NCBI GenBank assembly: GCA_018649885.1
Contig: JABIHA010000058.1
Location: forward strand, 1 to 64,000
DNA: 64,000 nucleotides
DNA from: Bacteriovoracaceae bacterium
GTDB taxonomy: Bacteria > Bdellovibrionota > Bacteriovoracia > Bacteriovoracales > Bacteriovoracaceae
Direction of reading: 5' to 3'
In this document: one piece after another, positions 1 through 64,000 of the stretch
Numbering within the stretch: the first letter of the stretch is position 1
Layout: every line of letters starts with the position of its first letter
Notes under the pieces: generated by a model
The model's database searches: none
Told to the model about the DNA's origin: nothing
The model's input: only the letters and a program-made list of their open reading frames with translations
Program-made: the position numbers and the translations under genes

Positions 1-1
1 A

Positions 2-241
2 GCATCTGCCACCGCCGAAGCAATGGCCTCTGCCACTGCCGAGGCACAAGCATCCGCTACCGCCGAAGCACAAGCATCCGCCACTGCCGAAGCACAAGCA
101 TCTGCCACTGCACAGGCACAAGCATCTGCCACTGCACAAGCACAAGCTTCTGCCACAGCACAAGCAATGGCCTCAGCCACTGCACAAGCGCAAGCTTCCG
201 CCACTGCTCATGCCCAGGCCACATCAACGGCCATTGCAATG
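2..241 (+). repeat. Ten tandem 24-bp coding repeats (ASATAEAQ-type)
   Basis: Ten in-frame 24-bp units encode ASATA(E/Q)A(Q/M), the last one degenerate (ATSTAIAM). The units start at the window edge, so the array may be longer. Units differ mainly at synonymous or E/Q positions. This is coding repeat, not CRISPR, because there are no spacers. Confidence 0.95.
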
Positions 242-2023
242 ACTTATGTTCAATCAACAACGCCTATAAGAAATGCAACAGATATTGATCCTAATACTGA
301 AGTCACAGTAGTATTCGAAACAGCTATGGACGAGACAACTATAAATGAGAACACTGTTTATATTGCCCCTAAGTATTCAACTAGAAGGATCCCTGCTGGC
401 TATATGTACGATGCTCCTACTAAAACGTTGACTATGTACCCTATGAGAAATCTAAATCCTAAATATGACTATGAAATTGTTGTTACAACAGCAGTGGAAA
501 ATTCACTTGATGTTCCCCAACCAGTAATTTACCGAGAAGGATTTAAGCAGATGGGTGGATTTATAAATGTCCACGGACTTGATACCGAAGGCCCTAGTAT
601 TACAATGAAAACCAAGTGCAGTACCAATGCAACTGGCCTTGGCTATAGTATTGATAACTCCGGAACGCTATCATGGGTCGACAGTGACTGTCTCGATGGC
701 ACGGCTTCATTTACACTTACCCTGCCCACTTCAGAGGTAGACTACGAATTAACCCTGACCGCAGGGGTTGGTGGAGGAAACACATCCTCTAAAACAGTGA
801 CAATTAAAAGATGTACTTTTGGCACTATAACTGAAGCGGGAAGTTTCGCTGGAGGAACTGGGACCGATATCGATCCTTACCTTATTAATACCCAAGCCCA
901 ATTAGCTAGGATGAATAGTTTTAAAACATCTTCATTTAAGTTGACCAGTGGCATACCTCTGTCATGTAAAGAATGGACCCCTATAGGTACATCGGGTTCA
1001 AAATTCCAGGGTAGTTTTGACGGTAACGGTTATGCAATTAAAAGATTGAATGTGACCTCGACAGGGTCTTATAAAGGCCTTTTTGGATATGTTGATGATG
1101 GGTCAAAAGGTAAGTTTAAAAATATAAAGATATATAGTGCTAATCTAGAAGTAGATAACAATTATGTAGGTCTGCTTGCTGGCTATGCAACGGATGTCGT
1201 CAACTTAGATAATGTACATGTTAGTGGCCGAATTAACGCCTCAGGCTCGATTTATGTCGGAGGAATTTTTGGTTATATCAATAATAGTGTCATTAACACC
1301 CTGGCCTACCTAGACAACTCATCTATGGTAGATATTTATTCCTCAACGACTTCAACCTCTAGTCATATGGGCGGCCTTCATGGTTATGGCCTTCGAACCA
1401 AATATCTAAGTTCTTCGGCCCATGGAAATCTTGCCAACCTTGGAGCTAGACTTGGTGGAGCCTTTGGTTTCTGTGACTATTGCGACTTGCAAAAATGTCA
1501 CGCTACAGGAAACTTAACTGGCGATCAATATGTCGGCGGTTTTGGTGCAGATATTGGTGAGTCCGTAATCAATCAATGTTTTGCTACAGGAAAGATCAAT
1601 ATTCAAGGAGCCGAAGCAGGCATAAACTCTGGAGGGTTTGGCGCCTACTTGTGTAGCAGTAACGCTATTACCGATTCATATGCTACTGGAGATATGAGTG
1701 GTGGCTCCCACAACTACCGAGGTAGTTTTGGCGGGGCGATCTGTATGTCCACAACTGTTAATAGGGTTTATGGTCAAGGTGAGAGACTCGCAAACGGTAC
1801 TTTCCAACCATTTTCAAATGGCATTAGTGGCGGCGCCAACAATTACTATTACACAGACGAGGGTTGTGGTGCGTCTTCTCCTGGATGTTCAGGAAATGGA
1901 GGGACTGGCTACAATACCAATATGATGCAAAAATCTAGTAGCTATAATACTTGGGACTTTAACAATGTCTGGCAAATAGAAGAAGATGCTAGTTTTCCTT
2001 ATCTTAAATGGGAGAAAGAGTAA
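2..2023 (+). CDS. Repeat-bearing surface protein with Ig-like and GLUG-type repeats (5' end outside window)
   Basis: The frame is open to the left edge, so the N-terminus and any signal peptide are missing; the ATG at 23 is internal to a repeat and probably not the start. In order: ten 8-residue Ala/Ser/Thr repeats, a region like the bacterial SbsA-type Ig domain (DIDPNTEVTVVFETAMD), a Cys-containing linker, then many Gly-rich turns of the GLUG type (GLFGYV, YVGGIFGY, YVGGFGA) typical of secreted adhesin-like proteins. It ends with FPYLKWEKE. Extracellular or cell-surface location is inferred from the domain types. No catalytic motif is visible. Confidence 0.75.
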   Translation, partial: ASATAEAMASATAEAQASATAEAQASATAEAQASATAQAQASATAQAQASATAQAMASATAQAQASATAHAQATSTAIAMTYVQSTTPIRNATDIDPNTEVTVVFETAMDETTINENTVYIAPKYSTRRIPAGYMYDAPTKTLTMYPMRNLNPKYDYEIVVTTAVENSLDVPQPVIYREGFKQMGGFINVHGLDTEGPSITMKTKCSTNATGLGYSIDNSGTLSWVDSDCLDGTASFTLTLPTSEVDYELTLTAGVGGGNTSSKTVTIKRCTFGTITEAGSFAGGTGTDIDPYLINTQAQLARMNSFKTSSFKLTSGIPLSCKEWTPIGTSGSKFQGSFDGNGYAIKRLNVTSTGSYKGLFGYVDDGSKGKFKNIKIYSANLEVDNNYVGLLAGYATDVVNLDNVHVSGRINASGSIYVGGIFGYINNSVINTLAYLDNSSMVDIYSSTTSTSSHMGGLHGYGLRTKYLSSSAHGNLANLGARLGGAFGFCDYCDLQKCHATGNLTGDQYVGGFGADIGESVINQCFATGKINIQGAEAGINSGGFGAYLCSSNAITDSYATGDMSGGSHNYRGSFGGAICMSTTVNRVYGQGERLANGTFQPFSNGISGGANNYYYTDEGCGASSPGCSGNGGTGYNTNMMQKSSSYNTWDFNNVWQIEEDASFPYLKWEKE

Positions 2024-2090
2024 TAGCTAATTGCTAAGCTCAATAAAAGTACAAATTTCTGTAAAATTCATTGAGAACAAAAAGGAAAGA

Positions 2091-2288
2091 TTATTCTTCG
2101 GAGTTAAGCTTCTCTATTTCTTCGATAAAGTCTTCGTCACTAATTTTTGATAATTCTAGGTAGTGTTCAAGCTCTTCTTTTTTATCTGTGGTGGCAACTA
2201 ACTCTTTGAGAGCATGTCTGGCCTCTTTGATATTCATCCGACCTTTTAAAATTTCCATACACATAATACACATATCGATATCTCCCAA
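2091..2288 (-). CDS. Small uncharacterised protein with N-terminal CxxC
   Basis: A 65-residue frame with MCIMCME near the start and an acidic, helical C-terminal half (ELEHYLELSKISDEDFIEEIEKL). I do not recognise the family. The CxxC could bind metal, but there is only one pair. It lies between the end of the surface protein and decayed genes, and no strong ribosome binding site is visible. It could be a chance frame, though the composition looks protein-like. Confidence 0.45.
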   Translation of the reverse strand: MGDIDMCIMCMEILKGRMNIKEARHALKELVATTDKKEELEHYLELSKISDEDFIEEIEKLNSEE

Positions 2289-2338
2289 AAGACCCTATTA
2301 TTGTAACACAGATCACAAATTTTGATGTATGCCCCTAA

Positions 2339-2665
2339 CTAAACAAAATTTACCCGGGTGATTTGGCCAATACTGCTCTTCATAGCCTCCATTCCCCTAT
2401 CGTACTCTAGTTTTTTTACTGCCAATTGATGCTTTTTAGTGGGTAAGTGGGCATTATTCGTGACCTGCTTATCGTAAATATTGGCCATAGACACAATTTG
2501 GGCCCAGGGAGATATTTCATCAAACCCTAGTTTTTTGGGAAATCCCCCGCCATTATGGTTTTCGTGATGCTGCTCAATTATCTCTATTACTTTAGTGTGA
2601 ATATTTGTCATCTTTCGAACTAGATCGCCCCCTAGGGTTGGGTGTGATTTTACACTTTTAATTGG
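2339..2665 (-). pseudogene. Remnant of an HD-GYP domain protein
   Basis: Reading down from 2665, directly after the stop of the preceding frame, gives HPTLGGDLVRKM, then QHHENHNGGGFP and EISPWAQIVSMANIYD. These are the second half of an HD-GYP cyclic-di-GMP phosphodiesterase domain (the HHExxxGxGYP region, here GGGFP). The N-terminal HDxGK metal-binding half is absent. The first ATG (2611) lies inside the domain and would leave only 90 residues. I read this as a 5'-truncated, non-functional remnant in the same frame as the broken gene upstream. Confidence 0.75.
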
Positions 2666-3154
2666 TTAGTCACATTTGCGCTTAACAATTGTTTTGCCAA
2701 GCACAGTTGTGCCAGCACCAACTTTTTCACCCTTACCTAAAATGGCCAAATCGCCACTAACGGAAGACAGGTGGCTTTTGCAATGAGTATTAATTGTGGT
2801 CTTTCCAAGAACGTTTACCTTGCCTTTAAAACAATACCATCCATTGGGATTAGTTAGATTGTAAGTCGTTGCAGAGAGTACACTAACGGACGCTCTGACA
2901 AATACCAAAGAAGGAGCAGCTGTCGCCTTAGTGTCTGAAATATCTTTGCCGATACCAAAAACTTTGACAGCTGGGGAAAACACTTTAAATTTTGTTTGGT
3001 CGTTAAAAGGATGTTTTCCCCAGTTGGACATACATTTTTTTACTTAGGGCCAATATTGAGAGTACTTGTCGTGAAGAGCAGTAGCAGATGCATCACTCAT
3101 CAATATAAATGAATAGCACATCGTAGTAAAACTAGTAATAAGCACTCTTCTCAT
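2666..3154 (-). pseudogene. Secreted small protein interrupted by an in-frame TAA
   Basis: An ATG at 3154 opens a signal-peptide-like start (MRRVLITSFTTMCYSFILM, then SDASA). The frame runs 36 codons to a TAA at 3044-3046 and then continues in the same frame for 125 codons to the next stop at 2666. The downstream part (from ATG 3031) has no export signal of its own but contains Cys residues and repeated G-K-x-x-V-L-G-K turns typical of a secreted domain. One substitution would restore a 161-residue secreted protein. Family not recognised. A sequencing error is possible. Confidence 0.65.
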
Positions 3155-3182
3155 AAATAACTCCGTTGTATCTAAAACCTAT

Positions 3183-3605
3183 CTATTTCTTCTTTTTCTG
3201 TGAACGATCATAAAATATATGCTTAACAGCTTGGCCAAATGCCTCTACTCGTACTGGTTTCTTGGCCTTTTCTATTGGGTCTCTTTGCTGTACTTTTTTA
3301 TAGGTTTTATTTGTTCCAGGGCAAGCTTTCACTACCCCACCACGGCATGATTTTTCCAGTAGCTGTGCTACATACCACCTATCTTCATAGTTTTTGAAAA
3401 AGCCAGCTAGTTCATAGCAAGCCTTCATTTGACCTTTATCACAAGCTGCCTGAAAATAGGATTTAGCATTTCGGACATCTTTTTTGGCAGCAGCTTTTTT
3501 ACCGTGAGCAAAAAGTTCATCACCACTTAAATCACTGTTTATTATCTCAGAGTGTGAACACGAGATTAAACAAAAAATTAATAAAATGGTATTGAGAATT
3601 TTCAT
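3183..3605 (-). CDS. Sel1-repeat lipoprotein
   Basis: 140 residues beginning MKILNTILLIFCLISC, a lipoprotein signal with the lipobox Cys at residue 16. The middle has Sel1/TPR-like repeats (AKSYFQAACDKGQMKACYELA, then AQLLEKSCRGGVVKACPG), the spaced-Cys type common in bacterial Sel1 lipoproteins. The C-terminal tail is very Lys-rich. It probably acts as a periplasmic or outer-membrane scaffold; the partner is unknown. Confidence 0.75.
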   Translation of the reverse strand: MKILNTILLIFCLISCSHSEIINSDLSGDELFAHGKKAAAKKDVRNAKSYFQAACDKGQMKACYELAGFFKNYEDRWYVAQLLEKSCRGGVVKACPGTNKTYKKVQQRDPIEKAKKPVRVEAFGQAVKHIFYDRSQKKKK

Positions 3606-3737
3606 AGTATTAGATTGTATTAAAAATCACAGCATAAGGAAATGAACTTTAACTGGACGTCACTCGCTGGGTATCCCACTAACCGAGCGCCAAGGTCAAG
3701 CTTTAAAGAATAACCCCTACTATTTCGATCAGTCAGG

Positions 3738-5057
3738 GTGGTAAAGCAACTTTTTTTAGTCATATTCTTTTTAGTTTTCTGGTCTGTGAATGTCTATTCA
3801 CAGGAAGTGGAAATTATTCACGATTTTGTGACAAATGCACAAGGCATTCGAATCCCTATTACCATTTACAAATGTAACTCTCCTGGAACCTCGCTAGCTG
3901 ATCCAATCTTTGCCGTTCCAGGAACTACGGCCGTTATGTGGACATTTCAAAAATTAAAGCGAGCTGCTTGCAATAGCAAAAGTCGCTATGCCTTTTCCAT
4001 GAACACCACAGGCCATGGCTCGGGAGAGATGATGGCCGTTGACCCAGAGGATGCAAGGCGTGGAGTTACTGATGGGCAATTAACCTCAACAGGTCACAGA
4101 AAATATGGCATGCACACCATTGGACAAGATGATCTCAGTGCTGCTGTTCCGTATATAAGCGAAAAATACTTAAAAGGCGGAAAAGTCCAGCTAGTTGGCC
4201 ACTCTCTCGGCGCTCGAACCATAGTCGTTTGGGGGGGAGGGATAGAAAAACTACCTAACGGAGAATTCAGGGCCAATCCTGAACTTGCTCGTTTAAGAAA
4301 TCAATATGTCAGCGCCTATATTCCAATGGGAATGTGGGACCCCGCATACGCTCCCAAACGCATGAAGGCAGCCGCTATAGCAGCTCTTCCACTACTAGAA
4401 AAAGAGGAACTCTGGGGACTGCGATTGGTAAGTGAACAATCCGCAACTGAGATAGTAAGGAGTAATAGACCGCTTACTAAAAGTGAGCTCATAATGCGAG
4501 AGTTTCTTGGGCAACTTGGTGCCCAGCTCTTTCCCAAATCAATTGCTGATTTTAGAGGTATGAGAGGTGTAGCAGTAATTGAATTTGGAGAAAAAGGTGC
4601 CGGAACCAGACTTCATCCAGATATAATAAAAGATTTTATTGAAATGTTCGCCTACGCTGACGAAAGCTCCGAAGTCCTGCATGAGGCACTAAAAGTATTG
4701 GCCCAACAAGGTAAACCTATAATGTTCATAAGTAGTACAGGTGACGGAGTAACTCCAGGAGCACATGCTCAACACTTAGCTGATGTCATAACCAGCGAAA
4801 ATCCAAATACAACCGCCAAAGTTGTACTGCTCAAAGGTCGAGGACATCTAAACCTCTATATAGATGATGATTTGATTGAACCACTGGCCAGAGTCTTAGA
4901 AGAGTTTGCAAGAGATCCTGAGGGGTTTGATATTCATAAAGCATTTGAGGGTATTGAGCTAGTAGACCCAGCAAGTGAACCTCTTCGGGCCAGATCACAA
5001 ACGGCCATGGCAAGGCTTATAAAGTGCTATTTAAGAATGAAGCGAAGAGGAAAATAA
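3738..5057 (+). CDS. Secreted alpha/beta hydrolase (serine esterase/lipase-like)
   Basis: A GTG start gives a 439-residue protein with a clear signal peptide (KQLFLVIFFLVFWSVNVYSQ). The nucleophile elbow GHSLGA places the catalytic Ser near residue 156. A late STGDGVTPG supplies a candidate Asp (about 336) and GRGHLNLY a candidate His (about 370). The order Ser-Asp-His and the FAVPGTTAVMW oxyanion-like loop fit an alpha/beta hydrolase acting outside the cytoplasm. The substrate cannot be deduced. It ends 4 bp from the stop of a convergent gene. Confidence 0.8.
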   Translation: MVKQLFLVIFFLVFWSVNVYSQEVEIIHDFVTNAQGIRIPITIYKCNSPGTSLADPIFAVPGTTAVMWTFQKLKRAACNSKSRYAFSMNTTGHGSGEMMAVDPEDARRGVTDGQLTSTGHRKYGMHTIGQDDLSAAVPYISEKYLKGGKVQLVGHSLGARTIVVWGGGIEKLPNGEFRANPELARLRNQYVSAYIPMGMWDPAYAPKRMKAAAIAALPLLEKEELWGLRLVSEQSATEIVRSNRPLTKSELIMREFLGQLGAQLFPKSIADFRGMRGVAVIEFGEKGAGTRLHPDIIKDFIEMFAYADESSEVLHEALKVLAQQGKPIMFISSTGDGVTPGAHAQHLADVITSENPNTTAKVVLLKGRGHLNLYIDDDLIEPLARVLEEFARDPEGFDIHKAFEGIELVDPASEPLRARSQTAMARLIKCYLRMKRRGK

Positions 5058-5060
5058 ATT

Positions 5061-5444
5061 CTAGCTAATTAAAATGACCTGTTCCTGACGATTCCAAACA
5101 AGATACTTTGATAAGTCCTCTCCATAAGCCAGCCCATTACTCATTCTTTGAAGGTAGAGATCAACTTCTTCATTTGAAGGATCATTTCCCTCTTTTCCAC
5201 TCAAGGAGGAGACGAATATAAAATTCCAGCTCTTGGTCAAACCATCAGCCTCATCAACAAGGGCACTAAAATCAGTCAGCTCTTCAGGGCGCTTATCCAC
5301 ACACATCACAGGGTCAATAGTTCCACTGTGATGACTATTTTTTGAGTTATCAAGCATATCTGTAGACTTGGCAAAGAGAAATAAGAGCCTTTGGCGCTGA
5401 GGCATATTTTTAGCTTTTTCTAAAAGCTCATTAAATTGAGACAT
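5061..5444 (-). CDS. Small conserved protein of the type often labelled 'ribonucleotide reductase subunit alpha'
   Basis: 127 residues: FNELLEKAKNMPQRQRLLFLFAK, then DPVMCVDKRPEELTDFSALV, W-x-F-I-F-V-S-S-L-S-G and a C-terminal LQRMSNGL...YLVWNRQ. From memory this matches a small family widely annotated as ribonucleotide reductase subunit alpha. The protein has none of the radical, active-site Cys or ATP-cone features of class I-III reductases, so that name is probably wrong. Cytoplasmic; function unknown. Confidence 0.7.
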   Translation of the reverse strand: MSQFNELLEKAKNMPQRQRLLFLFAKSTDMLDNSKNSHHSGTIDPVMCVDKRPEELTDFSALVDEADGLTKSWNFIFVSSLSGKEGNDPSNEEVDLYLQRMSNGLAYGEDLSKYLVWNRQEQVILIS

Positions 5445-5537
5445 GATCTAATCCTTTTTTCTATTTTTAACATAAAACCTCTGGATTCGACAAAAATATA
5501 GTGATTGATTGGCAAGCTGTGCAGTGCAGATAAATTA

Positions 5538-7031
5538 TCAAGATGAGATTCTTTCATCCCTTACAACTCGAAATATTGTTTTATTTTGATAGAGAGCTTT
5601 AACGATCAAGCCTGTCTCACTCCATGTACTGATCAATTTGTAGGCGCTACTTTTTTTAATATGATAAAAACTCATTAATTCAGATAATTCAAAACTATCC
5701 AAGTCATTCAAGAAAAGTGGAACACTGTCACTTTCGTCCCAGCTAACAAAAATTTTGTTTTGCTCTTTCTCACACATCTTAACCCATTCGCCTTGCGCTT
5801 CAATTTTTATTCCCAGTTTAGACTCAACTCTTTTAAATAGTTTCCGGAGACGATCGCCGTGAAGGAAATGTCCGCAAATATCATCACTCCATAAAAGCTC
5901 AAAAAGCCTAACCTTTGAAATTCCTAGCACTCCGGCCCTTCTTATGTAGCTCAGAAGTTCTACCTCCTTAGGAAGAAAATGAGATGGGACTCCCCGCTCT
6001 ATAAATTCACCCTTTGCTAGATATATTGAAATCTCACATTGATCTGGGTTTCCAATGGACATCAGACTTTTTAAATTTCTAAAGTGGTAGTTGTAAAAAT
6101 CTGTACTCGGATAACAATCAACTGCACTAATCAATTTTTTATCAAAAATATATTCTTTTCTAAGAAAGTCTAATATGAAAATAAATGATTCAACTCTAGA
6201 GAACCCATTTTCCAGCTGCCTAAACTCTAATTCAAGATACTCCTCCATCTCATTTTCACTTTGATCAAAAATGCCTAGTTTTAGCTTTGTGTATAAGTAA
6301 AATCCAGTAAACATAGCAGTCTTTAAAAACTTTTTACCTAAAGTACTTTTAGCTTGGCGCTGACTTTCAAAATATGTAAGTCCCTTTTGAAAATCCCCTT
6401 TCATGGACTCATTAAGGCCTCGCCAAAAATTGATTTTTGATTTGGCAATTTCATCATCAAATCCAGCAAGAATTTCAATATATTCGCAGGCCTTGGAGTG
6501 TTCTCCTAAGTAAATATGCCCAAGTATGATGTTGTGGAAGCAAACTCTTCTTTTTTTATAGGACTCACAACTCAAGTCTCCCAATGCCTTTTTATAAAGC
6601 TCTATCCCCTTCTCAAAATATCCATTGGTAAAATAAACGCCTCCCAAGTAATGAAACTCACTAGGCCTTGAAATACTTGCCCCTTCTAAAAGTCTCACAG
6701 CGAAGCTTCCCGCTCCTCTCATATTTAGCAAAACAGATGCATAGAATGCACGTTGCCCAAGAGAGAACGAAGTATCAATCTCACCTGATGGAAATTTATG
6801 GATGTCGAGGACTTTCAATCCCTGTTTGATATTTTTTGTTCGTTTATGCCAATTAAAAAGTCTCTCAATGTCTTCAAAAGAATCGGTATAGTGATCTTTT
6901 ATAAATTGTTTAATCAAATTCACAGGATCTTCAAAGGTATCGATACGACTTTCAATTTCCTCAATAGAATCTGTTTTAACTTTCTTTTTACTCATAATAA
7001 GGTATCGGAGTTGGCCATAAATGCTAAACAT
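5538..7031 (-). CDS. TPR protein with C-terminal winged-helix domains, probable regulator
   Basis: 497 residues. The middle (about 75-330) is helical and TPR-like, with recurrent A-x-x-Y/L pairs (GGVYFTNGYFEKGIELYKKAL). The C-terminal third resembles two DNA-binding winged helices: LPKEVELLSYIRRAGVLGISKVRLFELLW followed by LSELMSFYHIKKSSAYKLISTW. No receiver, kinase or membrane segment is seen. Two starts are possible (7031, or MSKKK at 6995); neither has a strong ribosome binding site. Probably a cytoplasmic transcription regulator; target unknown. Confidence 0.65.
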   Translation of the reverse strand: MFSIYGQLRYLIMSKKKVKTDSIEEIESRIDTFEDPVNLIKQFIKDHYTDSFEDIERLFNWHKRTKNIKQGLKVLDIHKFPSGEIDTSFSLGQRAFYASVLLNMRGAGSFAVRLLEGASISRPSEFHYLGGVYFTNGYFEKGIELYKKALGDLSCESYKKRRVCFHNIILGHIYLGEHSKACEYIEILAGFDDEIAKSKINFWRGLNESMKGDFQKGLTYFESQRQAKSTLGKKFLKTAMFTGFYLYTKLKLGIFDQSENEMEEYLELEFRQLENGFSRVESFIFILDFLRKEYIFDKKLISAVDCYPSTDFYNYHFRNLKSLMSIGNPDQCEISIYLAKGEFIERGVPSHFLPKEVELLSYIRRAGVLGISKVRLFELLWSDDICGHFLHGDRLRKLFKRVESKLGIKIEAQGEWVKMCEKEQNKIFVSWDESDSVPLFLNDLDSFELSELMSFYHIKKSSAYKLISTWSETGLIVKALYQNKTIFRVVRDERISS

Positions 7032-7162
7032 GAAAGCTCGTGTAATGGCCCTATCACTTCATTAAATTTATTTAATAGTAAGTCTTCTTGCCACCATGCA
7101 ACTCAGCGGATATATCAAACCCGGGATGTCTTTAATAAAAAGAACAAAATTCGGAGAAATTT

Positions 7163-7525
7163 ATGAAAATGTTAGTTTTACTTCTATCACTATCAGCAGT
7201 CAGCTTAGCAGCTGCGTCAACTGACTTTAGCGCCTTTTCAGTTGGTGACAAACTCTATGTGACAGTTTTGGGTGACTCTTGCAATAGTATCAGGCCATCA
7301 CTTCTTGTGGCAGAGAACTGCAAAGATGACAGAGTGATGAAAAATTTGGCCTATAGATGCACAGTCAAATTTAGTTACGCTTCAACGAAAATGTACTGCA
7401 ATGACAAAGAGCCTGTGCCCAGAGTAATGAGCTTAAGTCTGAGTCAAAGCAATGTTGCGAAAGAGGCGAAGCTTCTCTACCTTGAGTTCAACGCTCAACA
7501 TATCAAAGTTCAATTAGATCAATAG
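7163..7525 (+). CDS. Small secreted Cys-containing protein
   Basis: 120 residues with a signal peptide (KMLVLLLSLSAVSLAAAS) and four Cys in the mature part, suggesting two disulfides in the periplasm or outside. A GGAG ribosome binding site lies about 7 bases upstream of the ATG. I do not recognise the family. A terminator hairpin follows directly. Confidence 0.65.
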   Translation: MKMLVLLLSLSAVSLAAASTDFSAFSVGDKLYVTVLGDSCNSIRPSLLVAENCKDDRVMKNLAYRCTVKFSYASTKMYCNDKEPVPRVMSLSLSQSNVAKEAKLLYLEFNAQHIKVQLDQ

Positions 7526-7536
7526 TTTTTTTCTGG

Positions 7537-7557
7537 AAGGCCCAACCATTGGGCCTT
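7537..7557. terminator. Hairpin terminator between convergent genes
   Basis: AAGGCCCAA, loop CCA, TTGGGCCTT: a perfect 9-bp stem with a T-rich flank on both sides. It lies between the stop at 7525 and the convergent gene ending at 7561, so it may serve both directions. Confidence 0.75.
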
Positions 7558-7560
7558 TAC

Positions 7561-8394
7561 TTAAAATTCAAATAAGAGCCTATCCTTAGGTAACAATACC
7601 TCGACGGTTTGCTTTGTATAGGGATCAACAAACTCGAGAAGATAGGAAACAAGTTGTAATCCTTCTCGGTTCTTATTATTTTCACCATATTTAGGATCCC
7701 CTATTACAGGATAACCTGCATGAGAAAAATGGATTCTGACTTGATTTTTCCTCTCAGTAGCAAGGCTTAGGTCCATATAGCTTTCCCCAAAATGAGTTTT
7801 TACACATTGATAGCGAGTTAAGGAAAACTTGTCATTTATAGGAAGATTGAACTCTGCGCTGCCTTCGATTTCACCTAGAACGATGGCCTGATATTTCTTA
7901 GTCACATCTTGGCGCCACATTGATTGAAGTAAGTTTTGAGTTTTGGAGTCATAAGCTATGACCACAAGTCCTTCCACTTCTTTATCTAAACGATTGACCA
8001 TGTGGGCGAATCTCTTATTTTTTTCAACAAAACGAAGTAGACTTACCCCGTCCCCATAGTTTGAACCTTCACTCATGGCCCCAGCTGGTTTGTGATAAAC
8101 ACCGTAGTGCTTTGTTTGATGGAGTGCTTTAAATTCATAGCTTTGATTTAAATCGATCTTGGGATCAAAATAGCATTCAAGCTGGTCACCACCCCTAAGA
8201 GTCATCTTTGCTTTTCTGACCCGTTTTCTAACATTTTTGTAGGTTTGAAAAACAGCGCCAAACATCATCAATTTTTTGATGAGCGATTTTGAAAGGCCCG
8301 AATTTTCGGCCAGAACATCGACTATAAGTCTGCCATTATCAGCGGGTTTGACGGTTAGTTTGATGATTTGTGCTTTCTGAATCTCGTTTTCCAT
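7561..8394 (-). CDS. RluA-family RNA pseudouridine synthase
   Basis: 277 residues. An S4-like RNA-binding segment (SGLSKSLIKKLMMFGAVFQ...RKAKMTLRGGDQLECYF) precedes a catalytic domain with HYGVYHKPAGAMSEGS and MVNRLDKEVEGLVV. The Asp of RLD (about residue 136) is the invariant catalytic nucleophile of the RluA family. The C-terminus has VRIHFSHAGYPVIGDPKYG, the usual HQIRVH/GDxxYG region in variant form. It isomerises uridine in rRNA or tRNA; the exact target (RluA, RluC or RluD type) cannot be decided. Confidence 0.85.
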   Translation of the reverse strand: MENEIQKAQIIKLTVKPADNGRLIVDVLAENSGLSKSLIKKLMMFGAVFQTYKNVRKRVRKAKMTLRGGDQLECYFDPKIDLNQSYEFKALHQTKHYGVYHKPAGAMSEGSNYGDGVSLLRFVEKNKRFAHMVNRLDKEVEGLVVIAYDSKTQNLLQSMWRQDVTKKYQAIVLGEIEGSAEFNLPINDKFSLTRYQCVKTHFGESYMDLSLATERKNQVRIHFSHAGYPVIGDPKYGENNKNREGLQLVSYLLEFVDPYTKQTVEVLLPKDRLLFEF

Positions 8395-8453
8395 GGATTT
8401 CTTCTAGTTCACTTTCCTCAATAAGAAAAGCTGGCCATAAACTTTTCCTCTCG

Positions 8454-8486
8454 CCCCAGGATCTGGGGTGAAATCATCTGATTTCA
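8454..8486. other. Two adjacent perfect hairpins in a divergent intergenic region
   Basis: CCCCAG-GAT-CTGGGG (8454-8468) abuts TGAAATC-ATCT-GATTTCA (8469-8486). They lie between the divergent starts at 8394 and 8597, where terminators are not expected, so operator sites or a 5' leader structure are possible. Confidence 0.4.
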
Positions 8487-8596
8487 AATAGATAGTACCT
8501 AATCTTTTAAAGAATATATTATAGAAGACTTGCTAAATGTGCTAAGTCTATGGTCAATAGGTTTAAATAGATTGCGAACTCCCTTAGGGCCTACTT

Positions 8597-9097
8597 ATGC
8601 AAGAAGTAATTGATGATATTGTAGAAAAAAGCTTCACTCAGAAAAAAGAGTTATTTTCGAAGCTTTTGAGTAAATGTATCTACAAAAGTAAAAGTTTCGC
8701 TACTGTCGATGAGTTTAGATTTGAAAGTGTAATATTCAGTGTCGACAAATTATTTAAGGGTTTTTCACCTTTTATCAATGAGCTAGGTAAAGATACAAAA
8801 TATGAGTCTGGAGTGGCCGCCCTCAGTACCATCCTAGAAGAGCTGGATATAGAAGTAGATAAAAATGAGTGCTTCATGCTTTTCCACATGAGAGATCTTG
8901 GAAAATTTAGGATAAATGAGGCAAAACTTCACCATGAGCTGAAGACACTTTGGAAGAAATATCCTCACTACTACCTTGAAGATATTGAGTTTTCCTACTC
9001 GCTTAAAAATTTAATGAGAAAAAAATTAATCAACTACCGCAGAGGAAGTGTTTACCTTAACCCCTCTGTTCTAATCCACTACCGCAAAGAACATTAA
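8597..9097 (+). CDS. Uncharacterised cytoplasmic protein
   Basis: 166 residues, no signal peptide or membrane segment. It is helical and mixed-charge, with a C-terminal part (SYSLKNLMRKKLINYRRGSVYLNPSVLIHYRKE) that could be a small winged-helix module (basic helix then a beta wing). I do not recognise a family. The upstream 200 bases hold a paired hairpin. Confidence 0.6.
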   Translation: MQEVIDDIVEKSFTQKKELFSKLLSKCIYKSKSFATVDEFRFESVIFSVDKLFKGFSPFINELGKDTKYESGVAALSTILEELDIEVDKNECFMLFHMRDLGKFRINEAKLHHELKTLWKKYPHYYLEDIEFSYSLKNLMRKKLINYRRGSVYLNPSVLIHYRKEH

Positions 9098-9178
9098 GTC
9101 AGACAATTTACATTAAACCCGCTTGCAAATGACTTTTCGCCTTGTTAGGAAATATTTAAACTAACTAGGAGTCAAATA

Positions 9179-9688
9179 ATGGAAAATACAGCCAACGAGA
9201 ACGCCAAAACTTGGGGACAAAAATGAGTCGAATTTGCCGTCAATGCAAAAACCGAGAAAGATTGGGACAAGTGGGAAACTGGAAAAAATGAGTTTGCTTT
9301 TGAATTCGGCAGTTGCTGGAACCAAACAATAGAATATAAAGTAAATGATTTTGAAGCAGAAGTTGGTTTTTTTATCGATGTACTAGGATTTGATTGCAAT
9401 AGTATCTCTGAAGACTATGCCATGTTAATGGGACCAAAAAAAGAATGTTTCTTTTCTGTCAGAAAACCTAAAGAAAATGAAAGTGCCACTCCTGCCGATG
9501 CCATAACAATAGAGTTTATGCTAGCTGATATTTTTGAGACCGCAAAAAAGCTTAGTGACAGAGGAATTGAGCTTACAAAAGAAGTATCAATGGATGTTCC
9601 AGACTATCCTCTTTACGATGCAAAATTTCAAACACCTAATGGTTTAAGTGTGAGAGTTTGGTGTTTCGATCCGAAAAGTAAACAATAG
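9179..9688 (+). pseudogene. VOC (glyoxalase/bleomycin-resistance-like) protein split by an in-frame TGA
   Basis: An ATG at 9179 preceded by an AGGAG ribosome binding site opens METAN-like MENTANENAKTWGQK, followed by TGA at 9224-9226. The same frame continues VEFAVNAKTEKDWDKWETG to a stop at 9688. The downstream part has VOC-like features (EAEVGFFIDVLGFD, ITIEFMLADIFETAKKLSDRGI, DAKFQTPNGLSVRVWCFDP). An internal ATG at 9422 would encode only 88 residues and lose the first half of the fold. A TGG-to-TGA change fits the Trp-rich context. Either a pseudogene, a recoded stop or a sequencing error. Confidence 0.7.
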
Positions 9689-9774
9689 TTGAGTCGCAGT
9701 AGCGTAGGCCCATTTCGAGAACAATACTGGGAAGACCACTCTAATTATTTTTCTTAGGTGGTTTTGCGCTTCCT

Positions 9775-10059
9775 ATGTTTTTTATTTTAAAGTTATTGAT
9801 AGGCCAAAATATTGGAGAACTTTTTTTTATTAGCGCGACCTCTTATTACTTATTTTATGAATGGCCTCATTTTTATTATCATTTAAAGTCAAAGAGCTTT
9901 CTCGATTCAATAAACTGGCTCTATTTTTTAAAAAAATACCACACCCTCCATCACCAAAAGACAAAAATGAATAGTTGGAATTTTAATTTAACAATTCCTG
10001 TTATGGACTACCTTTTAAAAACAAAATGGAAACCACCTGAAATACATAAGAAAAATTAA
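9775..10059 (+). pseudogene. N-terminally truncated fatty acid hydroxylase/sterol desaturase-like protein
   Basis: 94 residues with LFYEWPHFYYHL, KKYHTLHHQ and a closing NFNLTIPVMDYLLKTKW. The His cluster YHTLHH and the NFNLTxPxxDxLLxT ending match the C-terminal half of the fatty acid hydroxylase superfamily, whose members bind two irons through eight or more His. The first transmembrane helices and the first His clusters are missing, and a stop precedes the frame. It probably does not function alone. Confidence 0.6.
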
Positions 10060-10099
10060 GGATTGATCAATTGCAGCACCCAACTGTCTCTTCAACTAC

Positions 10100-10138
10100 A
10101 CCTTTTGTCCTATTAATCTAAACCTTTTGTCTGATTAA
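10100..10138 (+). promoter_or_regulatory. Direct repeat ACCTTTTGTC-N2-ATTAA, 22-bp period, with a TATAAT box downstream
   Basis: ACCTTTTGTC at 10100-10109 and 10122-10131, each followed by two variable bases and ATTAA. The 22-bp spacing is two helical turns, as for a tandem activator site. A TATAAT at 10166-10171 lacks a good -35, which would fit activator dependence of the lipoprotein gene at 10259. Confidence 0.4.
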
Positions 10139-10258
10139 GCTCATAAATCTTCTAAATTATCGTCCTATAATTTAATTGAGTTAGAAAATAAATTAGAGAG
10201 AGAATGGGTTCGATAATGAGATTGACCCCAGATGCAAACGATAAAACTGGAGCCTGTT

Positions 10259-10717
10259 ATGAAGAGATTATTTGGATTTTTTTTAATTATGGCATTTGCC
10301 TTTTCTTGTAGTTCAACAACGAATAAAGAGATTGAAAGCGAGAAAGAATCAATCAAAGGCGTCGTAAGTAGAGCAGAGATGATTGATAGGACACGCAGTA
10401 TCCTGGAAAACTCAACAAATCTGACTAAGTCTCAGCGTGAAAGCTTTCTTGATCTACACGCTAGCATTATGAAAGATGTCAGCAAAATCAATGTGGACAT
10501 AAGAAAGTCGAAAGTCGTTCTCTTTAATGCAATGGTTGGGGAAAAATTCAACCAAGCTAAAGTAGATAGCTTAACTAAATCAATTAAAAAGCTCTATGAC
10601 AAAAAGCTAGACCTTATGATTGTAGGTATGGCCAAAGGAAAAGAGATCATAGGGGTATCCTCGGTAGATTTATTCCAACACGGAATGCCTCTCGAGCACT
10701 TTGGCAGCAACTACTAG
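10259..10717 (+). CDS. Small lipoprotein, Spy/CpxP-like helical
   Basis: I prefer the ATG at 10259 (ribosome binding site GGAG) over an earlier in-frame ATG at 10232, because it places the signal MKRLFGFFLIMAFAFSC correctly with the lipobox Cys at residue 17. The mature part is helical and charged, with LTKSQRESFLDLHASIMKD resembling the LTxxQ motif of periplasmic Spy/CpxP proteins. A role in envelope or metal stress is only suggested. It ends at a strong terminator and faces the RND gene. Confidence 0.6.
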   Translation: MKRLFGFFLIMAFAFSCSSTTNKEIESEKESIKGVVSRAEMIDRTRSILENSTNLTKSQRESFLDLHASIMKDVSKINVDIRKSKVVLFNAMVGEKFNQAKVDSLTKSIKKLYDKKLDLMIVGMAKGKEIIGVSSVDLFQHGMPLEHFGSNY

Positions 10718-10733
10718 TCCTTGCTTTCATTAC

Positions 10734-10763
10734 AGTGGGTCTTTTAGAGACCCACTGGTTTTT
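10734..10763 (+). terminator. Rho-independent terminator of the lipoprotein gene
   Basis: AGTGGGTCT-TTTAG-AGACCCACT followed by GGTTTTTT: a 9-bp stem with a T6 tail. Its right part overlaps the last codons of the convergent RND gene. Confidence 0.85.
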
Positions 10764-13700
10764 TAGAAAAATCATTGCCAATGCTATAGAGAATTGGCAC
10801 GAGTATCAATGTCACCAAGGTTCCAAAAAGTAGTCCATACATTAAGGCCAAACACATTGGACTAATGAAAGGGTCTGAACCTCCAAAACCGTAGGCCGTA
10901 GGTAAGAGCCCAAGAATTGTTGTTATTGAAGTGAGAAGTACAGGGCGAAGCCTTGTCACTGCTCCATCGATAATTTTTTCAATATGAAACTCTGCTTTAG
11001 AGATAAGCTCACTAATAGTAAAAACCATAACGAGAGAATCATTGACAATAATTCCCGAAAGACCAATTAAAGAAATGATCACAAACATGGAAAGTGGCAT
11101 ACCGTGGGCCCAAACTGCCAGTACTATCCCTACAGCACCAAAAGGTACTGCGCTCATGACAATAAGAGGTTTTATCAAAGAATTCAAAATAATGGCGATA
11201 ACAATAAAGACGGCAAAAATAGCAGAGATGGCGGCCATCCCCAGACTTCCAAAGATCTTCTGGTTTTCAATGGGCTCGCCTGCAAAACTCACTTGAACTT
11301 CTTTAGTTGAAGGAAATTCTTTTTTGGCAAAAGTTAGAATGCTTGCAGGCGTTTGATTAACCTTATCAAGCTGTCCAAAAACCACTGTAGTGCGGTCACC
11401 TCCGATGTGTTTAATTTGTGATAAACTTACCCTCTCACTAAATGAAGTTACCTTTTGTAGAGGGATAATATTTCCTGAGCGATTGATGACTTTTAGAGTT
11501 CGAATAAACTCAGGGTCTCCCCTACCCTCACTATCAAGTCGCACACGTATATCAATGGGCCTGTTATTCTCTACATAGTCGGTGACCACTTGACCGTCAA
11601 AGGCCAAGCGAATGGTCTGGAGAACATCTTCCACAGTAAGACCCACCATGCTGAGATGATCATAATCGAGAATTAGGTTAAGCTCTTTTTTTCCAAAGAC
11701 CTGATCGTCATCGACATTTAAGACCCCTTTTAAATCACCAAGACGCTTTTTAATTTCCGCCGCTTTTGCATTTCTCAGCTCATCACTTCTGGAGCTGACA
11801 CGAATTTCAAAAGGTCTTCCCACAGGAGGACCAATACGAATGATTTCAAAAAGAGCACTCACTTCCAGTTTCTTTAAGTCATCTTTCATCATCACCTTAA
11901 GATCATCCACAATCTCTTGGGCCATGCGACTTCGTTTACTAAATGGTTTTAGGTACACAAAAATTATCCCCAGGTGAGGCTCTGTTCCCCTCTCTGTAAA
12001 TGATTTCTTGGACTGAGTTCCAATTCTTGATGAAATCCCAGAAAGCTCTCCATCAGGAAGGGCCAGCAAGTGTTTTTCCAAAATTTTTAAATTATCTTCC
12101 GCTTTCGCCATGCTGATACCAGGTTTTCCGGTCAACTCTATGGTAAAGCCTTCCGCTGAGTCTTGAGGAAAAGGCTCTTTTCTCAAATGCTTGGCGGCCA
12201 CAAATACGGCCGAAACAAGTACCACTACAAATAAACTGATAATGGCATAGCGGAGCTTGATGGCCAAATTAAGAGTGCTTCTATAAAAACCTTCTAATTT
12301 TAATAGCCCTGCTCCCTTTTTTTCTTCCACATGTTTTCCATGGGCCAAGTGATTGGGAAGAAGAAAATAGGTATCAAATAGTGAGAGGATTAGCGCAATC
12401 CCAACGACAGTAGGTATCATCCAAACAAATTTTCCGGCCATGCCACCCATTTGGCTGATGGGATAGTAAGCAAGTACAGTTGTGATACTGGCACCTAAAA
12501 TAGGTCTCCAAACTTTTCTTACGGCCACGACAGCTGATTCAACACCTTTTAACCCATTTTCTTTTTCATTATTCACCTGTTCGGCAACAACGATGGCGTC
12601 GTCAACCAACATCCCGAGTACTAGGACAAAACCAGCAAGGCTAATAGAGTTAATTGTAATTCCAAGATAGGGAAGAAAAATAAAGGTTCCTGCCAAAGTC
12701 AAAGGAATTGAAAAAGCGGTCCAAAAAGCAGTTTTGGCACCTAATACAAAGAATAAGACAATTGCCACCATCGCTATCCCAATCAGTGCATTGCCAGAAA
12801 GAAGGGAGAGACGATCACGGGTTAAAACTGATTGATCATTGAGAAGTCTTATTGATACTCCCTCAGGCTTTTGAATACTCTCAGTTACTTTTCTTATTTC
12901 ATCAATAGTATTGAGGAGGTCTCCATTAGATTTTTTAACTACCACTAAACTGATTCCAAACTTACCGCTATTTCTAACCTTAAGTTTAAGATCTTTAGGT
13001 GTTGTACTAATCACGGCCACATCGCGAACTTTGACCCCACGATCACTGGTAGAGCGCCTAATATTGGTATTTAAAATTTCCTCTACTGTATTAAATTTAT
13101 TAAAGGCGACAATTTTTTTCTCACCAACATAAGATTCCAGAGTTCCACCACTACCCTCAATATTTCTTGAACGAAGAGCACCTACTATGGATTTAAAATC
13201 AACCTCATACTGATTCATCTTTTTTGCATTGACTTCAATCACCATCTCTTCATCTGGAAACCCAACTTCTACAATTTTTGAAATTCCTGGGTTTCTCTTT
13301 AACTCGTTAACAATGAAAGGAACAAATTTTCGAAGCTCGCCTTCAGCTCCTTCAATGGCAATTTCAATAACTGGCATATCTTCTGAGGTAAACTGGGTAT
13401 AAGACGGCGGCGAATCCAGCTCAGTGGGGAGATCTTTTACCCTCGCCAGCGCATCTCCAATTTCATCGTAAACTTTTGCAAATTGCTTATCACTCAGATC
13501 ATCATCGGCGACCAGGGTTATACTAGACATTCCCTCAGAGGAAGTGGACAGAATTTCTTTAACATTTGCTATATCGCGTAGCTCATCTTCAATGGGAACT
13601 GTCACATTGAGCTCCACATCCTTAGCAGAGGCGCCTGGATAAATTGTGCTGATCATCGCCTTATTCTGAGAAGCAGATGGGAAACCCTCTTTTTGAGAGC

Positions 13701-13794
13701 CCAGCATGGATTTTATTCCCAAGAAGAAAAGTAGAACAATGGTTAAATTAACCAGAAGACGCCTTTCGGCAAAGTAGCGAGTGAGATTTTCCAT
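10744..13794 (-). CDS. RND-family efflux permease (HAE1/AcrB-like)
   Basis: 1016 residues, the usual length for an AcrB-type inner-membrane proton/drug antiporter. It starts with one TM (LLVNLTIVLLFFLGI) and a long periplasmic loop (TIYPGASAKDVE), then a bundle with the TM4 proton-relay pair GMLVDDAIVVAEQV, a second periplasmic loop, and a last bundle with LIGLSGIIVNDSLVMV and RLRPVLLTSITTILGLLP. No membrane-fusion or TolC-type partner lies nearby, so partners must be encoded elsewhere or it acts as a non-tripartite RND. SelO lies 41 bp upstream on the same strand. Confidence 0.9.
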   Translation of the reverse strand: MENLTRYFAERRLLVNLTIVLLFFLGIKSMLGSQKEGFPSASQNKAMISTIYPGASAKDVELNVTVPIEDELRDIANVKEILSTSSEGMSSITLVADDDLSDKQFAKVYDEIGDALARVKDLPTELDSPPSYTQFTSEDMPVIEIAIEGAEGELRKFVPFIVNELKRNPGISKIVEVGFPDEEMVIEVNAKKMNQYEVDFKSIVGALRSRNIEGSGGTLESYVGEKKIVAFNKFNTVEEILNTNIRRSTSDRGVKVRDVAVISTTPKDLKLKVRNSGKFGISLVVVKKSNGDLLNTIDEIRKVTESIQKPEGVSIRLLNDQSVLTRDRLSLLSGNALIGIAMVAIVLFFVLGAKTAFWTAFSIPLTLAGTFIFLPYLGITINSISLAGFVLVLGMLVDDAIVVAEQVNNEKENGLKGVESAVVAVRKVWRPILGASITTVLAYYPISQMGGMAGKFVWMIPTVVGIALILSLFDTYFLLPNHLAHGKHVEEKKGAGLLKLEGFYRSTLNLAIKLRYAIISLFVVVLVSAVFVAAKHLRKEPFPQDSAEGFTIELTGKPGISMAKAEDNLKILEKHLLALPDGELSGISSRIGTQSKKSFTERGTEPHLGIIFVYLKPFSKRSRMAQEIVDDLKVMMKDDLKKLEVSALFEIIRIGPPVGRPFEIRVSSRSDELRNAKAAEIKKRLGDLKGVLNVDDDQVFGKKELNLILDYDHLSMVGLTVEDVLQTIRLAFDGQVVTDYVENNRPIDIRVRLDSEGRGDPEFIRTLKVINRSGNIIPLQKVTSFSERVSLSQIKHIGGDRTTVVFGQLDKVNQTPASILTFAKKEFPSTKEVQVSFAGEPIENQKIFGSLGMAAISAIFAVFIVIAIILNSLIKPLIVMSAVPFGAVGIVLAVWAHGMPLSMFVIISLIGLSGIIVNDSLVMVFTISELISKAEFHIEKIIDGAVTRLRPVLLTSITTILGLLPTAYGFGGSDPFISPMCLALMYGLLFGTLVTLILVPILYSIGNDFSKKPVGL

Positions 13795-13835
13795 GGGTTA
13801 TTCTATATCAACTACACATCGCTACGCAAGACAGA

Positions 13836-15287
13836 TTAAGTACCACAATAAGTCGTGCAAACTCTTTGATCCACAGCTGCTGGTTCTTTGAAGTGATCAT
13901 ATTTAGGTTGTTGTTCAAAAGGATTTTGAAGCAATTCATTCAATTGGTGAAACACACTGAGATCTCCATTCTGAGCTCCCTGAATCGCCTTTTCCACAAG
14001 GTGATTTCTTGGGATAAAGATAGGATTTTTGCTATTCATTAGCGTGACAACTTCATCAAGGCCACAAGCCTGGTTTTGAATCCTCTCTTTCCAAGACTTT
14101 TCAAATTCTTTAAATTTCTCAGTTTTTTCTATGCTTGAAGCCGTGCTCTCACCCATAAAAAGTGCGAGAAGTTCTCTAAAAGAATTAGTAAAATCGTGGT
14201 CTCCCTCTTCGAGTAATTCTAGCCAATCAGTAATGAGTTTTTGATCACTGCTAGTTGGATTTAAAATTCCAAGTTTTCTTCCCATTTCAGAAATCCATTT
14301 TGCTAGAAATATGTCTTGAATTTTTTCCAACTCACGGCCTAGAATTTCCTTTGCCTTATCTTCATCACTATCCACAAGAGGCACTAAGCAATCAGCTAGC
14401 CTAGAGAGATTCCAATAAATAATAGTGGCCTGATTCATATAGGAGTAACGGCCATTTCTATCAATATAGCTAAAGACTCGATTAAAGTTAAAATTTTCCA
14501 TAAAAGCGCAGGGGCCAAAATCGATGGTCTCCCCAGAAATTGAAGAATTATCTGTGTTCATAACTCCGTGAATAAAACCAACCCCCATCCATTTAGCGAC
14601 AAGTGTGGTTTGGGCCTCTATCACCTTCTCCAGAAATAGCACAGGAGCATTTGAAGGCCCTATAATTTCTGGATAATGCCTTTTTATGGAATAATCAAGA
14701 AGTGCACGTAGACCCTCATGATCATCTCTTATGGCAAAATATTGAAATGTCCCAATACGAATATGACTTGAGGCGACTCTGGTAAAGACTGCTCCAGGAA
14801 GGGGTTCTTCTCTATCCACATAGTCACCAGTGGCCACAGCAGCGAGCGCTCTAGTTGTAGGTACACCTAAGTGAAACATGGCCTCACTAACAATATATTC
14901 TCTTATGACTGGCCCTATAGCAGACTTGCCATCCCCATTTCGAGAAAAAGGAGTAGGACCTGAACCTTTGAGTTGAATATCAAATCTTTTCCCTAAAGGA
15001 TCGACGACTTCCCCTAAAAGCATCGCCCTACCATCCCCAAGTTGTGGGACAAAATGACCAAATTGATGACCGGCATAGGCCATGGCAATAGGCCTAGATC
15101 CTGCTGGCAGAAGTTTACCTACAAAAATCTGTGCTAGTTCACTATCGCTAAAGGCCATAAGGTTTAAACCTAATTTTTCCACAAGATCAGTGTTGAGTTT
15201 TAGGAGTTTTGGGTCTGTTGAATAAGCTGCTTCTACATCTGCAAAAAATCGGCTGGGTAAATTGTCATAGGTATTGTCAAAATTCAT
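13836..15287 (-). CDS. selO: Protein adenylyltransferase SelO (YdiU family)
   Basis: 483 residues, the length of bacterial SelO. Family signatures are plain: YAGHQFGHFVPQLGDGRA, QLKGSGPTPFSRNGDGKSA, REYIVSEAMFHLGVPTTRALA and the active-site block IHGVMNTDNSSISGETIDFGP. SelO is a pseudokinase-fold enzyme that transfers AMP from ATP to Ser/Thr/Tyr in redox stress. The C-terminus ends VCTTYCGT, keeping the Cys that replaces the selenocysteine of eukaryotic members. It is probably cotranscribed with the RND gene (41-bp gap), with no obvious functional link. Confidence 0.95.
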   Translation of the reverse strand: MNFDNTYDNLPSRFFADVEAAYSTDPKLLKLNTDLVEKLGLNLMAFSDSELAQIFVGKLLPAGSRPIAMAYAGHQFGHFVPQLGDGRAMLLGEVVDPLGKRFDIQLKGSGPTPFSRNGDGKSAIGPVIREYIVSEAMFHLGVPTTRALAAVATGDYVDREEPLPGAVFTRVASSHIRIGTFQYFAIRDDHEGLRALLDYSIKRHYPEIIGPSNAPVLFLEKVIEAQTTLVAKWMGVGFIHGVMNTDNSSISGETIDFGPCAFMENFNFNRVFSYIDRNGRYSYMNQATIIYWNLSRLADCLVPLVDSDEDKAKEILGRELEKIQDIFLAKWISEMGRKLGILNPTSSDQKLITDWLELLEEGDHDFTNSFRELLALFMGESTASSIEKTEKFKEFEKSWKERIQNQACGLDEVVTLMNSKNPIFIPRNHLVEKAIQGAQNGDLSVFHQLNELLQNPFEQQPKYDHFKEPAAVDQRVCTTYCGT

Positions 15288-15454
15288 ATAAATGAAGCTT
15301 AAGCGAACAATTCAAACTTGTCACCTCGTCCCACAGAAAAGGTAGTGGATACCTATAGAGGCTTAAAAGGTTTTCACGCTTTAATATTTAGAGTTTTCTT
15401 TTAATTTTTGAATTTTTCATGTAGGTAAAAAGAAAAACTATTTAGGAGAACTCT

Positions 15455-16621
15455 ATGCGTTATTTACTGATTGCTCTTACTCTGTCCACTCAACTCTACG
15501 CCCAGTCTATTTCTTTTAATGGTAAAAAATTTGCTCCACTTGATTCAAGAAATTATTACCAAAATAAATTTCAATCATTTTACTTAGAAAAAATGTATAA
15601 CTCTGTACTATTTCCGGCGACATTAGATAAGTCTTATTATGACCCGAGAAGTTTTGAACAATATAAAAAAGCAGTAGGTGAACTAGGAAGTGTTACTGAG
15701 GGAGAAAAGTTTGATAATATCTTTATTCGAGTGCAAGACTTCAGCCTGACTCCATCCCTTGCCTCCCTTGCTGTCATTTCAAAATTTGCAAAAGAAAAAA
15801 TCATTGTGCTTTACTACGGCATCGAAAGTGATCCAGTGAAATATGGTTTTAAAAAGGCTACACATTTCGATGGATCCCCCACTCCCGTCAGATTAAAAAA
15901 CCAACTTTACCAGATCGGAAGAGCTGGTATGTTCATGATCCCCTACACAAGTGCTTCAGATAATTTTCTCAGAAACTTAAGCTCTCTGGAAAAAAGTGGA
16001 GTCTTTAAAAAAAATCAGAAAAATTTATTAATCTCCCATGGAATTGGAGTTGTTGACAGTATACTCACTTTAAAAAGATTAAACGACAATGGGGCGATAA
16101 GTCCCTTTTCCAAGTTTTGGGCCTTTTCTTGCCCAGATATGACCTCTAATAGTGCTCCGTTTGTAGTGAGAGCTTTTAGAGACTACGTCCCCTATCTATT
16201 TAGAGCAAGCATGGGTGGAAGAGGTCATGCAGAGGGACTAAAGCTAATGACCGAAAAAAAGATTAACCACTACCTTAGTCGACCCCACTTTGATCAGTTT
16301 GTAGACCTAAGTATTTCAGGAGTTCTTGGTTTGTCTAAGTCCAAGGGAGTCAAATCTCCAATTTCACCAGTGTTTAGAATTGTGGCCCAATTTGAGGAAA
16401 TTAATCAACCGTCTACAAGAGATTTTAGAAAATTCCTAAAGTCTATAAGTAGTGGCCGTAGTACACTTAAAGGCTCACTATTAAATAATGGTGTCGTCAC
16501 TTACGAGCATACTCTCTATGGAAAAGATCAGCTAAAACTCAAAACGAATGTAGACCACAATTCAATTTGGGGCGATTATCATGCGATGATTGAAGTTTTC
16601 AAAGGGTCTGCTACCCCATAA
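15455..16621 (+). CDS. Secreted uncharacterised protein
   Basis: 388 residues with a short signal peptide (MRYLLIALTLSTQLYAQ) and a good AGGAG ribosome binding site. The mature part includes ISHGIGVVDSILTLKRL and FWAFSCPD segments, which could suggest an alpha/beta fold, but I see no convincing catalytic triad. Family not recognised. It ends 4 bp from the convergent Gly-rich protein gene. Confidence 0.7.
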   Translation: MRYLLIALTLSTQLYAQSISFNGKKFAPLDSRNYYQNKFQSFYLEKMYNSVLFPATLDKSYYDPRSFEQYKKAVGELGSVTEGEKFDNIFIRVQDFSLTPSLASLAVISKFAKEKIIVLYYGIESDPVKYGFKKATHFDGSPTPVRLKNQLYQIGRAGMFMIPYTSASDNFLRNLSSLEKSGVFKKNQKNLLISHGIGVVDSILTLKRLNDNGAISPFSKFWAFSCPDMTSNSAPFVVRAFRDYVPYLFRASMGGRGHAEGLKLMTEKKINHYLSRPHFDQFVDLSISGVLGLSKSKGVKSPISPVFRIVAQFEEINQPSTRDFRKFLKSISSGRSTLKGSLLNNGVVTYEHTLYGKDQLKLKTNVDHNSIWGDYHAMIEVFKGSATP

Positions 16622-16625
16622 CTCA

Positions 16626-17954
16626 CTATTTTTTACCATTGAGGTAGAGCTTGAGTTTAGTTTTAGAAAAACTAACACTCTCCCCTTGCCATGTTCTAGT
16701 GATCCTAATTGTTAGGTAAAACTTCTTCCCAGATTTTTTTAAATTCTTATAGGCTTCTTTGGCAACAGCTCCAACTTTGAGCACAAATTTTCCATCAGAA
16801 ATCGTAGTTTGGGCCTTAGGGAATTTTCCTTCAAATAACGTCTTCTTCCTGAGTCCCTTTTTTCTTTTAAAAAGAACTTCAAAATTTAATTCTCCAATGA
16901 GTCCCAGATTTGAAAGATCAGAGATAGTAACAATGGATTTATCACCCAATCCGGTGAGACCATCTATAGAGAAATTTCTAAGCTCACTTTTTTTGTAAAT
17001 TTCAAGAACGCGGTGAATATGAACATCACCTTTTTCTAAAATTTCCTTTTTATAGATTACATCCCCAGAGATTCTACTGGTAATTGTTCTATCATCATTA
17101 AGTACACTCATGGTCATCAAATTAAAGTCACCAATATCTCTGCTGCTGACCCATTCATAACGAAATAATTTCTGGATAGTTTTATCAAACTCATAATAAT
17201 TATTATTTAAATATGAATTTGGAGCTAGCAAACTGAGGGCCCCAACTTGTGAGAGCCACAAATGTTTTGATAACTGAGTATCCACTGATTCGATTGCTGC
17301 AAGTGATTCACGAAGTGTTGGCCTTACCCCAGGCAAGCGAGCGTCTCTTTTAACAATGTGGAGGATTCCACTGGATCCATCGCTTCCGTCTGAACCGTCA
17401 TTCCCATCCTCTCCAGACTCTCCATCTTCACAGTAATGGGTTCTCTCACATGTGATTTCTTTGCCCGTATCATCAGTACAACTGTAGCTAGTCTGCCAGC
17501 TGTAAGTATCACAAGTGCACCCACTTCCCCCGTAAGCTCCTCTACCTGCGTATGAGGCATATCCGCCCCGGGACTCTATGAATATATTTTTTAAAGCATC
17601 GATATTTTTATAATAAATAGTAACTTCTCCTCCGTTACCTCCATCTCCTCCATTGCCGCCATCACCACCGTCGCCACCGGGTGCTCCAGAGATGTCATAA
17701 TCTGGCTCAGACTGATAACAGCTATAGCCACTATCGCCTTGTTCACCATCTTCTCCAGAAGTGCCATCCCCTCCATTTAAAACAAATTGCTGAGAAGCAG
17801 CTGTTGCAAATGTAATCTCATTATTTCCGTCGTAACCGTCATCTCCACTACTTCCATCACTGCCATCACTTCCAGCTGATCCAAAGTCATAGGCATATGC
17901 GCTTATGGCGTAAATAAGTAAAATAGATGTAAATGTGATTAATTTCTTTTTCAT
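16626..17954 (-). CDS. Secreted Gly/Asp-rich, collagen-like repeat protein
   Basis: I take the start at 17954 (MKKKLITF, preceded by GGGGGAG), not the earlier frame start at 17987. A signal peptide ends at AYAYD. The N-terminal third has G-x-D/G-x-x-G runs (GSDGSDGSSGDDG, then GGDGGDGGNGGDGGNGG) around a Cys-rich insert (CTCDTYSW, YSCTDD, CERTHYC). The C-terminal 240 residues look globular. The mostly Gly-Asp-Gly pattern lacks collagen prolines, so a flexible or calcium-binding stalk is as likely as a triple helix. Function unknown. Confidence 0.7.
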   Translation of the reverse strand: MKKKLITFTSILLIYAISAYAYDFGSAGSDGSDGSSGDDGYDGNNEITFATAASQQFVLNGGDGTSGEDGEQGDSGYSCYQSEPDYDISGAPGGDGGDGGNGGDGGNGGEVTIYYKNIDALKNIFIESRGGYASYAGRGAYGGSGCTCDTYSWQTSYSCTDDTGKEITCERTHYCEDGESGEDGNDGSDGSDGSSGILHIVKRDARLPGVRPTLRESLAAIESVDTQLSKHLWLSQVGALSLLAPNSYLNNNYYEFDKTIQKLFRYEWVSSRDIGDFNLMTMSVLNDDRTITSRISGDVIYKKEILEKGDVHIHRVLEIYKKSELRNFSIDGLTGLGDKSIVTISDLSNLGLIGELNFEVLFKRKKGLRKKTLFEGKFPKAQTTISDGKFVLKVGAVAKEAYKNLKKSGKKFYLTIRITRTWQGESVSFSKTKLKLYLNGKK

Positions 17955-18186
17955 TAAGACTCCCCCGAATATAACAACCCTACTCAATTGATAAGTACAG
18001 GGAGCAGATTGGTCAATAATTACCAGGTGAAGAATTAATTACTTTTTTTTATTCACTAAATTTCAATTGCTTAATTTAATTCTTACAATATTTTACCACC
18101 ATCAGGGCCAAATTGTCCTGGCCAGAGCTGAACACCTTGCCGAATGAGTTTGGCAACCAACTACAAATCATTTAAGAAGGGTTCTT

Positions 18187-18551
18187 CCCGAGTGGAATGT
18201 TAACGGAATGGGCGACTATCTTCTGAGAAATTTCTTGCGTACCGAACAGAGTACTCAAATTCACTAAAAATTGCCGAAAGTGATAAAGAAAAGGCCCGCG
18301 ATACTTTAAAAGAAATAGGTGGAATTACAGTTTTTCCAAGTGCTGCGAATTTCTTTTACGTAAAGCTTCCACAAGACATTAATGGAGCTGAGCTCAGAAA
18401 TCGGCTGATCAGCAAACACAACCTGTTCATCAGAGAATGTGGTAATAAAATTGGCCCTTCATCGCAGTTTTTGAGAATTTCCGTCAAACCACTTGAAGAT
18501 ATGAAAAGGCTGAAAGAAGCTCTGCTAAAGGAGTTGTATATATTGCACTAG
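18187..18551 (+). pseudogene. C-terminal remnant of a class I/II PLP aminotransferase (HisC/CobD-like)
   Basis: One frame reads PEWNVNGMGDYLLRNFL, then the match jumps to another frame: YRTEYSNSLKIAESDKEKA, GGITVFPSAANFFYVKLP, HNLFIRECGNKIG and SQFLRISVKPLEDMKRL, ending at TAG 18549. Together these match the last third of HisC/threonine-phosphate decarboxylase-type aminotransferases, including the Arg-containing FLRISV carboxylate-binding motif. The PLP lysine part is absent and a frameshift lies near 18240. A dead remnant. Confidence 0.8.
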
Positions 18552-18590
18552 ATCAAGCAGTGGCCCCTTTTTACCTTGCCCAGCGGTAAA

Positions 18591-18610
18591 GACAGCACCG
18601 TGGTGCTGTC
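18591..18610 (+). terminator. Strong hairpin after the aminotransferase remnant
   Basis: GACAGCAC-CGTG-GTGCTGTC, a perfect 8-bp GC-rich stem with a 4-base loop, followed by a weak T-rich tract (TCAGTATTTT). Probably the old terminator of the decayed gene. Confidence 0.55.
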
Positions 18611-18688
18611 TCAGTATTTTCTCTACTATTCACATAGGGACAATTTTGGTAAAAGTAGGCAACTATTTTTACTATAAGTGAGATCACC

Positions 18689-19402
18689 ATGGGCAGAAAA
18701 TCCGCAAAAATCGCCACTAGAAAAGGTGCAGCTGACAAAGCAAAAAGCAGAGTCTACTCCAAGGCACTACATGATGTTGCCATTGCCATAAAAAGTGGTG
18801 GTGGGGATCCGGCCACAAATTTTCTTTTAAAGATTGCCCTTGATCGCTGTAGAAAATTTAATGTGCCAAAAGACAATATTGACCGGGCCATAAAAAAAGG
18901 ACTGGGCAGAGATAGCGACGGTTATCAAGATATTAATTACGAAGGCTATGGCCCAAGCGGTGTGGCCATATTTATTGAGGCCTCAACTAATAATATTGTC
19001 CGTACGGTGGCCAATATCAGAAGTTACTTCAAAAAAAGTAATGGCTCTCTAGGAAAAGACGGCTGCTTGCAATTTGTTTTTGACAGAAAAGCCGTTTTTA
19101 CAATTCCGCAGGGTGAGCTCGATGAAGATGACTTTACTCTAGAGATGATTGATGTGGGAGCTGAAGATATTGATCTTGAAGAAGGTGTATTTGAAGTTAT
19201 TGGTCCCATGGACAGCTTCGGTGAAATTCAAAGTAAACTACAACAGTTATGTGTGACTCCTGAAGAAGCCGGTCTTGAGAGGATTCCCACTAACTACAAA
19301 GCTGTTGATGGTGAAGAGTCAATGGAGCAACTTGAAAAGCTCATAGGCCTTTTAGAAGATGATGAAGACGTAGTCAGCGTTTATCACAATATTGAAGCCT
19401 AG
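18689..19402 (+). CDS. yebC: YebC/TACO1-family protein
   Basis: 237 residues, full length for the family. Starts MGRKSAKIATRKGAADKAKSRVYSK and has GGGDPATNFLLKIALDRCRKFNVPKDNIDRAIKKG, then the conserved YEGYGPSGVAIFIEASTNN and RTVANIRSYFKKSNGSLG. The MGRK start is nearer the YeeN-type subgroup than MAGHSKW-type YebC. Family members act as transcription regulators or help ribosomes through polyproline and other stall sites; which applies here is unknown. Confidence 0.9.
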   Translation: MGRKSAKIATRKGAADKAKSRVYSKALHDVAIAIKSGGGDPATNFLLKIALDRCRKFNVPKDNIDRAIKKGLGRDSDGYQDINYEGYGPSGVAIFIEASTNNIVRTVANIRSYFKKSNGSLGKDGCLQFVFDRKAVFTIPQGELDEDDFTLEMIDVGAEDIDLEEGVFEVIGPMDSFGEIQSKLQQLCVTPEEAGLERIPTNYKAVDGEESMEQLEKLIGLLEDDEDVVSVYHNIEA

Positions 19403-19416
19403 CTTACCCAGTTCAA

Positions 19417-23571
<4,155 letters not shown>

Positions 23572-23824
23572 TGATCCTCCACAGAATACTGGAATTACCC
23601 AGCAGGCACCTTTGAGAGTGGAACATACAACAATGACGCATTGCATTCAACTAATAACATGCACCCTCTGTAGTATTTTCACATTCAGAATTCTTGTAAT
23701 TTTAAGTGGTTAGATCCTGAAAGGATTAAAAGCAAAAAAATCTATGCTATTTAAATTTTTCTCCAGCCATGGCCTTTATGCCGGGTAATACTTCCCCTCA
23801 TGCCCGCTATGTTCATAGTAATAA

Positions 23825-23865
23825 AACCACAATACGTTTCACAATTTGTGAAACGTATTGTGGTT
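23825..23865. promoter_or_regulatory. 41-bp perfect palindrome (20-bp arms, 1-base centre)
   Basis: The left arm AACCACAATACGTTTCACAA is exactly mirrored after one T. It lies in the 382-bp region between divergent genes (start 23571 on minus, 23954 on plus), upstream of both, so a regulator operator is plausible. A T6 run four bases to the right would also fit a terminator of a small RNA. Nothing else is seen in this intergenic region. Confidence 0.6.
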
Positions 23866-23953
23866 AACATTTTTTCAGATGGATGGTTAATCTTTCAAAA
23901 TGCTCTATAGTCCTGAAAAACTAGCTAAAAACTATCGCAACATAGGGACTTAA

Positions 23954-24676
23954 ATGGACTACGACTCCAAAATTTACTCAATTGCCAAAAGCTGCCCTTG
24001 GTACGATCTTCAGCAAAGATTTGGCCCCCCCAATGTAAAGTGGTGTGAGGAAACTCTTTGTCAGTATATTACAGAGCCCGCCAATACTTGGAGCAATCTT
24101 GGCTACATGCTACTTTCATTTATCATTATTTACCTCATCAGAAAAAACAAAGTCGAAGGATATTTAAAGCTCTATGCCCCGATCGTTTTCATCATGGGTC
24201 TATTTTCCTTTATATATCACTTCTCACTAAATTATCTGACTCAGTATCTAGATTTCTTTGGTATGTACTTCTTTATTGGAATTGCGATCGTAGGATCTCT
24301 TTCATGGAATAAACAAAAATCAGTCGCACAGGCCAGTTTAATCATCTTGGCAGTAGTAGTGGTTAATAGCTTGTTGTTTGCATTGTTTCCCTTCATCGGG
24401 ATTCCTATTCAAACTATTATAGGGCTCAATGTTCTTTTTGCCGTGGCGATAGAACTGAGAAACAAGTTTGTCTTAAAAATTAACTTACAATATAAAAATT
24501 TGGTTATTTCTTTGTGTTTATTTTCAGTGGCACATATTTTTCAAGTCTTGGATCTCAAAAGAATTCTTTGCGATCCCACCAATCATTTCTTTCAAGGCCA
24601 TGCCATGTGGCATTTAATTGGCGGTGTTGGCAGTTTATTTGTATTTTTACACTACTCTCAAAAAAGAGAGTCCTAG
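23954..24676 (+). CDS. CREST-superfamily membrane hydrolase (ceramidase-like)
   Basis: 240 residues with about seven hydrophobic helices. Conserved positions fit the CREST family (alkaline ceramidase/PAQR): CEETLCQYITEPANTWSNLGYM near the N-terminus, SFIYHFSLNYLTQYLDFFGMY in the middle, and FQGHAMWHLIGGVG near the end, giving the Ser, His, Asp and HxxxH residues that hold the active-site zinc. It would hydrolyse an amide or related bond in a lipid. The substrate in this bacterium is unknown. Confidence 0.75.
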   Translation: MDYDSKIYSIAKSCPWYDLQQRFGPPNVKWCEETLCQYITEPANTWSNLGYMLLSFIIIYLIRKNKVEGYLKLYAPIVFIMGLFSFIYHFSLNYLTQYLDFFGMYFFIGIAIVGSLSWNKQKSVAQASLIILAVVVVNSLLFALFPFIGIPIQTIIGLNVLFAVAIELRNKFVLKINLQYKNLVISLCLFSVAHIFQVLDLKRILCDPTNHFFQGHAMWHLIGGVGSLFVFLHYSQKRES

Positions 24677-24680
24677 TACA

Positions 24681-25790
24681 CTAGTGAGGGTTTACTGCAA
24701 AGATGCTGGTTTCATCAAACCAATAGGATCCAAGCATAACCCTGTGTCCGCCCTGCTTACAAAAAGTATTTTTGAGTCGCATTTTTGAAAGAGTGTTCAC
24801 TGCCTTTTTGGGTAGTATGTCGGCACTATATTTTAGAAAGTCAGCCTTATTTCCAACTTTGACGAATCTTCTTCCTCTAAGGTTGAGGCGAAATGGAAAT
24901 TTGAAATACTGAAAGAAATGTAAGTAATCAAATTTTTTGATGGCCGCTCTTTTAAGAGAAAAGTAGGTTTTTATAAATGATTCTTTAAGGGAAACCGAAT
25001 CCATTTGACAGAGAGATCCCCCCTGGGCACCTTGATTCCTGGAAACTAATCCCGCAGGGTAATCATAGTAGAACTCAAGACGATTGTATCCGCAAAATGC
25101 AGTTTTAGATTCTATGAGAACATCATCATCACTAAATTCAAATTTAATCTTTTCATTTTTTGCTACTTGCTTTTTAGTTTTTGAGTACGGTGACTCTATT
25201 TTCAACAACCCTTTAAGATTTGCTTTGCAATTGGATTCAGAGAATTTTAATTGATATTCAATACCACCATTTTTTGTCAACCTTGTTTTTAAACTTCCTC
25301 CCAGTGTTTTGAAGTCTCCGGAGAAAAAAGCGGGGTCCTTTGATATGGATCTAGTATAGGGACAGGTAGAGTAATGGTAGGGAAATTGTCCACTTGATTT
25401 TCTATTTTGACGATCACTGGGAAAGCGACACGCATAGTTGGTACTGACCCAAAAGAACTCTCCTGATTTTGCTTTAACACAAGAATAGGTTCTCTTGTAA
25501 GGAGTAGAGCTAAAGCTTAAAATTTCCTCATACTGATAGATCGCATACTCTGTGAACTCTGTATTTTTTATGATTTTAGAAATGTCGAGAAGTTTGCAAT
25601 ATTTTGGATCTGAGCAAAATTTGGGATTGGGCCCAATGATTTTATTCGACACAATTCGAATCACTCTATTTGTGGCCGTCACCCCATCTGCTTTTACACC
25701 TTTTGGAACACACTTGGCGGGAATAGCGCTTGAATCTGCCCATAGATTAAAATAAAAAAGGGTGGACAAGAGCGATACAAATAATTTCAA
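24681..25790 (-). CDS. Secreted Cys-containing protein, function unknown
   Basis: 369 residues with a signal peptide (MKLFVSLLSTLFYFNLWADS). The mature protein has about ten Cys, scattered in pairs (FCSDPKYC, CRFPSD, STCPYTR), consistent with disulfides outside the cytoplasm. No catalytic motif or known domain found. The gap to the convergent membrane gene is only 4 bp. Confidence 0.65.
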   Translation of the reverse strand: MKLFVSLLSTLFYFNLWADSSAIPAKCVPKGVKADGVTATNRVIRIVSNKIIGPNPKFCSDPKYCKLLDISKIIKNTEFTEYAIYQYEEILSFSSTPYKRTYSCVKAKSGEFFWVSTNYACRFPSDRQNRKSSGQFPYHYSTCPYTRSISKDPAFFSGDFKTLGGSLKTRLTKNGGIEYQLKFSESNCKANLKGLLKIESPYSKTKKQVAKNEKIKFEFSDDDVLIESKTAFCGYNRLEFYYDYPAGLVSRNQGAQGGSLCQMDSVSLKESFIKTYFSLKRAAIKKFDYLHFFQYFKFPFRLNLRGRRFVKVGNKADFLKYSADILPKKAVNTLSKMRLKNTFCKQGGHRVMLGSYWFDETSIFAVNPH

Positions 25791-25855
25791 GATTCTTTCC
25801 TTAAAATACAGAATTTTATATTGAATTGTATTTTAAATATCTGAGATAGGCCATT

Positions 25856-26707
25856 TTACAAGAGGTAGTGCTGACATTCACCACTGGCACTTAGAAGTAT
25901 AAAACCTCTAACCAGTTTTCCATCGTAACTACCAGTATCTTCTGAACCTTCATTGGGGTGTGCAAGTTCGGTACCCAACAGCTGAGCATCCATAGTGCCG
26001 CTAATTGCCATGGATGAAAATGAACTAGACCCGGTCAAACCATAGTTGTTTTGAATATTGTATTCATCTGTTGCCGTGAGAGATCTCTGAATTGTTCCGG
26101 CCGAAATAGTGGGCCCCATAACAGTATTTGATGAGCTGTGATCAAGGCCTAGAAGATGACCTGTCTCGTGAAGGATAATTGAGGGTAAATCATAAGTCCC
26201 ATTTGATCCATTGGTTGAAAAATTCCAGTTTTCTTCGTTTATAAAGATATCGGCATGCTCTAGTTCTATATAACTTCTGCCACTACTATCAATTCGGGTA
26301 ACTCCAAAGTACTGAGTGACAGCAAGAGCATCTGATGAAAGTGAGCTAGGCCAATCAGTTAAACGATAAATTCCCATTTCACCGTCATAGTAATCTTCCA
26401 GGTTTTGTCTTTCCACATTTGGACCTGTAGTAGTTGATGTAAAGAAATCTTTTCCACCATTCGTGGCCGTTTCCCACTTCCCTAACATGCTTGAAAAATA
26501 CGAGTGATCGCTATTTGAAAAATCATCGGAATAAGTGATTGTTAGTGGTAACCTGTTATCCGGCCAATGACTATTGCCTTTAGAGCTAGCAGAAGAGCTT
26601 CCTGAGGAGGTATTAGAAGTCCTCTCTCCTCCACTGCTTCCACCCATAAGTGCATTACAGCTGGTTAAAATTATGAAACTGGCCATTAATAAAAATTTTT
26701 GTAGCAT
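25856..26707 (-). CDS. Matrixin-like zinc metalloprotease lipoprotein
   Basis: 283 residues. Lipoprotein signal with lipobox LTSCNAL, a Ser/Gly-rich linker, then a metzincin catalytic domain with HETGHLLGLDH (about residue 176; three zinc His and the catalytic Glu) and a following VMGP Met-turn, as in matrixins. The C-terminal extension is not recognised. It probably cleaves proteins at the cell surface or periplasm. The next 240 bases upstream hold no gene. Confidence 0.85.
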   Translation of the reverse strand: MLQKFLLMASFIILTSCNALMGGSSGGERTSNTSSGSSSASSKGNSHWPDNRLPLTITYSDDFSNSDHSYFSSMLGKWETATNGGKDFFTSTTTGPNVERQNLEDYYDGEMGIYRLTDWPSSLSSDALAVTQYFGVTRIDSSGRSYIELEHADIFINEENWNFSTNGSNGTYDLPSIILHETGHLLGLDHSSSNTVMGPTISAGTIQRSLTATDEYNIQNNYGLTGSSSFSSMAISGTMDAQLLGTELAHPNEGSEDTGSYDGKLVRGFILLSASGECQHYLL

Positions 26708-26964
26708 CCATTTTCCCTTGCTCTTCTATTTTCAGGCCATAGGGAAATCAATGCTCCATAAATGTTACTATTAATGAAAAAATGTTCTTTTTACCATCAT
26801 TTAGACAATACGTGCATATTTAGGTCACTAAAAAGAGCGCCAATAATTATTGCGGTATTTGGGCCATGAGCACAATAAAATATATTTATATAATGTTATA
26901 CCTACCTCATATTTTATTTGGAAAAAAGATGTTTAAAGTTGGTGAAAATAGTTATGGGAAAATT

Positions 26965-27379
26965 CTGTTCACGATACTGGAGCTTTTAGTGATCTAATGA
27001 AGTCCTATAAATATCTTTAACAGGGTCGCCCAGACAAGGCATGATTTTTAAGCAGAGTATTTTTTCCTGTAACATTTGTGGAATCAATTAAGGAAGGATG
27101 CTGTTCACGGTGCTGGAACTTTTAGTGATCCTATGAAGTCTTATAAGCACCTTCATCGGGGTCGTCGCCCAGACAAGGCATACTTTTTAAGCAGAGTATT
27201 TTTTCCTATAAGATTTGTGGAATCAGTTAAGGGAGGATGCTGTTCACGGTGCTGGAAGTTTTAGTTATTTTATGAAGTCTTATAAGCACCTTCTATCAAG
27301 GCGTAAATTTTTAAGCAAAGTAATTTTTTATTGATGTCTCGCTCTAGCAGAGTTTAGTTAGCGTGGTAATTGCTCTTAT
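26965..27379 (+). repeat. Three direct tandem copies of a ~136-139-bp repeat
   Basis: The core CTGTTCACG recurs at 26965, 27101 and 27240. Shared blocks in each copy: a GGATGCTGTTCACGGTGCTG-type start, a TATGAAGTCTTATAAGCACC block and TTAAGCAGAGTATTTTTTCC. The first copy is the most diverged. Periods are not multiples of three, so this is not a coding repeat. Bases 26708-26964 show no gene. Confidence 0.85.
27175..27379 (+). repeat. Left inverted arm (205 bp)
   Basis: Begins AAGGCATACTTTTTAAGCAG and ends near GCGTGGTAATTGCTCTTAT. It matches the reverse complement of 28660-28864 with about ten mismatches and no gap. Its left part is also the last tandem copy of the repeat array. Confidence 0.9.
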
Positions 27380-27544
27380 TAAAAATAAATATGTGGTTCG
27401 GTGGTAAATTTGATTAATACATTAGTTTGTCAGTTTGATAGCTATTTGGATTTTTTTTTGTCAATGTGGTGGGACAAATTTTGGCCGCAGCTTGATATCA
27501 ATAAACAAGTAAGAGAAAAAAATTGAAGCCGATCTATGAGTTGC

Positions 27545-28450
27545 CTAGCTCTGATTTATATATAAATCCATTTTTCCTTGTGAGAGTGCCACAATAGCAG
27601 CTCTTGCATTACAATTTGAGCATAATTGGCGCACGTTCCCAATCGCCGATGATCCTGAAATACTATAAGGGATGATGTGATCAAAGTGTAGATTGTATTT
27701 TGAACCACAGTTCTCACACTTATTTCCGGATCTTGCGATCACAGCTTTTTTGATAACAGCAGAGATTGCTCTTTTGTTTGTGATGACCTTAGATTTTCTT
27801 GATCCAATACCCTTTATCTTTTTTCTCATGGATTCTGCCGCAGAATTAATAATATGTCCGATGACCTCATCTGGTTTATAGATTCCCTTATTAGATAGCT
27901 GCTCTTTTATAAACTCATAGTCTTTTGCAGTTTGTCCCACCAAGGTTAGGTGCATACGTAGACTACCATCTGAATGAGCACAAGTTTTAAATTTTGTAGC
28001 ACGCTTCTTTCCAGTTAATTCGTCCACCATCTCCCTTGTCTGGGTTTGAGTTTTCCCTTTAATACAGTTGAGTATTTCATTTTTCTTTTTGTTGCTTTTG
28101 ATATTTCCCACTAAATTTGAGACTTCGGCAAGGTTAGTAAGTGTCACTTGTTTATTTGCCAGTGCTTTATCCGCACCTGGAATATGTCTTAGTGTTTTTG
28201 CTGCTAAAACCCTGCGACTTGTTTCACTATCACTTTTATTAAAATTCTTGCGAATATATTTAAAGAGAGAGCCTGTCTTGTCATCACAAAAAAGTCTCCG
28301 TCTATTGACTTCATTAATGTGGCGAAGGAATTGGCGAGTACAATGTTCCTCTTTTTCATTCCACATTTTAGTATCTGCAATAAGTCTTTCATCTGATAAG
28401 TTTCGTAATGACAAAGCTACCTCCCAATTAGAAGTAACATACCATTTCAA
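27545..28450 (-). CDS. HNH endonuclease of the DUF222-like multi-copy type
   Basis: 301 residues. The N-terminal helical part (LRNLSDERLIADTKMWNEKEEHCTRQFLRHINEVNRRRLF, then SLFKYIRKNF and RRVLAAKTLRHIPGADKAL) matches the helical domain that precedes HNH in a family common in deltaproteobacteria-like genomes. The C-terminal HNH has CENCGSKYNLHFDHIIPYS and NVRQLCSNCNARAA, giving two CxxC pairs and the catalytic His. It likely nicks or cuts DNA. Target and role unknown; it lies inside a repeat-bounded element. No operon partner. Confidence 0.8.
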   Translation of the reverse strand: MKWYVTSNWEVALSLRNLSDERLIADTKMWNEKEEHCTRQFLRHINEVNRRRLFCDDKTGSLFKYIRKNFNKSDSETSRRVLAAKTLRHIPGADKALANKQVTLTNLAEVSNLVGNIKSNKKKNEILNCIKGKTQTQTREMVDELTGKKRATKFKTCAHSDGSLRMHLTLVGQTAKDYEFIKEQLSNKGIYKPDEVIGHIINSAAESMRKKIKGIGSRKSKVITNKRAISAVIKKAVIARSGNKCENCGSKYNLHFDHIIPYSISGSSAIGNVRQLCSNCNARAAIVALSQGKMDLYINQS

Positions 28451-28659
28451 TCACATAAATTAAATGAAAAGATAAAAAGTTGTCCAATCTGAAGTTAATA
28501 AAGGCTAGTGCAGTAAGCACTTTTAAGCAACTCACATTCAAAAAACAAGGCAATGTAAAATACAACACATCAACCAATTATCACAAAACCATTCCACCAA
28601 ACTGATAAAAAAAGACAAAGATTCCAAATACCCATAAGGCCCACATAATCACTTTTTCT

Positions 28660-28864
28660 ATAAAAGCAACTACCACGCTAATTAAATCCAGCTAGAGCGA
28701 GACATCAATAAAAAATTACTTTGCTTAAAAGTTTACGCCTTGATAGAAGGTGCTTATAAGACTTCATAAAATAACTAAAACTTCCAGCACCGTGAACAGC
28801 ATCCTCCCTTAACTGATTCCACAAATCTTACAGAAAAAAATACTCTGCTTAAAAAGCATGCCTT
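28660..28864 (-). repeat. Right inverted arm (205 bp)
   Basis: Mirror of 27175-27379. Differences by eye cluster at the inner end (AGCAGAG versus AGCTGGA, and two further bases). Bases 28865-29058 hold no gene, only degraded copies of the same repeat sequence. Confidence 0.9.
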
Positions 28865-29058
28865 TTCTGTGCATCCCTGAAAAGTGCTCTTCAAAATTTA
28901 GCATCCCCACTAATTTTTCCAGGACCATAAACAACTTACCCCGCAATTCGTTCTACAAGGCGCTCTTCCCTTAAAGAAGTCATCTTTAAGCACTCTTCTG
29001 CAAAATTAAGTGGGGTTTTAATCAGATAGCCAAATACAAGGTTATCAGCACAATTTAC

Positions 29059-29709
29059 TTAAAAAATTTTTGGATTATTGAAGTCATTATTGTCAATGCA
29101 CATAGAGGCCTTACTCATAGGATTGCAGCGATTAAGATAAATCAACTGTCCCTGGTAATATCTTGTGTTCTTTTCATCGAGAAAATCTGCAGGACAACCA
29201 TCACGTTTTGCCATTCTTTGGTATGTAGTTCCAAAAGAGGCATCGAGAAATACTGAATAATCCCAATAGTCACACACCTCTTCTCGGTGGAGAAATATCC
29301 CATCAAAAACCAAGATCACATCTTCAGCAAATGAAATGGGACAGCTGGCCAGCTCTGAGTCTATTTTGTGATCAAAATGCTTTAAATCGATTTGTGGATC
29401 GGTTTAAAATTTTAATGGATCAAGCAGCTTTTGTTTTACAGCATGGTAATTAAAAGAATCCTCAAAAAAACTTTCAGCAGAGCTTTTTCCTTCTGGATAT
29501 CTTTTTATTCGTGGGTTATGAAAATAGTCAATTGAGCTATGTAGTACTGATCGGTCAAAAGACTCTAGAACACTTGTCAATTCAGTTGCAAAGTGTGTTT
29601 TCCCCGATCCATCAACTCCATCTATTCCTACAAGAAGTGGACCTTGTTTATCGATGGATAAAAGTTTTTTTGCAAGTGAAACTAAAAATTTGTTTTTAAC
29701 ATTCATCAA
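29059..29709 (-). pseudogene. Uridine-kinase-family P-loop protein split by an in-frame TAA
   Basis: The first part (29709 down to 29404) has VGIDGVDGSGKTHFATEL (Walker A at residues 31-38) and SSIDYFHNPRIKRYPEG. A TAA at 29404-29406 ends it after LLDPLKF. The same frame continues TDPQIDLKHFDHKIDSE, then ILVFDGIFLHREEV and FLDASFGTTYQRMAKRDG, the rest of a uridine-kinase-like fold. Together about 216 codons, normal for this family. Each half alone lacks essential parts. One base change explains the break; a sequencing error is possible. Confidence 0.8.
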
Positions 29710-29732
29710 GTTGAAACCAATAGTTGAGGATA

Positions 29733-30842
29733 TTAAATCTGGCAGTTATTGAATTTAGCAAAGGCCTTTAATTTATTCATAACTCGGTCTTTGTACTTAG
29801 TCTTATACTCCTGGCTTTCCCAGGAAAGGGTGTTAACAAGGAGTTTCCCCACTTTGCGATCGGCCTTACAATCAATTCTGGCCACGAAGTTTTGTCCCAC
29901 AAGAATGGGAAGACAGAAGTAGCCATACTTTCTTTTTGCGGCTGGAACATAGCATTCGATTTGATAGTCAAAATCAAAAAAATCTAATAATTTTTTTCTC
30001 TGAATAACCAAGTTATCAAAGGGGGAGAGAATGTGAACTTGTCTATTTCTGACAGGCTTATGGTGGAGGGTCTGAGGACTAGCAAAGTAGTCTTGATCAA
30101 TACCTTCTACTGCCAACCTAACCAACTCTCCATTTTCAACCAAGTGATTAACTTCAGTTTTCACAAGATTTTTAATGTGGCCACGTTGTAAGTAGGCCAT
30201 CTCACTAGGAGTGGCAAAGTTGTGGTGCCTAAGAGTTCGCCTTATAAGATATTGTGCAAATTCAGAATCCGTGGGCATGGTTTTATCAACACTGTCTGGT
30301 ATCACTCTCTGTGCTAAATCATAAACTTTATGAAAGCCTTGGCGGTGTGTGACTTCAAGCTTTCCCTCCATAAAAAGTCTTTCAAGTGCTTTTTTGGCCG
30401 GCTTCCACTGCCACCAGCCATTCTTTGTGTCACTAGGCGCGCTAAAATCCTTTGACTGAAGGGCCCCCTCATTTTTTATGCGCGAGAGTACCGCTTTCAT
30501 TAATTTAGGATCTCTTGGCCACCATGAACTCTCCCTTTTAGCAAAGCGCTTTTTCATATGAAGAGTGTATCTATAATCTTCCATTGGAAGATAAGCCGCT
30601 GCATGGGCCCAGTACTCAAAGGCCTGCCTTGAGCTAACTAATTGTTCCAGATCACTCGGCTTATATTTTGGGAATCGACTCCAAAAAACGTGGTGGTGGG
30701 CCCTTTCAACAACACTGATGGTATCAATTTGGACATAACCGAGCTGCTTTAAAACATCTATGGGAGAACTCGAAACACTACCTAGTGCTTGGCCTTGGAG
30801 GAGAAGACTTCGTGCTTGAGAAAGAGAGAGTTTATAAGTCAT
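29733..30842 (-). CDS. Winged-helix DNA glycosylase-like protein (YcaQ/AlkX family)
   Basis: 369 residues. N-terminal LSLSQARSLLLQGQ, then GYVQIDTISVVERAHHHVFWSRF with the Gln-x-Asp pair (Q38, D40) used by this family to open alkylated or cross-linked bases. WPRDPKLMKAV and the C-terminal DNLVIQRKKLLDFFDFDYQIECYVPAAKRKYGYFCLPIL also fit the HTH_42/YcaQ family. Known members unhook interstrand DNA cross-links. It probably repairs cross-linked DNA in the cytoplasm. Confidence 0.85.
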   Translation of the reverse strand: MTYKLSLSQARSLLLQGQALGSVSSSPIDVLKQLGYVQIDTISVVERAHHHVFWSRFPKYKPSDLEQLVSSRQAFEYWAHAAAYLPMEDYRYTLHMKKRFAKRESSWWPRDPKLMKAVLSRIKNEGALQSKDFSAPSDTKNGWWQWKPAKKALERLFMEGKLEVTHRQGFHKVYDLAQRVIPDSVDKTMPTDSEFAQYLIRRTLRHHNFATPSEMAYLQRGHIKNLVKTEVNHLVENGELVRLAVEGIDQDYFASPQTLHHKPVRNRQVHILSPFDNLVIQRKKLLDFFDFDYQIECYVPAAKRKYGYFCLPILVGQNFVARIDCKADRKVGKLLVNTLSWESQEYKTKYKDRVMNKLKAFAKFNNCQI

Positions 30843-30915
30843 CCCTTGTATTTACTAAATCAGGAGCCTAGGCGCAAATAATCATAAAAGGACCCATTTT
30901 GAAAGTCTGCAAGAA

Positions 30916-32160
30916 GTGATACAATTTTGTATGTCGAAAAATACAACTCCTAGCTGGAAAGCGAAAATGAAAGTCTATCGGGCCCATCAACTAATGATGA
31001 GGTCCCTATCAAAGGTAATCCCCTTTCCAAGGCCCAAATTATTAACTGGTGCTGGGTGTGTAAGTGAGTTGGCCGACCATATAAAACAAAAAGGTTTAAA
31101 AAGGGTTTTAATTGTCACCGATAGTGTCTTGATGGGATTAAAACTCCTAGACACTCTCACCGCCTCTTTTGATAAACACAATATTAAATACACAATTTTT
31201 GATGAAGTGCAGCCTAATCCAACTATTAAAAATGTTGAAGATGGAAGAAAGGTCTACCTAAAAAACCGCTGTAATGGCATCGTGGCGTTTGGTGGTGGCT
31301 CCCCCATGGACTGTGCAAAGATGATTGGAGCCCGAGTACGTAACCCCTATATGTCGGTACAAAAAATGAGGGGTCTATTTAGAGTTTTTATCCCTATCCC
31401 ACCATTTTATTGCGTTCCCACTACTGCAGGTACTGGATCAGAAACAACAATTGTCGCCGTTATAAGTAATCCTGAAACCCACGAAAAACTTGTTATTACA
31501 GATTTTAAATTGGTGCCTAAGGTTGCAGTTCTTGATCCTGAGTTAATGGTAGGTCTTCCAAAACATATTACCTCCACAACAGGAATGGATGCTCTTACTC
31601 ATGCCATTGAAGCTTATATTGGCCACAATGGAACAAAATTTACAAACGGTAATGCAGAAGAGGCCACAAAACTAATTTTTGAAAATCTTGAGAAGGTCTA
31701 TCACGACGGATCAGATCTTGAGGCGAGAAGTAATATGGCCTTGGCCTCTTTTTATGCAGGCCTTGCTTTTACCAAGGCCTATGTGGGTTATGTACACGCC
31801 ATTGCTCATAATATGGGTGGCCTTTATGGAGTGCCTCACGGTCTTGCCAATGCCATCATCCTTCCCCATGTCTTAGAGTTTTCGGCAGAAGCTGCAGAGT
31901 CTAAACTTGCAAGTCTTGCTATCGCTGGTGGCATAGGAAAATCTACAGAATCAGAAAGAGAGCTTTCACATCGCTTTATCGCTAAAGTAAAGGCCATGAA
32001 TGAAAATATGAGTATGCCCACCACTATAAAAGAGCTTAAAGAAAGTGATATACCCCTTATTGCAAAACGTGCGCTTGCAGAGGCCCATCCCGATTACCCT
32101 GTACCTACTTTTATGTGCCAAAGTGAGTGTGAGGATTTAATAAGAAAACTTCTGCCTTAG
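30916..32160 (+). CDS. Iron-containing (type III) alcohol dehydrogenase
   Basis: 414 residues from a GTG at 30916, or 409 from ATG at 30931; neither has a clear ribosome binding site. NAD-binding GGGSPMDCAK and PTTAGTGSE are followed by metal ligands: D in AVLDPEL, H in MDALTHAIEAYIG, and two H in HAIAHNMGGLYGVPHGLANAI. It would oxidise an alcohol or reduce an aldehyde with NAD(P) and a divalent metal. The substrate cannot be told from sequence. A basic N-terminal extension precedes the domain. Confidence 0.9.
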   Translation: MIQFCMSKNTTPSWKAKMKVYRAHQLMMRSLSKVIPFPRPKLLTGAGCVSELADHIKQKGLKRVLIVTDSVLMGLKLLDTLTASFDKHNIKYTIFDEVQPNPTIKNVEDGRKVYLKNRCNGIVAFGGGSPMDCAKMIGARVRNPYMSVQKMRGLFRVFIPIPPFYCVPTTAGTGSETTIVAVISNPETHEKLVITDFKLVPKVAVLDPELMVGLPKHITSTTGMDALTHAIEAYIGHNGTKFTNGNAEEATKLIFENLEKVYHDGSDLEARSNMALASFYAGLAFTKAYVGYVHAIAHNMGGLYGVPHGLANAIILPHVLEFSAEAAESKLASLAIAGGIGKSTESERELSHRFIAKVKAMNENMSMPTTIKELKESDIPLIAKRALAEAHPDYPVPTFMCQSECEDLIRKLLP

Positions 32161-32185
32161 CCCACTGTACCCTCTCGGCCCTAAA

Positions 32186-34384
32186 CTATATTTTTGTTGT
32201 CTTTAGCCTCAGTGAATTTGTAATAACTGAAACGGAACTAAAGCTCATGGCCGCAGCTGCAATCATTGGGCTCAGTAAAATTCCAAAAAAGGGATATAGA
32301 ACTCCAGCAGCAATGGGTACCCCAGCAGCGTTGTAGATAAAAGCAAAGAATAAATTTTGCTTTATATTGGCCATGGTAGCACGACTCAATTTTCTGGCGC
32401 GAACAATACCTCTTAGGTCCCCCTTAACAAGTGTCACTCCAGCACTTTCCATGGCCACATCTGTTCCCGTGCCCATGGCCACTCCGACATGGGCCTTAGC
32501 CAGTGCGGGAGCATCATTAATGCCGTCTCCTGCCATGGCGACAATTTTTCCTTCGCCTTGAAGTTTAGTGATGGCCTCTACTTTTTGTTCAGGTAGAACT
32601 TCTGCAATGACTTTATCTATTCCTAGCTTCCCTGCTACCGCCTCAGCAGTTGTTAAGCTATCACCAGTCAGCATCACTAATTCGAGTCCTTCTTTGTGAA
32701 GTTCTAAAATCGCCTCTGCAGTTGTCTCTTTTATGGGGTCGGCCACTCCAATCAATCCACCAAGTGAATTATCGATTGCCACAAACATTACTGTTTGCCC
32801 CTCTCGCCTATAACTTTCCGCCTCGGTCATAACATCTTCTAGAGAAATATTTAAATCCCTCATTAAAGATGCATTTCCTAAGGCCACCTCTTTGTTATTG
32901 ATAAGACCTTTAACACCCTTACCAGTCACAGATTCAAAGTTAGTCACACTTGAGAAGTCGATATTTCGATCCATTGCACCTTTGACGATCGCCTCGGCAA
33001 GTGGATGCTCACTGGCTTTTTCAATGCTACCGACAAAACTTAAAAGAGAGCTCTCATCTAATTCTCCCATGACCTTGACAGTCACAAGCTTTGGTCTTCC
33101 CTCAGTTAAAGTCCCCGTTTTATCAACAACTAAAGTGTCCACCTTTCTCATCACTTCAATAGATTCTGCATTTTTAAAGAGCACTCCCATAGTAGCTCCC
33201 CTTCCGGTGGAAACCATAATAGACATGGGGGTAGCAAGCCCCAGAGCACATGGACAGGCAATAATGAGAACTGCAACAGAGTTAATCATGGCATAGGCCA
33301 TAGCAGGATCTGGTCCCCAATTGGCCCAGACGATAAAAGTGGTGATTGCTGCAAAAATGACTGCAGGAACAAAGTAGCCCGCAACCACATCGGCCATTTT
33401 TTGGATAGGAGCGCGACTTCTTTGCGCCTCAGCAACCATGTGAACGATTCTAGAGAGTAAGGTGTCTGCACCTATTTTTTTTGCAACGATTACAAGTGAG
33501 CCTGTCCCATTAATTGTGGCCCCAACGACTTTCTCTCCAGACATTTTCTCAACAGGAATGGGCTCACCTGTTATCATTGATTCATCAACTGAACTTTTTC
33601 CCTCTAAGACTATACCATCGACAGGAATTTTTTCACCAGGTCTTACTCTTAGTTTGTCACCTAACTGGACTGCTTCAAGTGGAGTGTCTTCTTCTGATCC
33701 ATCTGGATTAATTTTTCTTGCAGACTTGGCAGCTAAACCTAAGAGTTTTTTTATCGCCTCATTGGTCTGACTTCTGGCACGAAGCTCTAAAACTTGCCCC
33801 AATAATATCAAAGTCACGATGACACCTGCGGCTTCATAGTAGACAGCAACATGTCCACTTGCATCTCTAAATGAAATTGGAAATAAATTGGGAATGATGG
33901 TTGCGACCAAGCTATATAAATAGGCCACACTCACCCCCAAACCAATTAATGTGAACATATTGAGGCTTTTTCTTTTTATAGAATCAATTGCCCTCATGTA
34001 AAATGGCCATGCAGAATAAAGAGTCACAGGAGTTGCTAGTAAAAACTCAATTCCAATTTTCCACTTTGGTGAAAAAACTTTAGATATTGGACTACCTGGT
34101 AAAAGATCTCCCATGGAAACAATAAATAGTGGAATAGTAAAAAGTGCTGCAAGAGCAAATCTTCTTTTCATGTCAGCTAGTTCTTCATTTCCGCTATCAT
34201 CTGCAATAAGTGGCTCTAGTGCCATGCCACACTTGGGACATGGCCCTGGACCAATTTGTCTTATTTCTGGGTGCATAGGACAGGTATAGACAGCATTGGG
34301 ATCACTGCTTTTATGACTTGCAGTTGAGGCTGCATGCTCTTTGTGATGATGACAACTGTGTTTCATCTCTGAGTGCGTTTCCAT
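32186..34384 (-). CDS. copA: Copper-translocating P1B-type ATPase
   Basis: 732 residues. A His-rich start (HSCHHHKEH) and a [22 protein letters not shown] heavy-metal-binding domain replace the usual HMA domain. Then TM helices, the [15 protein letters not shown] actuator loop, the ion-site CPC ([13 protein letters not shown], near residue 380), the phosphorylation site DKTGTLTEG (near 420), SEHPLAEAI and [12 protein letters not shown]. It exports Cu(I) from the cytoplasm. It follows csoR by 12 bp, so it is the second gene of a copper-responsive operon. Confidence 0.93.
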
Positions 34385-34396
34385 CAGTATTTTCCT

Positions 34397-34684
34397 TTAT
34401 AATTTTCCACGTTTTACTTTTGTGATAATCTCCATTAACTCATTAACGAGATCCTCCGTATTGGCAGCTGATTTTCTTTTTAGAGAGTCTTTTACACAAC
34501 CTTCCACATGTCCTCTTAAAATATTTAATTCCACTGAATTAAGGGCCGCTTTAACAGCTTTAACTTGATTGAGAATATCAATACAATAGCGTTCATCTTC
34601 AATCATTTTGATGATTCCTCGAACCTGCCCCTCAACTTTGTTGAGTGAGATCACTTCTTGAATATGACACGATCCCTTTTTCAC
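34397..34684 (-). CDS. csoR: CsoR-family copper-sensing repressor
   Basis: 95 residues from a GTG with a GGTGAGG ribosome binding site. The Cu(I) ligand set C34-H59-C63 is present (RYCIDILNQ, ILRGHVEGCV), as in CsoR; FrmR and RcnR differ. A helical tetramer binds its operator until Cu(I) releases it. First gene of csoR-copA, with an operator-like palindrome about 55 bp upstream, so it probably represses its own operon. Confidence 0.92.
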   Translation of the reverse strand: MKKGSCHIQEVISLNKVEGQVRGIIKMIEDERYCIDILNQVKAVKAALNSVELNILRGHVEGCVKDSLKRKSAANTEDLVNELMEIITKVKRGKL

Positions 34685-34737
34685 AAATACCTCACCTTAT
34701 ATTTAATCCACTGCTAATTGGAGCTTACCCCTTGCTT

Positions 34738-34758
34738 CTATACCCCCCAGGGTACATA
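34738..34758. promoter_or_regulatory. csoR: Putative CsoR operator upstream of csoR-copA
   Basis: TATACCCCCCAGGGTACATA: an imperfect palindrome with G/C-rich centre and A/T flanks, the shape of known CsoR operators. It lies 54-74 bp upstream of the csoR start, in promoter position, and downstream of nosL. Confidence 0.7.
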
Positions 34759-34827
34759 GCAAGAATAAACATGACTATACTCATGAAATTTAATCAGATA
34801 CAAAAGTGGCGGCTGCAGCCAGGATGG

Positions 34828-35286
34828 TTAATTTGAAAATCGATCGGCGTCGTTTAGAATTTTTTCTGTCATCATCTGATAGCTGTGAGAATGATCTGTC
34901 TTTGTTATTCGCGGACAAAAATTGTGGCCCATGGGTGAATGGATCTCTACTTTTTCCCAAAATGCAGTCTTGGCGTTTAACCATTTTTCACCGGAAATAT
35001 CTTTGACCCAAACTGATCGAATGGCCTGTTTTGAATTGCTATTTATCCAGTGAACAGCGCAGCCTATATCATCAAATTTATAAACTTGATTATTTTCTCC
35101 AATCACTTGAGCGGCAAATCTTTTATCACTAATAACCATTCTACAATTTGAACAACTATCGCGGTCCCAATGAAGCTCAATTGGTTTTTCTATTTTTTCT
35201 GACAAACAGGATTGGAATAAAATGAACGCTGCACAGAGTAGGAAAGTGCTAAGTGAAATTTTTATGAATTTAAAATGAACTACCAC
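34828..35286 (-). CDS. nosL: NosL copper chaperone lipoprotein
   Basis: 152 residues from a GTG. Lipobox LFQSC at residue 27, then DSCSNCRMVISDKRFAAQV with C45, C48 and M50, the Cu(I)-binding motif of NosL, and YKFDDIGCAVHW. NosL delivers copper to the CuZ site of nitrous oxide reductase. Transcribed away from nosZ, in the direction of csoR-copA, with a 143-bp gap. Confidence 0.92.
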   Translation of the reverse strand: MVVHFKFIKISLSTFLLCAAFILFQSCLSEKIEKPIELHWDRDSCSNCRMVISDKRFAAQVIGENNQVYKFDDIGCAVHWINSNSKQAIRSVWVKDISGEKWLNAKTAFWEKVEIHSPMGHNFCPRITKTDHSHSYQMMTEKILNDADRFSN

Positions 35287-35334
35287 ATTCCACCCATTTT
35301 TTCTAAAAAAACATAACGATTTGTTAGTTTAAGA

Positions 35335-35390
35335 AGTGATCTAGATCATTAGATCATTAGATCATTAGATCATTAGATCATTAGATCATT
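35335..35390 (+). repeat. Six tandem AGATCATT units between nosL and nosZ
   Basis: Six perfect 8-bp AGATCATT units at 35343-35390 follow GATCT at about 35338. The array therefore carries seven GATC sites, most of them 8 bp apart. It occupies the 306-bp divergent intergenic region; the rest of that region has no recognised site. Confidence 0.95.
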
Positions 35391-35592
35391 AACCAATAAA
35401 CATTAAAGTCAATCATATTCGGTTACCTAATGATCAACAATGTAGGCTTTTAGCTTTCCGGATTGTTTTTATTTCTCAAAGAATTATAAGTCAAACTAGC
35501 AGTACTTGAAATTTATTGGGAAGTAGGTTTTGAGTAATGTTTAAAAAATATTTCATAGTAAAAAAAAATCAATAATATCGAGGAGGACATTT

Positions 35593-37527
35593 GTGTCAAA
35601 AAGAGCAACATTGAAGACTTTTTTGAGTCTAATCACAGTACTCAGCTTATTTTCAACTACTTTATTTGCTGAGTCGTTAAAAAGTATCGCAAAAAGAAGA
35701 GGCCTATCTGACAAAGATTTGATAGCCGCTGCAAAAACTTACACTCCTACTGGTAAGAAAGATGAGTACCTCGTTTTTTCTTCTGGTGGTCAATCAGGAC
35801 ATCTCATTGTTTATGGGGTTCCCTCAATGAGACTACTAAAATACATTGCTGTTTTTACGCCTGAACCATGGCAAGGATATGGTTATGGTGAAATCGAAGG
35901 CATGCATCGCCTGAAAGAAGGTGAGATTCGCGGAAGGAAGATTACCTGGGGTGACACTCACCACCCGGCCCTTTCAGAGACAAAAGGTGACTATAATGGT
36001 GACTACGTCTTTATTAATGATAAAGCGAATCCAAGAGTTGCTGTTATTGATTTGAACACCTTTGAAACAGTTCAAATCGTAAAAAACCCCATTTTTAAAT
36101 CTGAGCACGGCAGTGCAGTTGTGACCCCAAATACTGAATATGTTTTAGAAGGAGCTCAGTATCCAGCTCCCTATGAAAATAAATATGTTGCTCTCACTCA
36201 AGAAAACTTTAACAAAGTCTATAGAGGTGGGATGACATACTGGAAATTTGATAAGAAAAAAGGAAGAATCGATCTGAAGAGATCATTTACAGTAGAGCTT
36301 CCTCCCTACATGCAAGATATCACCGATGCCGGTAAATCAATAAGTTATGGATGGTCTTTCACCAACTCCGTTAATACCGAAAGATATATTGGTGGTTATG
36401 GTAATGGAAATACAAAACTAAAAAATAGATTGGCCAATGAAGCGGGAATGTCTGAAAAAGATACCGATTACATGCACATCATTAATTGGAAAAAAGCTGA
36501 AGAGCTCTTTAAAAAAGGAAAATTCAAAAAAACAAATGGCATGCCGGTAATTTCCATGAAAGATATGGTCGCCGCCAATGCACTTGTATTACTTCCTGAA
36601 TCAAAAAGTCCACATGGTTGTTCTGTTAGCCCGGATGGACGATATATCATTGTGGCAGGAAAGCTAGATACCCACGCAACTGTTTTTGATTTTAAAAAGA
36701 TAAAAGCGCTTATTGATGCTAAAAACTATGCAAGTAAAGATGCTTACGGAATTCCTGTACTAGACATGAAAAAAACTATTCATAAACAAGTTCAACTGGG
36801 CCTTGGACCACTCCATACTCAATTTGATAAAGAAAAAGGAATTGTTTACACATCTTTATACGTTGACTCATCAGTTGCTAGATGGAATTACCTTGAAGGG
36901 AAATTAATCGAAAAGCTTCCCATTCATTACAATATTGGCCACCTTATAACGGCCGAAGGAGATACTGTTAATCCTGATGGTAAATATCTTATTGCATTAA
37001 ACAAACTTGCCATTGATAGATTTAATCAAGTTGGACCACTCCACCCACAAAATCACCAGTTAATTGATATTACTGCTAAAAAGCCAATGCAGCTTCTCTA
37101 CGATATGCCTCTGCCACTGGGAGAGCCCCATTACGCACAAATGATTAAGGCCGATAAATTGCATCCTAAAATTAGATACAAAAAGAAAAGCTTTAAGCAC
37201 TATGTAAGACCAGGGCAAGAAAAAGTTGAAAGATCTGGTAAAAGTGTCACCATTCATTCAACTGCAATTAGAAGTCACTATAGCCCAGAAGTTATTGAAG
37301 TTAGAAAAGGAGATCAGATTACATGGCACATCACAAATGTTGAGCGTGCTCAAGATCAGGTCCACGGCTTTGGTCTCGATACTTACAACATTCATGGAAG
37401 TATTGAACCTGGCGAAACTGTGACTTTTGAATTTGTAGCAGACAAACGAGGAGTTTTTCCTTTTTACTGTACTGAATTTTGTTCGGCCCTTCATTTAGAA
37501 ATGACTGGTTATTTCTTAGTCAAATAA
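35593..37527 (+). CDS. nosZ: Nitrous oxide reductase NosZ, Sec-dependent (clade II) type
   Basis: 644 residues from a GTG behind a strong GAGGAGG. The N-terminal signal (LKTFLSLITVLSLFSTTLFAES) has no twin-arginine motif, so Sec export. Beta-propeller CuZ histidines appear in GDTHHPALSE, KSEHGSAV, KSPHGCSVSPDGRY and GPLHTQFD. The C-terminal cupredoxin CuA site is FYCTEFCSALHLEM (C626, C630, H634, M637). It reduces N2O to N2 in the periplasm with electrons from c-type cytochromes. First gene of the plus-strand nos cluster. Confidence 0.97.
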   Translation: MSKRATLKTFLSLITVLSLFSTTLFAESLKSIAKRRGLSDKDLIAAAKTYTPTGKKDEYLVFSSGGQSGHLIVYGVPSMRLLKYIAVFTPEPWQGYGYGEIEGMHRLKEGEIRGRKITWGDTHHPALSETKGDYNGDYVFINDKANPRVAVIDLNTFETVQIVKNPIFKSEHGSAVVTPNTEYVLEGAQYPAPYENKYVALTQENFNKVYRGGMTYWKFDKKKGRIDLKRSFTVELPPYMQDITDAGKSISYGWSFTNSVNTERYIGGYGNGNTKLKNRLANEAGMSEKDTDYMHIINWKKAEELFKKGKFKKTNGMPVISMKDMVAANALVLLPESKSPHGCSVSPDGRYIIVAGKLDTHATVFDFKKIKALIDAKNYASKDAYGIPVLDMKKTIHKQVQLGLGPLHTQFDKEKGIVYTSLYVDSSVARWNYLEGKLIEKLPIHYNIGHLITAEGDTVNPDGKYLIALNKLAIDRFNQVGPLHPQNHQLIDITAKKPMQLLYDMPLPLGEPHYAQMIKADKLHPKIRYKKKSFKHYVRPGQEKVERSGKSVTIHSTAIRSHYSPEVIEVRKGDQITWHITNVERAQDQVHGFGLDTYNIHGSIEPGETVTFEFVADKRGVFPFYCTEFCSALHLEMTGYFLVK

Positions 37528-37549
37528 TAAGGCCATAAGGAGAATTGAT

Positions 37550-38074
37550 ATGAAAATCTTAAAAACTATAATATTTGTACTTTTAATGAGCGCCTATTCC
37601 ACTTTGGGATGGGCCAATACTGAAAAAATTGACTATAAGGCCAAGTATGTTGAAAAACAAAAAGTGAATAATGACACTATCGGTATCATCGCTGGAGTCA
37701 TTAACTATGTTTGTCCAAAACTAGTCAGTAAATCGACTAAAATTTGTAAAGTTAAAGACCCCGTAGGAAGTGCTGTGGGATTCCAAAAACAGCTTTTGGG
37801 AAAAGGCGACATTGATGATCTTGATGATATATCAGATAAAGAGTTAAAAGCTGCCCTAAAAAAGAGAAAGATTCTGCACAAAGAAGGTGCCATGCAATTT
37901 TATGATGCCGTCGAACAATTTAAGATGCACTACCCAGAAAGAAAACTTGCCACTGATTTTGCGGCAAAGAAAAAATGGAGACAGGCATTCCAACACGAAG
38001 AGATGGCATGGCAATTTTTAGTTAAATGTGCCAGCCGTGGAATTTTTGCTAAAAAAATGGTTGATGGAGAATAA
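37550..38074 (+). CDS. Exported protein of the nos cluster, function unknown
   Basis: 174 residues with a signal peptide (MKILKTIIFVLLMSAYSTLGWANT). The mature part is basic and helical with a CPKLVSKSTKIC Cys pair and WxxxFxxEEMAWxF near the end. There is no CxxCH, so it is not a cytochrome, and no Met- or His-rich copper site is obvious. It starts 22 bp after nosZ and its stop overlaps the next gene's start, so it is translationally tied to the pathway. A maturation or stability factor is possible. Confidence 0.75.
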   Translation: MKILKTIIFVLLMSAYSTLGWANTEKIDYKAKYVEKQKVNNDTIGIIAGVINYVCPKLVSKSTKICKVKDPVGSAVGFQKQLLGKGDIDDLDDISDKELKAALKKRKILHKEGAMQFYDAVEQFKMHYPERKLATDFAAKKKWRQAFQHEEMAWQFLVKCASRGIFAKKMVDGE

Positions 38075-38499
38075 TGATGTTTAATATCCTAAAGACAATG
38101 AGTAGTTTTTTCTGCATTTGTTTATTAGCGGCCTTTCTGATTCCAGGGAAGGCCAAAGCCGAAACAGGTGCAAAACTTTTTAAAAAATTGACCTGTATTT
38201 CATGTCACGGAAAAGAAGGACGTGGGAAAGTAAGGCGTAAAGATAGAAAGGATCCGAAAACTGGTAAGTTTAAATACAGAAAAGGTGATCCGATGAGAGG
38301 ATTTGAGGAGTATCCTAAGCTTGCAGGACAAAATCCTCTCTATCTATATATCCAAATGAAAGATATCTTCAGTGGAAAAAGAACAAATGGAAAAACCAAG
38401 GCGATGTATGGGATTCGGAGAATGATTGAAAAGCAAGCAACTGACGCCGATTTAAAGGCCATTGCTGAATACTTGTCAAAAGTAAAACCGCTACCATAA
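38074..38499 (+). CDS. Monohaem c-type cytochrome of the nos cluster
   Basis: 141 residues with a signal peptide ending near KAKAET. One haem site CISCH (C41, C44, H45) and likely sixth ligand Met in a later M (MRG or MYG). A basic stretch (GKVRRKDRKDPK) follows the haem. Probably donates electrons to NosZ, like NosC1/C2 in Campylobacterota clusters. Start overlaps the previous stop by one base. Confidence 0.85.
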   Translation: MMFNILKTMSSFFCICLLAAFLIPGKAKAETGAKLFKKLTCISCHGKEGRGKVRRKDRKDPKTGKFKYRKGDPMRGFEEYPKLAGQNPLYLYIQMKDIFSGKRTNGKTKAMYGIRRMIEKQATDADLKAIAEYLSKVKPLP

Positions 38500-38526
38500 C
38501 TAGTTTTAAATTTAAGGATATGATAA

Positions 38527-39282
38527 ATGAAAAAATTAACAATGCTACTTCTCTTAGGACTCTTTGCTCTTTCGAGTACCCTATATGCACAAAAAAAGAA
38601 GTCTACAGGGAAGTCTACTGGAAAGAAGTCTACAGGAAATAAGCCCTCAGATTTTAAAGGTACTTGGGGAACAAAGGTTGAAGAGGCCCTCAAGGCCTTG
38701 AAAATAAAAGGCAATACTAAACACGGCGCAATTATTTATGAAGAAATCTGTGCTAATTGCCACCAGCCTGAAGGTCATGGAGATCCCGCTGGTAACTTCC
38801 CTCAGCTGGCCGGACAGCACAGTACAGTTGTCATCAAACAAATCGCAGATATCCGGGCCGGAAATCGTGATAATCCAACGATGTATCCATTTGCAAATGC
38901 TATTGCCCTCCAAGAGCAAACAGATGATCTTTTTGATAAGCCAAAAACAGGAGCCGAAACACTGGCCGATGTTTCTGCTTTTATTGAGACTCTAAAAATC
39001 TCTACTAAAAATGCTAAAGGGGATGGAAAAGATTTGGCCCACGGCGAGAAACTTTACAAAGCTAACTGCGTAAAATGTCACGGGGACCATGGGGAAGGAA
39101 AAGCAAAAGACTACTACCCTCTAATTGCCTCACAGAATTACAATTATCTGATGAGACAATTTAAATGGATTAAGGCAGGTAAAAGAAGAAATGCCAACCC
39201 AGACATGATTAAACAAATTAAGAATTTTTCAGAGCGTGATATGAAAGCTGTTCTAGATTACGTTTCAAGACAGGTGAAGTAG
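38527..39282 (+). CDS. Dihaem c-type cytochrome of the nos cluster
   Basis: 251 residues with signal peptide MKKLTMLLLLGLFALSSTLYA. A short KSTG repeat follows, then two haem sites, CANCH (C75, C78, H79) and CVKCH near residue 178, with two c-domains of the c553/c4 type. Probably carries electrons between the membrane ferredoxin/quinol side and NosZ. It ends exactly at the start of the next gene. Confidence 0.85.
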   Translation: MKKLTMLLLLGLFALSSTLYAQKKKSTGKSTGKKSTGNKPSDFKGTWGTKVEEALKALKIKGNTKHGAIIYEEICANCHQPEGHGDPAGNFPQLAGQHSTVVIKQIADIRAGNRDNPTMYPFANAIALQEQTDDLFDKPKTGAETLADVSAFIETLKISTKNAKGDGKDLAHGEKLYKANCVKCHGDHGEGKAKDYYPLIASQNYNYLMRQFKWIKAGKRRNANPDMIKQIKNFSERDMKAVLDYVSRQVK

Positions 39283-40109
39283 TGTCAGATTCGCAGAGTA
39301 TTAACTCAAGAATTCTTTTAAGCAAAGTACTGATTGTACTCTCAGTATTGTTGTATTTGGGCACTTACACTCTTGGACCACTATTCGAATATATCGATCC
39401 AGTGACCAAGGAAGTGGAATTTGATCCTGAAAATCTTTCCTTCCAACCATTTAAATTCTTGATGCCAGATGGTCTCGAGGAGATGACGGTTCCACCTGAG
39501 CAGCAAAAGTACTTGGGGAAAGTTTCCTATGAGTTTTTTCCTGAGGGAATTTATGCTTATCTTATAGGATACAAAACAATGCCAATTTGGAGGGTTTCAC
39601 TAGAGGCCCCCCAATATCCAAAAGCATCTTATCCTGAGGGTATTCCCGTTTATTTTACTCTAACAGACTTCCGCGGACAAGTGGTTGAAATGAATGTGAT
39701 TAATCACTACATTGGTATGGACCCCATGGAAGTTGGCGCTTTCAAAGTCAGGAAGATGGTGCCCTTTCTGATTGGAGGCGCACTTCTTTGTTTAATGGTT
39801 TCCCTATTCTATAGTGGCCCATTTTGGTGGATACTAACTCTTGGTCCATCTGCTTTCCCTTGGATTTATATGGGGACTTATATTTACTGGTTATACTGGT
39901 TTGGCCATAATCTCCACTCCTATGGAGCATTTACCATCAAGCCATTTATGCCAACAGTTATCGGTGATGGGAAAGTTGCCCAATTTACCACCCACTCATA
40001 TCCTGCGGTAGGATTTTATTTCTTATTTTTTGGCTTTATTTTAATCATATTATCCACATTAATTAAAAGGAAGGCCTTAAAAGAGAAGAAAGAAACCATT
40101 AGAATATGA
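39282..40109 (+). CDS. nosB: NosB-like integral membrane protein
   Basis: 275 residues with about four hydrophobic segments: one near the N-terminus (LIVLSVLLYLGTYTLGPLF), a pair in the middle (FLIGGALLCLMVSLFY, WWILTLGPSAFPWIYMGTYIYWLYWFG) and one at the C-terminus (FYFLFFGFILIILSTLI), with a long periplasmic loop. Position and topology match NosB of clade II nos clusters, whose role is unknown. It overlaps the end of the cytochrome gene by one base and nosD by four. Confidence 0.65.
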   Translation: MSDSQSINSRILLSKVLIVLSVLLYLGTYTLGPLFEYIDPVTKEVEFDPENLSFQPFKFLMPDGLEEMTVPPEQQKYLGKVSYEFFPEGIYAYLIGYKTMPIWRVSLEAPQYPKASYPEGIPVYFTLTDFRGQVVEMNVINHYIGMDPMEVGAFKVRKMVPFLIGGALLCLMVSLFYSGPFWWILTLGPSAFPWIYMGTYIYWLYWFGHNLHSYGAFTIKPFMPTVIGDGKVAQFTTHSYPAVGFYFLFFGFILIILSTLIKRKALKEKKETIRI

Positions 40110-41404
40110 AGTGCACAGTCCTACTTATCGCTTTCATTTTCTCATACGCACATGCACTGGAGCGGCCTTCGCTTCAGGCAATAATAGACTCAACTCCTAA
40201 AGATGCAACAGTAGTGCTTAAGGCCGGAACATACCAAGGCCCGGTAATAGTAAATAAAGCAATCACCATCGATGGTCGAAATGAAGTGATCTTCGATGGC
40301 GGTGGTAAAGGAAGCGTTATTACTATCTTGGCAGATGGTGTTGTAGTAAAAAACTTAAAGGTAATTAATTCAGGTGACAGCCATGACAAAATGGATGCTG
40401 GAATACTTGTAAGGTCATCAAATAACAAATTTCACAACAATATAATTTCCAATACTCTATTTGGATTTAATTTAGCTAAATCTCACAACAATGAATTAAT
40501 TGGAAATGATATCTCGTCAAAAAAAGTTGACCTAGGTATGCGCGGTGATGGCATAAAAGTATGGGCGAGTAACAACAACCTCTTTTCCAAAAATATCATT
40601 CACGACTCAAGGGATATGGTGATTTGGTATTCTGATGGGAATAAGGTTTTGGATAATAAGGGGTGGAATAATCGCTACTCACTACACTTCATGTATTCTG
40701 GCGCCAATACCGTTCTTAGAAATAAATATAGAAATAGTGCTGTAGGAATTTTCTTGATGTACTCCCATGATACCGTCATTGAAAACAATCAAATTAGTTT
40801 CTCAACAGGTGGTACCGGTATGGGAATCGGTATGAAAGAAGTGGATAATCTAACAATACGATTTAATAGTATCGTTTACAACACAACGGGCATCTATCTC
40901 GATCAGTCTCCTCATAAACCATCCGCTCACAATATAATTTTTGGCAATACAATAGCTCACAACAAAGATGGGGTTGTTCTCCATGGCACACTGATAAACA
41001 ATGTTTTTAAAGGAAATGCATTTCTAGATAATATTGAAGACGTCTATGTTCATTCAAATGGGACTGCAAGTGAAAATATTTGGAGCGGTAATTATTGGGC
41101 AGATTATGAAGGATTTGACAGAAATAGCGATGGATATGGTGACTACAAATTCACCAAGAAGAAATATTTTGCCCAGCAATGGATCGAGCACCCCAATGGA
41201 AAATTCTTCTATGGCTCACCTATTTTGTCTGTCTTAAATTTTTTATCAAGGCTTGCTCCATTATCTGAGCCCATTTTTGTTCTCGAAGACAAAAAACCTA
41301 TCTTTTTTAAGAATTCAAAGTTAAGACTTTCATCAAACAATATGGTTTTTGACCGCAGTGAGCTAATCTTTGATGAAGATCTAGAAGATGACGAGGATTA
41401 TTAA
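40106..41404 (+). CDS. nosD: NosD, periplasmic beta-helix protein for NosZ copper insertion
   Basis: 432 residues. A signal peptide (MKCTVLLIAFIFSYAHA) precedes right-handed beta-helix repeats full of N-x-I/V turns (NNEIIGN-type: NKFHNNIISN, NNELIGNDIS, NTIAHNKDG), the pattern of NosD/CASH proteins. With NosF and NosY it forms the ABC-linked machine that completes the CuZ centre. Overlaps nosB by 4 bp. Confidence 0.92.
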   Translation: MKCTVLLIAFIFSYAHALERPSLQAIIDSTPKDATVVLKAGTYQGPVIVNKAITIDGRNEVIFDGGGKGSVITILADGVVVKNLKVINSGDSHDKMDAGILVRSSNNKFHNNIISNTLFGFNLAKSHNNELIGNDISSKKVDLGMRGDGIKVWASNNNLFSKNIIHDSRDMVIWYSDGNKVLDNKGWNNRYSLHFMYSGANTVLRNKYRNSAVGIFLMYSHDTVIENNQISFSTGGTGMGIGMKEVDNLTIRFNSIVYNTTGIYLDQSPHKPSAHNIIFGNTIAHNKDGVVLHGTLINNVFKGNAFLDNIEDVYVHSNGTASENIWSGNYWADYEGFDRNSDGYGDYKFTKKKYFAQQWIEHPNGKFFYGSPILSVLNFLSRLAPLSEPIFVLEDKKPIFFKNSKLRLSSNNMVFDRSELIFDEDLEDDEDY

Positions 41405-41405
41405 T

Positions 41406-42056
41406 ATGATTTGTTTAGAAAATGTTGGAAAGAAATTTTTTAAACACCATGTTTTATCAAAAATTAATCTCAAGTTAAATTCTTCAGACCGCATAGCTAT
41501 TATCGGTGGTAATGGGGCCGGCAAGACAACTCTTTTTAGATGCCTACTTGGTCATTACACCCACCAGGGTAATATCACCATATTTGGGAGAAATGCCAGG
41601 CGCAATAGAGTGGAGCTATTAAAAGATGTAGGCTTTGTCCCCCAGATCCCTCCTCCCATCCAAATGACTGTTGAAGAATTAATCAACTTTAATCTTTCAA
41701 TCTCAGATACTGTGACAAAAGATGATATTTTTAGCGTTGCCAGTGATTTGAAACTAGATATTTTAGAGCATCAAAAAAAACCATTTTTCAAATTCTCTGG
41801 AGGAATGCAACAAAAACTTTTAATCGCTTTGGCCTTAGCAAAAAAACCTAAATTATTAGTTTTAGATGAACCTGCGGCCAACCTAGATCCTTATGGCAGA
41901 GAGATTTTCTTTGAAAGGCTTCAAGAAATCCCCAAGGAAACAATCGTTCTACTCACCAGCCATAGAGTTAATGAGGTGAAAAATTTTGTCAATCGTGTGA
42001 TCGAGATGGATTGTGGCAATGTAATTGGCGATCAAAGATTTGAGGTAATAAAGTGA
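41406..42056 (+). CDS. nosF: NosF, ABC transporter ATPase
   Basis: I choose the ATG at 41406 (MICLENVGKKFF, GAGGA 8 bases upstream, inside the end of nosD) over an in-frame ATG at 41388. 216 residues with Walker A GGNGAGKTT (K40), signature FSGGMQQK, Walker B LLVLDEPAANLDP and a switch His (LLTSHRV). It powers the NosFY complex. Its end overlaps nosY by 4 bp. Confidence 0.93.
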   Translation: MICLENVGKKFFKHHVLSKINLKLNSSDRIAIIGGNGAGKTTLFRCLLGHYTHQGNITIFGRNARRNRVELLKDVGFVPQIPPPIQMTVEELINFNLSISDTVTKDDIFSVASDLKLDILEHQKKPFFKFSGGMQQKLLIALALAKKPKLLVLDEPAANLDPYGREIFFERLQEIPKETIVLLTSHRVNEVKNFVNRVIEMDCGNVIGDQRFEVIK

Positions 42057-42880
42057 AAAGCTTTAACTCCATTGTTTATACTGAGATTCGCGAATCTATG
42101 CGAACTAAATGGTTTTTTCTATATAGCTTAATTTTTGGTGGCGCAGTTATTACGCTCTACTCACTAGGAATTACAGAATCTCAAGTTTTAGGTTTTGTGG
42201 GTATCAGTAGAGTTTTGATCATTTTCATTCAGCTATGTCTTGCAATCCTGCCTATTTTTATTTTAATTTCAACAGTACGGGCAGTTGTAGGTGATAGAGA
42301 GACCCATGTTTTAGAATATTTTCTATCCATGCCCATTTCTTTAAGAGCATATTTTTGGGGGAAATTTCTTGGAAAATTACTAGTTGTTTTTATTCCTACC
42401 GCCTTGGCCCTGATCGGCGCTACTCTTTGGGGTTTTATTAAAGGTCTTGAAGTGGCATTGCCTTCAGTATTTCTCTATATTGTCCTACTATTCTCTCTCA
42501 TTATATGTTTTCTAGGCCTTGGCATGTTCATTTCATCTATTGTCAAAAAAGTGGAATGGGCCCTTGGGTTATCTTTTCTTATTTGGCTTACACAGCTTTT
42601 ATTCATAGACGTGCTACTTATCGGTATTATGCTCAAATACCAAATTAAAGAAACTTTAATTGTGGCAGTTACCCTCTTAAATCCACTTCAAGTTTTTAGA
42701 GTCGCCTCGATCCTCGTTTTCGATCCAGAAGGATCGATTTTAGGTCCCTCATCATATGTGATTCTAGACTCTATTGGTCGAACTGGTTTTTTAGTTTTTT
42801 CCACGATCTACCCTATAAGTATTGGCTTTCTACTGGCAATTCTTGGATACAGTATTTTTCGAAAAGGTGACCTGGTCTAA
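42053..42880 (+). CDS. nosY: NosY, ABC transporter membrane subunit
   Basis: 275 residues with about six TM helices (WFFLYSLIFGGAVITLYSLG, LAILPIFILISTV, FLGKLLVVFIPTALALIGA, VFLYIVLLFSLIICFLGLG, LSFLIWLTQLLFIDVLLIG and a C-terminal one) and the GDRETHVLEYFLSMPIS segment of NosY. Last gene of the plus-strand run; its stop overlaps the stop of the convergent nosH. Confidence 0.92.
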   Translation: MKSFNSIVYTEIRESMRTKWFFLYSLIFGGAVITLYSLGITESQVLGFVGISRVLIIFIQLCLAILPIFILISTVRAVVGDRETHVLEYFLSMPISLRAYFWGKFLGKLLVVFIPTALALIGATLWGFIKGLEVALPSVFLYIVLLFSLIICFLGLGMFISSIVKKVEWALGLSFLIWLTQLLFIDVLLIGIMLKYQIKETLIVAVTLLNPLQVFRVASILVFDPEGSILGPSSYVILDSIGRTGFLVFSTIYPISIGFLLAILGYSIFRKGDLV

Positions 42881-43743
42881 ATTAGCTTATCAAGATATTT
42901 AATACTTGGAGTTAAGGCAGTATCGTCACAGACATCAACGCAGAGTCCACAACGAGTGCATTCCCCCGAGGCTATATACTCCCCAATACCTTTATTGACG
43001 GTATCTTTTAAAACAAAAGGTACCATACACACTGCCTGACACTCTTTGCAGTTTGAGCACTTATTTGGATCCCAATGAATTTTGACAGGAGAAATCATTC
43101 CCAGGCTTATATAGCTGACTCCAACAGGGCAAAAGTACTTGCACCACGCTCTTTTACTGAATAATACTTCTAGCGCGAGCATGAAAAAGACAATCACTAA
43201 AATAAGACTTGGCCCATAGACAAAACTTCGACTGAGTCCGCTGACAGGATTTATAAATTCAAAGACAGTAAATCCTGTCACAAAGGCCAAAATGAGAAAG
43301 ACAAAAAATAGGTAGTATTTTATTTTTCTATTAAAGGTCTGGTTTTTAAATTTGATCAGGCCCTTTTTTCGCAAAGTTTTGTGAAAAAACTCAGCAATTT
43401 CAGAAAGGGCGCCGTAAGGACAAACCCATGAACAAAATGAGCGTCCGCCAATGAGAATGTAGAGCACAACAATAGTAACAAGGCCTATGACTAAATTAGT
43501 TTTTACCATTTTACTGGCCAACATAATTTGTAGAGAGGCAAAGGGATCGGCAAGGTGCAATCCTAAAAACCTTGATGCACTAAGGGATCCTTCAAGGATT
43601 TGAATATCAAAATAAAATGAAGCAAAGAAAAATAAGTTAATAAAAATGAGTGATATCCAGCGAAGAATTCTCCATTTACGAGGAGATTGGTTTTCTTTAA
43701 TAGAGATTTCTCTGCGTCCAGGACCTTTTTTTAATGTACTCAT
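42877..43743 (-). CDS. nosH: NosH, NapH-type membrane ferredoxin
   Basis: 288 residues with four to five TM helices, two CxxxCP motifs (CSWVCPYG, CKYFCPVG) and a C-terminal ferredoxin domain with CSNCKECQAVC and CTRCGLCVDVC for two [4Fe-4S] clusters. NapH-type proteins take electrons from quinol. Its ATG overlaps the nosG stop (ATGA). Head-on to nosY with overlapping stops. Confidence 0.85.
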   Translation of the reverse strand: MSTLKKGPGRREISIKENQSPRKWRILRWISLIFINLFFFASFYFDIQILEGSLSASRFLGLHLADPFASLQIMLASKMVKTNLVIGLVTIVVLYILIGGRSFCSWVCPYGALSEIAEFFHKTLRKKGLIKFKNQTFNRKIKYYLFFVFLILAFVTGFTVFEFINPVSGLSRSFVYGPSLILVIVFFMLALEVLFSKRAWCKYFCPVGVSYISLGMISPVKIHWDPNKCSNCKECQAVCMVPFVLKDTVNKGIGEYIASGECTRCGLCVDVCDDTALTPSIKYLDKLI

Positions 43744-44642
43744 ACCACACTCCCTTTTTCAAATTGTGGTGTAATCACAATACAGGGGTCCTCAACAGGG
43801 CACTCCATTTCACAAACTCCACAACCAACACAGCTATTTTGGATATGGGGCCTAAATGAGCCTGTAGAAGCTGAGTCCTCTTTAAAAATAATAGGCTTTT
43901 CATCTTTAATAGGACATTTTTCAAGACATATTCGGCATGTCGTTTGACTTTGCTGGGCCTGCTTGGCAGATTCCGCGAGGGTGTTTACATCTTTAGATGT
44001 TTTTATTTTTCCAGCAATTTCTAATGCCAACTTTTCACCATCACTTTTAGTACCAAGGCCAAATGATGAAATTAATAATTGTTTCTCTGCATCTGTAAAT
44101 CTAGAGACTAATTCTTTAATTGTTTTTGTAAGTTTAATCTTTTTTAAAATTGGGCCTTGTCCTGAAAAACCCAGAGCTATTTGATTAAAGGTATAGACAA
44201 GATCATTTTCTTTTTTTACAGCGAGGCAAGTTTTTGGACTTCTAAGTACGGCCAGGCCCATATCAGCATCTTTCCCCTCAGATAGGTCATGGTTTAAAGA
44301 TCCTGTTGGACAGGCAAGTACACACGGTAGGCCCTTGCATAGCACGCAAGCTTGCTCTCTGGCAGTTATATAGGGTGTTCCAAAACCAAAACCCTGGTCG
44401 AAGCCAGCTAGATTAATGGCCTTTGGAGGACAAACTTGAAGGCACTGTCCACACTTTATACATGAGGCAAGAAAAAGATCTTCATCAAGTGCCCCTGGAG
44501 GCCTTAAGAGTAGTTTCTTTCTTCGCAGCACAAATTTACTGCCGAAACCAAGACCAAAAGTGCCAACAGCGATGGTGACCACAGAACTTTTGAAAAATTT
44601 TCTTCGATTTGTCTTATCTGTGAAATTCTTAAATATGCCCAT
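43740..44642 (-). CDS. nosG: NosG, NapG-type periplasmic ferredoxin
   Basis: 300 residues with a twin-arginine-like signal (NRRKFFKSSVVTIAVGTFGLGFG). Four [4Fe-4S] motifs: CIKCGQCLQVCP, CVLCKGLPCVLACP, CRICLEKCP and CVGCGVCEMECP. With NosH it would pass electrons from quinol towards the cytochromes and NosZ. First gene of the two-gene minus-strand operon. Unlike most clade II clusters it is not on the nosZ strand. Confidence 0.85.
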   Translation of the reverse strand: MGIFKNFTDKTNRRKFFKSSVVTIAVGTFGLGFGSKFVLRRKKLLLRPPGALDEDLFLASCIKCGQCLQVCPPKAINLAGFDQGFGFGTPYITAREQACVLCKGLPCVLACPTGSLNHDLSEGKDADMGLAVLRSPKTCLAVKKENDLVYTFNQIALGFSGQGPILKKIKLTKTIKELVSRFTDAEKQLLISSFGLGTKSDGEKLALEIAGKIKTSKDVNTLAESAKQAQQSQTTCRICLEKCPIKDEKPIIFKEDSASTGSFRPHIQNSCVGCGVCEMECPVEDPCIVITPQFEKGSVV

Positions 44643-44767
44643 ACTGTAATTGTAATATAAATGGAAACACTTGAAAAGTATCTCTATAGCGTAGTTAGGC
44701 CACCGAGTAGAATTGTTTTAAACATGATAAAACTCAAGTTTGAAGGGCAGTGGAAACTTCTATCAAA

Positions 44768-45241
44768 TCATTTCTTTATTCCCATCTTTTCAAAATGGGA
44801 TATATTAGTTTCATCGTAGTTGTAGCTATTAGAAATCACTCCTAAATTTATTCCGCGGTCTTTCAAGCTGGCAAGTGTTTCACAAAGATCTTCTTCCATA
44901 ACAAGATGCTTGCTATAGATTGAGTTTTGCTTATTTAGAGCTTCTATTTTCTGAGAAGTAGTTAGCACGATACTTCTTTTCTCTAAAAATGGATTAAGGA
45001 AATCCTCAATAGGGTATTCTATTAGATGTTCTTTTCTTCTTGGGGTCACATAAGATAGCCATGGGTTTAAGAATTCACGCTCTAGCTCAATTGGTGAAAC
45101 TGCCAGATTGCTAAACTGGCTTAGATATTTGGCCATCTCGACTACCCCAAGCATTTCTTTCTCATCATCACTTGGACCTTCGTGAAAACGAAGTAAGGTA
45201 TTACCCATATCCATAAATATAGTTTCAATTTTTGGTTTCAT
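44768..45241 (-). CDS. Truncated HAD-family phosphatase
   Basis: About 157 residues from ATG 45241. Motif I is TIFMDMGNTLL (D11) and motif II is GVISNSYN. It stops after FEKMGIKK, just before the place where the family's motif III Lys and motif IV Asp pair should be (normal length about 220). The stretch to 44643 has no continuing frame. Probably inactive; it may be a decaying gene. Confidence 0.65.
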   Translation of the reverse strand: MKPKIETIFMDMGNTLLRFHEGPSDDEKEMLGVVEMAKYLSQFSNLAVSPIELEREFLNPWLSYVTPRRKEHLIEYPIEDFLNPFLEKRSIVLTTSQKIEALNKQNSIYSKHLVMEEDLCETLASLKDRGINLGVISNSYNYDETNISHFEKMGIKK

Positions 45242-45243
45242 GA

Positions 45244-45730
45244 TCAATTTCTCTCTCTATTCAGCTCAAAAAGAAACTCACCTTTAGCACCACTAAAAAC
45301 ATATAGTTTTTCCATGATCAGAAATTGATCATCCCTTTCGTAGGCACCAGTTATGAAATCATCAATACCATCATCATCTAGGTCTCCAATGCTGTGGATG
45401 CTGAGACCAAGGTATGAGAAATCATTAATTCCTTTTGATTGACCCGGTATTCAATGGGATTTTCAAGTCCAGATTTCTTTAACCAACTTTTGTATTTAGT
45501 AGATTTTTTCAACTCTCCAACTTGGGTAAGTAGTTAAATTGAGTTTTTTAAGATGATGGTTTGACCTGAGCTTAACTCACTAGAGGAATCTAGTTTATTC
45601 CACACAGCAATTTTGTCAGACATTTTGATATTTCCGTATTAGAATTTTCCTTACCTCTTGTTCCAAAAGCTGGAGAAATGGCAAATAAGAAGAAAGTAAA
45701 AATGAATAACCTACAAAGCAATGAACCCAT
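45244..45730 (-). pseudogene. Decayed secreted FG-GAP-repeat gene
   Basis: An ATG at 45730 gives a signal peptide (MGSLLCRLFIFTFFLF) running to GTRGKENSNTEISK, but the frame is lost at an A-run near 45623. Another frame resumes MSDKIAVWNKLDSSSELSSG and stops at 45534. A third frame near 45434-45244 encodes GLSIHSIGDLDDDGIDDFITGAYE, a clear FG-GAP (integrin-alpha-like) repeat, then stops next to the HAD start. The parts look like one secreted protein destroyed by deletions and frameshifts. Confidence 0.6.
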
Positions 45731-45964
45731 TGAACTATTTTAGCACAGTATTAAATTGCAGCATCCTCACCGCGCTTAATTTACTTTCATGTCCCCAAAC
45801 CTGACTAACTAATTATGTCCGTTATTACTCGCAAAGGGCCAAATTTTTCCTGTTTGGGGTTAATTTAACCTAACTAATTAATAATGGGGATTAAAAGACG
45901 AAATGTTACATAAGAGGTTCGCATAAACCGTGCGCTACCACTAAACACAACTTCTCTATGACGG

Positions 45965-47365
45965 ATGAGGATGAAAAAAGTAAGAAAAATTTCGTTGTTA
46001 TTTATTGCGACCATCAGCTGTCTGTTTGCACAAAATACCAAGCCCGCGGCTAACAATAACTTCTTTGAGTTGGCGGTTAAGGCCCAAAACAATGGGAACC
46101 TATATCAGGCGATAGATTATTACCAACGAGAGCTGTCAAAAAGACCTTATAACATCAAGGCCCATTTAAATTTGGCAACACTATATTACGGAGTGAAAGA
46201 ATACCAAAAGGCCCATTTTGTAATGTCAGAAATTTTAGAGCTAAATCCATTTAATCTAGAAGCAAATTATAATATGGGAATGATGTATTCCAAGGAAAGA
46301 AAGTGGAGTAAAGCAGCAAAATATCTTATTACAGCGGCCAAACTAAGACCAGCAGATTTTGATTCCCAGTACCAGCTGACTCGTGTTTATTCAATGTATA
46401 TGCCTTTTTCTGTAACAGAGCAACAGTATGTGGAACTGCTACAACTCAAACCTGCTGATATTTCAATTAGAGTGCAACACGCAGATTTTCTTATTAAAAA
46501 CAAAAAATATGAACAAGCCGAAAAAGAATATTGGAAGCTACTTAGTCTTGATAAGAAAAATTTTAATATTAACTACCAATATGCAACTCTTTTAGATCTT
46601 ATGAAAGATCGCGTTGATAATGCAATTAAACAATATCAAAACGTACTCCTTTTAAATGAAAATCATAGTCAGGCCCGTTATAATTTGGCCTTTAATTATG
46701 AAAAAATGAAAAATTGGGAGCTGGCAAAAAAGCACTACACATCTATCACTGTGAATGATCCAAACTTCTACCAGGCCCATATTAGGCTAGGAGTACTCGC
46801 TAGAAGAGAGAGCAAAGATGATAAAGCATTTTATCATTTTGATCGTGTGATCAAACTAAGGCCCAAGGAAATTATCTCCTACGAAGAAAAGGCCCTTATT
46901 TATATCAAGCAAGAAAAATTTGATAAAGCGGCTGAGCAATACCTTACTATATCAAGATACCATCCAAGGTATGCTAAGGCCTATATTTTTAAAGGATGGT
47001 TGTTTGAACAACTGGGACAGGTCCTTCGGGCTGAAAAAGAATACCAGCATGCCTTAAAGGTAGACAGTAACTCACTTGAATCATTACTTAGTCTCGTCGA
47101 ATTCTATCATAGTCATGGACGTGTCGATGATGCCAAGCAAGTGTACAAAGATATACTAAAAAGAGACCATCGCAATGACTTGGCCAAATATCGGTTGGGT
47201 CAAATTTATCATGGTCAACAAAGTTTCAATCAAGCAAAGCTTTACTTCAATAAAATAACAAAAGAGTCAAAGTACTACTCCCAATCACAAACTGAATTAA
47301 AAAATATAGAAGATACCATTGCAAAAAATAAAAAGGATGTTCAAAGATTACCTGCGAGTGAATAA
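45965..47365 (+). CDS. Secreted TPR-repeat protein
   Basis: 466 residues with a signal peptide (MKKVRKISLLFIATISCLFAQ). The rest is about nine to ten TPR units, with typical pairs such as NLYQAIDYYQRELSKRPYNIKAHLNLATLYY and HYTSITVNDPNFYQAHIRLGVL. TPR arrays hold partner proteins. The LysM/SPOR protein starts 31 bp later on the same strand, so the two probably share an operon and perhaps a cell-wall complex. Start could be 45965 or 45971. Confidence 0.85.
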   Translation: MRMKKVRKISLLFIATISCLFAQNTKPAANNNFFELAVKAQNNGNLYQAIDYYQRELSKRPYNIKAHLNLATLYYGVKEYQKAHFVMSEILELNPFNLEANYNMGMMYSKERKWSKAAKYLITAAKLRPADFDSQYQLTRVYSMYMPFSVTEQQYVELLQLKPADISIRVQHADFLIKNKKYEQAEKEYWKLLSLDKKNFNINYQYATLLDLMKDRVDNAIKQYQNVLLLNENHSQARYNLAFNYEKMKNWELAKKHYTSITVNDPNFYQAHIRLGVLARRESKDDKAFYHFDRVIKLRPKEIISYEEKALIYIKQEKFDKAAEQYLTISRYHPRYAKAYIFKGWLFEQLGQVLRAEKEYQHALKVDSNSLESLLSLVEFYHSHGRVDDAKQVYKDILKRDHRNDLAKYRLGQIYHGQQSFNQAKLYFNKITKESKYYSQSQTELKNIEDTIAKNKKDVQRLPASE

Positions 47366-47396
47366 GAGGTAATTGAAAATCAAAAGTAGGTCAGAC

Positions 47397-50051
47397 ATGA
47401 TGAGACACAGTTTATTGATATTTTTATGTACAGTACTGACAGTCTTTTCTTATGCTAAAAGTGAGAATACGACTCCTCAATTAAAATATCGTGTCAAAAT
47501 AAGTGACTCCTTAATGACAATTTCCCATCAGCATTATGGAACCCATCAATGCTGGAAGATTATACAAAGCGCAAATCCACAAATTAAAAACTCGAATCAA
47601 CTAGAAGTTGGAGAACAGCTCAATATTCCAGCTAACTCCTATTGTAACCACCCAAATAAACCTTCCACTAATGTTAAAAATATCGTCACCTCAAAACCCA
47701 CTATTAAAAAAAGAGTAAGCCCGGTAGTTAAGCGCAAGAAATCAGCAAAAAGAACTGAAACTGCAGGAGGTCTTGTCCTATTTAATGAAAAGGGTCAAAA
47801 AAAGAAAATCGGCAATTTGAATATTGGCAATAGGCCAAAAGGCTTTAATAAAATAGCTGTTTATGAAAATCCTAAATTAAAAAAGATGAGAGAAAGGCAA
47901 AGGTTGAGAGTGGCCCTTGCACGTAAAAAAGCAAAACAAAAAAATCTAGCTCATCAAAAAGAAATTGAACGTCAACGCAAATACAAAAAGCAAATGGAAA
48001 TTGCCAAAAAAGCAGAGAAACAAAAAAAGAAGTTAGCGGCAAAACAAAGAAAAATAGAACAACAAAAACAACGCGAATTTTTAGCTAAGAAGAAAAAGAA
48101 GGCACTACTGGCCTTAAAAAAAGAAAAAAGAAAGAGAGAAGAAGAAAAGTTCAAAAGAGAACTTGAACACCAACAAAAGCTAGCAGAAATTTCAGAAGAA
48201 GATAGGCAAAAAAAGCTTGCTTATCAAAAGAAAATGGAGATCATACGCCAGCAAGAAGAAACAATAAAGATTGCCAAAGCAAAAGAATTAAAAAGAAAAA
48301 AACAAGAAAAGAAAATAAGTGAGCTGAAGCACCAAAAAGCATTGGCCAAAATTGCGGAAAAAAAATGGCAAAAGAAGTTGGCTTATGAGAAAAAAATTGA
48401 ACAATTAAAATTACAGAAAAAAGATGAACAAATTGCAAATGAACTTAAGCGCAAAAAAGCATTGGCCAAAATTGCTGAACAAAAATGGCAAAAAAAGCTG
48501 GCTTATGAGAAGAAAATTGAACTATTAAAATCACAGAAAAAATCAGAAAATATTGCAAATGAACTTAAGCGCAAAAAAGCGCTGGCCAAAATTGACGAAG
48601 AAAAAAGGCAAAAAAAGCTGGCATATGAAAAAGAGATCGAGCGAATCAGACTGCAGAAAAAAGCGATGAAGATTGCCAAAGTAAAAGAGTTAGAAAGAAA
48701 AAATCATGAAAAGAAGTTAAATGAGCTTAAGCACAAAAAAGCACTTGCCAAGATTGCAGATGAAGCACAACAAAAAAAGATTGAATACGAAACACAAATA
48801 GACGCAATTAATAAGCAAAGAAAGCTAAAAAAGGCTGCTCTTGCTAAAGAAGAGAGAGTTGCCAAAAGAAAAGAAGAGCAAAAAATTGCAGAAGAAGAAA
48901 GACAAAAGGTATTTGAACATCAAAAAAATCTTGCTAAATTGGCCGAAGAAGCCAGAGTCAAACAAGTGTTACACAATAAAAAAATGGCAATTCTGAGAAA
49001 TCAAAAGAAACAAAAAGAAAGAGAAACAAAGAAATACGAGGCACTTGCAAAGACAGAAGAGGCAAAGAGGATAAGAGAAGAAGAGCATAAAAGTGAAAGA
49101 GAACACAAAAAATCATTAGCAAAAATATCAGAGATGGCAAGACTCAAAAAGGAAGCGGGAATTGAAAGAAAAGAACGTGAGATATTGGCAAAAAAAGAAG
49201 AAGAGAGAATAAAAGAGTTAGAATATAAAAAATCACTTGCAAAAATTGCTGAAGATGCAAGACTAAAGAAAATAGAGCAAGTTGAACAGGCCAAGATAAG
49301 ACTTCTACAGATAAAGCAAGCGGAAGCAACTCGCATAGAAAATGAGAAAATTGCCAAGAGAGAAGCGATTCAGCAAAGAAAAGAACAAAAGCTTGCAAAA
49401 GAGCTTAGTCACAAAAAGATGCTGCTAAAAGTAGCTGAGGATGCAAGACTTAAAAAGATTGAAGATCAAAAAGTTCTCGCTATGTTACTTAAACAAAACA
49501 AAAATATAGAAATATCGCAAAGAAAAGAGCATATAAAAGCACTGGAAGTTAAAAGAAAAAAAGAGTTTAAATACAAATGGGCCGTGGCGGGAGCTATTGA
49601 AGAAAAACGACTACAAACAATTGCTGAAAATTCAGAAAGAGAAAGAAAAAGAGAAATTGCACAACATCGAGAGTTAGCACAAATACAAAGAGAGATCCTT
49701 GAAACCAAAAGAAAGATAAAGCAAATCAAGACGGTCAAAGAAACCAGGGCCTTGTTAAAGCGAACATTGAGAAACTTAAATAAAAGATCTATTGCAAGCA
49801 GCGACTTGGAAGCCCCCTCATACACTATCCAATTAGCGGCCTACAGCTCACCACAAGAAGCACGCATTCTTAGTAAGAAGTTGAGCCTTTCCGGTATCAA
49901 AAATAGGGTTGTAAAATTCAATGAGAAAAACAAAAAACTATGGTACCGAGTTCGTGCTGGTCAGTTTCAGTCTATGAGTGCGGCAAAGAACTTCCTTTTA
50001 AAATCCAATATTGGATTTTTCTCTAAAGACTCCTACATTATCAAAAACTAA
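47397..50051 (+). CDS. LysM, long coiled-coil and SPOR-domain cell wall protein
   Basis: I prefer ATG 47397 (MMRHSLLIFLCTVLTVFSYA signal) over a TTG at 47373. A LysM domain follows (YRVKISDSLMTISHQHYG...NSNQLEVGEQLNIP). Then some 600 residues of Lys/Glu/Ala-rich coiled coil with 40-residue repeats (RKKALAKIA, QKKLAYEKKIE). The last 75 residues are a SPOR domain (YTIQLAAYSSPQEARILSKKL...WYRVRAGQF). LysM and SPOR both bind peptidoglycan, SPOR preferring denuded glycan at division septa. The coiled coil could span tens of nanometres if extended. Confidence 0.88.
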   Translation: MMRHSLLIFLCTVLTVFSYAKSENTTPQLKYRVKISDSLMTISHQHYGTHQCWKIIQSANPQIKNSNQLEVGEQLNIPANSYCNHPNKPSTNVKNIVTSKPTIKKRVSPVVKRKKSAKRTETAGGLVLFNEKGQKKKIGNLNIGNRPKGFNKIAVYENPKLKKMRERQRLRVALARKKAKQKNLAHQKEIERQRKYKKQMEIAKKAEKQKKKLAAKQRKIEQQKQREFLAKKKKKALLALKKEKRKREEEKFKRELEHQQKLAEISEEDRQKKLAYQKKMEIIRQQEETIKIAKAKELKRKKQEKKISELKHQKALAKIAEKKWQKKLAYEKKIEQLKLQKKDEQIANELKRKKALAKIAEQKWQKKLAYEKKIELLKSQKKSENIANELKRKKALAKIDEEKRQKKLAYEKEIERIRLQKKAMKIAKVKELERKNHEKKLNELKHKKALAKIADEAQQKKIEYETQIDAINKQRKLKKAALAKEERVAKRKEEQKIAEEERQKVFEHQKNLAKLAEEARVKQVLHNKKMAILRNQKKQKERETKKYEALAKTEEAKRIREEEHKSEREHKKSLAKISEMARLKKEAGIERKEREILAKKEEERIKELEYKKSLAKIAEDARLKKIEQVEQAKIRLLQIKQAEATRIENEKIAKREAIQQRKEQKLAKELSHKKMLLKVAEDARLKKIEDQKVLAMLLKQNKNIEISQRKEHIKALEVKRKKEFKYKWAVAGAIEEKRLQTIAENSERERKREIAQHRELAQIQREILETKRKIKQIKTVKETRALLKRTLRNLNKRSIASSDLEAPSYTIQLAAYSSPQEARILSKKLSLSGIKNRVVKFNEKNKKLWYRVRAGQFQSMSAAKNFLLKSNIGFFSKDSYIIKN
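48321..48680 (+). repeat. Three 120-bp near-identical coding repeats (40 residues each)
   Basis: GCGCAAAAAAGCATTGGCCA-type blocks recur at exactly 120-bp spacing (cores ATTGGCCAAA at 48341 and 48461, then CTGGCCAAA at 48582), preserving frame. Less similar copies continue before and after within the coiled coil. Confidence 0.85.
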
Positions 50052-50226
50052 ATATACCTCTCAGGCCAAATAGAATTAGTCGATTCTATAGGTATTTAAA
50101 ATTATTTAGAAGTATTAATTTATCCTTATTTGCAAACATAGGTTGCCACCTTTGATAAATAGGCACCAAAGCACTCACTTGTAATCTCTCAAATTCCAAT
50201 CACTTATATTTTTTTATTAATCCACC

Positions 50227-50276
50227 ACTCCCCTGTATTAGTATGTATTAAACTCCCCTGTATTAGTATGTATTAA
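50227..50276 (+). repeat. Perfect 25-bp tandem duplication upstream of the Ig/propeller lipoprotein
   Basis: ACTCCCCTGTATTAGTATGT plus ATTAA, twice in direct contact. It ends 17 bases before the lipoprotein ATG, so it sits in its promoter or leader. Confidence 0.95.
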
Positions 50277-50292
50277 AAGGACATGAGATTAT

Positions 50293-53200
50293 ATGAATCT
50301 AGTGAGACTTACTCTCATGAGCATGATGCTCCTATTTTATTCATGCATAATTAAGGATGGTTACAAAGACATTACGGGAGGCGGAAGCACCTCTTCAAGC
50401 TCAAGCGCTCTTCTATCAGGATCAATTTCACCTTTTTCTGGGCTCATTGCCCACAAATCTCACCCTCTAAATCCTTTTAGTTCTGCATGGGCTGCAACTT
50501 GCGCTGGAGTAGTTGAAGCAAAGCTTTATTTGCTCGATTCAAACGGACAAGCAACTGGTAGTGCTCTAGCAACTTCGAGCGTTGGATCAGATGCAGCGTA
50601 TAGTTTTGATTTTACTTCTCTGGGAATTACTGTTGGTTCAAAAGTTACTCACGTAGTTGAAGTTACTGGCTGTACTGAAGTTCTCTCACTTCCTGTAACT
50701 GGTACAGGATCAAATAATATTGACTACACAACAACCCTTATGAGTTTTTCAGGTGGAACCATCAACCTCAAAAATGTAGATACCTCTTCCCTAAAAACCT
50801 TTATGGGAAATGTCTCAGGTGCCACCCTTACTGGTGTATATAATAATATCAATGGAGACGCAGGCCTCAGTGCAAGCTTTTTATCCGTTTTTGGACAGGC
50901 CCACACAAAAATTTTAAACGCTCCTCCCAAATTAAATTCTGTTACCATTCCAACCACCATTGCAGAGGGAACACTATCTGCTTTCCAGGCAAGTGCCTTT
51001 CACTTTGCAGGTGGCTATGATCTCAAGTACCGGTGGGTTCTCGATGGAAGTACTGTATCAAATGCTGCCACTTGGAACTGGACTCCAGGAAAGAACCAAC
51101 AGGGCGCACATACAGTTCAGCTCTTTATGGGCCAAAATAATGATGGAGGTGATGTTGATATAGCAAAAGATCATCTCATTAAGGCCTTTTCTGTCACAGT
51201 CGCAGATACTTTTCCTGCAACTTCTCCAACACTTAGCTTGACTACTCCCGCCTCATCTCCTGTTACTGTAGACAACTTAACTCTCAATATTGCAACTGGT
51301 GCAGCTCTTGTAAACTGCGCGACTTTTACCAGTCTTGCTATAACAGAAAATGATGCGACTACTCCAGCAGCTGGCGCCTTTACTATTACTTGCTCTACTA
51401 ACACAAACCAGTCCCTCGCCCACACATTAACTGATACCAGCGAAGGAACTAAAAACTTTCGGCTTTGGGCAATAGATGCAGCTGGCAATATTTCAAGTTC
51501 AGCTAGCACTTTAAATATAGTCAAAGACACAGCAAATCCTGTTTCATCACTAACAACTCCTACTGGCCCACTAAAAGGTGGATCAACTGAAACAATTTCA
51601 CTTGCTGGAACCGATACCGGTGGCAGCGGTGTTGCCCAAATTGCACTTCATTATGCAAGTGACGGATCAACTTTTGCTCTTGTAACAAGTGGAATATCAA
51701 CAAGTGCCACGAGCTATAACTGGACCGTCCCCAGTGATGATGTCGTAACGGCTAAGCTAAAAGTCATTGTCACTGACGCCGGCGGAAATACACATCAAAC
51801 GATTTCATCGGCCTTTACAATTGATTCAACTGGTCCTGGTGCTCCTTCTTCAACAATGGTAAATAGTGCATACACCACGGCGGCAAGTGCAACCTTCACC
51901 ATCACCAGTTGTGCTGACAGATCCGCAATTTTTGTCAAAAGTACTGCAGGTGCCCCACTAGACTCAGATGCTGGTTGGCAAACATGTGCTACTACTGCTG
52001 GGGCCATAAGCTATACACTAGCAACAGAAACTTCATACACCTTAAGGGTGTGGGCCAAAGATGCCCTAGGAAATGTTTCTGCAACTTCAACCGATCACAG
52101 CGTAACCAAAGATAATACTAGTCCCGCAGTCTCAGTAACCGGCCCAAGTGCCACAGCAAGTAGTGGTCAAGGAAATATCACTATCACCTGGACTGCAACA
52201 GATACCAATATAGCGACCAACCCAATCTCTCTAGATTACTCTGCTAACGGAGGAACTAGCTGGACTTCAATAGCCACTGGTGAAGCAAATGACGGCACCT
52301 ATACTTGGGCCTCTCCTGGATTTGATGGAACAAGCTACCGAGTGAGAGTTACCGCTATCGATCAAGCATCACTCACTACCACCTCAGAGCAGTCTTCCAA
52401 CTGGACAATGGATTCAACTGACCCTGCAGCCGTGGCAGCCTCTTTTGTCATCAATGGCGGCAGTGCTACAACCAATACAAATTTTATCAATGCAGCTTTT
52501 AATGTTACAGATGCTCTCACGACTGCCACTGCTTTTTGTCTTCAAGAAAATTCAACCACTCCCCCCTCTTCGGGTGATAGTTGTTGGATTCCCTTTTCAA
52601 CAATTTCGGTCACACCTTCAAGTAATGTGGCTGTGACAACTTATGGTCATCAGCTCCCCTTTGCTAACGGGGGATACGCAGTCTATTTATTTATTAAAGA
52701 CGGTGTGGGAAATATTTCTGATCTCACAAATACTGGTGCTGGAACTGATGGACAAGATAAAGATAGTGTTACCTACACTCCAGGGAATGCACCTGTTGTT
52801 CAGGATATTCTTGCAACGGGCGCCGATGCTCCTACAAACCCTCCAACCTCAGGTGAAAAGACAGTTACCTCAGGTTCTGATCTCTATATCAAATGGAATG
52901 CCAGTGATGTGGAAGACGCCGACTCTACACTCACAATAAATCTATACTACACCACTGATGACTCTACTTGGACCAGTATTGCAGCAGGACTAACGAACGC
53001 CCAAAATGGTACTTGTACAGTTAACCATGGTTCAACAACTGCCGATGACAATGCTACTGGTTGCTACAAATGGACAACTGGCTCCCCTACTTCTTCTTAC
53101 TATCGTGTAAAAGTCGAAGTGGCCGATTCAGCTTCTTCATTAAACTACGCAACTTCTGATTCAATTAACGTGCCATTTTTAAGAACTATTGCTGGCAAAA

Positions 53201-55356
53201 CCGGTGATGGTATTGGAGCAAGTGCAACTTCAGCAGTTGTTGGAACTGGGAATCCCGGTATAACAGCTCCTGATGTAAGATCATTTGTTGTCAGAGGTGA
53301 TGGCACCGTTTATTTTCGTGATATAAGTAAAGGGATTTTAAAAGTTGACCCCATTACGGGAATATTATCAGTGTATATTCCCTATACTGGTACCTACTCA
53401 GGAGAAGGTGGCGCGCCTACAAGTGCTACGCTTAATTACGTGGAAGGCATTGTACTCGATTATAATGATGATCTATACATAAGAATGACGGACCGGATTT
53501 TAAAGGTTGATTTTACTGCAAATACTATCTCAACTTGGATTGGTGGTGGCTCTGATTACAGTGACACAATTGTCACTCCAACAAACCTTGCCTTTACTGC
53601 TCCTCCAGCTACAGCTGCTTACCGCTCTTATGTTGATCATGACCCTTTCTTTTTTACTCCCAACGGTGATTTTTATTTTGCCTCTGAGAGAATTCTAGCT
53701 TTTGGTACTTATGACGGAGCAGGAGGAACTAGTAATAATAAATCTAGAATAAGAAAGTTTGTTGCCAGCAGCGGACAAGTTGCTTCAATTGATCCGGGAG
53801 GTACAGGTATCGCCGGACTACCAACACAAGATTTATCAAAATGTAGTCTTTTTAATTTTGCTGTTAAGTTTGACCTATCAACTTCTGCCTTTACAAGTGC
53901 CATCACAATGGCGACAGGGAGGCCTAGTCTTGGAGGAGAATCAGCTACAGGGTGTGAGACCAACGTTTTGCCAGCTTACACCGCAACTCTAAACCCAACA
54001 ACCTTTCAAAGTCTGGGCTCTGCGAATGCCTTTACACACCCCGCGGTGTCCACATGGTGGCAATGGGGTAGCCGCTTTGTACAGGGTATGAATGGAGAGC
54101 TATATATGCTGATGCGTGAGACCTCAACGGTTTACCAATATAATTCTTCAACCAAATCATTTGACATAATAATTGGTACTGGAAGCAGAGGAACTTGTGC
54201 AGATGGAACAGCTGCCACCAGCTGTACTGTAGACCCTTGGGATTTATTCGTTTCTTCTGCCGGTACAATTTACCTTCTCGATAACGGTGTTATTAGAACC
54301 ATCGACTCTAGTGGAAATCTTCAAACAATTTTTTTCCAATCAAAATTTTATGGTGATGGTGGAGTTGCAACTAATGCCCGCCTCAATCAAGTACAAAATA
54401 TTAAACTGTGGAGAGACGGCTCCACAGACAAAGTTGTCGCCTACGATGTAGGTGAATTTAGATTTAGAGAATTTGCTGTGGATGGAAATATTAATACCAT
54501 TGTTGGAAATGGTGATAGCTATGGAAAACACAGCCTTGGCTCATCCATTTTAGGTAAGCACTATGCTGTATCTTATGGCCAACCCATGCCTAATTTTGGT
54601 CTAGATAGTTCAGGGAATCTTTATCTTCCTATAAACGATTACGTTGTCAAAACCAATAGAACTTCAGGGCTATGGGAAAGCTGGCTTGGTAACCCGACAA
54701 GCGGTACCACCTATTCACTTGCCGATGGAACAAATGATGTCGATATTGAATCGGGTTACTTCCCTCAATTCATTGGTAATAACGGTACCGATTTTCTTGT
54801 CACTAAAGGGACTTACAATGGCACAAGTTTTCCCGATAACACTGTTTTAAAAACCTATAATATCACCACCGCTACTCAGGGGCATGTCGCAGGGATCGTT
54901 GGTACCAGCCAATACGCAAATCTTTTCAATTGCGCAAATGGCGCTGCTTATTCAACATGTGATTTTGCTACACTATCAGCCACTTTAGCAATGTATTGGC
55001 CATGGGATAGTAACAATAGTCGTTTTATTGGAGCTCAAAATGGCAAAAAAGATCTCTATGCTGTTGCAGCTGGTGGAACAAAAACTGTGATCGCCTCAGT
55101 TGCCCAAAATATACATGGACTAGCTTATAATACGACAGCAGATATCATTTACTACTGTAGTACGGATACTGGTAGAATTTATCAATACAATGTTGGCACC
55201 ACAACGGAAACTGCACTCAATTGGCCAATAACCTCTATGGCATGCACCAGAAATAATTTGATTTATAATCCCAATGGAGATGGAGGCAATGGCTCACTTA
55301 TTTTTGTCTATACATTGAACAATCAGCAGGCCATTGGCGAATATCTCAATCCTTAA
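50293..55356 (+). CDS. Large surface lipoprotein with Ig-like repeats and NHL-like propeller
   Basis: 1687 residues with lipobox LLFYSC (C18). Residues about 310-980 hold at least five Ig-like modules joined by D-x-T-x-P linkers (VKDTANPVSS, IDSTGPGAPSS, KDNTSPAVS, MDSTDPAAVAA), with paired Cys. The C-terminal 700 residues have NHL/SMP-30-like propeller blades (GDGTVYFRDISKGILKVDPITG, NDDLYIRMTDRILKVD, AGTIYLLDNGVIRTID). An anchored adhesin or sensor outside the cell is likely; the ligand is unknown. It overlaps the convergent LysR gene by 11 bp. Confidence 0.85.
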   Translation: MNLVRLTLMSMMLLFYSCIIKDGYKDITGGGSTSSSSSALLSGSISPFSGLIAHKSHPLNPFSSAWAATCAGVVEAKLYLLDSNGQATGSALATSSVGSDAAYSFDFTSLGITVGSKVTHVVEVTGCTEVLSLPVTGTGSNNIDYTTTLMSFSGGTINLKNVDTSSLKTFMGNVSGATLTGVYNNINGDAGLSASFLSVFGQAHTKILNAPPKLNSVTIPTTIAEGTLSAFQASAFHFAGGYDLKYRWVLDGSTVSNAATWNWTPGKNQQGAHTVQLFMGQNNDGGDVDIAKDHLIKAFSVTVADTFPATSPTLSLTTPASSPVTVDNLTLNIATGAALVNCATFTSLAITENDATTPAAGAFTITCSTNTNQSLAHTLTDTSEGTKNFRLWAIDAAGNISSSASTLNIVKDTANPVSSLTTPTGPLKGGSTETISLAGTDTGGSGVAQIALHYASDGSTFALVTSGISTSATSYNWTVPSDDVVTAKLKVIVTDAGGNTHQTISSAFTIDSTGPGAPSSTMVNSAYTTAASATFTITSCADRSAIFVKSTAGAPLDSDAGWQTCATTAGAISYTLATETSYTLRVWAKDALGNVSATSTDHSVTKDNTSPAVSVTGPSATASSGQGNITITWTATDTNIATNPISLDYSANGGTSWTSIATGEANDGTYTWASPGFDGTSYRVRVTAIDQASLTTTSEQSSNWTMDSTDPAAVAASFVINGGSATTNTNFINAAFNVTDALTTATAFCLQENSTTPPSSGDSCWIPFSTISVTPSSNVAVTTYGHQLPFANGGYAVYLFIKDGVGNISDLTNTGAGTDGQDKDSVTYTPGNAPVVQDILATGADAPTNPPTSGEKTVTSGSDLYIKWNASDVEDADSTLTINLYYTTDDSTWTSIAAGLTNAQNGTCTVNHGSTTADDNATGCYKWTTGSPTSSYYRVKVEVADSASSLNYATSDSINVPFLRTIAGKTGDGIGASATSAVVGTGNPGITAPDVRSFVVRGDGTVYFRDISKGILKVDPITGILSVYIPYTGTYSGEGGAPTSATLNYVEGIVLDYNDDLYIRMTDRILKVDFTANTISTWIGGGSDYSDTIVTPTNLAFTAPPATAAYRSYVDHDPFFFTPNGDFYFASERILAFGTYDGAGGTSNNKSRIRKFVASSGQVASIDPGGTGIAGLPTQDLSKCSLFNFAVKFDLSTSAFTSAITMATGRPSLGGESATGCETNVLPAYTATLNPTTFQSLGSANAFTHPAVSTWWQWGSRFVQGMNGELYMLMRETSTVYQYNSSTKSFDIIIGTGSRGTCADGTAATSCTVDPWDLFVSSAGTIYLLDNGVIRTIDSSGNLQTIFFQSKFYGDGGVATNARLNQVQNIKLWRDGSTDKVVAYDVGEFRFREFAVDGNINTIVGNGDSYGKHSLGSSILGKHYAVSYGQPMPNFGLDSSGNLYLPINDYVVKTNRTSGLWESWLGNPTSGTTYSLADGTNDVDIESGYFPQFIGNNGTDFLVTKGTYNGTSFPDNTVLKTYNITTATQGHVAGIVGTSQYANLFNCANGAAYSTCDFATLSATLAMYWPWDSNNSRFIGAQNGKKDLYAVAAGGTKTVIASVAQNIHGLAYNTTADIIYYCSTDTGRIYQYNVGTTTETALNWPITSMACTRNNLIYNPNGDGGNGSLIFVYTLNNQQAIGEYLNP

Positions 55357-56251
55357 AATCTAATGTAAATCTCTCATGCAAAAAATCAACAAGACCCTTA
55401 AGCCTTGCAGGCATATACTGTTTGTCATAATAAAGTAAGTGAATAGGAACCCTATAAGGGGCCCACTTGTCTAAGACTTCAACTAGCACTCCACTGGCCA
55501 CTTCCTCCCTACAGTAAACTTCAGGAAGCCTTACAACACCTAGTCCTTTTAAGGCGGCATTCTTTAATGCGCGGCCATTTTTACAAGAATATTTTCCTGA
55601 AACGCTAACTTCTTTAATCGTTTTTTGGTTTTTGCGATTGGTAAAAGACCAAGTTGAAATACTTCCAGTGAGACAATTATGCTTTTTTAAATCCTTTGGA
55701 CAATCTAGAGCTGGCGCGGAAGATAGATAGTCCTTACTGGCCAAAACACTCATGCAGGCAAATCCTAGTCCTCTTGCCATAAACTCTGAATCTTCTAATT
55801 TCCCCAAACGCACAATAAGGTCATACTTGTCTTTAACCAAGTCAACCCGAGAGCTATTGAAGTCTATCTCAAGTTCAACTTCCCTATGGAGGGCCGCAAA
55901 ATCAGCAAGAAGCGGAGCTATTATATCTTCACCAATAATACCTCCCACACAATTTATTAAAATCTTTCCCTTCATTTCTTCTGAGTTGTCCAAAACCTCT
56001 TCGACGGCGCCAGCAATGCCTCCAAGGGCCTCTTTGCAACGCCTATAGAATTTATGCCCATCCGCAGTCAGACTGAGTGACCTTGTAGTTCGAATTACCA
56101 ATTGAACTGACAGCTCGCTTTCCAAGTTCTTTAATTGCTTAGATAGATGACCCCTGGAAACACCCAAGGCCTGGGCTGCTTTAGTAAAACTTCCATAATT
56201 TCCGATAGTTACAAAGGATTTGATATCCTCTAGCTTAAGATTATTACTCAT
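55346..56251 (-). CDS. LysR-family transcription regulator
   Basis: Taken from MSNNLKLEDIKSF (56251); an earlier in-frame ATG adds ten residues. 301 residues, typical length. The HTH is SFTKAAQALGVSRGHLSKQLKNLESEL, followed by a type-2 periplasmic-binding-like effector domain (GKILINCVGGIIGEDIIAPLLADF). LysR regulators often control a divergent gene; here that is the secreted DUF952 gene at 56346. Effector unknown. Confidence 0.88.
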   Translation of the reverse strand: MSNNLKLEDIKSFVTIGNYGSFTKAAQALGVSRGHLSKQLKNLESELSVQLVIRTTRSLSLTADGHKFYRRCKEALGGIAGAVEEVLDNSEEMKGKILINCVGGIIGEDIIAPLLADFAALHREVELEIDFNSSRVDLVKDKYDLIVRLGKLEDSEFMARGLGFACMSVLASKDYLSSAPALDCPKDLKKHNCLTGSISTWSFTNRKNQKTIKEVSVSGKYSCKNGRALKNAALKGLGVVRLPEVYCREEVASGVLVEVLDKWAPYRVPIHLLYYDKQYMPARLKGLVDFLHERFTLDFKD

Positions 56252-56345
56252 ATAGAAACTATTATTTTCATTATAGGTCATTTACGCACAATACTTCTAA
56301 GCTTAAAAACAATCAACCAAATTTAACAAACCCAAAGGAATTAAC

Positions 56346-56759
56346 ATGAAAATTTTAATCACTCTTTGCATCACCTTAGTATCCTCACTCAGTTACGCTG
56401 GAGGAAAATACAGCTCAAAAAACTTTGTCATCTGTGCCATCACAAACACAAGCTGGACTCAATTTTCGAAAACAGGAATCTATAGTCCTGATTCACTCTC
56501 CGAAGAAGGCTTTATCCATTTCTCAAAACCAGATCAGTTGAAATATGTCATGAATAAGTATTTAACAGCTGATTCCTACGTGCTCGCCATTTCGAGTAAG
56601 GGTAAACTAGGCAAAGGGCTTGTATATGAAAGTACCGGTGCCTTGGCCTTTTATCCTCACCTTTACCGACCTCTGCTGTTTGAAGAGTTAATCACCACCA
56701 TAAGTATTGTAAGAAACCATGATGGTACATTTAGTTTGCCTGAAGAATTTAGATTATAG
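56346..56759 (+). CDS. Secreted DUF952 protein
   Basis: 137 residues. A signal peptide (MKILITLCITLVSSLSYA) is fused to a DUF952 domain: W-x-x-F-S-K-x-G-I-Y-S-P, EEGFIHFSKPDQL, YESTGALAFYPHLYRPLLFEEL. DUF952 proteins are normally cytoplasmic and about 110 residues; export is unusual. AAGGAA before the ATG is the ribosome binding site. Divergent from the LysR gene, 94 bp away. Confidence 0.8.
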   Translation: MKILITLCITLVSSLSYAGGKYSSKNFVICAITNTSWTQFSKTGIYSPDSLSEEGFIHFSKPDQLKYVMNKYLTADSYVLAISSKGKLGKGLVYESTGALAFYPHLYRPLLFEELITTISIVRNHDGTFSLPEEFRL

Positions 56760-56919
56760 GCAGGCAACGGGGGGCATCCCACAAAGCGAAGTCCCCTCTT
56801 CTAAACGCGATGTGCGTCATTAAAATGCTATGACTAACCCTTCAAAATAATTAAGAGGAGCATTACGCCCAGCTAAGTTTTCTGGAACTTCCAAATGAGA
56901 CATGTTAACAATCTAGCCC

Positions 56920-58461
56920 ATGGATAATACAGACGATTTAATCAAAACTGAGTTTTCAGAGCAAGAGCTTGAAAATGCCCTTAAGGTACTAAAAAGCTTT
57001 AGTGAAAATAGCGAGCAGCTTACTGTTTTGTCTGAAGAACAAAGAGTTGATCTACTTAAAGCATCTGGGAAACTCTCAAGACCAGACCGAGAAGAAATTA
57101 GAAAAAGACAAAAAGATGTGAAACGTCTTCGAAGACAAGTTACCAAGTCAGAAAATAAAAGAGCAAGAAGGGCCACAGGTATACGCTCAGCTAGAGAAGT
57201 TGATGTATTTGTCGCTCCTAAAATGATTGAAAATGCTAACACCAATGACTCACCTGAGCGTGAGTACAATACTCCACACGATTGTTATGTATGTAGAGCA
57301 AAGTTCACGAGTGTTCACCACTTCTACGATACAATGTGCAAAAGCTGTGCTGACATAAATTATTTTAAACGCTATCAAAAAGCCGATCTCACAGGCCAGG
57401 TCGCCTTGATCACTGGATCTAGACTTAAAATTGGATACCAGGCCACTCTCCTACTCCTTAGAGCAGGTGCAACGGTCATTGCCACAACTCGCTTTCCCGT
57501 TGATTCGGCCCTTAGATACTCAAAAGAGCCAGAATTTGAAAAATGGGGTCACCGCCTTCAAATTTATGGGCTGGATCTTAGACACACCCCAAGCGTAGAG
57601 ATTTTTGCTACATATATTGAAAAGACATATGAGCGTCTAGATATTCTCATTAACAATGCGGCCCAAACAGTCAGAAGGCCTAGTGGATTTTACTCCCATC
57701 TTATGGAATATGAAAGAAACCCAGAGAGGGTTTTAACTGCTGGGGCAACAAGTCTTTTGTCAAAGCATCACGCGTGTATAGGAAAACTTGAGGCGCACAT
57801 ATCTGGTGACAAAAATTTACCCGTTGCCTGGCATAGTGACGCTCCAGGAGTTGGAATTCGTGCATCAGCGGAGCTTTCTCAGATCCCCTATAGCTTTGAT
57901 AACTCACTTGTTAGTGACGAAGTATTTCCTGTAGGAGAGCTCGACTGTGATCTTCAACAAGTTGATCTTAGAAAATCCAATAGCTGGAGGTTAAGACTTG
58001 GAGAAATTCAAGCACCTGAGATGCTTGAGGTTCAGCTAGTCAATGCTGTAGCACCATTTGTCCTGGTTAATCGTTTAATCAAACTTATGAGAAAAGACTA
58101 CACTGGAAAAAAACATATTGTGAATGTGACGGCGATGGAGGGGAAGTTTCACCGCTTTAAAAAAGAAGACCGCCACCCTCACACAAATATGGCCAAAGCT
58201 GCACTCAATATGATGACCCACACTTCGGCGTTAGATTTTGCAAAAGATGGGATTTACATGAATGCTGTGGATACGGGCTGGGTTACAGATGAAGACCCTG
58301 CAATATTGTCCAATAAGAAAGTTGAGATTCACGATTTTCAACCACCACTTGATATTGTCGACGGTGCAGCAAGAGTATGTGACCCTTTCTTTGATGGAAT
58401 TAATACAGGTAAGCATTGGTGTGGTAAATTTTTAAAAGATTACTTTCCTATTGATTGGTAG
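56920..58461 (+). CDS. SDR-fold oxidoreductase-like protein with N-terminal CxxC domain
   Basis: 513 residues. Residues 1-100 are charged and coiled; C122-x2-C125 and C140-x2-C143 ([18 protein letters not shown]) may bind zinc. A Rossmann SDR domain follows: TGSRLKIG (165-172), [19 protein letters not shown], then [10 protein letters not shown]. The usual YxxxK is TNMAK (Thr replaces Tyr), and there is a long insert after NNAAQ. It may bind NAD(P) without standard chemistry. It faces a small orphan gene with a 1-bp gap. Confidence 0.8.
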
Positions 58462-58462
58462 C

Positions 58463-58870
58463 TCACTTCAAAATTTTAATTTCTTTTTGGAGGCGTGTAA
58501 CTTCCTTTTGGTGGGAAACAATAAATTGTTGTGAGGCAGGTCGATCTAGATCTTTTTGCCAATAATCAAGAGAAGCTTCAGCACTTTTCAGTAAATCTGG
58601 AAGCATCTTCTTCGCCTCGGCATTAGAAATACGCGTGATCCCCTCATCAGTATATCCATTGCCTACACCAGACTCTGAGTCGTGATCATAGTGATAGATA
58701 TAATAAGTAAGGCAGTGCTGACACTTTCTTAGTTCACCATCTGTAGCATATCCACCAATGGTACTAAGCTCACTTACCTCTTTAGGTAACCTCTTAGGCG
58801 TGTGAAGCTTTTCCACCATCAAAGTCTTTGGAATATTTTTGCAGCTAGAGCAATTTTCAAAATCAGTCAT
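58463..58870 (-). CDS. Small zinc-ribbon-like protein
   Basis: Start taken at MTDFENCSSC (58870); a longer upstream frame has no protein character. 135 residues with CSSC (residues 7-10) and CQHC near residue 52, which could form a zinc ribbon, then an acidic middle (YHYDHDSESGVGNGYTDE) and a helical tail. Family not recognised. Probably cytoplasmic. Confidence 0.65.
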   Translation of the reverse strand: MTDFENCSSCKNIPKTLMVEKLHTPKRLPKEVSELSTIGGYATDGELRKCQHCLTYYIYHYDHDSESGVGNGYTDEGITRISNAEAKKMLPDLLKSAEASLDYWQKDLDRPASQQFIVSHQKEVTRLQKEIKILK

Positions 58871-58937
58871 ATAGTTATTATATTCAATAATCGATGGATC
58901 GAAAGTAAGTTCTATAACAGACAAAAATGAACAGAGA

Positions 58938-60101
58938 CTAAAACTGGATATTAGTGATGGGACAGATAAACTCAGACAGACGCATCTTGTAGTCCTGTTC
59001 AAACTCTTCTCTTGAAATGTATGCAAGCTCGGAAAATTTAGATTTCTTTATATCTGCAATAAGATCATAGGGAAGATCTTGTTCGAAAGTGTCTAGCCCG
59101 TCATCAAGTTCATTTAAAAGTGTCTTAAATCCTCTAATATAGCCAAAAGCTTGGTCTTGTCTTTTGTATCCTTCAAAAAGGGCCGCCACTATCTCAGCTT
59201 TTTCGGTCAGTGATAAAAGACTACTTTCCCCTAAAACCTTGCCCCAATCATCCATAAATGGCCCCACCGGAATCAAAAACTTGTAGGATTTTCGTATACA
59301 CTTAGGTTGCCTCATAGACATGTGGCGATGATTTTCTTTTGAGCAAAATTCTTTGTTAACTTTTCCTGTGTAAACCAAAATGGGTGAATAGGCGCTATTG
59401 AGAGTATGACCTAGCTTGTAGATTTCCTGATAAAATGGATCACTAGAATCCATCTGCCATTGGTCTACCACCCTATCTAGGTCTCCGAAGTTATGGGCCA
59501 TAAGGGGAGCCGCTCGTAAAAAATTTAAGTGGTCTCGGTCTTCTCTCAATTGAAGTAGTATCTTTTCTTCTTTTCTAATTTCAAGGAGAATAAGCTCCGC
59601 CATTTGTGAGGCCAACTGGGTTTTGCGATTTTTAACAAGAGCGCAGTATGCACCGATGGCCACACTCAACCAGGTACCTTCATGAGTGCTCATAACTTGA
59701 TGGTTTAAGCTATTATAGGATTTTCTATTGGTAACCTGTGAGTAATCCCACTCCCAAGAGGCCATAGTGGTTTTTGCCATCTTCTCTATAAATTTTAGAA
59801 TCTGTCCGTGTTTCCAAAGGCCTTCTCGAATTTGATTATCAACGTCTGTGGGAACAAAGGTTCCAGCAGTACTCCAATGGGCGCAAAGGCAGATATGAAA
59901 ATATTCGGCTAAATCAATATTTTTTAAGAGTTTTAGGTTTTTTTTATAGAAGCGGAGTTTTTCTAGGTATTCACATTTTGGAGATTTGCTATCGATCTCC
60001 CCTTTAAATAAAAAGGGGGCGGTATTTTCCACGTGCTGTAAAAGGATATTAGGTGATATCCCACTCAGTACGGTTCCCGATTGTAGTTTCTTTTTTGCCA
60101 T
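58938..60101 (-). CDS. Uncharacterised helical protein
   Basis: 387 residues from MAKKKLQSG (60101); an upstream GTG at 60140 adds a doubtful extension. Mostly alpha-helical, no signal or TM segment, and several Trp/His residues. I find no known motif. The gap to the next gene (58870) is 67 bp on the same strand, so they may be cotranscribed. Confidence 0.65.
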   Translation of the reverse strand: MAKKKLQSGTVLSGISPNILLQHVENTAPFLFKGEIDSKSPKCEYLEKLRFYKKNLKLLKNIDLAEYFHICLCAHWSTAGTFVPTDVDNQIREGLWKHGQILKFIEKMAKTTMASWEWDYSQVTNRKSYNSLNHQVMSTHEGTWLSVAIGAYCALVKNRKTQLASQMAELILLEIRKEEKILLQLREDRDHLNFLRAAPLMAHNFGDLDRVVDQWQMDSSDPFYQEIYKLGHTLNSAYSPILVYTGKVNKEFCSKENHRHMSMRQPKCIRKSYKFLIPVGPFMDDWGKVLGESSLLSLTEKAEIVAALFEGYKRQDQAFGYIRGFKTLLNELDDGLDTFEQDLPYDLIADIKKSKFSELAYISREEFEQDYKMRLSEFICPITNIQF

Positions 60102-60246
60102 GCCCGAGTCATACCACGACAAGCTCAAAAAAATGACCAAAAACCACTATTTCTATCAATTTTTAAATAGTTAGACTTGCTAGAAAGAAATGAAATTACG
60201 TAATGGGTGTGTTACAAAAGCTCAGCTCATAGAAGGTACAAGATAG

Positions 60247-61104
60247 ATGTTAGACAAAATATCAATCAGATTAAACAAATACATTGCTCAAAGTGGCATG
60301 TGCTCGAGACGTGAGGCAGATCGTTACATTGACGAAGGCAAAGTTATCATCAATGGCAAACAGGCCGGCGTGGGTGACCAGGTATTCCCAGGTGATAGCG
60401 TAAACGTTAATGGAAAAAAGATTGAGCCCCGAGATGAGGAACGCTTGATTTTCCTTGCTTTAAATAAACCAATTGGCATAGTTAGTACCACTGAGAGTAG
60501 CGAGCGAAGCAATATTGTAGACTTCGTAGGTCACCCCACCCGCATTTTTCCCATTGGTCGTTTGGATAAAGATTCACAAGGCTTGATCTTTCTTACTAAT
60601 AATGGAGATCTGGTCAATAAGATTCTTCGCGCTGGCAACAATCACGAGAAAGAGTACCTAGTCACAGTAAATAGGCACATTACCGAGGACTTCCTTAAGG
60701 GTATGAGTAGCGGTGTACCCATTCTAGGAGTTATGACAAAAAAATGTAAGGTTCAAAAAGAATCTACAGATGTTTTTAGAATTACACTTATTCAGGGAAT
60801 GAATCGCCAAATTCGCCGTATGTGTGAACATTTTAATTTTGAGGTAACGAGGCTTGAGCGCGTTCGAATTATGAATGTGGGCCTTAAAGATTTGCCTGTT
60901 GGGGACTGGCGAGATCTATCGCAAGATGAGTTGAAGACACTATTTACACTAACAGAAGACTCGTCTTCCGCTTCCGCGAAGGAAGCAAAAAAGAAGAATT
61001 CTCCAAAGCGATCAAAAAGGCCATCTAAAGAATTTAAGTTTAAAATCGACAGTGAACCAAAAAAGAGATTGGGGCACTCGAGCAAAAAACAAAGAAGACG
61101 ATAG
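60247..61104 (+). CDS. rluF: 23S rRNA pseudouridine synthase RluF
   Basis: 285 residues. An S4 domain ([32 protein letters not shown]) precedes the catalytic [22 protein letters not shown] (Asp of RLD) and [13 protein letters not shown] with VRIMNVGL, the RluF signature. It modifies 23S rRNA U2604 in E. coli. A Lys/Arg-rich tail (60 residues, [14 protein letters not shown]) extends beyond the usual core and may bind RNA. Confidence 0.9.
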
Positions 61105-61264
61105 CTGCCCCGTAAATCAATACCTGTTATTTATAAATAAAAACCACCCTATCTCTAAAAAATGATATAGATGACCAATTTTATTAAATTCCAGTAAGGA
61201 AAATTTGATTGTTATTACTTAAAAATGACCGATTATATAGTATATACATTTTTTGAGGTATTAA

Positions 61265-63172
61265 ATGATAAAGAGTCTCAAAAACAGCAGCGACCTTTAC
61301 TACCTCGTTGGTGTGATAATACTAAGTGTATCAATACACATCTTCTCACTCATCGCATCGAGGACCTTTCTTTCTAGCTGGAGTTTAGTTCACTACCCCC
61401 TTCATACTGCTCTTGAAATCGGAGGCTCATTTATCGCCTTCTTGGTAGCATCATCGCTCATAGTTTTGGAAAAGAATGGCAGAGGAACATCTTATAACTA
61501 TATTATCGCCATGGCGTTACTCGGAATGGGAATTTTTGATGGGTTCCACTCATTTGTCCACGCTGGTAAAGAATTTGTCTTACTTCACAGTATGGCCACG
61601 CTATGGGGGGGATCTCTTTTTGTATTGATCTTTCTCCCTCGCCCTCTAAGGACAAAAATCAAACTTTCTTGGTGCATGGGAATAGGATTGGTTTCTGTGG
61701 CACTTTGCCTTCTCGTAATATCAAAACCTCATATCTTTCCAAATATGCTAAGAAATGGTCAGTTCACAATGTGGGCAAAGGCACTCAATATTATGGGGGG
61801 GATTTTCCTGATCCTGACCTCTATGAAGTTTATTTTGTATTTTGTGAAAAAGAGAAACTTCGATGATTTCCTTTTTTTCCTTCACACCCTTCTTTTTGGA
61901 CTCGCTGCAGTTATGTTTGAACAATCTCAACTTTGGGACGCTGCCTGGTGGGGATGGCACTTCCTCCGATTTTTTGCCTACGCTGTTGCTGCTTGGTTTG
62001 TCATAAAAAGCGTCAAAGCCTCCATGCGCGAAATAGCTGACAAAGAGTTAGAACGTAGTCTCATTTTAGAAAATAACTTTTTCCTTAAAACTATTTTGGA
62101 TTCTTTTGAGGATTTTGTGTTTGTATTTGACCAAAACAACCAGTATTCATTTTGCAGTAACTCCGTTGTTGAAACACTCGGTTACGATTTAAAAAAGTTT
62201 TCTAACAAAAATATGGAGGAGGTCAAAGATATTGTTTTGAAAAGTCACAAGAAAAAAACAAATGTATTAGAGGCGGCAATTGAAGAGTTTTACATGGTAA
62301 ATTTAAAGGGCGAAAATGTTCCAATTTCTATATCTATCAAAGACTTGACTAACAGCAAGAGAAAAGAGATTGGAAAAATATTAATTTTCAAAAATTTGAT
62401 AAAGCTTAAACTGCGAGAGAATTTAATAAACCTTCAAAAAGAAAAAATCATCAATTCTTCAAAACTAGCTTCGTTAGGAGAAATGGCAGGAGGGATTGCC
62501 CATGAGATTAATAATCCGTTGACAATCATTTCATCCTCTACCTATGTTTTAAAAAAGATCATTAAGAAAGGTAAACTTAGTGAGGATTCTGTTAATAAAG
62601 TCATCTCAGATATTGAAACGACGGTAAATAGAATAAGCAAAATCATCAATGGTCTGAAAACAGTTTCAAGGGACTCAAGTGGTTTTAGCTTAGAAAAAAC
62701 TACACTTGGGGAAATCTTCAGTGATGTCTTAGGACTCTGCTCAGAGCGCTTTAAAAACAATGACACCAGGCTTGAAGTGAATACTGATTCAAAAGAATTC
62801 AAAACGGTATTTAAATGTGACAGAGTTCAACTCTCACAAGTGCTACTCAATATGCTGGGAAATGCATATGACGCCGTGGAAGACTTAGATGAAAGATGGG
62901 TAAAAATTGAACTGACTGAAAGTGATGATTTTTTCACCCTGGCCATTACCGACAGTGGACATGGCATTTCAGAGGAAGTTCGAAAAAGGATATTTAATCC
63001 ATTTTTCACCACCAAAATAACGGGAAAGGGAACAGGCCTAGGACTATCCATCTCAAAAACAATTATTGAAAAACATGGTGGTTCACTTGAAATCGACAGG
63101 GGTTGCCAAAACACGTGCTTTATCATTACGCTGTCAAAAAAACTTTCAAAAGATAGTTTAGATGTGGACTAG
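61265..63172 (+). CDS. Membrane sensor histidine kinase with seven-helix N-terminal domain and PAS
   Basis: 635 residues after GAGGT. Seven hydrophobic helices in the first 250 residues (MASE-type sensor, possibly MASE3: [22 protein letters not shown]), a PAS domain ([20 protein letters not shown]), then His[18 protein letters not shown] with the phospho-His, and HATPase boxes [17 protein letters not shown] and [11 protein letters not shown]. It phosphorylates an unseen regulator; none is adjacent. It overlaps the convergent helicase gene by 4 bp. Confidence 0.88.
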
Positions 63173-64000
63173 AGAAAACCTACTTTAAATTTTCGATTTT
63201 TAATTTTTCCAGATCTTAGTTTGAAGACTACCTCTTCCGCCTTTTCGCTAACAATAGCGACAAAGCTTGTAACATTTGTGACAGAGATTTTGCCAATCTC
63301 TTTAAAGTCTAACCCAACTTCTCCAACGATAGCACCAACAATGTCCCCAGGTCTCAATTTATCTTTCTTTCCACCACTAATATAAATAGTGGTCATAGGT
63401 GGAGTTAAGTCATATTCGCTTGCACTAGATAACTCTTTAATAGACTGGGGTTGAAATTTTTTGCCGCTTATCTCCGAAATTTCCTCAAATTCGTCAACTT
63501 GCTTTGCTGTAAAAAAACTAATGGCAATACCTTTTTTTCCCGCCCGAGCAGTCCTACCTACTCGGTGAACATAAACTTCTGGACTAAAAGGGAGATCAAA
63601 ATTAATAACTAGCTCAAGATCTTGAATATCAAGCCCTCTTGCAGCCACATCGGTTGCCACAAGTGCGGACAAACTTCTATTTGAAAACATTGTAAGCACT
63701 TCGGTTCTATCATTTTGCAGTAAATCCCCATGGATCGCCTCAGCATATACCTTATTTTGCCTTAGAAATTTGGCAACACTATCTGAGATGATTTTTGTTT
63801 TACAAAATACCAGAAATCTATCGGGCCTGTAATGGGCCAAGACTCTAAGTAACGCCTCTTCCTTATCCTTGTGAGATTCAAGCTCAAAAAAACTTTGTTC
63901 AATAATGTCTTTAGAATGCTCTGTATCCACTTCAACAAGCTCCGCATCACTTTGAAGTTCAAGTCCAAGATCTTTTATGGCCTCTGGAAAAGTTGCTGAA
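63169..64000 (-). CDS. dbpA: DbpA-type DEAD-box RNA helicase (5' end outside window)
   Basis: The frame is open to the right edge. Motif III SATFPE is at the edge, then [17 protein letters not shown] (motif V) and [13 protein letters not shown] (motif VI). A C-terminal RNA-binding domain of DbpA type follows ([24 protein letters not shown]...[20 protein letters not shown]). It remodels 23S rRNA in large-subunit assembly. About 277 C-terminal residues are present of an expected ~460. Confidence 0.92.

Follow-up and report, generated by a model that had tools for sequence, protein, structure and literature searches.

An HNH endonuclease gene enclosed by two inward-pointing repeats (hereafter arms) lies in the 64,000-nucleotide stretch of the Bacteriovoracaceae genome analysed here (the window), and the same arrangement of gene and arms recurs at other loci of this genome. 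The feature is therefore best described as one copy of a dispersed HNH element that is bounded by its own repeats, for which we put spread by cut-and-repair at about an even chance.

Structure of the HNH element in the window

An earlier note on the sequence had described two ungapped 205-nt arms in opposite orientation (27175–27379 and 28660–28864), and these differ at exactly 10 positions. The full match is 219 nt long with 14 mismatches, extending over 27167–27385 in the left arm (plus strand, downstream of the gene) and 28654–28872 in the right arm (minus strand, upstream of the gene), both of which are directed at the gene; the corresponding units of the arm model lie at 27221–27412 and 28624–28818, respectively. 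The match includes an identical run of 99 nt, compared with 18 nt at most in 30 shuffles, and its mismatches crowd the inner ends as had been remarked, with 8 of 14 located in the 40 nt closest to the gene (hypergeometric P = 0.0008). The arms are more than a simple pair, since diverged tandem arm units are present outside both. Outward of the left arm, such units occupy 26934–27164 (plus strand) at a spacing of 136–139 bp, the whole tandem series at this arm spanning 26934–27293 with 139-bp spacing, and a diverged second unit is located outward of the right arm at about 28834–28940 (minus strand; L099 4835–4941). Target-site duplications and a defined terminus were sought at the arm ends of this type of element and none were found, the outer ends having no fixed position.

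The arms enclose a single gene, as the earlier note had stated; it encodes the HNH protein, lies on the minus strand, and is not accompanied by a transposase gene. The gene is separated from the right arm by a noncoding leader (28415–28653) and from the left arm by a noncoding spacer (27386–27544). The open reading frame of 301 aa spans 27545–28450 (minus strand); judged from the sequence, the start is likely to be the TTG at 28414, which is preceded by an RBS-like GGGAGG, giving a predicted product of 289 aa (27545–28414) with a helical N-terminal domain and a C-terminal HNH domain. Adjoining the element, a nucleoside-kinase-like gene is found in two frames (29404–29709 and 29059–29319, together 29059–29709) and appears to be a pseudogene.

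The 289-aa protein matched Pfam HNH (1.6e-10), HNH families alone were above the cut-off, and no RuvC domain was detected by the profile search. Its best NCBIfam match was IscB, which covered the HNH part only. In an AlphaFold model (mean pLDDT 81), the N-terminal domain is helical and is followed by the HNH domain. In Foldseek searches, the HNH domain grouped with the HNH domains of Gme HNH, McrA, IscB, and Cas9, and the N-terminal domain resembled the DNA-binding domains of Noc/ParB with probabilities of 0.9–0.98 and non-significant E-values of 0.3–0.8. HTH_ParB gave a weak match in 1 of 37 family members, and DUF222 was matched by 8 of the 37 (best E 3e-5), the window protein being below match level. 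An assignment to known defence systems was rejected, as PADLOC yielded weak HNH matches only, and a phage or plasmid origin was likewise rejected, as full-length matches were absent from phages, plasmids, and viral contigs.

Copies of the gene and arms in the genome

The genome (G000) is a draft of 5.45 Mb in 151 contigs. In total, 46 HNH protein matches were identified, including ~25 loci with 65–90% identity (an upper bound, as contig-end fragments may be halves of one copy) and others with about 25–30% identity. Arm matches numbered 33 by BLAST and 52 by the arm model. The complete arm–HNH–arm layout was found at seven contig-interior loci (C71, C55, C3, C59, C47, C17, and C92), and the downstream arms were inverted at 13 of 13 loci, so that the arms always face the gene. 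All elements in the contigs examined were placed in intergenic regions. Together with the arm-only derivatives described below, the repeated association of arms and HNH gene partly supports the earlier note's inference of a self-spreading element, and the opposite situation, with the arms occurring only here and the gene at one fixed place, is contradicted by these searches. In 38 other genomes, the arm model found no match, and its scores at 74 HNH loci from other Bdellovibrionota did not exceed chance level.

Gene-less arm pairs were found in C25 (with a remnant of the HNH 3′ end), C29, and C3 (7.6–8.0 kb), the partner arm in the latter two being a weak and partial match. Other arm units without an HNH gene reside in C8, C82, and C132, and one is located at the end of C35. 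The C25 pair (L083 6096–7054) is a hybrid whose left and right arms derive from different arm subfamilies, the HNH 3′ remnant between them being short. In C132 (L084 5851–8785), the arm units, of which the right one is weak, surround an ankyrin-repeat gene rather than an HNH gene. Several HNH copies contain stops or frameshifts, and the copy in C109 (L078 6996–8440) has been split near codon 277 by an IS element encoding a 456-aa transposase.

The arm unit and its dyad

The arm unit is about 170–200 nt in length and contains, near its outer end, a short dyad whose halves are about 37 nt apart. In the window, the dyad of the left arm (27248–27290, plus strand) is formed by GGTGC at 27248–27252 and GCACC at 27286–27290, and that of the right arm (28749–28791, minus strand) by 28787–28791 and 28749–28753. 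The halves covary among copies (GGCGC/GCGCC, GCCC/GGGC, and GGTGC/GCACC); 97% of the dyad cells were paired compared with 81% in shuffles, and the pairing was lost when the partner was slid. The pattern is compatible with a hairpin as well as with a pair of half-sites recognised by a DNA-binding dimer. The arm as a folded RNA was also considered and rejected: RNAalifold returned one 3-pair helix, and MFE z-scores were near 0, no stronger than those of shuffles. Because RNA folding support is absent, our claim is restricted to the short dyad. An Rfam search covering RNA families, introns, and HEARO gave no match for the element.

A related module with GGGCC/GGCCC was found in G000 on the same strand as, and upstream of, five HNH genes from a subfamily with 25% identity, two of the five module matches being weak (E about 0.1). 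Members of this subfamily share a 1.31-kb unit that starts sharply at GTTCACGG, has its 3′ limit at about the end of the open reading frame, and lacks an inverted copy. As this subfamily possesses the upstream module without an inverted copy, the arm upstream of the gene probably represents the ancestral state, and the inverted arm downstream of it a derived one. HNH subfamilies II and III of this genome form discrete 1.3-kb units with sharp ends and a 5′ module, which in five copies of one of the two is the arm-related module just described; no target-site duplication was seen at the ends of subfamily II, and GTAG precedes the dyad in three of five subfamily II units. In both subfamilies (L091, L093, L087, L096, and L089), the copies cease to be similar near the end of the frame, and the stop codons (TAA, TAG, and TGA) and last residues vary accordingly.

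Evolution of the arms and genes

Intact HNH copies show a dN/dS of 0.08 at a dS of about 1.2; the gene copies are thus old and the protein is strongly constrained. The two arms of one element share 79% identity, whereas arms of different elements share 61% on average, an identity that is kept despite near-saturated synonymous sites. In the arm tree, the arm pairs of C71 and C55 are each sisters (100/99 and 99/99, respectively). Gene and arm divergences are loosely correlated (Mantel r = 0.28, P = 0.009), the value for two parts of the gene being 0.36. The likeness of arms within elements, the mixed arms of C25, and the loose gene–arm correlation suggest exchange among copies plus arm-to-arm conversion. 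The 'recently copied' reading in the earlier note agrees with this element's arm pair but not with the gene family, given its dS of about 1.2.

HNH genes and empty sites in other genomes

Many Bdellovibrionota genomes carry several copies of the HNH family. In MEQB01 (G017), JAGLPP01 (G022), and SKYF01, the closest copies share the gene and about 200–360 nt upstream but little downstream. The closed genome G125 (genus g25; one contig, 4.15 Mb) carries nine close HNH copies sharing roughly −75 to +20. Junction queries made from the flank pairs of these nine copies were searched against sister species, and gene-free, continuous intergenic flanks were found at three of the nine loci: the L291 site is empty in G101, G102, G108, and G118; the L286 site in G102, G103, G107, G108, G116, and G120; and the L284 site in G024, G106, G118, and G123. 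The flanks at the empty sites are 60–80% identical, too diverged for exact termini or duplications to be defined. No palindrome of the kind described in the next subsection was found at the empty sites of these relatives, and insertion into a pre-existing palindrome is therefore unsupported. Empty sites, which the earlier note had proposed to look for, thus exist for homologous HNH units of another genus; among the genomes available, the nearest relatives of the window subfamily belong to other genera.

Several HNH loci outside G000 have further repetitive features. In L178–L221 (SKLV01 and SKYF01 genomes), the length of the HNH gene varies between the N-terminal and HNH domains, in a partly repetitive-looking region. 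In L174 (4169–4431 and 5220–5262), a 15-bp-period array upstream of the HNH gene is also matched inside the gene. In L181 (3118–6608), a Bdellovibrionaceae HNH gene is surrounded by a different dispersed repeat, which is intergenic, roughly 165 bp long, and present there in both direct and inverted orientation.

Lineage-specific palindromes associated with HNH genes

The 18-bp palindrome ACTTTCGCYRGCGRAAGT or a one-mismatch form of it is located upstream of all nine G125 HNH genes. With up to two mismatches, it has 57 forward matches in G125 and none in the reversed control; with up to one mismatch, there are 47 matches in G125, 17 in G103, 11 in G024, and 0–1 in each of the remaining 23 species in g25. 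The G125 palindromes lie about 70 nt upstream of the gene, before a TTGACA-type promoter, and some are followed by a T-run. A second palindrome is present inside eight of the nine genes, where it encodes (S)LSPAKV; in L284–L291, this internal palindrome is at about gene position 610, between the DNA-binding and HNH parts. Palindromes without a gene occur singly, in arrays, or as inverted pairs with a distance of about 100 bp between the two. Inverted pairs surround a conserved stretch of the HNH promoter in L318, L323, L325, and L326, and in L319 about 214 codons of an HNH gene remain, up to the second palindrome. Two small arrays, L329 (3180569–3180983) and L333 (1235188–1235363), have periods of 54 and 25 bp, respectively.

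Other lineages have different palindromes in comparable positions. Palindromes flank the gene on both sides in G022 (ACGCTCCGGAGCGT), L154/L175 (TGACTTCAYCTAGRTGAAGTCA), and L212 (TTCCACCGGTGGAA), and are found upstream of and inside the gene in L169 and L209 (CTCCGACGTCGGAG) and L196 (CTCCGGCGCCGGAG). ACGCTCCGGAGCGT has seven sites in G022 (control, 0), and CTCCGRCGYCGGAG has 5–21 sites in the four genomes concerned (control, 0–1) and none in four other genomes. In several other genomes, a repeated palindrome was sought upstream of the HNH genes and none was seen; we therefore do not claim a repeat at every HNH gene.

Proposed mechanism and alternative explanations

Under spread by cut-and-repair, the N-terminal domain would bind the repeat (dyad or palindrome), the HNH domain would then nick or cut the DNA at or near it, and repair off another copy would move the cassette or convert the arms. 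The cassette and minimal repeat-only derivatives might thereby spread and remain homogeneous. More tentatively, such elements may represent a class of bacterial mobile elements in which an HNH nuclease and its cognate, lineage-specific palindrome or dyad spread themselves across Bdellovibrionota genera, with different repeats and gene-less REPIN-like pairs, by cut-and-repair without a transposase. There is a reasonable chance that this system is a class of its own; in the literature outside subscription journals, we found no account of an HNH gene that carries a REP-like repeat of its own. Known REP and REPIN populations are associated with Y1 RAYT proteins, and if the proposal is correct, parallel repeat populations in bacterial chromosomes have arisen with an unrelated enzyme. 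It would also account for the frequent occurrence of genes annotated as 'HNH endonuclease' in multiple copies and at the ends of contigs in Bdellovibrionota genomes. G125, with its closed genome, nine genes, 18-bp palindrome, and empty sites, offers a tractable case for spread by a lone nuclease.

The arms might instead be the terminal repeats of an element that is mobilised in trans by some conventional enzyme, such as a Y1/RAYT protein encoded elsewhere, with the HNH gene as a passenger. Y1_Tnp genes are indeed present in G000 (three), G125 (four), and most relatives, the arm-only derivatives look like MITEs or REPINs, and the IS element inside one HNH copy indicates that other transposition occurs. 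However, no arm match was found on the Y1 contigs C65, C118, and C93, none of the listed palindromes lies close to the G125 Y1 genes, and G108 and G017 possess Y1 genes but not the palindromes looked for; arms and palindromes accompany HNH genes. We consider this explanation unlikely, with perhaps one chance in a few. Slightly less probable is that the repeats are regulatory sequences (operators, promoters, or terminators) in a duplicated host gene family, with the HNH protein regulating its own gene via the dyad and the inverted arms being local duplications. The position of the G125 palindromes relative to the promoter and T-run, as well as the constraint on both arms and genes, would suit such a role. 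It does not sit well with palindromes inside the gene, in gene-less inverted pairs, and in arrays, with downstream arms that are inverted without exception, or with gene-free sites in sister species, and the promoter signal in the window arms was no higher than in shuffles.

An RNA-guided HNH element similar to IscB/HEARO, with the arm encoding a guide RNA, is very improbable. A conserved noncoding module with a sharp 5′ edge does lie 5′ of an HNH gene, and IscB is the best NCBIfam match, though by its HNH part only; against this stand the undetected RuvC domain, the lack of HEARO or other Rfam matches, and a single short covarying helix with MFE z-scores around 0. Even more improbable is an assembly artefact in which an inverted copy was misjoined. 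Many contigs of this 151-contig draft end in HNH/arm elements, but the window locus is interior to a 71.5-kb contig, its two arms differ, and the layout is repeated with different sequences at six other contig-interior loci.

Comparison with known systems

Two inverted REPs and their spacer constitute a REPIN (PMC8049555), and the HNH elements share several features with REP/REPIN–RAYT systems, namely genome-specific palindromes that occur as singlets and inverted pairs, beside one gene family, in intergenic regions. Dispersed inverted pairs among the 57 sites in G125 and the arm-only pairs in C25, C29, and C3 of G000 are likewise REPIN-like. Unlike in REP/REPIN–RAYT systems, the partner gene encodes an HNH nuclease rather than a Y1 HuH enzyme, the window arms are about 200 nt long compared with 20–40 nt for REPs, and the GTAG/CGTC foot tag of REPs is absent from both the window arms and the G125 palindromes. 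With IS elements and MITEs, the elements have in common long inverted ends and internally deleted derivatives, but they contain no transposase gene, target duplications were not found, and the arms multiply as tandem units. They differ from IscB/HEARO (OMEGA) systems in that neither a RuvC domain with an inserted HNH domain nor a HEARO or omega RNA upstream was detected.

Free-standing HNH homing endonucleases are similar in consisting of a lone nuclease gene that appears at new intergenic sites without a transposase, with a constrained protein and decayed copies, and the absence of the gene from orthologous sites of relatives at three of nine G125 loci is also a trait of homing elements. Unlike them, the present elements exist in many copies per genome, each with its own repeat on both sides. 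They also differ from intron- or intein-borne homing endonucleases, as the element is intergenic and has no Rfam intron match. By analogy, the system may function as a REPIN population that depends on an HNH protein instead of a RAYT, or as a free-standing homing nuclease that targets its own repeat. A further parallel is the DUF222–HNH group (REP13E12) of Mycobacterium tuberculosis, whose multi-copy HNH genes are counted as a class of repetitive element (PMC10589994). DUF222 was matched in 8 of 37 relatives of the window protein, which itself has no match. Flanking cognate palindromes are not mentioned in the accessible descriptions of REP13E12.
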